Shown: positions 1-34,815 of the stretch, one piece after another
How the letters are laid out: every line of letters begins with the position of its first letter
Position numbering within the stretch: the first letter of the stretch is position 1
From: an uncultured Brachyspira sp.
Lineage (GTDB): Bacteria; Spirochaetota; Brachyspiria; Brachyspirales; Brachyspiraceae
DNA: 34,815 bases
Direction: 5' to 3'
Assembly: GCA_949287565.1 (NCBI GenBank)
Contig: CASEHG010000322.1
Location: forward strand, 1 to 34,815
Notes under the pieces: generated by a model
Told to the model about the DNA's origin: nothing
Database searches by the model: none
The model's input: the letters and a program-made list of their open reading frames with translations, nothing else
Program-made: the position numbers and the translations under genes

Positions 1-10
1 AAAAATTTTT

Positions 11-42
11 AGTATATAAACAATTATATATACTGATTTTTT
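11..42 (+). terminator. Possible intrinsic terminator of an upstream gene
   Basis: An 8-bp perfect inverted repeat (11-18 with 27-34, AGTATATA/TATATACT) with an 8-nt loop is followed by a run of T at 37-42. The stem is entirely A/T apart from one G-C pair, so it is weak. It would end transcription coming from a plus-strand gene outside the window. Confidence 0.4.
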
Positions 43-136
43 GTTAATTTTATTATTTTTATATTTTACATTACTAAGCAGATATAAAACATATATAATA
101 AAAAGATGAATTTTATATAATTTTAATAAATAAAAA

Positions 137-165
137 TTGATAAAATATAACCATTAATATATATT
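137..165 (+). promoter_or_regulatory. Candidate sigma70-type promoter for the glycerate kinase gene
   Basis: TTGATA at 137-142 and TATATT at 160-165 are separated by 17 nt. The elements end about 30 nt before the ATG at 197. In such AT-rich DNA near-consensus boxes arise by chance, so this is only suggestive. Confidence 0.35.
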
Positions 166-196
166 AAGACATATAGTAGAATATTAGGAGCATATA

Positions 197-1327
197 ATGA
201 AGAAAATCATAATAATACCTGACTCTTTCAAAGGTAGTGCAAGCAGTTTAGAAGTTTGCAATTACATAGAAAGAGGAGTATTAAAAGTAATAAAAGATGC
301 TGATATAATAAAAATTCCTATTGCTGACGGAGGAGAAGGAACTGTAGAATCTATACTTTATGCAGCAGGAGGAAATATAAAAAAAATAAATGTAAAAAAT
401 CCTGAAGGAAAAATAATAGAAGCTAAATATGGAATTATTAATAAAGAAAAAGCTGTTATAGAAATGGCTGAAGCATCAGGACTTACTTTAATTGACGATA
501 AAACAAGAAATCCTTTAAAATATTCTACTTATGGAACAGGTGAATTTATAAAAGACGCTCTCAATAATAATATAAAAGAGATTTTAATAGGAATAGGCGG
601 AAGTGCAACCAATGACTGCGGTATAGGCATGGCTAATGCTTTAGGATATAAATTTCTTGATAAAGATAATAATGAACTTGAAGCCATTGCTGAAAACATG
701 ATAAAAGTTACTGATATAGATGACAGTAATGTTGATAAAAGAATATTCGATATAAAAATAACTGCCGCATGCGATGTAAAAAATCCTCTTTATGGTAAGA
801 ATGGTGCTACTGCCGTATACGGAAAACAGAAAGGTGTTACAGAAGAAAGTTTTGATATACTTGATGACGGACTTAAAAATATAGCAAAAATCATAAAAGA
901 AAAATTTGGTAAAGAAATAGACTATATGGAAGGAGCCGGTGCTGCCGGAGGACTTGGAGGCGGGCTTGTTGCTTTTTGTAATGCTCAGTTAAAAAGCGGA
1001 ATAGATGCTGTGCTTGATATAATAGATTTTGAATCAAAAATAAAAGATGCTTCTCTTATAATAACCGGAGAGGGATCTATTGACGGACAAACTAAAGAAG
1101 GAAAAGTGCCTGTTGGCGTTGCCAAAAGGGCTGGAAATATACCTGTAATTGCAATAGTTGGTGAGATAAGAGAAGGAGCTGAAATTGTATATGATTTGGG
1201 TATTAAGTCTATAATGCCTTTATGCACAAAAGCTATGACTCTTGAAGAATCTATTTCTAATACCGCTCTTTTGGTAGAAAATGCTTCTGAAAGAGCATTA
1301 AGATTTATAAATATAGATTTAAAATAA
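197..1327 (+). CDS. Glycerate kinase (GarK/GlxK family)
   Basis: Glycerate kinase, which phosphorylates D-glycerate with ATP in the cytoplasm and feeds it into lower glycolysis. The N-terminal PDSFKGSASS (about residues 8-17), GIGGSATNDCGIGM (about 132-145) and TGEGSIDGQT (about 289-298) match the conserved signatures of the GarK/GlxK family. The length of 376 residues is normal for that family, which in most characterised members gives 2-phosphoglycerate; which phosphate isomer is made here cannot be told from sequence. A good ribosome binding site (AGGAG, 186-190) lies 6 nt before the ATG. The gene stands alone and faces a hypothetical gene 35 nt downstream. No glyoxylate or tartronate genes are next to it, so its substrate source is unknown. 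Confidence 0.93.
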   Translation: MKKIIIIPDSFKGSASSLEVCNYIERGVLKVIKDADIIKIPIADGGEGTVESILYAAGGNIKKINVKNPEGKIIEAKYGIINKEKAVIEMAEASGLTLIDDKTRNPLKYSTYGTGEFIKDALNNNIKEILIGIGGSATNDCGIGMANALGYKFLDKDNNELEAIAENMIKVTDIDDSNVDKRIFDIKITAACDVKNPLYGKNGATAVYGKQKGVTEESFDILDDGLKNIAKIIKEKFGKEIDYMEGAGAAGGLGGGLVAFCNAQLKSGIDAVLDIIDFESKIKDASLIITGEGSIDGQTKEGKVPVGVAKRAGNIPVIAIVGEIREGAEIVYDLGIKSIMPLCTKAMTLEESISNTALLVENASERALRFINIDLK

Positions 1328-1362
1328 AAAATATAATTTAAATAAATTAATTTTTTTATTAT

Positions 1363-1818
1363 TTATGATTGATGTAAGTTATCTGAAATTCCATAAATAT
1401 TAAAAAATCTTAATTCTATATTTTCTATATCATCATCTATTTCTTTCAATGAAAATTTTAAATTTAGTCCCATTAAATATGTATTATCTAAAGCTATATA
1501 TCTTTCATTCTTATTGTTACCTTTAGGCATATAATCATATACTTTCATATTAACATCTATATGAATATCGCAGATTATATGTCCTTCCTCAAATACTTCT
1601 GTAGTAATAAGCATATAATTATTTATATAATCATATTCGCTATAGGCATTATCAGAATATTTTTTTAATATTGATAAATCTAAATAATTCTCCACTCCTT
1701 CTTTTATTTTCTTCTCAATATTAGAATCTTTATAAATTTTATCTCTCACTTCTTCCTTAGTGATTCTAGGTTTATAATTATTAAAACCATTAATACTTCC
1801 TAAAGTCCCCATTACCAT
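1363..1818 (-). CDS. Hypothetical protein, 151 residues
   Basis: I do not recognise this protein. It has no signal peptide or membrane segment, and is rich in Asn, Asp, Glu, Lys, Ile and Tyr. The first 20 residues are Gly/Asn-rich, followed by a charged probable helix (about 21-45) and then alternating hydrophobic stretches that suggest beta strands (for example residues about 66-92). The start is uncertain: ATG at 1818 or ATG at 1812 are both possible, with only a G-run just upstream and no clean Shine-Dalgarno sequence. It converges on the glycerate kinase gene and has no same-strand partner. The open length and spirochaete-like codon use argue that it is a real gene. Confidence 0.6.
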   Translation of the reverse strand: MVMGTLGSINGFNNYKPRITKEEVRDKIYKDSNIEKKIKEGVENYLDLSILKKYSDNAYSEYDYINNYMLITTEVFEEGHIICDIHIDVNMKVYDYMPKGNNKNERYIALDNTYLMGLNLKFSLKEIDDDIENIELRFFNIYGISDNLHQS

Positions 1819-1915
1819 ATACCCCCAAGCCTTATATTAAAGAATTATATAAATTTTTTAAAAAAATAAAAGTGTATTATTTAAATTATATTTTTAATCA
1901 TTTGAATTTATATTA

Positions 1916-1949
1916 TTGCAATTATATATTAAAAATGATATATATATCA
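1916..1949 (+). promoter_or_regulatory. Candidate hisB promoter overlapping a 14-bp palindrome
   Basis: TTGCAA at 1916-1921 and TATATA at 1939-1944 are spaced by 17 nt and lie about 55 nt before the preferred hisB start. The -10 box sits inside a perfect palindrome, TGATATATATATCA, at 1936-1949, which could be a repressor site. The same TTGCAA box precedes both LPP20-like genes in this window. Confidence 0.4.
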
Positions 1950-2000
1950 AATATTAATAATAATAAATAATTATAGTTTTTATAAATGGAGAATAATAAA

Positions 2001-2603
2001 ATGAGAGTTTCTGAAATAGAAAGAAATACTAATGAAACAAAGATAAAAATTAAATTAAATATAGATGGAACAGGAAAATACAAAAACAATACTAAAGTTG
2101 GATTTTTAGATCATATGCTTGATTTATTTGCACGCCATGGAAGATTCGATTTAGAAACTATATGCGATGGGGACATTCATATTGATTATCATCATTCTGT
2201 GGAGGATGTTGGTATTGTATTAGGTAAATGTTTTGCTGAGGCTTTAGGAGATTTGAAAGGCATTAAAAGATATGGTAATTTCAGCATGCCTATGTGCGAG
2301 GCTCTTACTATGGCAGCAGTTGATATATGCGGAAGAAGTCATTTAATTTTTAACAGTGATTTAAAACATGAAAAAGTTGGGGACTTCGATACTGAACTTG
2401 TTAAAGAGTTTTTTACAGCATTTACTAACTCTATGAATATTACTTTGCATATAAATACTTTATATGGAGAAAATACTCATCATATAATAGAATCAATTTT
2501 TAAAGGTGTTGCCAGAGCTTTAGCACAGGCTTGTGAAATAGATGAAAAATATAAAAATGAAGTATTATCTACAAAGGGAATGCTTGAAAATAATAAAAAT
2601 TAA
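2001..2603 (+). CDS. hisB: Imidazoleglycerol-phosphate dehydratase
   Basis: HisB dehydrates imidazole-glycerol phosphate to imidazole-acetol phosphate in histidine synthesis. The metal-binding histidine signatures are present: DHMLDLFARHG near residue 37, HHSVEDVGIVLG near residue 64, and a C-terminal pair of His in the ENTHHIIES segment; STKGML closes the protein. This is the stand-alone dehydratase form, without the phosphatase domain of the enterobacterial fusion. The reading frame is open to an ATG at 1986, but GGAG at 1988-1991 overlaps that codon and lies 9 nt before the ATG at 2001. I therefore take 2001 as the start, giving 200 residues, close to the usual length. hisH follows after 140 nt; no other his genes are in the window. 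Confidence 0.93.
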   Translation: MRVSEIERNTNETKIKIKLNIDGTGKYKNNTKVGFLDHMLDLFARHGRFDLETICDGDIHIDYHHSVEDVGIVLGKCFAEALGDLKGIKRYGNFSMPMCEALTMAAVDICGRSHLIFNSDLKHEKVGDFDTELVKEFFTAFTNSMNITLHINTLYGENTHHIIESIFKGVARALAQACEIDEKYKNEVLSTKGMLENNKN

Positions 2604-2664
2604 AAAATTGATTTTTTGCTTTTATTATAAAAGGCATATAATTAATATTTTTTAATTTATTCAG

Positions 2665-2680
2665 CCCGCCCACCCGCCCC
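2665..2680 (-). other. Four-tract C-run/G-run element (G-quadruplex motif on the minus strand)
   Basis: Four C-runs of 3, 3, 3 and 4 bases, each separated by a single base, lie in the hisB-hisH spacer. The minus strand therefore carries four G-runs with 1-nt loops, the pattern most favourable to a parallel G-quadruplex. The flanks are almost pure A/T, so chance occurrence is unlikely. What it does, if anything, is unknown. Confidence 0.7.
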
Positions 2681-2743
2681 TATACTTTGACTTTTATGTT
2701 TTATTTTAGTATAATAACTTTAATAAATTAATAGGATTTTTTT

Positions 2744-3376
2744 ATGACAGCTATAATAGATTATGAAGTAGGAAATTTATTCTCTCTTATGTCATCATTA
2801 AAGTATGTAGGAATAGATGCTAAACTTACAGATGATGAAAAAACTATAAAAGAAGCAGATGCTTTGATACTGCCTGGAGTAGGAGCTTTCAGAGATGCTT
2901 TGGCAAAACTTGAAAGAAGAAAAGACGGAACATTAAAAAATACTATTATAGAAGAAGCTAAAAAAGGAAAATTAATTTTGGGTATATGCTTGGGTATGCA
3001 GATGCTTTTTGATAAGAGCTATGAATATGGTGAGTATAACGGACTTGGACTTATAAAAGGAAATATATGCCCTATAGAAAAAGATTTAAAAAATAAAGAT
3101 TTAAAAGTGCCTCATATGGGCTGGAATAATCTCAATATAAAAAAAGAAGATAAACTATTTAAATATATTAATAATATGGAATATGTTTATTTTGTACATT
3201 CATACTATGGCAAAGATTGCGATGAAAGCATAATAGCCGACAGTGAATATGATGTACAAATACCAGCCATAGTAAAAAATGATAATGTATACGGAATACA
3301 GTTTCACCCTGAAAAAAGCGGAAATACAGGACTTAATATATTAAGAGGCTTCAGAGATTTAGTACAAAAAGGTTAA
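2744..3376 (+). CDS. hisH: Imidazole glycerol phosphate synthase, glutamine amidotransferase subunit
   Basis: HisH hydrolyses glutamine and passes ammonia to HisF, together forming imidazole-glycerol phosphate and AICAR. The triad of a class I glutamine amidotransferase is visible: nucleophile Cys82 in GICLGMQML and His188/Glu190 in FHPEKSG. PGVGAF at about residues 44-49 is the usual oxyanion-region motif. The length, 210 residues, is normal. The ribosome binding site is modest (AGGA about 9 nt before the ATG). The stop lies one base from the stop of the convergent glycerol-3-phosphate dehydrogenase gene, leaving no room for a separate terminator. hisF is not in the window. Confidence 0.94.
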   Translation: MTAIIDYEVGNLFSLMSSLKYVGIDAKLTDDEKTIKEADALILPGVGAFRDALAKLERRKDGTLKNTIIEEAKKGKLILGICLGMQMLFDKSYEYGEYNGLGLIKGNICPIEKDLKNKDLKVPHMGWNNLNIKKEDKLFKYINNMEYVYFVHSYYGKDCDESIIADSEYDVQIPAIVKNDNVYGIQFHPEKSGNTGLNILRGFRDLVQKG

Positions 3377-3377
3377 A

Positions 3378-4931
3378 TTAGAATAAACCTACTCTTGCCC
3401 TTTTAATCTCTGTTCTGTATCTTTTTATTTCCCATTCAGTTCTGCTTTTATCCCATTTAAGTATATTAGCCATTTCCTCTGCTATATGCTCTGATATTAA
3501 AGTACCGCAGTCATTCTCTGTTAATATGAATCTTAATCTTCTCATCATAATATCATCTAAATGCATAGCATGCTCTACTTCTACAAAATATTTTATGAGT
3601 CCCCTGTTGATTCTATAATCAAGCCCTACTTCTACTAAAAGAGATGAATCATTTTTGCAAAGCTCATTCAATTTTAGAATTAGATTAACAGAACCGAAAT
3701 AATCTATAAGGAATTTAACTAAATCTTCATTCAAAACTAATTCAGTATTTTTATCAAATTTATTATTAACAACCTTCTGATTACTAAACCATTTATAAGG
3801 CTTGCCGTACATTTTTACTAATGTTTTCATTGTAACAGCAGAAGAAGTTGTAAAGTTTCCGCCTTCAACTAAGAATAGTCTGTATTGAGGATGAGAATGT
3901 ATTTTAACCTGTGAAGGATTAAGAGGCATCATTCCAGATTGTGTAGTTATTATATGGTTTTTATTAACAATAGAACTGAAATAAGTATTATATATATCAA
4001 GCAAATATTCAGCTTCGTCGCTTGTAGTATATATACAATCTAAATCATGAGTATTTTTTTTGATTGTAGGACCTATAATGGTATTGTTCTTCCAACGCAT
4101 CAAAAATACATTAGGTCTTGATTTTATCTTAGGAAGAATAACTGATTTATTTATATGAATCAAATCGCTGTCTATAATTAAATGACTGCCCTTAACGTAA
4201 ACCAGCTTATCTTCAAAATTTCCATTAGGAAGAAGCGAACTTATATTATGTCCCCAAGCTCCTGCAGCTATTAATATAGTTTTAGCACTTGCTGTATGTA
4301 CTCTTCCAGTGATATGATCCGTAAAAACTACATTTTCTATTTCTTTCTGATTATATTCAAAAGCCTTAACTTCACAGTAGTTTAATATATCAGCTCCGAA
4401 CTCTTCAGCCTTCAAAAGAAGCTCTATAACATATCTTGAATCATCTAATAAGCCTTCATAATATTCTACAGATGCTATAACATCATTATTTATCAAATCA
4501 GGCAAAGCATCTAATGTTTCATTTCTGCTATGTGATTTATGTCTTTTAGTTTTTCCAAAGAGAGAAAACATATCATATAACATCATTTTTATTTCTTCTC
4601 TTAAAAGCCCTGTACTGCTATGCTCATATATAGGATTGATAATGCCAAAATGTTCAGATGAAGCCTTATACATAAGGTTATTTCTTTCTCTTACCCTATG
4701 AATTGTATACATTAAATTTTTACTATTCATATCATTAAATCCGCCTGAAAGCATTTTTGAAGTTCTGGAAGAAGAACCGAAAGCAAAATCATGCTTATCA
4801 AGCAAAAGTACGGAAAGTCCTACTCTAGAAGCCTTTAATGCTATAGTAGCACCTATAACTCCGCCGCCTATAATAATAATATCATATTTTTTATTACTAT
4901 TTTGGAGTATCTCAGCTCTTGTTTTTGGCAT
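3378..4931 (-). CDS. glpD: FAD-dependent glycerol-3-phosphate dehydrogenase (GlpD/GlpA type)
   Basis: This flavoenzyme oxidises sn-glycerol 3-phosphate to dihydroxyacetone phosphate and passes electrons to a membrane or protein acceptor. The N-terminus has the Rossmann dinucleotide motif GGGVIGATIA (about residues 22-31), followed by the family motif FAFGSSSRTSKMLSGGF (about 49-65). The C-terminal all-helical domain is recognisable (EVEHAMHLDDIMMRRLRF). At 517 residues it is near the usual size for GlpD. A strong ribosome binding site, AGGAG, lies about 8 nt before the ATG. Upstream, between this gene and the NuoG-like gene on the same strand, are two 77-bp repeats that would be transcribed as its leader. 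Which acceptor it uses is not shown; the neighbouring Fe-S proteins are candidates by position only. Confidence 0.9.
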   Translation of the reverse strand: MPKTRAEILQNSNKKYDIIIIGGGVIGATIALKASRVGLSVLLLDKHDFAFGSSSRTSKMLSGGFNDMNSKNLMYTIHRVRERNNLMYKASSEHFGIINPIYEHSSTGLLREEIKMMLYDMFSLFGKTKRHKSHSRNETLDALPDLINNDVIASVEYYEGLLDDSRYVIELLLKAEEFGADILNYCEVKAFEYNQKEIENVVFTDHITGRVHTASAKTILIAAGAWGHNISSLLPNGNFEDKLVYVKGSHLIIDSDLIHINKSVILPKIKSRPNVFLMRWKNNTIIGPTIKKNTHDLDCIYTTSDEAEYLLDIYNTYFSSIVNKNHIITTQSGMMPLNPSQVKIHSHPQYRLFLVEGGNFTTSSAVTMKTLVKMYGKPYKWFSNQKVVNNKFDKNTELVLNEDLVKFLIDYFGSVNLILKLNELCKNDSSLLVEVGLDYRINRGLIKYFVEVEHAMHLDDIMMRRLRFILTENDCGTLISEHIAEEMANILKWDKSRTEWEIKRYRTEIKRARVGLF

Positions 4932-4943
4932 AAATAACTCTCC

Positions 4944-5020
4944 TTTATTGTTTATAAATAAACTCGCTATACATTAGCTGACAACTTCCTTCGTCAGTTA
5001 TCAGCTGCTCGTTTATCGTT
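4944..5020 (-). repeat. 77-bp tandem hairpin repeat, copy 1 (glpD-proximal)
   Basis: This is the first of two adjacent 77-bp direct repeats that differ at four positions. On the plus strand, AGCTGACAACT (4977-4987) can pair with AGTTATCAGCT (4996-5006) with one mismatch and an 8-nt loop. An outer imperfect arm is formed by ATAAACTCGC and CGTTTAT. Read on the minus strand, the repeat ends just before the glpD ribosome binding site, so it would lie in that mRNA's leader. Confidence 0.85.
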
Positions 5021-5021
5021 T

Positions 5022-5098
5022 TTTATTGTTTATAAATAAACTCGCTATATATTAGCTGACAATTTCCTTCGTAAGTTATCAGCTGCCCGTTTATCGTT
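5022..5098 (-). repeat. 77-bp tandem hairpin repeat, copy 2
   Basis: Second copy, separated from copy 1 by one base. Three differences are C/T changes and one is C/A. The central hairpin is kept, one pair becoming a G-T wobble, which suggests that the structure rather than the sequence is retained. No reading frame crosses it convincingly. Confidence 0.85.
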
Positions 5099-5099
5099 G

Positions 5100-5137
5100 T
5101 TATTGCTATCGATAAACTCGCTTTGTATTAGCAATAA
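5100..5137. repeat. Degenerate third repeat unit with its own inverted repeat
   Basis: The stretch repeats the ATAAACTCGCT core and a TATTAGC segment of the 77-bp units but has lost the central hairpin. Its ends form a 9-bp perfect inverted repeat (5100-5108 with 5129-5137, TTATTGCTA/TAGCAATAA). It sits between copy 2 and the end of the NuoG-like gene and could act as a weak terminator or be a decayed repeat. Confidence 0.5.
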
Positions 5138-5185
5138 TAAAAAAATAATATATAAGCTCCATATATTCTAGTATATACAAAATCA

Positions 5186-6583
5186 TTATAAATACAAATA
5201 TATTAACAATTCTCTTAAACTCATACGATTTTTACTACTTTTTAAAAAAGTCTGCATCTCTTTAACTTTACCATGATTATCTATATAATGTCCCTCAAAC
5301 TCACCAAGATATGATATAGGAAAACTTAAATAAGCATTATAAGCCAAAACAGAAAAATTCGGACTAAATACTATATAATTACCCTTATTTTTCTTGGCAA
5401 AATCAATCATATTATCATTATCATCTAATGAGTCGCCTACTATGATAAATTTTTTAAATTTTTCATTATATATATAATTATCGTCAGATATAGAATGCTT
5501 TATATCCCTCTTTAAATCTCTCATAGAAAAATCATTAATATTTGTATAATTATCTCTGATATTTTTTGAATTAGTGGCCATTCTATTTTTTTTGAATATT
5601 AAATTTTCTATTCCCAAAGAATCAATAAATTCATTGAAAGCCTTAATATCTTCAATAGGATACATACTAGAGTTTAATGCCAAAGTAGATTCTGCCTCAA
5701 TATCATTAATAAATTTATGATACAATTCTTTAGCCTCATCAAATTCATACTGCATACCACTATAAAAAGGCTTTTCTAATGTATTGTTTGAATAATAATC
5801 TAGTTTTCTTCCATAATCACATATTCCGTATTTCTTGCCCTTTGGAGATGATATATCTTTTATACTATAATCGATATAACTGTATTTAGCATCGCATAAA
5901 TGATTGCATCCTATACAAAAACTTTCTATAGTTTTTACATCACTTATATCATCATTGATTTTATTATCTATATCCCTTTGAACTTCAAATACATGGGTAG
6001 GACATAAATCTGTTATCATCGAATTATATCCGTCTATCACTTTATAATCTTCGCATATACCGCAATTAACGCATCTTTCAAAATTTGCTTTTATAAAGTT
6101 AGGAAGATTCATTTTTTCCACTATATTTTTTAATTCTATCAAGTTAATATCATTTTCATTGAAAGCATTAGGAGATGCCTCTATAGAAATATTATAAATA
6201 TCCAAATACTTTTTTAATCTGCATATATAATCAGCTTTACAGCTTTCGCATATAGGTTCATGCATATAAAGCATAGCCTTTAATAAAGAAGTTCTATATT
6301 TTATAATATCATCATCATGCTCATTTAAAACACTCATTCCATTTTCTACTATTTCATTGCAGGCATATTTATAAGAATAATCATTTTCATTTTTTTTCTT
6401 TACTTTAACCAAGCATAATTTGCATCTTAGAATATTATTTTTCTCTTCAAAAGTATTTGTACTATTTATTTTATATGAGCATAAATGAGGTATATCTATA
6501 TTGATGTAGGACAGTGCTTGAAGTATAGTATATCCTTTCTGAGATGATACCGTCTTTCCATCAACATTAAATTTTACTATCAT
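5186..6583 (-). CDS. NuoG-like iron-sulfur protein lacking the large molybdopterin domain
   Basis: A protein with the Fe-S part of complex I subunit NuoG or a related hydrogenase subunit. In order: a [2Fe-2S] ferredoxin domain (Cys35, Cys54, Cys57, Cys75), the His-Cys3 site in canonical spacing (His108, Cys112, Cys115, Cys121), one four-Cys 4Fe-4S set (Cys171, Cys174, Cys177, Cys194), and an N7-like set (Cys223, Cys226, Cys230, Cys255, ending ICDYGR). About 200 further residues show no clear molybdopterin-binding motifs, and the total of 465 is well short of normal NuoG. It follows the NuoF-like gene by 30 nt. Likely role: electron relay in the cytoplasm; donor and acceptor unknown. Confidence 0.8.
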   Translation of the reverse strand: MIVKFNVDGKTVSSQKGYTILQALSYINIDIPHLCSYKINSTNTFEEKNNILRCKLCLVKVKKKNENDYSYKYACNEIVENGMSVLNEHDDDIIKYRTSLLKAMLYMHEPICESCKADYICRLKKYLDIYNISIEASPNAFNENDINLIELKNIVEKMNLPNFIKANFERCVNCGICEDYKVIDGYNSMITDLCPTHVFEVQRDIDNKINDDISDVKTIESFCIGCNHLCDAKYSYIDYSIKDISSPKGKKYGICDYGRKLDYYSNNTLEKPFYSGMQYEFDEAKELYHKFINDIEAESTLALNSSMYPIEDIKAFNEFIDSLGIENLIFKKNRMATNSKNIRDNYTNINDFSMRDLKRDIKHSISDDNYIYNEKFKKFIIVGDSLDDNDNMIDFAKKNKGNYIVFSPNFSVLAYNAYLSFPISYLGEFEGHYIDNHGKVKEMQTFLKSSKNRMSLRELLIYLYL

Positions 6584-6613
6584 TAAATAAAACCTCTAAT
6601 ATAAAAAAGATTT

Positions 6614-7777
6614 TTAACTTTTTACAAAACTATATAATGTTATCTTATTCTCTATCAAATACACAAACTCATCTCTAAACATTTCCATAGCAGATAATAT
6701 ACAGTTAGCAAGACTTCTTATATATAAACATGAAGCCCCTATTTTAATCATTTCAACAGCTTCTTTCAAATTAGAATAATCATCAAAATTTGAATTTCCT
6801 AAAAGCATTCTATTAATATAATATTCGCATAAATCAAATCCATAATGACAAGGAGAACATTTTCCGCATGATATGCTTTTAGCAAACTGAATTATTTTTA
6901 CTACAACCCTTATTATACATCTATCCTCTTGTATAAAACATATTCCCCCATTTCCCATCTTCATATTAAGACTATCAAAACATTCATAATCTAAAGTCAT
7001 TTTCTGAAAAGTTTCAAAATCTATAGGAGGATTCAAAAAACCATTAGTAAATACGCATTTTATAGTATATTCTTTCACTGTCCCGCCGGCAGCTTTAACA
7101 ATATTTCTTAATGGAGTATACATTTCAAATTCATATAGATTAGGACTAATGATATCCCCCGTAACAGAAAGTATATTACTTCCTTTATACTCTCCATTTC
7201 CATAATCTTTAAAAGTAAATCCTCCAATATGAGCCAAATATGCAATTTGTGATATAGTTTCCAAATCAAATACATATTTTTTATTTTCTAAAAAAGAAGG
7301 TGTGATTCTGATATTATATTTATTATAGTAGGCATATTCATCATATATATTTATTTCTATATCACCTACAAAATTAGCATCTTCCGCTTCAACTATAGCT
7401 TTTAGTATAGTATCTCTTTCTTCTAAATAATAATCTTTTAATATTATATCTATTTTTTTAATATTTAAAATTTTGGCTATAAATACAGCTCCATCTAATA
7501 TGAGATGCGGATTATTTTTTAATAGAAATTTATCTTTGAAAACCAAATAATCAAATGAAGCGGCATTGACTAGAATATAATCTTCTTTAATATTTCCGTC
7601 AGTTAATAATTGATATATAGAAGTTTGAGTAATATCTCTTTTAAATAAAGGATATTCTTTTAAATCTTCAAAAAAAGAATTACCTATTTTTTGAACTGCT
7701 AAATATTCCCCGAAATGATCTTTATATAATTGAATATTTTCTATATTATTTTCACTATGCAGTACAAATTTCTTCAT
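6614..7777 (-). CDS. NuoF-like protein with degenerate FMN/NADH site
   Basis: Homologous in outline to NuoF, the NADH- and FMN-binding subunit of complex I and NAD-linked hydrogenases. The C-terminal 4Fe-4S site is intact (Cys304, Cys307, Cys310 in SCGKCSPC, and Cys350), as is the FRDEF helix. The segment FKDKFLLKNNPHLILDG (about 80-96) matches the family's FKDR...PHxLxEG stretch. By eye the glycine-rich loop (GRGGAGFPTG in the family) is replaced at about residues 45-58 by KRDITQTSIYQLL, and the acidic NADE(G/S)EPGT loop by NAASFDYLVF (71-80). NADH oxidation is therefore doubtful. The start overlaps the stop of the NuoE-like gene by 4 nt (ATGA), indicating coupled translation. Confidence 0.82.
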   Translation of the reverse strand: MKKFVLHSENNIENIQLYKDHFGEYLAVQKIGNSFFEDLKEYPLFKRDITQTSIYQLLTDGNIKEDYILVNAASFDYLVFKDKFLLKNNPHLILDGAVFIAKILNIKKIDIILKDYYLEERDTILKAIVEAEDANFVGDIEINIYDEYAYYNKYNIRITPSFLENKKYVFDLETISQIAYLAHIGGFTFKDYGNGEYKGSNILSVTGDIISPNLYEFEMYTPLRNIVKAAGGTVKEYTIKCVFTNGFLNPPIDFETFQKMTLDYECFDSLNMKMGNGGICFIQEDRCIIRVVVKIIQFAKSISCGKCSPCHYGFDLCEYYINRMLLGNSNFDDYSNLKEAVEMIKIGASCLYIRSLANCILSAMEMFRDEFVYLIENKITLYSFVKS

Positions 7778-8043
7778 CTTTTTCTTACATGTATAGCTTC
7801 TATATACTTAATAATACTTTTAAAAGACGATTTTGTACATTCCATACCATTAATAAGGATAGGTACGGCATTATGGCAATCATGCATACACTCCATCTCT
7901 TTAAGGAGCATACCATCAGATGACGGCACTCCTATTTCTAAATCATAATGAGAACGAATAGCTTCTAAAAGAGCATAAGCCCCTTTCATAGAGCAATGAA
8001 GTCCTACGCATACTTCTATGACAGTTTTTACATTGCTTGCCAT
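7774..8043 (-). CDS. NuoE-like thioredoxin-fold [2Fe-2S] protein, short form
   Basis: A thioredoxin-like [2Fe-2S] ferredoxin of the NuoE/HydA-gamma type. The four ligands keep the family spacing: Cys12-x4-Cys17 and Cys52-x3-Cys56, followed by a hydrophobic VPILING strand. With 89 residues it contains only the ferredoxin fold; the N-terminal helical domain found in most NuoE proteins (about 160 residues in all) is missing. It is the first of three genes (NuoE-, NuoF-, NuoG-like) on the minus strand and overlaps the next by 4 nt. The 29-codon ribosomal-type gene lies 70 nt upstream on the same strand and may share its transcript. Expected to pass single electrons within the complex. Confidence 0.85.
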   Translation of the reverse strand: MASNVKTVIEVCVGLHCSMKGAYALLEAIRSHYDLEIGVPSSDGMLLKEMECMHDCHNAVPILINGMECTKSSFKSIIKYIEAIHVRKR

Positions 8044-8113
8044 ATTATTTTCCCATTAAAAATTATAAATTCCAAGAGATGAAAAACATTAATATGTATA
8101 ATGTTATATTATA

Positions 8114-8203
8114 TTACTTTTTCTTATGCCTATTTTTGCGTAAACGTTTTTTACGTTTATGCGTAGCCATCTTTTGACGAAGTCTTTTTCTTCCTGAAGG
8201 CAT
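8114..8203 (-). CDS. Small basic ribosomal-type protein, AURKAIP1/COX24 (mS38/bS22-like) family
   Basis: A 29-codon gene starting MPSGRKRLRQKMATHKRKKR and continuing LRKNRHKKK before TAA. More than half of its residues are Lys, Arg or His. It closely resembles the tiny AURKAIP1/COX24-domain proteins of bacteria, whose relatives mS38 (mitochondria) and bS22 (mycobacteria) sit on the small ribosomal subunit near the decoding site. A ribosome binding site (GGGAG) lies 6 nt before the ATG. The gene stands 70 nt upstream of the NuoE-like gene on the same strand. Family recognition is from memory of the sequence pattern; ribosomal location is inferred from homologues. Confidence 0.8.
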   Translation of the reverse strand: MPSGRKRLRQKMATHKRKKRLRKNRHKKK

Positions 8204-8347
8204 ATACACTCCCATTTTTATCTAATTTGAAAATTCATTATAACATTTTACATAAATAATTTCAAGTTTAAACTAAAAAACTAATTTCATTTTTTTACAT
8301 TTATCATATAATTATCATCATAATTTAATTGCAAAGGAAGTTATTAA

Positions 8348-8935
8348 ATGACTGAATTAGAAAAAATGATTAAGGGTTTAGAATACAGCTCTGCCGATAA
8401 AGATTTAGAAATTATGAGAAACAAAGCGAAGGATTTATGTTTGGATTATAATCTGCTAAGATCTAATCAAGCAGAAGAAAAAGAAAATATTATTAAAAAA
8501 TTATTCGGAAAAATAGGACAAAATTTCGGAATTATGGCGCCTTTTTACTGCGATTATGGATTCAATATAGAAGCCGGAAATGATTTTTATGTAAATCATA
8601 ATTGTGTGATACTTGACTGTGCTAAAGTGAAATTTGGAAATAATGTGTTTATTGCTCCTAATTGCGGTTTTTATACTGCAGGACATCCTTTAGATAAAGA
8701 AAGAAGAAATAATTACATAGAATATGCATATCCTATAACTATTGGAAACGATGTATGGATAGGGGCTAATGTCATTGTACTTCCTTGTGTAACTATAGGA
8801 AATAATTGCGTTATAGGGGCTGGAAGCGTTGTTGTTAAAGATATACCTGATAATATGCTTGCTTTTGGAAACCCTTGCAAAGCTATAAGAGAAATAAATG
8901 ATGATGATAAAATCAAGAATTTGAATTGGAAATAA
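8348..8935 (+). CDS. maa: Maltose/galactoside-type O-acetyltransferase (hexapeptide repeat)
   Basis: A left-handed beta-helix acetyltransferase of the Maa/LacA group, transferring acetyl from acetyl-CoA to a sugar hydroxyl in the cytoplasm. The N-terminal helical Mac domain starts MTELEKMIKG. Hexapeptide repeats run from about residue 70 to 175 (for example GNNVFIAPNC, IGNDVWIGAN, IGNNCVIGAGSVV). The catalytic His is in the segment FYTAGHPLD (about residue 112), and the end, GNPCKAIREI, is typical. The length of 195 is normal. GGAAG about 8 nt before the ATG serves as ribosome binding site. The true sugar substrate cannot be told from sequence. It converges on the aminopeptidase gene. Confidence 0.9.
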   Translation: MTELEKMIKGLEYSSADKDLEIMRNKAKDLCLDYNLLRSNQAEEKENIIKKLFGKIGQNFGIMAPFYCDYGFNIEAGNDFYVNHNCVILDCAKVKFGNNVFIAPNCGFYTAGHPLDKERRNNYIEYAYPITIGNDVWIGANVIVLPCVTIGNNCVIGAGSVVVKDIPDNMLAFGNPCKAIREINDDDKIKNLNWK

Positions 8936-8982
8936 CAGCCCAATAAAAATATAGTATAATTAATTACATATATTAAATAAAA

Positions 8983-9022
8983 AATAATCATAGCATTTTC
9001 ATAAAAAAACACTATGACTATT
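8983..9022. terminator. Bidirectional terminator between maa and the aminopeptidase gene
   Basis: AATAATCATAG (8983-8993) pairs with CTATGACTATT (9012-9022) with one mismatch. T-rich flanks lie downstream on the plus side and A-runs on the other, so it can serve both convergent genes. Confidence 0.5.
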
Positions 9023-9051
9023 TTATAACTATTAAAAATTAATTTTACTAA

Positions 9052-10527
9052 TTAAAATTTACCTATATCAACAAGTTTTTCTACTGTTTTAGCAAGCAAA
9101 TACACTCCTACTCCTGTAGCACCTTTAGATATATATTTCACATTTACATCACTCATATCAGTACCTGCTATATCTAAATGAGCCCATCTTGCTCCTTCTG
9201 TAAAGTATGATAAGAATTGTGCTGCTGTTATAACTCCGGCATATCTTCCGCCTGAATTTTTTATATCAGCAATATCAGATCTTATATCTTCTTTATATTC
9301 ATCAAACATAGGAAGTTCCCATACTCTTTCATAAGTATCATTTCCTGCATCTTTTAAAGCAGCGGACAAAGCTTCATCATTAGAAAGAAGTCCTGAAGCA
9401 TGTTTTCCTAAAGCTATTGAACAAGCTCCTGTTAAAGTGGCAATATCTATTACAAAATCAGGATTATATTTTTTTATTCCATAAGCTAAAGCATCAGCAA
9501 GTATAAGTCTTCCTTCAGCATCTGTATTAACAACCTCTACAGTAACGCCATTATACATTTTTAATATATCACCAGGATTTATAGCAGCACTTCCTGTTTT
9601 ATTATCAGTTAAAGGACATATTACAGTAACATTAGCTTCCAAATTCATATCAGATATTAAAAATAAAGCTCCGCAAACAGCTGCAGCTCCAGCCATATCA
9701 TCTTTCATACCAAGCATACTTGTACCAGGTTTTAAAACCATTCCGCCTGTATCAAAAGTAATACCTTTTCCTACCAATAAAATATGTTTTTTAGCCTTAG
9801 CTTTCTTATACTGAGCGATAAACACTCTAGGAGGATTCTTACTTCCGGCATTAACCCCCAATATTCCGTTCATACCAAGAGTTTTTAATTCTTTTTCAGT
9901 AAGAACTGTAGTAGTTATTTTTCTGCTTTCAGCCTGTTTTTTAGCCCTGTCAACAAATGTCAAAGAATTTATAACATTGCTAGGCTCATTAACCATATCT
10001 CTTGCCCAAAATATACTGCTTGCTATTTGATTTGCCTTAGATATAGCATTTTCAGTATCTTTTTTATGTTCAGAAACTAAAAGTATATTCTTAATATTAG
10101 ATTGTTCTTTCAATCTCTTATCGCCTAAATAATTATCAAAACTATAAGAAGAAAGCAATATACCTAAACAAAATTGAATATATGATTCTTCGGAAGCTAT
10201 TTCAGCAAATAATTCAGCCATATCTACTTCTATATCATCTATATGTAAATCTTTCATTATTTTTACCAATGAAGCACCGGCATTCTTCCAAGTTTCATAC
10301 ATATAATTTTTTACTTCTTTATATGTAATATAAATAACTCTTGTATTGCTTGCAAATGCGAATGCAAATGGAGTAGAAGTATTATAATATTTATCTTTTA
10401 CCAAACTATTAAATAACTTTATATATTCTTCATTAAATGAGCATACTTTAAGCTGCTCTTTTTCTACTTTTACAAATACTGCTACAGTATGTTTTTTAAT
10501 GAAATTGATTGTATGTTTTAATTTCAT
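9052..10527 (-). CDS. pepA: Leucyl aminopeptidase (M17 family)
   Basis: A cytosolic two-metal aminopeptidase that removes N-terminal residues from peptides. The M17 metal ligands and catalytic residues are all present: Lys254 and Asp259 in VGKGITFDTGG, Asp277 in KDDMAG, and Asp336, Glu338 and Arg340 in NTDAEGRL. Each is offset by 16 from the E. coli PepA numbering I remember, so the catalytic domain is collinear. Length 491 is normal. AAGGAAC lies 7 nt before the ATG as ribosome binding site. The first 170 residues form the variable N-terminal domain. The gene is single, convergent with maa and divergent from the lipoprotein pair. Confidence 0.95.
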   Translation of the reverse strand: MKLKHTINFIKKHTVAVFVKVEKEQLKVCSFNEEYIKLFNSLVKDKYYNTSTPFAFAFASNTRVIYITYKEVKNYMYETWKNAGASLVKIMKDLHIDDIEVDMAELFAEIASEESYIQFCLGILLSSYSFDNYLGDKRLKEQSNIKNILLVSEHKKDTENAISKANQIASSIFWARDMVNEPSNVINSLTFVDRAKKQAESRKITTTVLTEKELKTLGMNGILGVNAGSKNPPRVFIAQYKKAKAKKHILLVGKGITFDTGGMVLKPGTSMLGMKDDMAGAAAVCGALFLISDMNLEANVTVICPLTDNKTGSAAINPGDILKMYNGVTVEVVNTDAEGRLILADALAYGIKKYNPDFVIDIATLTGACSIALGKHASGLLSNDEALSAALKDAGNDTYERVWELPMFDEYKEDIRSDIADIKNSGGRYAGVITAAQFLSYFTEGARWAHLDIAGTDMSDVNVKYISKGATGVGVYLLAKTVEKLVDIGKF

Positions 10528-10624
10528 TTTTTGTTCCTTTATGATTTAAAATAACTTCGATTAATAATTATATATAATGTTTATTTTATGTCAATTATAA
10601 TATAAAAAAATATTATAAAAGATA

Positions 10625-10652
10625 TTGCAATATACTACTAAAGGTATATAAT
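10625..10652 (+). promoter_or_regulatory. Promoter of the first LPP20-like gene
   Basis: TTGCAA (10625-10630) and TATAAT (10647-10652) with a 16-nt spacer. The same arrangement, box sequences and spacing occur before the paralogous gene at 11350-11377, which supports a real promoter. Confidence 0.65.
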
Positions 10653-10696
10653 CGCATATAAACTTACATATTATTTTATCAGGAGGTTAAAAATAT

Positions 10697-11194
10697 ATGA
10701 TAAGAAAAATATTTAATGTAGTAATTTCTATTTCTCTACTATTATTTGTAGTATCATGCGGAACTGGTGTGAGCAGGAGCCAACCAGAAGGCTGGATTAA
10801 TGATGACACATTCAGAGTAATGGGAATGGGTTCTCCATCAGACGATATAGACGATAAATTCAGAAGAGAAGTAGCGGCAAAACAAGCAGCTGAATTAGAT
10901 GCCAAAAATAAAATTGCTGCTAAAATTGTAGGTTCATATATAGAATCTCTAAGTTCTACTGAAAAAGGCATGATAGATGAATATGTTATTCAGGAAAGAG
11001 TTGCTGGAAGAATAAGAGGTACTTCTGTTGTAGAAAGCAAATGGGACTCTAAACAAAATTGTACTGTAGTAATGGAACTATATTCAAAAAACCTTAGAAA
11101 ACAGATGGATAATTTGGTAACTCAATATCTTAATGAAGTTGGTATGCAATATACTGCTCAGGATGTTGCTGGAATGGTAAGAACTTATAAATAA
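10697..11194 (+). CDS. LPP20-like lipoprotein, copy 1
   Basis: A predicted exported lipoprotein of 165 residues. The N-terminus (MIRKIF, then a hydrophobic stretch ending FVVSC) is a type II signal peptide with lipidated Cys at about residue 20. The mature part has a Trp-Ile motif (PEGWINDDTFRVMGMG) and an Ala-rich charged helix (AAKQAAELDAKNKIAAKI), as in LPP20-family lipoproteins; the function of these is not known. A perfect AGGAGG lies 10 nt upstream of the ATG, implying strong translation. It is followed by a good terminator and then by a close paralogue, the mature regions differing at only about 20 of 145 positions. Confidence 0.8.
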   Translation: MIRKIFNVVISISLLLFVVSCGTGVSRSQPEGWINDDTFRVMGMGSPSDDIDDKFRREVAAKQAAELDAKNKIAAKIVGSYIESLSSTEKGMIDEYVIQERVAGRIRGTSVVESKWDSKQNCTVVMELYSKNLRKQMDNLVTQYLNEVGMQYTAQDVAGMVRTYK

Positions 11195-11215
11195 TTATTA
11201 AAATATGATATTAAA

Positions 11216-11247
11216 AAGGGCTCCTTAATGGAGTCCTTATTTTTTTT
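11216..11247 (+). terminator. Intrinsic terminator after LPP20-like copy 1
   Basis: A 9-bp stem with one G-U pair (AAGGGCTCC 11216-11224, GGAGTCCTT 11230-11238), a 5-nt loop and an eight-T run at 11240-11247. It is the most GC-rich terminator of the window and separates the two paralogous genes into two transcripts. Confidence 0.85.
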
Positions 11248-11349
11248 AAAATTAAAAATAATAATAATCGATAATATTAAAGCAATTAAAATTTGCTATA
11301 TTTTTTATTATATTTAAAATATACAGGTAAAATTATTTTTATTATGGTA

Positions 11350-11377
11350 TTGCAATATAGTATTCAAAATATATAAT
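11350..11377 (+). promoter_or_regulatory. Promoter of the second LPP20-like gene
   Basis: TTGCAA (11350-11355), 16-nt spacer, TATAAT (11372-11377), about 27 nt before the ATG. It matches the promoter of copy 1, so the duplication included the promoter. Confidence 0.65.
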
Positions 11378-11404
11378 ACTACAATCAAATTAGGAAGGAT
11401 TAAT

Positions 11405-11905
11405 ATGAATAAATTTATAAAATTATTTATTATGACATCAATGCTTTCACTATTCATTATTTCATGCGGAAGCGGAGTAAGCAGAGAAAGACCGGAAGGC
11501 TGGATTAATGATGACACATTCAGAGTAATGGGAATGGGTTCTCCAGCAGAAGATATAGATATAGATGATAAATTCAGAAGAGAATTAACATCAAAACAAG
11601 CAGCAGAATTGGATGCTAAAAATAAAATTGTAGCAAGAATTGTAGGTTCATATATAGAATCTTTAAGCTCTACTGAAAAAGGCATGATAGATGAATATGT
11701 TATACAGGAAAGAGTGGCAGGAAGAATAAGAGGAGCTTCTGTTGTAGAAACTAAATGGGACTCTAAGCAGAATTGTACTGTGGTGATGGAACTTTATTCT
11801 AAAGGATTAAAAAAACAGGTAGATACATTAATCACAAAATATCTTAATGAAGTTGGTATGCAATACACTGCTCAAGATGTTGCAGGTATGGTAGAAACTT
11901 ATTGA
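11405..11905 (+). CDS. LPP20-like lipoprotein, copy 2
   Basis: Paralogue of the preceding gene: 166 residues, signal peptide ending LFIISC, then nearly the same mature protein. It shares PEGWINDDTFRVMGMG, the segment GSYIESLSSTEKGMIDEYV and the end QYTAQDVAGM. It carries a two-residue insertion in the aspartate-rich stretch (DIDIDD for DIDD), probably from a repeated GATATA. The signal peptides have diverged far more than the mature parts, which suggests selection on the mature protein. AGGAAGGA just before the ATG is the ribosome binding site. Likely located on a membrane facing the periplasm or surface; role unknown. Confidence 0.8.
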   Translation: MNKFIKLFIMTSMLSLFIISCGSGVSRERPEGWINDDTFRVMGMGSPAEDIDIDDKFRRELTSKQAAELDAKNKIVARIVGSYIESLSSTEKGMIDEYVIQERVAGRIRGASVVETKWDSKQNCTVVMELYSKGLKKQVDTLITKYLNEVGMQYTAQDVAGMVETY

Positions 11906-12008
11906 TAATAATGATTTGTATATCTAATTTAATAGATAAAAAATAATTTTAAAATATGAAAAAGCTAATTATAACAATAATTTTTATTAGCAACAATAAG
12001 GATTTATT

Positions 12009-12788
12009 ATGTATGTAGAAAATATTAAAGGAAGAACTGCATTTGTATCAGGAGCAAGTGCAGGTATTGGTGAAGCTGTAGCTAAAATGCTTGCTTCTAA
12101 TGGGGTTAATCTTATCTTAGCTGCAAGAAGATTAGAAAAACTTGAAACTTTAAAAAATGAATTAGAAAAAAATCATAATGTAAAAGTAAAAGTGATAAAA
12201 TTAGATTTTGCTAAATCTGAAGATATAGTAAAGGCTATAAATTCTCTTAGTGATGAGGATAAAAAAATAGATATACTCATAAATAATGCCGGCTTAGCTT
12301 TAGGTAAAGACTTATATTATAATAATCCTATAGAAGACTCTCTTCAAATGATTAGAGTTAATTGTGAAGGATTAATAGTGTTAACAAGACTTTTACTCCC
12401 ATATATATTAGAAAGCAAACATGGACATATAGTAAATCTATCATCTACTGCTGCCGATGAAGCTTATAGCGGAGGTGCAATATACTGTGCAACTAAATCT
12501 TTTGTTGAAATGTTCGGCGACAGTTTAAGAGTAGAATTAATAGACAAGCCTGTGAAAATAACAAATATAAAACCAGGAGCTGTTAATACAGAGTTTTCTA
12601 CTGTAAGATTCAAAGGAGATAAAGAAAAAGCTGACAATGTGTACAAAGGATTTAATCCTTTATATGCCGAAGATATAGCCGATAATATAGAGTATGCATT
12701 AACTAGAAAAAGTCATGTACAAATATCAAGTATGACTATAATGGCGGAGAATCAAGGTAGTGCTACTATAATACATAAAAACAAATAA
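12009..12788 (+). CDS. NADP-dependent short-chain dehydrogenase, YdfG-like
   Basis: A classical short-chain dehydrogenase/reductase of 259 residues. It has the cofactor loop SGASAGIG (about 15-22), a basic pair after the second strand (AARRLEKL) that favours NADP(H), the NNAG motif (about 93-96), catalytic Ser in NLSSTAA and Tyr-x3-Lys in YCATKSF (about 159-165). The stretch EFSTVRFKGDKEKADNVYKG closely follows E. coli YdfG, which oxidises 3-hydroxy acids and L-allo-threonine and reduces malonic semialdehyde. AAGGA before the ATG is the ribosome binding site. The next gene starts 20 nt downstream, so it probably heads an operon with the unknown 669-residue protein and the acyltransferase. Confidence 0.88.
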   Translation: MYVENIKGRTAFVSGASAGIGEAVAKMLASNGVNLILAARRLEKLETLKNELEKNHNVKVKVIKLDFAKSEDIVKAINSLSDEDKKIDILINNAGLALGKDLYYNNPIEDSLQMIRVNCEGLIVLTRLLLPYILESKHGHIVNLSSTAADEAYSGGAIYCATKSFVEMFGDSLRVELIDKPVKITNIKPGAVNTEFSTVRFKGDKEKADNVYKGFNPLYAEDIADNIEYALTRKSHVQISSMTIMAENQGSATIIHKNK

Positions 12789-12808
12789 TTATTTAGGGAG
12801 TTTTATTT

Positions 12809-14818
12809 ATGGGAGATATAGATAACACTAGAGATAGATTAAAGTTAGATGAACTTAATAAAGATGCTAGAAAAGATCTATTTAATAAATTTGTAGATGC
12901 CGGCGGTGAAGTAGTACCAGATAAGAAAAAGGATAATAATGTTCTTGTTGGATCATCAAAAAAAGGATCAAACGCGGTAGTTGGAGGAAATAACAGCAGG
13001 AGTTCTAAAGGTTCAAGTTCTTCAAATTCAAAAGGTGATGGTAAGGATAAAAATTCTAAATCTTCTTCTGCTATAAGTATTCAAAATAAAAAAAGTAACG
13101 GATTATTTTTTAATATTAAATTATGGTTCAATGCTTTAAGTTCTGGTGTAATCACATTAATGGGCGGAAATGTAAATCCTAAATTTTTAAACTTTATAGA
13201 CAAAAATGTTATAGCTGCCCTATTAGAAATGGACACTTTAATTTTTAATGCTCTAAATCCGAGTGAAGCTTCTGATATAGATGCAAAAGCAAAACATCAA
13301 AAAGTAATTTCTCAATTTGCTAAAACTTTAGATGATTTAGAGTTATTGGAAAGAATAAAAGATCAATATAATGAAGGTGTTTATAAAGACTTTTTAAGAC
13401 CATATAAAGAATTAAACAGCACTGTTATGGCTGAAAGTTATGTAAAAGAAATAAAAGCTATGTTCAGACCGCTTTATGTACTTCATGCTTATTATTCAAG
13501 AATAAAATTAGCCGGTGAAAAAGCTATGTTTGCTTATGCAATGGTTGATAATATAAGTAAGGGAATTGTAAACTCAAGAATATCTGCTTTTAAAAGAGCC
13601 GTTGATTTGATATATGGAAAGTATTATCCTAAACTATTTACTCTTTTACAATATGCATCAAAAGAACCATTAGAAACTATAAATGACTTTAACCGTTATT
13701 TAAATATCACTGATGAGGATATATTAGGATATTATACTAAATTAAGAAAAGAAAAAGAAAAATTACAAGAAAATAAAATACAGCAAGCAAAAGAAAATAT
13801 AGGAAAACAAAAAGATAATGAAGAAGAAAAATTAAGTAAGGTAGAATCTATAGGTGTAAAACTTATAGAAAAATGTGTATCATTCAAAAAATCTGATAAC
13901 AATATAGAATATGAAGCTGATCCATTTTTCATTGTACCTATAAAAGATAAAATATATAGAATCAAAGTATTAATAGACTTTTTAGACAGAGAGTATTCTG
14001 CTGTATTTGTTTCTAATAAAGTAAGATATAATTTAGTTTATGATAATCAAGTAAGAACAGATTATAAAAATGATTTTAATAATATATTCCTATCTTTATC
14101 AGATACTAATTCAAGATTAAATGAATACAGCGAACTTTGCAAAACAATAAACAAAGTAGAAGAAGATAAAACTATGCGTTTTGAACAAAGAGTTTCTATG
14201 CTTTCAGATAAAAACGGTCAGCGTTCTTATTTGGCTAAAAACTTAAGAAACACTTATGTATCAATAATAACACCTTTTAAAAGAAAATTAGATAAATTAT
14301 TATTAGATAAAGAAGAGAGAGAAAGAATCATAGAAAATCCTAATGACATATTAACTTTCTCAGCAGAAATAGGAAAAAGTAAAAAAAGAATACAGGGATA
14401 TAATGTAATGAAAGCATTAACAGAAGCTTATTATTTTATATCCGGACTTAATTATTTAATAACACAAGGTGAATTATCAGGCGCAGGAATTCTTATAGAA
14501 GGTGATGACAATGAAGAATTAGCTGCAAACATTTCTGAAAAACAGGAAACTACTGAAAATAAAGAAGTATCTAATAATACTGTAGAAAATGTCAATGCTG
14601 AAAATAATACTGCTGAAGCAAATGTTAATGCTGAAAATAATGCAGAAAATGGTGAAAATCAAAATGCTGAAAATTCAGATGATAATGCAACTGATACAAA
14701 TGAAATTGTACTTGGAAATGACGGATTTAATGAATCATTAGAAGATGAAGATTTATTTGTAGAGCCTGAATCTGAATCCGAATCTGAATTAGAAGATGAG
14801 GAAAATTTAAAACAGTAA
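12809..14818 (+). CDS. Large charged protein of unknown function, 669 residues
   Basis: I do not recognise a characterised family. The opening (DELNKDARKDLFNKFVDAGG, about residues 14-33) is compact and looks like a conserved motif. Then come a Ser/Lys/Asn-rich linker (about 38-92), a helical core (about 100-560), a Lys/Glu/Gln-rich coiled-coil segment within it (about 310-345), and an acidic tail (about 570-669) with irregular NAEN/NAENNAEN and SESESE repeats. There is no signal peptide; a short hydrophobic stretch near 103-120 is too polar for a clear membrane segment. AGGGAG lies 8 nt before the ATG. It is placed between a dehydrogenase and an acyltransferase with gaps of 20 and 14 nt. Possibly cytoplasmic and structural; function open. 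Confidence 0.75.
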   Translation: MGDIDNTRDRLKLDELNKDARKDLFNKFVDAGGEVVPDKKKDNNVLVGSSKKGSNAVVGGNNSRSSKGSSSSNSKGDGKDKNSKSSSAISIQNKKSNGLFFNIKLWFNALSSGVITLMGGNVNPKFLNFIDKNVIAALLEMDTLIFNALNPSEASDIDAKAKHQKVISQFAKTLDDLELLERIKDQYNEGVYKDFLRPYKELNSTVMAESYVKEIKAMFRPLYVLHAYYSRIKLAGEKAMFAYAMVDNISKGIVNSRISAFKRAVDLIYGKYYPKLFTLLQYASKEPLETINDFNRYLNITDEDILGYYTKLRKEKEKLQENKIQQAKENIGKQKDNEEEKLSKVESIGVKLIEKCVSFKKSDNNIEYEADPFFIVPIKDKIYRIKVLIDFLDREYSAVFVSNKVRYNLVYDNQVRTDYKNDFNNIFLSLSDTNSRLNEYSELCKTINKVEEDKTMRFEQRVSMLSDKNGQRSYLAKNLRNTYVSIITPFKRKLDKLLLDKEERERIIENPNDILTFSAEIGKSKKRIQGYNVMKALTEAYYFISGLNYLITQGELSGAGILIEGDDNEELAANISEKQETTENKEVSNNTVENVNAENNTAEANVNAENNAENGENQNAENSDDNATDTNEIVLGNDGFNESLEDEDLFVEPESESESELEDEENLKQ

Positions 14819-14832
14819 GTAGAGAGGTTATT

Positions 14833-15765
14833 TTGGCTTATAAATCATCAAAAGTCATAATGCTTGAATATATTCCGCTTCGTATATTGATGGAAATTAT
14901 GGCATTTATGCCTTATATTTTTGTTATATTATTCGCTAAGCTCATAGGTGCTTTAATGTACTATCTTGTACCAAGCGCAAGAAAGGTGGCATTAATTAAC
15001 TTAAAACAGGCATTTCCTGAAAAAAGTTTTCATGAAAGGAAAGTAATAGCTAAAAGATCTATGAAATCTATGATGATGACTTTTGCAGAATTTATTAAAT
15101 CATCAAGAATGTCAGATGAACAAATATTAAAGAGAATAAAAATAGAAGGTCAGGACAAGTTTGATGAGGCTATGAACAAGAAAAAAAGAGGAATCATAGC
15201 TATTACAGGTCATATAGGGAATTGGGAATATATAGCTTTTTATTTCGCTATAAAAAAATATAATCCGGGGGTAATATTCAGACCTCTTGATAATCCAAAA
15301 TTAGATGCCTATATGCGTTCTTGGAGAGAAAAAAGAGGTATGAAATGTATACCAAAAAAAGGTGATTTAAGAGAAATATTTCATGTTTTAAATAATAATT
15401 CTCCTGTTGCTTTTTTATGCGATCAAAATTATTTAGATGGGGTTTTTGTTGACTTTTTCGGATATCCCGCTGCTACAGCAGTTGGACCTGTTGCTATAGC
15501 TATGAAAACAGGTTCTCCAATGGCTATACTTTACAGTTTGCCTGATAGATACGGACATCATAAAATCATTATACATGATATAATGTACATAGAAGAAAAA
15601 GAAACTAAAGAAGAAACTATAAAACATAATGTACAAAGATATACAAAAAAGTTAGAGGAAATAATATCAAAATATCCTGAAAATTGGCTTTGGGTTCATC
15701 CTAGATGGAATACAAGACCTAATGGAGAACCTGAAATTTTTTACAAACATAATAATTACAAATAG
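14833..15765 (+). CDS. Lipid A-type acyltransferase (LpxL/HtrB family)
   Basis: A membrane-anchored acyltransferase of the lipid A lauroyl/myristoyl family, adding a secondary acyl chain on the inner face of the inner membrane. One hydrophobic segment near residues 15-45 anchors it. The catalytic HxxxxE motif is in GHIGNWEY (His about 120), with DQN (about 200), FFGYPAATAVGP and the C-terminal PENWLWVHPRWNTRP, all family hallmarks. At 310 residues it is a normal length. The start is TTG at 14833 with AGAGAGG upstream; the next ATG has no ribosome binding site. It is the last gene of the operon. The substrate is presumably the lipooligosaccharide anchor, but which acyl position is unknown. Confidence 0.88.
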   Translation: MAYKSSKVIMLEYIPLRILMEIMAFMPYIFVILFAKLIGALMYYLVPSARKVALINLKQAFPEKSFHERKVIAKRSMKSMMMTFAEFIKSSRMSDEQILKRIKIEGQDKFDEAMNKKKRGIIAITGHIGNWEYIAFYFAIKKYNPGVIFRPLDNPKLDAYMRSWREKRGMKCIPKKGDLREIFHVLNNNSPVAFLCDQNYLDGVFVDFFGYPAATAVGPVAIAMKTGSPMAILYSLPDRYGHHKIIIHDIMYIEEKETKEETIKHNVQRYTKKLEEIISKYPENWLWVHPRWNTRPNGEPEIFYKHNNYK

Positions 15766-16031
15766 TTTTTTACTTTGTTTTTTTTTCATAGGTTTATATT
15801 ATATATTAAATGTACTAAAACGATAATAATTGTCAGAATAACATTATATAAATAATATAAATTTCTTGATTTTATGAAACGATGAGGTAATAATCTTCAT
15901 ATAATATACTCAATTTTATTTTTTATTATAATTTTTTATTTAAAAATTAATATTTTTTTACTATAATAAAGTTGTGGCAAATTATTAAAATTTTAGTCCG
16001 ATAAATACATTAAATTGGAGGTTATGAGTAT
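15766..16031. other. Intergenic spacer before htrA
   Basis: 266 nt of very AT-rich sequence. A possible promoter (TTGTCA at about 15830 with TAATAT 17 nt later) is weak. A GGAGG ribosome binding site at 16017-16021 lies 10 nt before the htrA ATG. I see no heat-shock element, RNA gene or clear terminator. Confidence 0.4.
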
Positions 16032-17543
16032 ATGGAGCAAAAAAAACGTTCATTTATGTTCTTTTTAAACCTTGGGCTTACATTTACTTTGGTTGGTATA
16101 ATCATTTCATTTTTCATATTTTCTTATGAAAAAAATTATAAAAAAGACGAGTTCTTGGTTCATGCACAAGCAGCACCTGAAAAAACATCTTTTACAGGTT
16201 CATTAGATGGAGCTTTAGCTGTTGAAAATGCTATAAGAGATGTAGTTGATAAAAACATGCCTGCTGTAGTTAATATATCTACGGAAATAGAGGCAGGACA
16301 AACTGAAGAAGACAGATATGCAGATGAATTCTTTAGATTCTTCTTTGGAGATCAAATGCCTAGACAAAAGAGAAGTCAGAAATCTTTAGGAAGCGGTTTC
16401 ATAATCAATGAAGAAGGATATGTACTTTCTAATTACCATGTTGTGAAAGGTGCTACTAAAATTATGATTACACTTTATGGAGAAGACGGAGAACTTCCTG
16501 CACAATTAATAGGATACGATGAAGCTTATGATTTAGCATTATTAAAAATAGAAGCAAATAACAGAACTTTTCCTTATGTTGCTTTAGGAGATAGTGATGC
16601 TATAGAGCCTGGTGAATTTGCTATTGCTATAGGAAACCCTTATGGACTTAACAATACAGTTACTTTTGGTATTGTAAGTGCTAAGGGAAGAAGCGATGTT
16701 GGTGCTAATAAATATCAAAGATATATACAAACTGATGTTGCTATAAACCCTGGTAACTCAGGAGGACCTTTATTCAATATTCATGGTCAAGTTATAGGAA
16801 TAAATACATTAATATATTCTACTTCAGGCGGAAGCATAGGTATAGGATTTGCTACACCTATTAATCTTGCTACTTCAGTAATGACTGACTTAAAAGAAAA
16901 CGGTAAAGTTACAAGAGGATATTTAGGAATATATTTACAAGATATTGATGAAAATCTTTCAAGAGGTTTGAATGTTAAGCAAAACAGCGGTGTTTATGTA
17001 AGCGAAGTTATACCTGATTCACCTGCTGCAAAAGGCGGTTTACAGGATGGAGATATTATAATAGAGTATGATGGTGAAAAAATGACTAAATCAGGAGATT
17101 TATTCAATAAAGTAGCCACTACTAAAGTAGGAAAAGAAGTTAATGTTAAATATTTAAGAAATGGAAGAGAAAGAAGCACTAAAATTACTATAGAAGCTAG
17201 AGTTGAAGATGAAGAAGTTGTTCCTACAAGACAATCTCAGAATAATTCACAAGGCAGTACTCGTTCTTGGATGGGATTAGATGTTTCTAATATCACTCCT
17301 GAAATATCTCAAAGACTTCAGATAAGAAGTAATGAGAGAGGCGTTGTAGTTCTTAATATGACTCAGAACTCAAAAGCCTATCAATACGGACTTAGACCTG
17401 GAGATGTTATCAAAGCTATTAATGGCATAACAATATCAAATACTGATGATTATGACAACTTTGTAAAATCTTATGGTAATGATAAGTCCTTTACAATAAC
17501 TATAAAACGAGCAAGAATGACTTATGTTATAATTATAGAATAG
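16032..17543 (+). CDS. htrA: HtrA/DegP-type serine protease with two PDZ domains
   Basis: A periplasmic quality-control protease of the S1C family. One N-terminal hydrophobic segment (about residues 9-31) acts as an uncleaved anchor or signal. The protease domain carries the full triad: His about 135 in SNYHVV, Asp about 165 in YDLALL, and Ser about 242 in NPGNSGGPLF. PDZ1 runs from about 290 to 380 and PDZ2 from about 410 to 500, joined by a Ser/Gln/Asn linker. The length, 503 residues, is normal for the DegQ/DegP group. The GGAGG ribosome binding site suits the ATG at 16032; an ATG at 16024 is out of frame. It is a single gene with its own terminator downstream. Confidence 0.94.
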   Translation: MEQKKRSFMFFLNLGLTFTLVGIIISFFIFSYEKNYKKDEFLVHAQAAPEKTSFTGSLDGALAVENAIRDVVDKNMPAVVNISTEIEAGQTEEDRYADEFFRFFFGDQMPRQKRSQKSLGSGFIINEEGYVLSNYHVVKGATKIMITLYGEDGELPAQLIGYDEAYDLALLKIEANNRTFPYVALGDSDAIEPGEFAIAIGNPYGLNNTVTFGIVSAKGRSDVGANKYQRYIQTDVAINPGNSGGPLFNIHGQVIGINTLIYSTSGGSIGIGFATPINLATSVMTDLKENGKVTRGYLGIYLQDIDENLSRGLNVKQNSGVYVSEVIPDSPAAKGGLQDGDIIIEYDGEKMTKSGDLFNKVATTKVGKEVNVKYLRNGRERSTKITIEARVEDEEVVPTRQSQNNSQGSTRSWMGLDVSNITPEISQRLQIRSNERGVVVLNMTQNSKAYQYGLRPGDVIKAINGITISNTDDYDNFVKSYGNDKSFTITIKRARMTYVIIIE

Positions 17544-17569
17544 TGCTTTAATAAAAAGTTAATAGAAAG

Positions 17570-17602
17570 GAATTGCAGGTAAATGCTTGCAATTCTTTTT
17601 TT
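17570..17602 (+). terminator. Intrinsic terminator after htrA
   Basis: An 8-bp perfect stem (GAATTGCA 17570-17577, TGCAATTC 17588-17595), extendable by two pairs, followed by seven T at 17596-17602. Confidence 0.8.
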
Positions 17603-17651
17603 ATGTTCAATACTTTATATTAATTATGTTAACTATTTTTATATTTTGTAC

Positions 17652-17680
17652 TTGCATTCATAATTGATTTAATATATTAT
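17652..17680 (+). promoter_or_regulatory. Candidate alaS promoter
   Basis: TTGCAT (17652-17657), 17-nt spacer, TATTAT (17675-17680), leaving a leader of about 70 nt before alaS. No T-box or other riboswitch structure is apparent in the leader. Confidence 0.4.
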
Positions 17681-17759
17681 TAATGGAATATATTATTTGA
17701 CAATAAAAATTTAAATTTTCATATATATAAATGTTCTTAAAAAATAGGAGTAGTTTATC

Positions 17760-20363
17760 ATGACACATTTAGAATTGAGAGAAAAATTTAAAGAGTTTTT
17801 TAAAAGTAAAAAGCATGCTATAGAGAAATCATCATCTCTTATACCAATAGATGACCCTAGCCTATTATTTACAACAGCGGGAATGCTGCAATTCAAACCT
17901 TATTATGCTGGTATAAAAAAAGCACCTTATTCAAGAGTTGCTACTATACAAAAATGTTTCAGACTTTCTGACTTAGAAAATATAGGAAAAACAGCAAGAC
18001 ACCATACATTCTTTGAGATGTTCGGTAATTTCTGTTTTATGGGTGATTATTTCAAAAAAGAAGCTATAGAATTTGCTTGGGAATTTTCTACTCAAGTTAT
18101 TAAACTTCCTATTGAAAGAATATATGTTTCTATTTATGAAAAAGACGATGATGCTTTCAAAATTTGGAATGAGCATATAGGCGTGCCAAAAGAGAAGATT
18201 GTAAGACTTGGAAAGAAAGATAATTTCTGGGGACCTGCAGGAGATTCAGGAGCTTGCGGACCTTGCAGTGAGCTTTATATTGATATGGGTGAAGAGAAAG
18301 GATGCGGAAAACCTGATTGTTTTGTTGGATGCGATTGCGAAAGATATTTAGAGTTTTGGAATTTAGTATTCAATGAATTTTTCCAAGATACTGAAGGCAA
18401 TTTATCTCCTCTTCCTAATGTTGGTATAGATACAGGAATGGGACTTGAAAGATTATGCTATATTACTCAAGGCGTAGAAAGCAATTATCAAACTGATGTA
18501 ATGAAGCCTATAGTTGATGCTATAGCTAAAAAATTGAATGTTAAATATGATGATAAAAATAAAACTAAAATCAATTTAATAGCAGATCACTTAAGAGCAT
18601 TAGTATTCGTAATATCTGAAGGCTGTACTCCTTCTAATGAGGGAAGAGGCTATGTACTTAGAAGACTTTTAAGAAGAGCTTTGAAAACTGCAAGCGATTT
18701 AGGACATAAAGGTTCTTTCTTAAATGAAATTACATCATCTGTAGTTAATGTATATAAAGAAATATATGATTATCTTCCTAAAGAAGAAGAAAATGTAAAA
18801 AGAATATTAAAAGATGAAGAAAATAAATTCATAAATACAATATCAGCAGGTATGAATAAACTTTATGCTGTAATGGAAGAAAATAAAGAAAGCAAAGTAA
18901 TATCAGGTAAAGATGCTTTCATGCTATTTGATACTTATGGACTTCCTATAGACATAACAGAAGAAGAAGCAGCCGATCATGGATTTACAGTTGATAAGGC
19001 TGGATTTGAAGAGGCTATGGAAGAACAGAAGAAAAGAAGCAGAGGAGCTGGAGAAGATAAAAGATCAAAATTCGGGTACGTTGAAAATTATGAAACTAAA
19101 TATGTAGGAGAAGAAACTGATAATTTAATAAACGGCGTAAATGCAAAAATAGTTGCTGTATATGAAGATAATGCCAAAAAAGATAAAACATCATCTTCAA
19201 ATGCTGTTATTATCACAGATGTATCACCTTTCTATGGAGAAATGGGAGGACAGATCGGAGATAATGGATATATAGAAAACAGCAAAAAAGAAATGATAAA
19301 AATTATAGATACTCAAAAGAAAGAAAATACTATTATACATATAGCAGACTGCAGCAGTCATTCTTTAAGTGTAGGCGAAGAAATAAAATTATTCGTTAAT
19401 TTCGACAGAAGATGTGCTATAAGAAAAAATCATACAGCTACGCATATACTTCAAAAGGTATTAGAGCTTACATTAGGAAGCCATGTTAATCAGGCTGGAA
19501 GTTTTGTAAATGATGAATATTTAAGATTCGACTTCACCCACCCTGATTCAATTTCAGAAGATATATTAATAAGTATAGAAAATCAGGTTAATGAGGTTGT
19601 ATTCAAATCAATGCCTGCTGTAATAAAATATATGCCTAAAGAAGAGGCTATTGCTTGCGGTGCTAAGGCTTTATTTGGAGAAAAATATCCCGATACTGTA
19701 AGAATACTTGATATAGGAAATGGTTTTTCAGTAGAGCTTTGCGGAGGAAGCCATTTGACAAATACATCAGAAGTTGGTTATTTCCATATAGTGAGTGAAG
19801 GTTCTGTGGCTAGCGGAGTAAGAAGAATAGAGGCTATCACAGGATTAAAAGCTGCTAATGAAGCTAGTAAATTATTCAGCAAAGTGAAAAATTTAGCACA
19901 TATACTTAATGCTTCAAAAACAGATGAGCTTACTGTAAGAGCTGAAAGTCTTCAAAATGAAGTAAAAAAACTTCAAAAAGAAATTAAACAGCTTAAAACT
20001 TCAGGTGCTTCTGCTGTTTCATTTATGGATAATTTTGAAGATTTGAAAGGAATTAAATTCTATAATTTAGAGTTTAATGAAGATATTAAAGAAGTTAGAC
20101 TTTATGCTGATACTATAAAAGAGAGAGTAAAAGACAGTATTGCTGTAATGATAAGTAAAACTGATTCTTCCAACTCTATACTAGTACAGATAACAGGTAA
20201 TGCTTTAAAAGAGAAGAAATTATCTGCCAATAATATAATAAAAGATATTATTGCTGCTGCTGGAGGACGCGGAGGCGGAAAAGATACTTTTGCTCAAGGC
20301 TCTATAGAGAATATAGAAAAAGCTAAAGAAGAAATTAATAAATTAAAGAGTAAATGGTTATAA
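17760..20363 (+). CDS. alaS: Alanyl-tRNA synthetase
   Basis: Charges tRNA-Ala with alanine in the cytoplasm. The catalytic domain opens with DPSLLFTTAGMLQFKPYY (motif 1 region), then QKCFRLSDLENIGKTARHHT and the FFEMFGNF block; GIDTGMGLERL is the motif 3 region. The editing domain has the zinc-site HTATH (about residue 558) and CGGSH (about residue 660). A coiled-coil segment (about 705-745) leads to the C-terminal DHHA1-type domain with a Gly-rich AAGGRGGGKDTFAQG. Length 867 is normal. AGGAG lies 9 nt before the ATG. The end overlaps the next gene's possible start by 10 nt, making alaS the first gene of a four-gene operon whose other members are unrelated to translation. Confidence 0.97.
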   Translation: MTHLELREKFKEFFKSKKHAIEKSSSLIPIDDPSLLFTTAGMLQFKPYYAGIKKAPYSRVATIQKCFRLSDLENIGKTARHHTFFEMFGNFCFMGDYFKKEAIEFAWEFSTQVIKLPIERIYVSIYEKDDDAFKIWNEHIGVPKEKIVRLGKKDNFWGPAGDSGACGPCSELYIDMGEEKGCGKPDCFVGCDCERYLEFWNLVFNEFFQDTEGNLSPLPNVGIDTGMGLERLCYITQGVESNYQTDVMKPIVDAIAKKLNVKYDDKNKTKINLIADHLRALVFVISEGCTPSNEGRGYVLRRLLRRALKTASDLGHKGSFLNEITSSVVNVYKEIYDYLPKEEENVKRILKDEENKFINTISAGMNKLYAVMEENKESKVISGKDAFMLFDTYGLPIDITEEEAADHGFTVDKAGFEEAMEEQKKRSRGAGEDKRSKFGYVENYETKYVGEETDNLINGVNAKIVAVYEDNAKKDKTSSSNAVIITDVSPFYGEMGGQIGDNGYIENSKKEMIKIIDTQKKENTIIHIADCSSHSLSVGEEIKLFVNFDRRCAIRKNHTATHILQKVLELTLGSHVNQAGSFVNDEYLRFDFTHPDSISEDILISIENQVNEVVFKSMPAVIKYMPKEEAIACGAKALFGEKYPDTVRILDIGNGFSVELCGGSHLTNTSEVGYFHIVSEGSVASGVRRIEAITGLKAANEASKLFSKVKNLAHILNASKTDELTVRAESLQNEVKKLQKEIKQLKTSGASAVSFMDNFEDLKGIKFYNLEFNEDIKEVRLYADTIKERVKDSIAVMISKTDSSNSILVQITGNALKEKKLSANNIIKDIIAAAGGRGGGKDTFAQGSIENIEKAKEEINKLKSKWL

Positions 20364-21046
20364 AAAATTTTAATATGAAGAAAAATATTATACTTTTCAT
20401 ATTTGCAGTAAGTTCTATGCTTATTATTTCATGCTCTGCAAAAGATGTTACATTAAGAAGAATTGAAGATGTGCATAAAGCAGAGCAGAAACTTGCAAAA
20501 AATCCTGATGATGAAGCAACTGTATTAGAAGTGCTTAATGCTGCACAAAATGGCGGAAGAGAAGTACGTGCTGAAGCTATATGGGTACTCGGCAAAATAG
20601 AGGCTGATATTGCATACAGTGATTTTCTTCGTGCTAGTGTAGAAGATCCTGATTTTAATGTGAGATGTTTGGCAGTTTTAGGACTTGGAAAATTAGATGC
20701 TAATAATCCTGAAGCTATTGATAGAATAAAAAGGGCTATATCAGATACTGATTTGCAGGTTCAGATAGAAGGTCTTAAAGTGGCTGGAAGAATGAATGCT
20801 AAAACTCTTTTGAATTCTATACTCGATAGTTTGTCAAGCAAAAATAAATGGGTTAGAATGGCTGCTGTTGAGGCTTTAAAAGATTATGATGATGCTAGAG
20901 TTGACAGATCTTTAAATCTACTAGCTTCTACAGATAAAGATTATGCTGTAAGATCTACTATCAATCAGGTAATAGAATATAGAAAAAATAAGAAAAATGC
21001 AAAAGCTGAAGAAGAAATAAAAGAAACGGCATCAGCAGAACAATAA
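20354..21046 (+). CDS. HEAT-repeat lipoprotein
   Basis: A predicted lipoprotein carrying HEAT-like alpha-alpha repeats. The signal peptide ends MLIISC (Cys 27 from the first ATG). From about residue 55 to 200 there are repeats with the pattern VRAEAIWVLGKI, VRCLAVLGLGKL, VQIEGLKVAGRM, VRMAAVEALKDY and VRSTINQVIEY, a solenoid suited to protein binding. The tail is Lys/Glu-rich. Two starts are possible: ATG at 20354 inside the end of alaS, or ATG at 20375, which gives the more typical MKKNIILFIF signal start; neither has a strong ribosome binding site, suggesting coupling to alaS translation. Probable location: inner face of the periplasm or outer membrane; partner unknown. Confidence 0.8.
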   Translation: MVIKNFNMKKNIILFIFAVSSMLIISCSAKDVTLRRIEDVHKAEQKLAKNPDDEATVLEVLNAAQNGGREVRAEAIWVLGKIEADIAYSDFLRASVEDPDFNVRCLAVLGLGKLDANNPEAIDRIKRAISDTDLQVQIEGLKVAGRMNAKTLLNSILDSLSSKNKWVRMAAVEALKDYDDARVDRSLNLLASTDKDYAVRSTINQVIEYRKNKKNAKAEEEIKETASAEQ

Positions 21047-21069
21047 CGTAATAAAGGAAAATATATTGA

Positions 21070-21855
21070 ATGAATAATAAAATCAATTTTCTTTTTATAT
21101 TTATAATATTGTCTTTATTTATTACTGTATCATGTGCATCAAAATATTCTTATGTAAGAGTAGATGATATAATAGATAAAAATAGAACTATTGCGATTGC
21201 TTCTTTCACTTTTCCAAAAAGTATGACTAATGAATATTGGGATAGACTAAAATATTTAAATACTGAGATATATACCGATTTTGTATTGAACAGTTTCATT
21301 AGTAATTTTAATTCTCAAAATGAAATGGTTAAGCTTGTAACTTTGCAGGAAGCTATAGGAAATAAAGAATTTGCTAATCTTCCTCATCACTCTATATTGG
21401 GTGCTGATTATGTTGCTGCAACAGGTACACTTGCAACTAATAGATTAAGCGAAGAAACTTTAGCATTACTTGCTGATAAAGTAGATGGAATAATGTATGC
21501 TGAATCTGCTATGTCTTTTTGGTCTCAAAAAGTAAAAATAGATTTTGAGATTTATGATATAGATGGAAATTATTTATGGATAGATACTTTGAATGGGGCT
21601 TCTTATTATATAATAGGAGATACAGGAGCACCTACAAGACAAACTGCCTATGAAATAGTAATAGCTGATGTTATGAAATATCAAAAAAGACATGCTGAAG
21701 AATTATATATAGTAATAGATCAGGCTATATCAAATGGAGTGAGCGGTTTAAAAGGAAAAGTTCCTTATGCATTCAATACCAATGATATTATATTCACACA
21801 AAAAACATTTAGTTTAACTAATGAAGATTATGCAAAAAAGGCGGGTATATATTAA
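21070..21855 (+). CDS. Lipoprotein of unknown function, 261 residues
   Basis: The N-terminus (MNNKINF, hydrophobic core, ending ITVSC) is a spirochaete-type lipoprotein signal with the lipid-bearing Cys at residue 22. The mature part reads as a mixed alpha/beta domain: TIAIASFTF (about 40-48), GADYVAATGTL, and KIDFEIYDIDGNYLWIDTLNG (about 157-177). This pattern recalls periplasmic lipoproteins of the CsgG/DUF799 style that begin with an IAIASF strand, but I cannot name a family. AAGGA precedes the ATG by about 12 nt. It lies 23 nt after the HEAT lipoprotein, and its stop shares one base (TAATG) with the next start, so all are co-translated. Confidence 0.72.
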   Translation: MNNKINFLFIFIILSLFITVSCASKYSYVRVDDIIDKNRTIAIASFTFPKSMTNEYWDRLKYLNTEIYTDFVLNSFISNFNSQNEMVKLVTLQEAIGNKEFANLPHHSILGADYVAATGTLATNRLSEETLALLADKVDGIMYAESAMSFWSQKVKIDFEIYDIDGNYLWIDTLNGASYYIIGDTGAPTRQTAYEIVIADVMKYQKRHAEELYIVIDQAISNGVSGLKGKVPYAFNTNDIIFTQKTFSLTNEDYAKKAGIY

Positions 21856-22145
21856 TGGCACAAAAACAAAAAATAGAATTAAATTTTAGTGATGTAGATG
21901 ATTTTCATTTCAAAAAAGCATTGAAAGGTTATATGCTCAAAATAGCAGAGGATCATTATGTTATAGGCAATGAAGATTTGGCTATCAAAGCCACAGGAAA
22001 AACTCCAAAAGAGGCTGCCGAAATGCTTAAAGAGCAGTTTATAGTTCTTGCTAATGATATAATGTACAAATCCAAATATGCACCTTTAAGTGAAAGAGAA
22101 AGAAAGAAAGTAAATATTATCAATTCTATATGTGATATTGTTTAA
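21855..22145 (+). CDS. Small cytoplasmic protein of unknown function, 96 residues
   Basis: The start overlaps the preceding stop by one base (TAATG), which strongly supports this as a real, translationally coupled gene. It has no signal peptide. A short beta-rich start (about residues 24-47, GYMLKIAEDHYVIGNEDLAI) is followed by KTPKEAAEMLKEQF, an arrangement loosely like the HicB fold of small antitoxin or dosage proteins, but the conserved HicB residues are not clear and no HicA toxin is adjacent. It is the last gene of the alaS operon and ends about 14 nt before a long terminator hairpin. Confidence 0.7.
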   Translation: MAQKQKIELNFSDVDDFHFKKALKGYMLKIAEDHYVIGNEDLAIKATGKTPKEAAEMLKEQFIVLANDIMYKSKYAPLSERERKKVNIINSICDIV

Positions 22146-22158
22146 AAGTATTTATATT

Positions 22159-22210
22159 AAGTTTTAAAAAGTGAGTATTGTTTATTTAATACTCTAGCTT
22201 TTTAAAACTT
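22159..22210. terminator. Bidirectional terminator between convergent genes
   Basis: A long stem: AAGTTTTAAAAAG pairs with CTTTTTAAAACTT (13 bp), then a small asymmetric bulge, then AGTATT with AATACT around an 8-nt loop. T-runs fall on the 3' side for both strands, so it can end both the alaS operon and the C_GCAxxG_C_C/fabH operon. Confidence 0.75.
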
Positions 22211-22220
22211 TATAAATTAA

Positions 22221-22640
22221 TTAAATTTTTCTATAGTCTTTATATTTTTCCATTAATTCATCGAATATTTTAGCAGCTTCAAATATCAAATAATCACATC
22301 CTTTTTCTTCATCTCTGTAATGTTCCACCAAATAATCGCAATTAATGCTATTCATTTTTTCATTAAACTTATTTATATATTCTGCTTCTATTTCTTTTAA
22401 AAGAGTGCCTTCATGTCCCCTATCTGCTATAAAAGCCTTAGCCAAAGCCATTATTCCGCCTGTCAATATACCGCAAGTTATACCAACAGCCATACCGCCA
22501 CCAAAACCTGCCGCCAATTTCAAATCATTTCTATTTATACCAAGCTCATAAACTTTATTAGCTCCATAAAGCATTTTTTCAGCACAATTCAAATCTTCTG
22601 CCTTACCAAATCCAGAATATAAATACTCATATAATGTCAT
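22221..22640 (-). CDS. C_GCAxxG_C_C family protein (predicted redox-active)
   Basis: A small protein matching the C_GCAxxG_C_C family, thought to be redox-active because of its conserved cysteines; none is well characterised. The pattern is visible: NCAEKMLYGAN (Cys19), the glycine-rich FGGGMAVGITCGILTGGIMAL (Cys about 56), and two C-terminal cysteines in INCDYL and KGCDYL (about residues 100 and 115). The Gly-rich hydrophobic segment could lie in or near the membrane. AGAGG lies 5-6 nt before the ATG. It follows fabH by 13 nt on the same strand, so it is likely its operon partner. Confidence 0.82.
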   Translation of the reverse strand: MTLYEYLYSGFGKAEDLNCAEKMLYGANKVYELGINRNDLKLAAGFGGGMAVGITCGILTGGIMALAKAFIADRGHEGTLLKEIEAEYINKFNEKMNSINCDYLVEHYRDEEKGCDYLIFEAAKIFDELMEKYKDYRKI

Positions 22641-22653
22641 AAAAACCTCTTAA

Positions 22654-23631
22654 TTAAAATTTTATTAAAGTAGATCCCCAAGTAAGTCCAGCTCCGAAAG
22701 CAGTAAGAAGAACATAATCACCTTCTTTTATAGCTTTGGATTCAAATGCTTCTGTAAATGCTATTCCTACACTTGCTGCGGATGTATTGCCGTACTTTTG
22801 TATATTAATATAAAATTTATCATCATTCAAGCCTAAAGTTTTTGCAACTGCATTCATTATTCTAGTATTAGCCTGATGAGTTATTATAAGTGATAAATCT
22901 TTTAAATCTAAATTAGCATTTTTAACAGTTTTATTAATAGTTTCATCGAAAGTCTTAACAGCCTTTTTAAAAACTTCAGTACCTGCCATACTTATAGTAT
23001 TTGTATTATCTTCAACATTTTCCTCTGTAATAGGATTAACACTTCCGCCGCCTTTTACTATAAGTATTTCATCATTAGGCTCAGAACCTATATCTGTTGA
23101 AATAATGCCTTTAGAATCATCTGAAGAAGCCTCTAATAAAACACTGCTAACACCATCTCCGAATAATATAGCAGTAGTTCTATCTTCCCAATTAAGTATA
23201 TCAGAACATTTTTCAGCAGCAACTATTAAAACCTTCTTACATTCTCCGCTTTCTATAAGTGAAGCAGCTGTATTTAAAGCATATATATATCCTGAACAAG
23301 CAGCAGATATATCAAAAGCAAGACATGAATTTTTTATATTAAATGCCTTTTGAACAAGTCCTGCAGTAGAAGGAAAAGTATATGATTTTGTAGAAGTAGC
23401 AACTATTACAGCATCAGCATCTTCTATTACAGCACCTTTATCTTTTAATTTTGATACAGCTTTAACTGCCATATCTCCTGTACTTTCTTTTTTATCTGCT
23501 ATTCTTCTCTCTTCTATTCCTGTTCTTGAAACTATCCAATCATTATTAGTATCTAATTTCTTTTCTAAATCATAATTAGTCATTACATTTTCCGGCAAAT
23601 ATGATGACAAATATTTAATACTAGCTTTCAT
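22654..23631 (-). CDS. fabH: 3-oxoacyl-ACP synthase III (KAS III)
   Basis: Starts fatty-acid synthesis by condensing an acyl-CoA primer with malonyl-ACP. The catalytic triad is complete: Cys112 in SAACSGYIYAL, His252 in ITHQANTRI, and Asn282 in YGNTSAAS. The end, FGAGLTWGSTLIKF, and the length of 325 residues are typical. The ribosome binding site is AGAGAG-like. fabH genes often sit in a fab/plsX cluster, but here it stands with a C_GCAxxG_C_C gene and no other lipid genes. Whether the primer is acetyl-CoA or branched cannot be read from sequence. Confidence 0.95.
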   Translation of the reverse strand: MKASIKYLSSYLPENVMTNYDLEKKLDTNNDWIVSRTGIEERRIADKKESTGDMAVKAVSKLKDKGAVIEDADAVIVATSTKSYTFPSTAGLVQKAFNIKNSCLAFDISAACSGYIYALNTAASLIESGECKKVLIVAAEKCSDILNWEDRTTAILFGDGVSSVLLEASSDDSKGIISTDIGSEPNDEILIVKGGGSVNPITEENVEDNTNTISMAGTEVFKKAVKTFDETINKTVKNANLDLKDLSLIITHQANTRIMNAVAKTLGLNDDKFYINIQKYGNTSAASVGIAFTEAFESKAIKEGDYVLLTAFGAGLTWGSTLIKF

Positions 23632-23754
23632 ATTAATTAAACTCTCTCTTTTTATATTATTTTATTAATTTTCTTAAATCAATTTTAATTTACAAAAAGA
23701 TAACAGTCATATGATTTTATGTCAATAGTATTTATAGTTATAATTAACTATATT

Positions 23755-24396
23755 TTATATATTTTTATCTTTTACTAAATAAATCATAGGAACGCTTATC
23801 ACTGTAACAGCATATTTTACTATAAAATTAAATATAAATATTCCTACCAAAGCATCAAAAGGCAAAGCTCCCCAGAATGCTATAGCAACAAATACTAAAT
23901 TATCTACAGGTATACTGAAAGCATTACTTATTAATACTCTAAGCCATTGATGTTTCTTTGTTATCTTAGTTACGAAAAGATGATATATTTCTGTATCAAC
24001 GAGCTCTGATAATGTAGAACCTAATATAGATGCTATTGCTATTCTTAAAACAGGACTTAAAGTTAATTGAAAAGCCTCATTAAACTCCCAGCTTGCATCT
24101 GCAGGTATTTGAGATATTATATAAAAATAAATAGGCGAAAAAATATTGATAATTGCTGATACTATTATAAGTTTCTGGGTATTTTTCTTACCTATAGTTT
24201 TATGCGCCATATCTCTAATTGTAAAAGCTAATGGATACAAAAATGTACCTCCGTCAACGGCAAGATTTAAAACATTGGCTATTTTAACACTTGCTATATT
24301 AGATATCATTTGACAAGCTATATAAGAACAAATAATCAGTATAGTAATAAATGAAATACTAACATACTCTTCATGTTTTTCCATATTAAAACCCAT
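23755..24396 (-). CDS. VUT-family integral membrane transporter (YhhQ/queuosine precursor type)
   Basis: A 213-residue membrane protein with about six hydrophobic helices, matching the VUT (vitamin uptake transporter) family that includes YhhQ, shown in E. coli to import queuosine precursors. Family marks include the second-helix region with DGGTFLYPLAFTIRDM (about 48-63) and the AIASILGSTLSELVDTEIY segment (about 119-137). Two starts are possible (24396 and 24384); neither has a clear ribosome binding site. No preQ1 riboswitch is evident upstream, nor any que gene in the window, so the substrate is inferred only from the family. It is divergent from the TPR/Mrr-like gene with 152 nt between. 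Confidence 0.85.
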   Translation of the reverse strand: MGFNMEKHEEYVSISFITILIICSYIACQMISNIASVKIANVLNLAVDGGTFLYPLAFTIRDMAHKTIGKKNTQKLIIVSAIINIFSPIYFYIISQIPADASWEFNEAFQLTLSPVLRIAIASILGSTLSELVDTEIYHLFVTKITKKHQWLRVLISNAFSIPVDNLVFVAIAFWGALPFDALVGIFIFNFIVKYAVTVISVPMIYLVKDKNI

Positions 24397-24472
24397 TAAT
24401 TTGATATATTTAGTTGATATATAATATACTAAAAAAATATTTTAGTCTATAGTTTTTTTATAATAAAAAAAA

Positions 24473-24536
24473 TTGATTTTATGTAAAAAAATTATATAAT
24501 TTTACTTATATTTATTGTATATAAATATAAGTAAAA
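24473..24536 (+). promoter_or_regulatory. Promoter with 15-bp inverted repeat before the TPR/Mrr-like gene
   Basis: TTGATT (24473-24478) and TATAAT (24495-24500) have a 16-nt spacer, as at the LPP20 promoters. Starting at the last base of the -10 box is a perfect 15-bp inverted repeat (24500-24514 with 24522-24536, TTTTACTTATATTTA) with a 7-nt centre. It would cover the transcription start and its right arm touches the weak AAGG ribosome binding site, so it may be an operator or a leader hairpin limiting translation. Confidence 0.6.
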
Positions 24537-24548
24537 AGGTTTGTTAAA

Positions 24549-26183
24549 ATGGTGTATATTATATTATCAGCAATAGTATTATTAATTTTAATTATTATTC
24601 TTATAAAAAGAATTTTCAATAATAAGAAAACTTTGTCGCCAAAATATGTAAAAAAACAAATAGAAGAATTAACAAATAAAATTAATGAAGATGAAAAAGA
24701 TTATGTATCTATTTATCAATTAGCAAAACTTAAAGAAGAAATAGGCGAAATAGAAGAAGCATTAAAAATGTATGAGAAATTAATGCAGGTTTCTTTCTTT
24801 AAAGAAAAAGAAGAATTAGAAATATGTCAAAAACTTGAGTCATTCTATGAAAATTTTGATAGAAATCAAGAGGCTTTTAAATATACTATAAAAATTTCAA
24901 AATTAGATTCTAATAATATGCCTTGTAATATTAAGACAGGAACTACTCTCTGTAATGAAGGATATTATATACTTGCCTGCGATTATTTTAATAAGGCTAT
25001 ATTAAATAAAAATGAATTTGATACAGATAATCTTAAAGCAGCTGCATTTAGTTTTTTTAAGATTAAAGATTATAAAAAATCTATTGTATTTTTAGAAGAA
25101 CTTCAAAAAAGATTAGCAAAAGAAAATGATAAAGATATAGATAATATTAATAAAACTTTAATATCAATGTATATACTTTCTGATGAATTAAATATAGCTA
25201 GAGGCTTTATAGAACAGATTATAGTTAATAAAAATGTAAATAATCAGGAGTATATTGACAGAATATACTTACATATATTATATAAAGTTCTTGATAATGA
25301 AAAGTTTAAAGAACTATATGACAATATATATAAAAAATATAATATATCAAATCCTAATAAACAAATATCTAATCTAATATTAGATTACTCTTTCTACTCA
25401 TATTTTTTAAGAGATATATCTTTATCTAAAAGATTATTTGAAATTATAAAGGGATTAAATTTACCTGAATTAAATGTTTATAATTTTGATATTATAATCA
25501 AATATTTATCAGATATAAATAAAGCTACAGAACAGCTTAATAAATTAAGAAATATGATGAAATTAGATAATTCAAAAAATGATAACTATGAAAAATATGT
25601 ACAAAAAGAAGATATTGAAAATTGGGAAAAAGCTGTTGATTTATGGGAAGGTTCTTTTATCGATATAAATTATTTAGCTTCTCTTATAACAATACAAAAT
25701 AATATTAATGTAAAAAAGATATTAGATGAATTAAAAATAGATGATGATAACAGCAATAATGAAATAAGTTTAAAAATCGTTCAGAAAGTAGATAAAATAT
25801 ATAATATGAATATTATAGACTTCAAAAAATTATGTCAAAATCTGATACGTACAAAATTATCTCATTCTATAATACAGGAATATACTGATAATAACTCCAA
25901 AAATGATTATGGTGATGAGGTTAATTATATAACATACAATACAAGAGGAAGCAAGAGAGATACTACTTTAATATCTTTCAAAAGATGGAAAAAAATTGAA
26001 ATAGGAGAATTATTAATAAGAGATTTTCAAATGATGATTAATGAATCAGGTGCTAAAAACGGTATTTTAATAGTTCCTGTAACTTTAAGTAATAGTGCTA
26101 AAAGCTATGTTTCATACAATGACAAAATAACAGTTTATTCAAGAAATCAATTTAATAATCTTCTTAAAGATGAAAAACTATAA
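24549..26183 (+). CDS. Membrane-anchored TPR protein with C-terminal Mrr-like nuclease-fold domain
   Basis: 544 residues in three parts. One N-terminal membrane helix (about 2-20, followed by Lys/Arg) anchors it. From about 45 to 300 are TPR-like helical repeats (for example EIEEALKMYEKLM and YILACDYFNKAI). The last about 95 residues resemble the core of Mrr/PD-(D/E)xK nuclease folds: GDEVNYITYNT, then LISFKRWK (the usual Q/E-x-K position reads S-x-K), a helix IGELLIRDFQMMINESGA, then NGILIVPVTLSNSAKSYV. The acidic partner of the lysine is uncertain, so catalytic activity is doubtful. The domain faces the cytoplasm if the anchor is a standard one. Function unknown; I have not seen this architecture characterised. 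Confidence 0.72.
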   Translation: MVYIILSAIVLLILIIILIKRIFNNKKTLSPKYVKKQIEELTNKINEDEKDYVSIYQLAKLKEEIGEIEEALKMYEKLMQVSFFKEKEELEICQKLESFYENFDRNQEAFKYTIKISKLDSNNMPCNIKTGTTLCNEGYYILACDYFNKAILNKNEFDTDNLKAAAFSFFKIKDYKKSIVFLEELQKRLAKENDKDIDNINKTLISMYILSDELNIARGFIEQIIVNKNVNNQEYIDRIYLHILYKVLDNEKFKELYDNIYKKYNISNPNKQISNLILDYSFYSYFLRDISLSKRLFEIIKGLNLPELNVYNFDIIIKYLSDINKATEQLNKLRNMMKLDNSKNDNYEKYVQKEDIENWEKAVDLWEGSFIDINYLASLITIQNNINVKKILDELKIDDDNSNNEISLKIVQKVDKIYNMNIIDFKKLCQNLIRTKLSHSIIQEYTDNNSKNDYGDEVNYITYNTRGSKRDTTLISFKRWKKIEIGELLIRDFQMMINESGAKNGILIVPVTLSNSAKSYVSYNDKITVYSRNQFNNLLKDEKL

Positions 26184-26198
26184 TAAGAAATAATAATA

Positions 26199-26238
26199 AA
26201 AAAGTGATAGTCTATTTTTATATAAACTATCACTTTTT
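26199..26238. terminator. Bidirectional terminator, 13-bp perfect stem
   Basis: AAAAAGTGATAGT (26199-26211) and ACTATCACTTTTT (26226-26238) pair perfectly around a 14-nt loop, with A- and T-runs at the outer ends. It serves the convergent TPR/Mrr-like and BamD-like genes. Confidence 0.85.
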
Positions 26239-26260
26239 GAAAACAAAAATAAGCGAAAAT

Positions 26261-27196
26261 TTATTTTAACATTTCTCTATCTACTAAATCATTAGCAGGA
26301 ACATAGTCATTTATTACTTGTGAGAAAACTAAAGTATCAACAAAACCGCCTCTTTTTATTGATAAGAAAAGATCATTATATTCATTTTCAGGCATACCTA
26401 ATTTCTTCATAGTTACAGCCTTATAGAATACAGCATCATTAGCAAATCTAGTTCTAGGATATTCTGTGATTACTCTGTCAAACAAAGCAATAGCTTCCTG
26501 AAGTTCATTTTTATCACTTGAATAAGTTTGATAAAGCATACCATTCCATAATAATGAAAGAGGTTTAAATTTTTCTATAGAAGTTAATCCTGCTACTTTC
26601 TTAAAGCATTCATCAGCTAAAGCAATATGATTTTTAGCTATAGTATTATTTGATTTTCCCTCTTTAGCAAGGAAATAATGAACTATGCCTTTAAATTGAT
26701 ATAAATGTCCTACATCAACATCTTCAGGTAGATTATTAAAATCTAATTTATTTATATAATTTAGAGCCTGAGTGTACTCTTTATTAGCTATCATAACTCT
26801 TATTTCTCTAATCATCAAAGGATCATCATTAGAAGTCCAAGGGCTATAAAAATTATATATAGTAGCTTTTAATGGTCTTTTCTTAGCAGGTGCTGCTGCT
26901 GAAGAAGACGATGATGAAGTATTATTATCTGTTCTGTTTATATTTTGATTAGGCTTGTTATTTACAGGCTGATTATTAAAATCATTATCTAATGCAGATG
27001 ACATATTATCTGATGTATTATTATTAGAAACACCATTATTAGTTTCAACAACAACATCATTACTTGATGAGTTCTGATATTCCTTTTCTATTTCATTGAT
27101 ATAGTCATCTTCTATATTGCCTTCTGCAGGTTTCTTACATGATATTGTAAAAACTAACAATAAAGCTATTAATATTGCTAAAGACTTCTTTATCAT
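26261..27196 (-). CDS. TPR lipoprotein, BamD/YfiO-like
   Basis: A predicted lipoprotein: MIKKSLAILIALLLVFTISC is the signal peptide with Cys20. A disordered Asn/Ser/Asp-rich linker (about 25-95) leads to a TPR domain (about 110-300), with helices such as NKEYTQALNYINKL, LQEAIALFDRVITEYP and TRFANDAVFYKAVTMKKLG. The last two fit the BamD/YfiO or YbgF repeat, where such proteins help insert outer-membrane proteins. The frame is open upstream to a TTG at 27208, but GGAG lies 6 nt before the ATG at 27196, so I take that start (311 residues). The linker and single good TPR pair make a BamD role only tentative. Confidence 0.75.
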   Translation of the reverse strand: MIKKSLAILIALLLVFTISCKKPAEGNIEDDYINEIEKEYQNSSSNDVVVETNNGVSNNNTSDNMSSALDNDFNNQPVNNKPNQNINRTDNNTSSSSSSAAAPAKKRPLKATIYNFYSPWTSNDDPLMIREIRVMIANKEYTQALNYINKLDFNNLPEDVDVGHLYQFKGIVHYFLAKEGKSNNTIAKNHIALADECFKKVAGLTSIEKFKPLSLLWNGMLYQTYSSDKNELQEAIALFDRVITEYPRTRFANDAVFYKAVTMKKLGMPENEYNDLFLSIKRGGFVDTLVFSQVINDYVPANDLVDREMLK

Positions 27197-27277
27197 TTTC
27201 CGCTCCAAACTTATTTTTATATTATTGTTTTTTTATTTTCGGAAATTATAAAAAAAGCGTTAGAATAATATTTATTG

Positions 27278-28219
27278 TTATGATATATAATTTTCTATGT
27301 TTTTATAATAAGTTTTTTGTTTATATTCTTCTTCTGCATTATCAATATAAGAATGTATTTTTTTGTCGGCATCTGCAAAATATCTATCATAGGCTTTTTT
27401 GCAGTAATTGTCATGTTTGCCTTTTATCCCTGTAGGAGGATTCTCAAATTTATAAACTCCATTAACTCTCCAGAAATTCAATATACCTATACTAATAGCA
27501 TCAACAGGACATCTAAATGCACAGCTTGTACACATTACGCATTTATTTTTGAATTTGATATTTCCTTTTTCATCATTATAAATATTATTAACAGGACATT
27601 TTTTCACGCATAAATTACAATGAGTACAAATCTTTTTCACTCTGAATAAATTTCCATTAACTTTCATTGCAGGATGCTCTATTCTAAATAAAAATGCTAT
27701 TAATCTTCCGAATGGAAATTTCTTTAAAAAACATTCTTTGCCTTGTAAAACTTCATTAGCCTCTATAACGCATAAAGCCTTAGCAGTTTTCCACATCTTA
27801 GCAGCGAACTCATCTGTATGTCTGAATATTATATTATAAGGCATTATATAATGATATTCATTAGTAAGTATATAACCTTTTGGTTTTAATCTAGCCATTA
27901 AAGGTTCTGAAGAAATATTATTAATAGTTAAAGGCTCTCCGGAAGTTTTTATAATAAATATTTTTTTGTTATCTAATTTAGGAAATAATTTTATTAAATC
28001 AAAAATAGGATAAGGTGCATTGAATCCATGTATAGGATAAGCAAGCCCTACATAATCATAATCTTTAGGACTAGGCATATTATCAAAATTATCACCTACA
28101 TTATAAAGTAAAGTTTCAACACCGTTTTCTTCAAATATTTTTTTATATTCTCTAGCTGCCTTTTCAGTATTTCCAGTTCCTGAAAAACAATATATCACAG
28201 CTTTTTTATTTTCTGACAT
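27278..28219 (-). CDS. EFR1-family flavodoxin/ferredoxin fusion protein
   Basis: A 313-residue redox protein joining a flavodoxin-like N-terminus and a two-cluster ferredoxin. The FMN phosphate loop is FSGTGNTEKAA (about residues 12-22); DYVGLAYPIHGF and IKTSGEP are further flavin-contact segments. The ferredoxin part has two sets: CTHCNLCVKKCP (about 199-210) and CVMCTSCAFRCP (about 228-239), giving two 4Fe-4S clusters. Such EFR1 proteins are common in anaerobes as presumed electron carriers; no substrate is established. The ribosome binding site is AGGAT. It lies between the BamD-like and epimerase-like genes on the same strand with gaps of 81 and 98 nt. Confidence 0.88.
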   Translation of the reverse strand: MSENKKAVIYCFSGTGNTEKAAREYKKIFEENGVETLLYNVGDNFDNMPSPKDYDYVGLAYPIHGFNAPYPIFDLIKLFPKLDNKKIFIIKTSGEPLTINNISSEPLMARLKPKGYILTNEYHYIMPYNIIFRHTDEFAAKMWKTAKALCVIEANEVLQGKECFLKKFPFGRLIAFLFRIEHPAMKVNGNLFRVKKICTHCNLCVKKCPVNNIYNDEKGNIKFKNKCVMCTSCAFRCPVDAISIGILNFWRVNGVYKFENPPTGIKGKHDNYCKKAYDRYFADADKKIHSYIDNAEEEYKQKTYYKNIENYIS

Positions 28220-28317
28220 ATTATTATCCTACTATAAGTTTTCATTATAATTTTTTATATACAAATTTAATATTAATTAAAATTTAATCATAACAAATAC
28301 AATTAAAAAAATAACTA

Positions 28318-29880
28318 TTATTGATCAATTTTCTTATGATGTGCCTTAAAATCTTCATCGAAATAATAAAGCATATTTTCATCTTCCTTATGTGAATCAT
28401 ACCAAACCTGAGCAAAGAAAGGATTTTTCTTAGCAAGCATATCAAAGTTCCATTGATAATCAGGCATACATTTTTCGCACCAATGACCGGCCTTTATCAC
28501 TGTAAATGGTGAAGCTTCAAATTCATGACCTTCTGCACAAGCCCATTTTAATTTTGTATGTAAATCGCCTTTAGTTATGCTAGTGCTTAAAAGTTTTCCG
28601 CCTCTGAACTCTGCAGCTTTTTTCAAGTCTTCTATATCAATCTCGCTGTCTTTTTTACTTTCATCATAACCATGATTAAGAAGTTTGGCATTCTTTATAT
28701 CAAGCAAAGCTTTATAATCTATATAATTTCCTTCTGAGTCTTTATTCTCAAATAATAAATTAAAATCTTCCCATTTTTTTGGCAAATTATCAAAAGCCTC
28801 TAAACTTCCGAATGTAGCTATAATCTTACCGTCCTCTCCATTTCTTCTCCAATATGTAGGCGAATTAGGATGAGGTAAAAGTCTTTGTATAGCAAAAAAT
28901 GATATCAAAGAAGGAGGTACTATTTTACCTAATGAATAATACCAATGAGTTTTTCCTATTTCATTCCAATAATCTATAACTGATTCTTTTTGATAAGAGA
29001 ATAATTCTTCAAGTTTGTGTCCGTCATAATACCAAAGTCCATGGAAATTTCTTGTAGCATTCCAATTAGGCTTCATATATGTTTTAGTTGATCCGCCTAT
29101 AAGTTTAAATCCGTCATTAAATGTATCATAACCTATAAGTCTGTTTTCTGCCTTGCTTCCCAAATTGAAACAGCCCTTCCAGAAATAATCATCTAAATTA
29201 CCTTTAATATCCTCTTCAATAATTCTTTTCATTAACAAACCACTATCTCTTGCAGTAGCCCATTCAAGAGGTGCATTATAGCAAGTATGGAACATTAATC
29301 CGTCGCTCATATTATCAGTAAGCATTCTATTATGAAGCATTGCTGTTTGTCTTATTATAGCTCTATTTTCTAATGATGAATCAAGCACATATCTTTCGCC
29401 TTTTAATTTTGAAAAAGAATATGCATCATAAGGGCTTATTAATAATGGATCACCTACTCTGCCCCAAGGGTGTTTTTCATTTCTATTGCCGTAAAGTGCT
29501 ACTGTTGATATATGTACAAGTTTAGGGCGTTTATTTTTATCCATTGATTCTAATATATCTACTATATGCTTAACTCCAACAAAATTTGTAAGATGTGCTA
29601 GTTTTGGGTATTTATCAGATTTCGGAGGTATAACCGCAGCAAGATTAAGTACATAATGACAGTCTTTCAATAATTTTTCGCAGTCATCTCTTTCATATAA
29701 ATAACCTGATATTATCTCTACCCTTTTTCCGTATTGTTTTTTAAATTTTTCTCCTGATTTTTTGCTTTCTTTTCTTACAAGAACTTTTACAAGCTCAATA
29801 TCTTCTATTTCCATTAATTGTCTTAAAGTTTCAAGTCCCATATTTCCTGTGGCACCTGTTAAAGCTATTACATATTTCAT
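28318..29880 (-). CDS. NAD-dependent epimerase/dehydratase-like protein with C-terminal zinc-ribbon-like domain
   Basis: An extended short-chain dehydrogenase with an unusual tail. The N-terminus has TGATGNMGLETL (about 8-19, the TGxxGxxG NAD loop), a VLNLAAVIPP segment (about 81-90), HISTVALYG and catalytic YSFSKLKGERY (Tyr-x3-Lys, about 153-163). The middle part (about 200-420) is less conserved. Residues about 420-520 form a separate domain: FRGGKLLS, then KWACAEGHEF and GHWCEKC, giving a possible zinc site Cys448-x3-His452...Cys468-x2-Cys471. This is the treble-clef/zinc-ribbon pattern seen in DNA-associated modules. Such a fusion is odd for a sugar epimerase; the substrate is unknown. 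AAGG is upstream of the ATG. Confidence 0.75.
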   Translation of the reverse strand: MKYVIALTGATGNMGLETLRQLMEIEDIELVKVLVRKESKKSGEKFKKQYGKRVEIISGYLYERDDCEKLLKDCHYVLNLAAVIPPKSDKYPKLAHLTNFVGVKHIVDILESMDKNKRPKLVHISTVALYGNRNEKHPWGRVGDPLLISPYDAYSFSKLKGERYVLDSSLENRAIIRQTAMLHNRMLTDNMSDGLMFHTCYNAPLEWATARDSGLLMKRIIEEDIKGNLDDYFWKGCFNLGSKAENRLIGYDTFNDGFKLIGGSTKTYMKPNWNATRNFHGLWYYDGHKLEELFSYQKESVIDYWNEIGKTHWYYSLGKIVPPSLISFFAIQRLLPHPNSPTYWRRNGEDGKIIATFGSLEAFDNLPKKWEDFNLLFENKDSEGNYIDYKALLDIKNAKLLNHGYDESKKDSEIDIEDLKKAAEFRGGKLLSTSITKGDLHTKLKWACAEGHEFEASPFTVIKAGHWCEKCMPDYQWNFDMLAKKNPFFAQVWYDSHKEDENMLYYFDEDFKAHHKKIDQ

Positions 29881-30040
29881 ACATATTCCTTGTTAGTGAT
29901 AAACTATATTAATTATTGTTATAAAATTGCTTTAAAATTTACTATTATTTTACATACTTTCAAAATAAACAGTTTTTATTATATGTAGTATTATATAAGA
30001 AATATAATTTTTGTAAATAATGTATTCAAAAGGACTAAAA

Positions 30041-30868
30041 ATGAAATATTGTAAAAAAGCATATTTAATATTATTAAGTTTGATACTTTTTACTCAAATA
30101 TCTTTTGCTCAAAACAATGACGAAGCCAATCAATTATTCAAATTAATAAATGATGAAAGAAAAAAATCAGGTCTTAATGAATACAAAACGGAAACTCAAT
30201 TACAAAATGCTGCTGATCAAAGAGTAAAAGAAATAGCAAATGGAATAAGAAAATCTACTGCTTTAAAAGATAATAATATACAATTTGCTTCATACTCTGA
30301 AGGCTCTATCATTGCAGATATGACAGCTGATGAAGTATTTGCTCAAATGCTTAAATCACAAAGAAATTTAATATTAAACAATAAATTCACTCATGCTGCT
30401 ACATCTGTATATGAGAATAATGGCAAGAAATATTGGGTGATGATTTATGTAGTATCAAGAAATGACAGCATAGTAAAACAGGAATTAAATATACAAAAAG
30501 AGAGAGAAAGAGTTGTTGAGTTATGTAATGAATCTAGAAAGCAAAATAATGTATCTGTCAGTTTAGTTTTAGATGCTAAATTAAGCGAGGCTGCACAGAA
30601 AAGAGCCGAAGAATTAATAAAATTATTCTCGCATACAAGACCAAACAGAACAGACTTTTCTACAGTATTAAAAGAATATAATATCACTTACAAAACAGCA
30701 GGTGAAAATATAGCCAACGGACAATTTGATGCTGATGATGTAATGAACTCTTGGCTTAAATCACCCGGACACAGAGCAAATATACTTCAAAAGAATTTCG
30801 GTAAAATAGGAGTTGGTGTATTTGAATATAATGGCAGATTATATTGGGTTCAGGTATTTACTAACTAA
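30041..30868 (+). CDS. Secreted protein with two CAP/SCP domains
   Basis: 275 residues, with a signal peptide MKYCKKAYLILLSLILFTQI ending SFA-Q, so it is exported. Two CAP (cysteine-rich secretory/SCP) domains follow in tandem. The first (about 28-145) is degenerate: it keeps LINDERKKSGL but lacks the usual His-containing motif. The second (about 150-275) has the standard set: ELCNESRKQNNV, FSHTRPNRTDF, AGENIANGQ, VMNSWLKSPGHRANIL, IGVGVF and WVQVFTN. The frame extends to an ATG at 30020, but AAGGA lies 7 nt before the ATG at 30041, so this start is preferred. Function of bacterial CAP proteins is mostly unknown. Confidence 0.88.
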   Translation: MKYCKKAYLILLSLILFTQISFAQNNDEANQLFKLINDERKKSGLNEYKTETQLQNAADQRVKEIANGIRKSTALKDNNIQFASYSEGSIIADMTADEVFAQMLKSQRNLILNNKFTHAATSVYENNGKKYWVMIYVVSRNDSIVKQELNIQKERERVVELCNESRKQNNVSVSLVLDAKLSEAAQKRAEELIKLFSHTRPNRTDFSTVLKEYNITYKTAGENIANGQFDADDVMNSWLKSPGHRANILQKNFGKIGVGVFEYNGRLYWVQVFTN

Positions 30869-30895
30869 TATTTTATAACTTATAGAAAATAAATT

Positions 30896-30990
30896 TTATA
30901 TCAACTTTTTAGTGCAATACTAAAGTTATTAAATACCATTTTAATTATAACATTTGTCTTTTTGCAGCTTTGGAAAAAAAGTTGATATAA
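30896..30990. repeat. 95-bp element bounded by 15-bp perfect inverted repeats
   Basis: TTATATCAACTTTTT (30896-30910) and AAAAAGTTGATATAA (30976-30990) are perfect inverted repeats enclosing 65 nt. Inside, TTTAGT and ACTAAA (about 30908-30924) form a second small hairpin. No coding frame fills it. It could be a small non-autonomous element (MITE-like), a structured RNA, or part of a terminator for the CAP gene, whose stop is 28 nt upstream. The rest of the 30869-31137 gap is plain AT-rich sequence. Confidence 0.55.
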
Positions 30991-31137
30991 TCTTTAATTA
31001 GTTCATTTTATATAATGTTAATAAATTGAAAAATTATTATATTAAAATTTATTATGATACCTGATATATAGGTTTATTAATTTAATTAACTAATAACTTT
31101 ATTAACAAATTATTAGCTAATTAAAATTTAATAAAAA

Positions 31138-33456
31138 TTAATCTTTATACCAAGAAGGCGTATTATTTTCCATTGCTGAGTTATTAAACATATCTCTCAT
31201 ACGATTAGGCTCTACTTTGGATACATTCCAAGATTCTAAATTCTGATTAAAACTTTCAGCTTCATAAAATACAGAATTCATATATTCCACATTATAAACG
31301 TCCCAATTATCCAAAGGCTGATTAAATGATGAAGCATAACGAAACATTGTACTAATACTTGTAACATTAGAAACATTCCAATTATTAAGAGGCTGATTAA
31401 AACTTTTAGCATTATCAAACATCATTGACATATCTTTTACATTACTTACATTCCATTTGTCTAAAGGCTGATTGAAACTAGAAAATTTAAACATACCTTC
31501 CATATCAACAACATTAGATACATTCCAACTATTTAAAGGCTGATTAAAACTTTTAGTAAAACAAAACATTGATGACATATCTTTTACGTTAGATACATTC
31601 CACTTGTCTAAAGCACTATTAAAAAGCTTAGCACCTTCAAACATACTAGACATATTTTCAACATTAGATACATCCCAGTCATTAATATTTTGATTAAAAC
31701 TTTCAGCATAATAAAACATTGATGACATATCCTTTACATTACTTACATTCCACTTGTCTAAAGGCTGATTAAAACTCTCACAATTAGCAAACATATTTTT
31801 CATATTAACAACTTTAGATACATTCCAATCATTAAGAGGAGAATTAAACTTTTTACATTTTTTAAACATAGAACTCATATTCTCAACTTTTGAAACGTCC
31901 CAACTGTTTATATTATGATCAAAACCTAATGCTTCCTCAAACATACTTTCCATATTTACTACATTAGATACGTTCCAAGTTTCTATACCATCAAATTTTT
32001 TTAATTTAGAACCTTTAAAAAGATTACTCATATCTGTTATTAAAGAAGTATCTATTTTATCAAATTTTGTTTTCTCTGCTATTAGTTTAATTAATTCATT
32101 TTTGTTTTTTGGCTGATGCATTTGTATCTGTTTACTTTCTTTAGTATCTTTTTTCTCTTTTTTAGGTGACGATTTCTTTTCTTCTTTTTCTAATTCTTTA
32201 TACTCTTTTATAATATCTTCTTTACCATCGATAAGCTCTTTTAATTCATCATAACAAGTATTTTCAAGCTTTTTGAGAACTTCAGCTACTGCCTTTTTAT
32301 TATATTTTAAGCCAAGTTTATAAACTTCTTTTATATCAAATTTATTTATAATTTCTTCAAAGTTTTTTATAGCCGATTTTGAGCTTTGAAAAGAATATAT
32401 TTTTATTATTAACTCTAATGACACATTATTAAAAATATTATCAAATTCTTTAACTTTCTTGAAACTCCAATTTTTTATATTATCAGGATTAAAAGATGAA
32501 GCATTAAAAAAAGCATTATTCATATATTCTACTTTCTCTGTTTTCCAGCTGTTTAAATCCTGATTAAATGAAGAAGCATCACAAAATATATCTGCAAGCC
32601 CTGTTAGATTAGAAGTGTCCCATTTATCTAAAGGCTGATTAAAATTTGTAGCTCCTTTAAACATAGCATACATACTAGCAACATTAAATACGTCCCAACT
32701 ATTTAAAGACTGATTAAAATTCTCACAACCTGCAAACATAAAACCCATACCATCAACATTGGAAGTATTCCACTTATCTAAAGGCTGATTGAAATTCTTA
32801 GCTCCTTCAAACATAGAAATCATACAGGCAACGTTTGATACATCCCAGTTATTTATATTTTGATTAAAACTTTTAGCATCGTTAAACATCTCCATAATAT
32901 GTTTTAAATTAGAAGTATTCCATTTGTCTAATGGCTGATTAAAGCTCTCAGCATTTTTAAACATACCAGCCATATTCTCAACATTAGATACATTCCAACT
33001 ATTTAAAGGCTGATTAAAATTCTCACAACCCAAAAACATCTCATTCATATATTCAACATTAGATACATTCCAATTATTTATATCCTGATTAAAACTCTTG
33101 GCATTCATAAACATCTCACCCATACTCGTAACTTTAGAAATATTCCATTTGTCTAAAGGCTGATTAAAAGTTTTTGCACCATAAAACATAGCATACATAT
33201 TTGTAACATTAGATACGTCCCAACTATTTAAAGGCTGATTAAAAGTTTCACACTCTTTAAACATTGCTGCCATATCTGTAACATTAGATACGTCCCAGGT
33301 TTCTATACCTGAAAAATCTTCTCTTTTACTCATTAGAAATAAATATCTCATATCTGTTATTAAACTTGTATCAATACTTCCAAGATTAATTTTTTCATCT
33401 TCTACTAATTTTTGTAATTCTTCTTTACTTTTTGGTTTAAATTGTTTTTCTGACAT
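31138..33456 (-). CDS. BspA-like (DUF285) repeat protein without signal peptide
   Basis: 772 residues, built of two blocks of 25-residue repeats of the BspA/DUF285 type, typical unit FNQPLDKWNVSNVKDMSSMF. Block 1 (about 40-335) has about 12 units; block 2 (about 480-765) has about 11. Each block is preceded by a matching lead-in (KPKSKEELQKLV... and QPKNKNELIKLI..., each running to DTSLITDM). A Lys/Glu-rich linker (about 335-450) joins them, so the protein arose by duplication. Units alternate ...NSW, DKW, NNW in triplets. The frame opens further to a TTG at 33480, but GGAGAG lies about 9 nt before the ATG at 33456 (MSEKQFKPK). With this start there is no signal peptide or anchor, unlike surface BspA proteins. 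Confidence 0.88.
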   Translation of the reverse strand: MSEKQFKPKSKEELQKLVEDEKINLGSIDTSLITDMRYLFLMSKREDFSGIETWDVSNVTDMAAMFKECETFNQPLNSWDVSNVTNMYAMFYGAKTFNQPLDKWNISKVTSMGEMFMNAKSFNQDINNWNVSNVEYMNEMFLGCENFNQPLNSWNVSNVENMAGMFKNAESFNQPLDKWNTSNLKHIMEMFNDAKSFNQNINNWDVSNVACMISMFEGAKNFNQPLDKWNTSNVDGMGFMFAGCENFNQSLNSWDVFNVASMYAMFKGATNFNQPLDKWDTSNLTGLADIFCDASSFNQDLNSWKTEKVEYMNNAFFNASSFNPDNIKNWSFKKVKEFDNIFNNVSLELIIKIYSFQSSKSAIKNFEEIINKFDIKEVYKLGLKYNKKAVAEVLKKLENTCYDELKELIDGKEDIIKEYKELEKEEKKSSPKKEKKDTKESKQIQMHQPKNKNELIKLIAEKTKFDKIDTSLITDMSNLFKGSKLKKFDGIETWNVSNVVNMESMFEEALGFDHNINSWDVSKVENMSSMFKKCKKFNSPLNDWNVSKVVNMKNMFANCESFNQPLDKWNVSNVKDMSSMFYYAESFNQNINDWDVSNVENMSSMFEGAKLFNSALDKWNVSNVKDMSSMFCFTKSFNQPLNSWNVSNVVDMEGMFKFSSFNQPLDKWNVSNVKDMSMMFDNAKSFNQPLNNWNVSNVTSISTMFRYASSFNQPLDNWDVYNVEYMNSVFYEAESFNQNLESWNVSKVEPNRMRDMFNNSAMENNTPSWYKD

Positions 33457-33518
33457 AATAATCTCTCCGCTTACAATCAATTCAAATTAAATATTTGTTA
33501 ATGTGAAAAATCAGTAAA

Positions 33519-33547
33519 ATTATACACTATAAAAAAAGAAATGTAAA
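33519..33547 (-). promoter_or_regulatory. Promoter of the BspA-like gene
   Basis: On the minus strand, TTTACA (33547-33542) and TATAAT (33524-33519) are separated by 17 nt, and the ATG lies 63 nt further on. This is the cleanest sigma70-type promoter of the window by consensus. Confidence 0.65.
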
Positions 33548-33768
33548 TATATACATCAATTTTCATGTTAGAATTATCTAAAATTTATTTATACAGTGTT
33601 TATTAATAATATATTTGTATCATTACAAAATTATACTAGTCATTTTAATTTTTATATTATTTTAGCTTTATATTTTAACTTTATTAAAAAACCCGCCCTT
33701 TTATATTTACAGCTTTTATTTGTTATTTTTACTTTATACTTCTTTAAAATCTTTTATGCAATTATAAA

Positions 33769-33778
33769 ACCCACCCAA
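33769..33778 (+). repeat. GC-rich inverted repeat, left arm
   Basis: ACCCACCCAA, perfectly complementary to TTGGGTGGGT at 33917-33926. A related C-run, CCCGCCC, is at 33692-33698. Confidence 0.65.
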
Positions 33779-33806
33779 AATTTTATTTTACTTTATAATC
33801 TACACA

Positions 33807-33831
33807 CCGCACGCAGAGTAAAATTATAAAA
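33807..33831 (+). repeat. 25-nt repeat, copy A
   Basis: Opens with CCGCACGCAGAGTAAAATTA. It matches copy B (33881-33905) at 19 of 25 positions, five of the six differences being transitions. It lies between the two arms of the GC-rich inverted repeat. Confidence 0.6.
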
Positions 33832-33880
33832 GATATATAATTCTGAGTTCTAATTTTTACTATATTTTAAATTTCGCTAA

Positions 33881-33905
33881 CCGTGCGTAGAGCAAAGTTT
33901 TAAAA
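33881..33905 (+). repeat. 25-nt repeat, copy B
   Basis: Opens with CCGTGCGTAGAGCAAAGTTT. Its CGTGCG core is the reverse complement of CGCACG in copy A, so the copies match in direct orientation and their cores also match in inverted orientation. Confidence 0.6.
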
Positions 33906-33916
33906 TTTAAAAAAGC

Positions 33917-33926
33917 TTGGGTGGGT
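33917..33926 (+). repeat. GC-rich inverted repeat, right arm
   Basis: TTGGGTGGGT, pairing with 33769-33778. A further G-run element, GGGTGGGG, is at 33997-34004, shortly before the Mrr gene promoter. Confidence 0.65.
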
Positions 33927-34026
33927 GCTAAAAATTCTAATAAAGCAATGAAAACAATGGAAGTTAAATATTCTGTATAAAGCAATAAATATAAAAGGGT
34001 GGGGATTAGAATAAAATTAAAAAACA

Positions 34027-34055
34027 TTGTAAAAAAGCAATTATTAAAGTATGAT
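34027..34055 (+). promoter_or_regulatory. Candidate promoter of the Mrr gene
   Basis: TTGTAA (34027-34032), 17-nt spacer, TATGAT (34050-34055), 24 nt before the ATG. The AGGAG ribosome binding site at 34067-34071 follows. Confidence 0.45.
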
Positions 34056-34079
34056 TTATATAGTATAGGAGTTTTATAA

Positions 34080-34815
34080 ATGTCACTTTTGAAATACAGA
34101 GATTATGATAAGTATGTACTAAAATATTTATATGATATAAAAGAATCTGTACATAAAAGTAAGATATATGATAAAATTAAAGAATATACAAACCCTTCTG
34201 AAGAAGATTTAAAACTTGTAAAAGAAAATAAATATTCAAAATTTAGTGATAGAGTTGATTGGTCTTTAGTATATCTTAAAAAAGCTCAATTAATAGAAAA
34301 CATAGAAAGAGGAGTATATCAAATAACTGACTTTGGTAAAAAATTCTATGAAGAAAATCCTAATTTTGATTTCAAAACATTAAAAGAAAAAACGCCTTAT
34401 CTAGAAAACAGTAAAAATAATTCAGATGATGATGACATAGATGAAATAGAAGATGAAAACAGAAATGAAATAGAAAAGAGCATTGAAGAATATTATGAAA
34501 GTGTAGAGAAAGATATACTTGATCGTTTGCAGTCTATGGGTGATAACAATGTTGATAAGGGTACTAAATTTGAAAATATATGTTTAGAACTGCTTGAGAA
34601 AATGGGTTATGGCAAAAAGTACAGAACAGGAGGAAGCGGCGACAGAGGAATTGACGGCACTCTTACTATGGATAAATTCGGTTTTGATATGATAGGCATA
34701 CAATGCAAATGCTATAAAGAAAATAATAAAGTTAATGATACTGAAATAACTAAATTTGCTCATGGGCTTAAAAATGTTAATGGTATAAACAGAGGAATTT
34801 TTATAACTACTTCAG
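34080..34815 (+). CDS. mrr: Mrr-type restriction endonuclease (partial, cut by window end)
   Basis: The first 245 residues of a gene that continues beyond the window. The ATG has AGGAG 8 nt upstream. Residues about 1-100 (MSLLKYRDYDKYVLKYLYDI onward) look like the winged-helix Mrr_N domain, ending ITDFGKKFYEENP. A Glu/Asp-rich linker (about 115-150) follows. The catalytic domain starts about 160: GTKFENICLELLEKMGYG, then the active-site set GGSGDRGIDG (Asp) and IQCKCY (the Q-x-K part of D-(E/Q)xK), then HGLKNVNGINRGIFITTS. Mrr enzymes cut methylated foreign DNA. No methyltransferase or partner is visible in the window; neighbours downstream are not available. Confidence 0.9.
   Translation, partial: MSLLKYRDYDKYVLKYLYDIKESVHKSKIYDKIKEYTNPSEEDLKLVKENKYSKFSDRVDWSLVYLKKAQLIENIERGVYQITDFGKKFYEENPNFDFKTLKEKTPYLENSKNNSDDDDIDEIEDENRNEIEKSIEEYYESVEKDILDRLQSMGDNNVDKGTKFENICLELLEKMGYGKKYRTGGSGDRGIDGTLTMDKFGFDMIGIQCKCYKENNKVNDTEITKFAHGLKNVNGINRGIFITTS

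Follow-up and report, generated by a model that had tools for sequence, protein, structure and literature searches.

A conserved Brachyspira gene cassette combining a NuoEFG-like iron-sulfur module, apparently without the standard NADH/FMN site, with an altered GlpD-family FAD protein

A four-gene cassette in Brachyspira

Analysis of a 34,815-nt stretch of DNA from an uncultured Brachyspira sp. (contig CASEHG010000322.1, assembly GCA_949287565.1; hereafter, the window) points to a cassette of four genes that, with a probability of roughly 0.5, codes for an Fe-S flavoprotein of four subunits whose NuoE-, NuoF- and NuoG-like wire trades electrons with an FAD protein in place of NADH/FMN (Table 1). 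Somewhat more tentatively, the cassette may specify an undescribed oxidoreductase in which a complex I-derived module devoid of its NADH/FMN site acts as the conduit of a repurposed GlpD-type flavoprotein, with a new substrate and a place in Brachyspira core metabolism.

The original prediction described the NuoE-, NuoF- and NuoG-like genes as an electron relay that no longer takes electrons from NADH in the standard way and has a different donor. It overlooked the FAD protein gene, which follows NuoG in the sister genus (g2) and in every Brachyspira locus with a long enough contig, making its product a likely partner of NuoEFG. This gene stays with NuoEFG even at loci where the outer neighbors differ completely (L051-L057 in Brachyspira; L093 and L094 in the sister genus). 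The four-gene unit, together with an upstream bS22 gene, is the sole constant where outer synteny is lost, which counts in favor of a four-subunit complex.

Table 1. Features of the cassette and of other parts of the window discussed in the text.
Feature	Position	Strand	Length	Description
NuoE-like protein	7774..8043	-	89 aa	Thioredoxin-like [2Fe-2S] domain only
NuoF-like protein	6614..7777	-	387 aa	Retains N3-type 4Fe-4S ligands; lacks the standard NADH/FMN loops (by alignment)
NuoG-like protein	5186..6583	-	465 aa	One 2Fe-2S and three 4Fe-4S ligand sets
FAD-dependent oxidoreductase (fourth cassette gene)	3378..4931	-	517 aa	GlpD/GlpO/GlpA family; DAO_C domain
Ribosomal protein bS22 (AURKAIP1/COX24 type)	8114..8215	-	29-33 aa	Directly upstream of NuoE
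Two tandem repeats	4944..5099	.	78 nt each	94% alike; gap between NuoG-like and FAD genes
Similar adjacent genes, first	10697..11194		165 aa	No Pfam match
Similar adjacent genes, second	11405..11905		166 aa	No Pfam match
Repeat protein	31138..33480	-	780 aa	25-residue (75-nt) repeats; seven DUF285 matches

Domain composition and iron-sulfur ligands

Pfam and NCBIfam relate the first three proteins to NuoE, NuoF and NuoG, with scores far under the NCBIfam cut-offs for genuine Nuo subunits. The NuoE-like protein matches 2Fe-2S_thioredx (PF01257) only from profile position 65 of 145, in agreement with the proposed lack of the N-terminal helical domain, and its cluster ligands (C12, C17, C52, C56) are invariant in 26 of 26 genus copies. 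The residue between the last two ligands is His in all 26, Arg in the sister genus and Gly in HydC; this His/Arg is a putative cluster ligand or proton carrier.

The NuoG-like protein, recognised as Fer2_4/NuoG, carries the four ligand sets originally assigned to it (C35/C54/C57/C75; H108/C112/C115/C121; C171/C174/C177/C194; C223/C226/C230/C255), which correspond to N1b-, N5-, N4- and N7-type clusters and whose 16 residues are invariant in 24 of 24 genus copies. The suggested lack of the large molybdopterin domain was borne out as a shortening and not as a complete absence: about 205 residues remain in the C-terminal domain, with weak similarity to NuoG/NfnA-type domains.

The NuoF-like protein, 96-98% identical in the window to copies in several Brachyspira records, matches SLBB, NADH_4Fe-4S and Complex1_51K (the latter at profile positions 26-104 of 150 only). 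Its ligands C304, C307, C310 and C350 are kept in 23 of 24 genus copies. The exception is the G020 copy, in which C307 alone is left of the four N3 ligands. Compared with complex I, the N1a, N3, N1b, N4, N5 and N7 ligand sets are thus all found, with one species lacking the N3 ligands. The G020 copy (L057 6746-7894) has an open reading frame and is the most divergent Brachyspira NuoF-like sequence; its genome is small (2.0 Mb), with no full-length HydB match and a weak Fe-hydrogenase match. Genome G024, a metagenome bin with 4% estimated contamination that may mix species, has two NuoF-like copies, 98% and 71% identical to that of the window, on two contigs (L006/L035 and L030/L058).

The NADH/FMN pocket of the NuoF-like protein

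To assess the pocket, we compared the NuoF-like proteins with nine canonical NuoF/HydB proteins from the same order. In GRGGAGF, the three glycines tested are replaced by K/T/S, D/N and I/A/V, and the D-E-(S/G) of the acidic loop by A/Y/C/F, S and F/I/L, such that NADE(G/S)EP reads NAASFDY in the window; the P-G that follows becomes Y-L. The motif NNVET reads FDLET in the window, its N-N being F/L and D across copies, and two stretches flanking the GEET motif, GAGAxVCG before it and a proline-rich stretch after it, are deleted. The NADH site of A. aeolicus NuoEF comprises E95, S96, E97, D103 and E184 (PMC6560083). At the aligned positions, E95 is Ser, S96 is Phe/Ile/Leu and D103 is kept, and the E97 position usually holds Asp, which most canonical relatives also have there. 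The predicted disappearance of the glycine-rich and acidic NADH loops is therefore seen against all nine canonical proteins and in both genera and, judged from this replacement of residues, the standard NADH/FMN site is lost from the NuoF-like protein.

Structure prediction, which had been put forward as a check, recovered the NuoF fold (pLDDT 79, TM about 0.8), the loss of the loops being read from the alignment; the best PDB matches are HydABC and related HydB/NfnB-type enzymes. Because the model keeps this fold, the protein could still hold a non-standard flavin site. A diverged NADH enzyme, whose NuoF-like subunit uses a remodeled set of pocket residues to hold FMN or another flavin along with a nicotinamide, would account for this retained fold, for the invariant NuoE cluster, which lies beside FMN in complex I, and for the pocket residues still present, namely N71, D76 (the E97 position), D82, E173 and T174, along with D146-E147, which line up with the two Glu residues of GEET in Brachyspira; the sister genus, whose alignment is uncertain here, shows no such match. 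We nonetheless regard such an enzyme as unlikely. The glycine-rich loop, acidic D-E, P-G and Asn pair are missing from both genera, and the two stretches flanking GEET are gone. Moreover, the NuoE glycine G129 of A. aeolicus (G135 in E. coli), whose change to Asp is reported to abolish the activity of E. coli complex I (PMC6560083), aligns with the invariant His of Brachyspira NuoE-like proteins.

The FAD protein and its substrate site

The FAD motifs of the fourth protein, including GxGxxG, are kept in Brachyspira, g2 and a third genus (g3), and its DAO_C domain is matched. The FAD-protein alignment shows that these same three genera no longer have the KLvHGG His with its following Arg-Tyr, the GLRPL and TTSRE arginines or the GGKLTT lysine, all of which are present in six of six canonical homologues and shared by the majority of the solved homologues in the alignment. 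We take the lost His, Arg and Lys positions to be the glycerol-3-phosphate substrate site of GlpD/GlpO. The pocket was read from the alignment, the structural model built from 15 close homologues having reached pLDDT 39.

In the FAD-protein tree, which follows taxonomy, Brachyspira, g2 and g3 group next to the versions of two order-level relatives (G152 and G162), whose FAD protein is canonical and adjoins a glycerophosphodiesterase gene. The altered protein of g3 has no NuoEFG beside it, and the NuoF matches of that genus in the order-wide search are only HydB-like; the change of the site hence predates the link with NuoEFG, or g3 has lost that link.

The fourth protein could instead be part of a glycerol-3-phosphate:acceptor oxidoreductase that works with rearranged residues and in which NuoEFG takes the place of the GlpBC outlet. 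The glycerophosphodiesterase neighbors of the canonical relatives would suit this function, and the cassette protein is the only DAO_C protein found in Brachyspira, with one match in each genome that has any. The genome paper of B. pilosicoli credits it with glycerol use, glycerol kinase and a gene, possibly that of the cassette, annotated as glycerol-3-phosphate dehydrogenase (PMC3532143). Set against this is the replacement, in all three genera, of the substrate-site His, Arg-Tyr, two further Arg and Lys that the six canonical homologues share, and we consider the glycerol-3-phosphate reading improbable, although it is, with the flavin/NADH reading, one of the two main rivals of the four-subunit model. 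Naming the cassette proteins glycerol-3-phosphate dehydrogenase or NADH dehydrogenase subunits would mislead metabolic models.

Neighboring elements

The bS22 gene, with AURKAIP1/COX24 and bS22 chains among its top PDB matches, precedes NuoE by about 30-80 nt in both Brachyspira and the sister genus, and sits at another locus in g3. It had been omitted from the ORF lists owing to its small size. We infer that it shares a transcript with NuoE, and the linkage may tie expression of the cassette to growth. No terminator-like sites were found in the cassette region, and an Rfam search of the window returned no matches.

This linkage to a ribosomal protein gene, the joint alteration of two substrate sites and the loss of N3 ligands in one lineage could also reflect a complex with a structural or regulatory role, such as a redox sensor, that does not transfer electrons steadily. 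Keeping four to six cluster ligand sets unchanged genus-wide would be costly for a scaffold, however, and Pfam scans detected no DNA- or RNA-binding domain; a role of this kind appears distinctly unlikely.

The NuoG-like and FAD genes are 30-273 nt apart across loci. In the window this gap holds the tandem repeats, which contain an internal palindrome; 26-nt cores related to them occur at only four other sites in the genome, with up to three mismatches. A leucyl aminopeptidase gene is frequently near the cassette in a variable arrangement. Further away, the two similar adjacent genes of the window have DNA repeats 83-86% alike and are conserved across Brachyspira loci, and the opposite end encodes the large DUF285 repeat protein.

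Maintenance and distribution of the cassette

The 4-nt overlap between NuoE and NuoF, from which a maintained operon had been proposed, is present in the window and in all 24 Brachyspira loci measured. NuoEFG-like frames are intact in 25 of 26 Brachyspira genomes, the contig of the remaining one (G013) stopping within NuoG. Pairwise dN/dS estimates (NG86, nine pairs, four genes) range from 0.05 to 0.29, a few very similar NuoE pairs being lower, and all four cassette genes are under purifying selection. With its ligands conserved as well, the locus is maintained, as had been claimed. The original prediction had also named, as evidence to the contrary, full-length homologues elsewhere in the genome combined with decay of this locus: the former exist, in the form of a canonical HydABC, and the locus is not decaying.

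This canonical HydABC is present, separate from the cassette, in most Brachyspira, including the window genome. Six genomes (G011, G012, G014, G017, G018 and G020) have the cassette without a full-length HydB match, indicating that the cassette is independent of HydABC, and PF02906, the HydA hydrogen-cluster domain, has no match within the cassette locus. An origin from the HydABC of the same genome was dismissed: NuoF-like proteins form a clade apart from HydB with full support and are not a recent copy of it, in a tree where long branches meet at the NuoF-like clade and its placement is approximate. None of the Brachyspiraceae searched has the complex I 49 kDa subunit, which both f2 genomes possess; its absence from the family leaves the NuoEFG module apparently without a membrane arm to serve. 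A decaying remnant of complex I or HydABC, which the missing complex I, the shortened proteins and the ligand loss in G020 might evoke, is very improbable given the open frames, dN/dS well below 1, the clade distinct from HydB and a second genus with the same architecture at 34-38% NuoF/NuoG identity.

The comparison across spirochaetes that had been suggested places the cassette in Brachyspira and this one sister genus. In about 390 Spirochaetota genomes, only Brachyspira and g2 yielded full-length NuoG-like matches, and high-scoring full-length FAD-protein matches came from Brachyspira, g2 and g3, as well as from f2 in canonical form. A contig scan with NuoF patterns returned Brachyspira only; since these patterns are too narrow even for the sister genus, the cassette may also occur outside the Spirochaetota. 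Short NuoG-like proteins of other spirochaetes were tried as cassette relatives and discarded, with no cassette in the six loci fetched; four of these adjoin a NuoE-NuoF fusion-type gene, in what by eye are formate dehydrogenase-like operons. The cassette is not described in the passages of the B. hyodysenteriae and B. pilosicoli genome papers returned by keyword search, and a literature search combining NuoF, GlpA and glycerol-3-phosphate dehydrogenase yielded no matching paper.

A proposed electron pathway

NuoEFG-type modules normally link NADH/FMN to another partner. The cassette preserves the wire and has lost the NADH end, with a second enzyme, itself changed at its substrate site, tied on. 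As both the wire set and the GlpD relative have lost their usual substrate residues, the reaction is probably an undescribed electron transfer. The original interpretation is supported in part: an Fe-S module without the standard NADH/FMN site is well supported by the lost loops and the maintained locus, and a different donor becomes plausible in the co-conserved FAD protein, a candidate donor (or acceptor) for the NuoEFG wire on the strength of gene context and residue patterns.

In the four-subunit model, the NuoE-, NuoF- and NuoG-like proteins and the FAD protein would assemble as one complex. A small substrate other than glycerol-3-phosphate would trade two electrons with the FAD of the fourth subunit, and single electrons would pass along the NuoG-like clusters, perhaps via the N7-type cluster, whose counterpart in formate dehydrogenase-type relatives adjoins the substrate site. 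Electrons might then reach NuoF at its N3-type cluster and NuoE at its [2Fe-2S] cluster, and ferredoxin, flavodoxin or another soluble carrier could dock at the vacated NADH/FMN face. Several points count against this model. Genome G020 keeps its NuoF-like gene despite the loss of three N3 ligands; G149 has the altered FAD protein without adjoining NuoEFG, so this protein can work without the wire; and, with FMN gone, the NuoE cluster may be too distant from N3 for fast transfer. If real, the cassette would be a natural case of a complex I input module rewired to another flavoprotein; it would also mark an undescribed redox step that is nearly universal in Brachyspira, a genus with intestinal pathogens of animals among its members.

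Comparison with known systems

The cassette is a lineage-restricted form of known Fe-S flavoprotein modules. It shares with complex I NuoEFG three homologous subunits and a matching Fe-S ligand pattern that includes the N7-type set, and differs from it in lacking the NADH/FMN loops, in a NuoE reduced to the [2Fe-2S] domain, in the shortened C-terminal domain of NuoG, in a genome apparently without the membrane arm and in having the FAD protein as gene neighbor. HydABC and other HydB/NfnB-type enzymes likewise contain a soluble NuoE/NuoF/NuoG-like module, but with the hydrogen cluster on HydA and, on HydB, retained FMN/NADH loops plus additional Fe-S domains. With bacterial GlpABC and GlpD/GlpO, the fourth protein has in common its family, FAD motifs and DAO_C domain, whereas it has lost the substrate-site residues and GlpB/GlpC are not beside it.

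In archaea, glycerol-3-phosphate dehydrogenases that have Fe-S and NADH-oxidase subunits as partners set a precedent for the arrangement (PMC11962113). In the Thermococcus-type GlpTk complex, a GlpA/GlpD-family flavoprotein is encoded with electron-transfer subunits, as in the cassette; its dehydrogenase acts on glycerol-3-phosphate and its partners are annotated as NADH oxidase and molybdopterin oxidoreductase subunits (PMC11962113), whereas the cassette partners are homologues of NuoE, NuoF and NuoG. Complex I variants without the NADH module or with flavodoxin, including an 11-subunit complex and that of Campylobacter jejuni, are cited in PMC11238625 and resemble the cassette in being complex I-related with no direct use of NADH. 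These variants keep the membrane part, with the NADH module lost or replaced, while the cassette keeps only the NADH module, with the NADH site lost.
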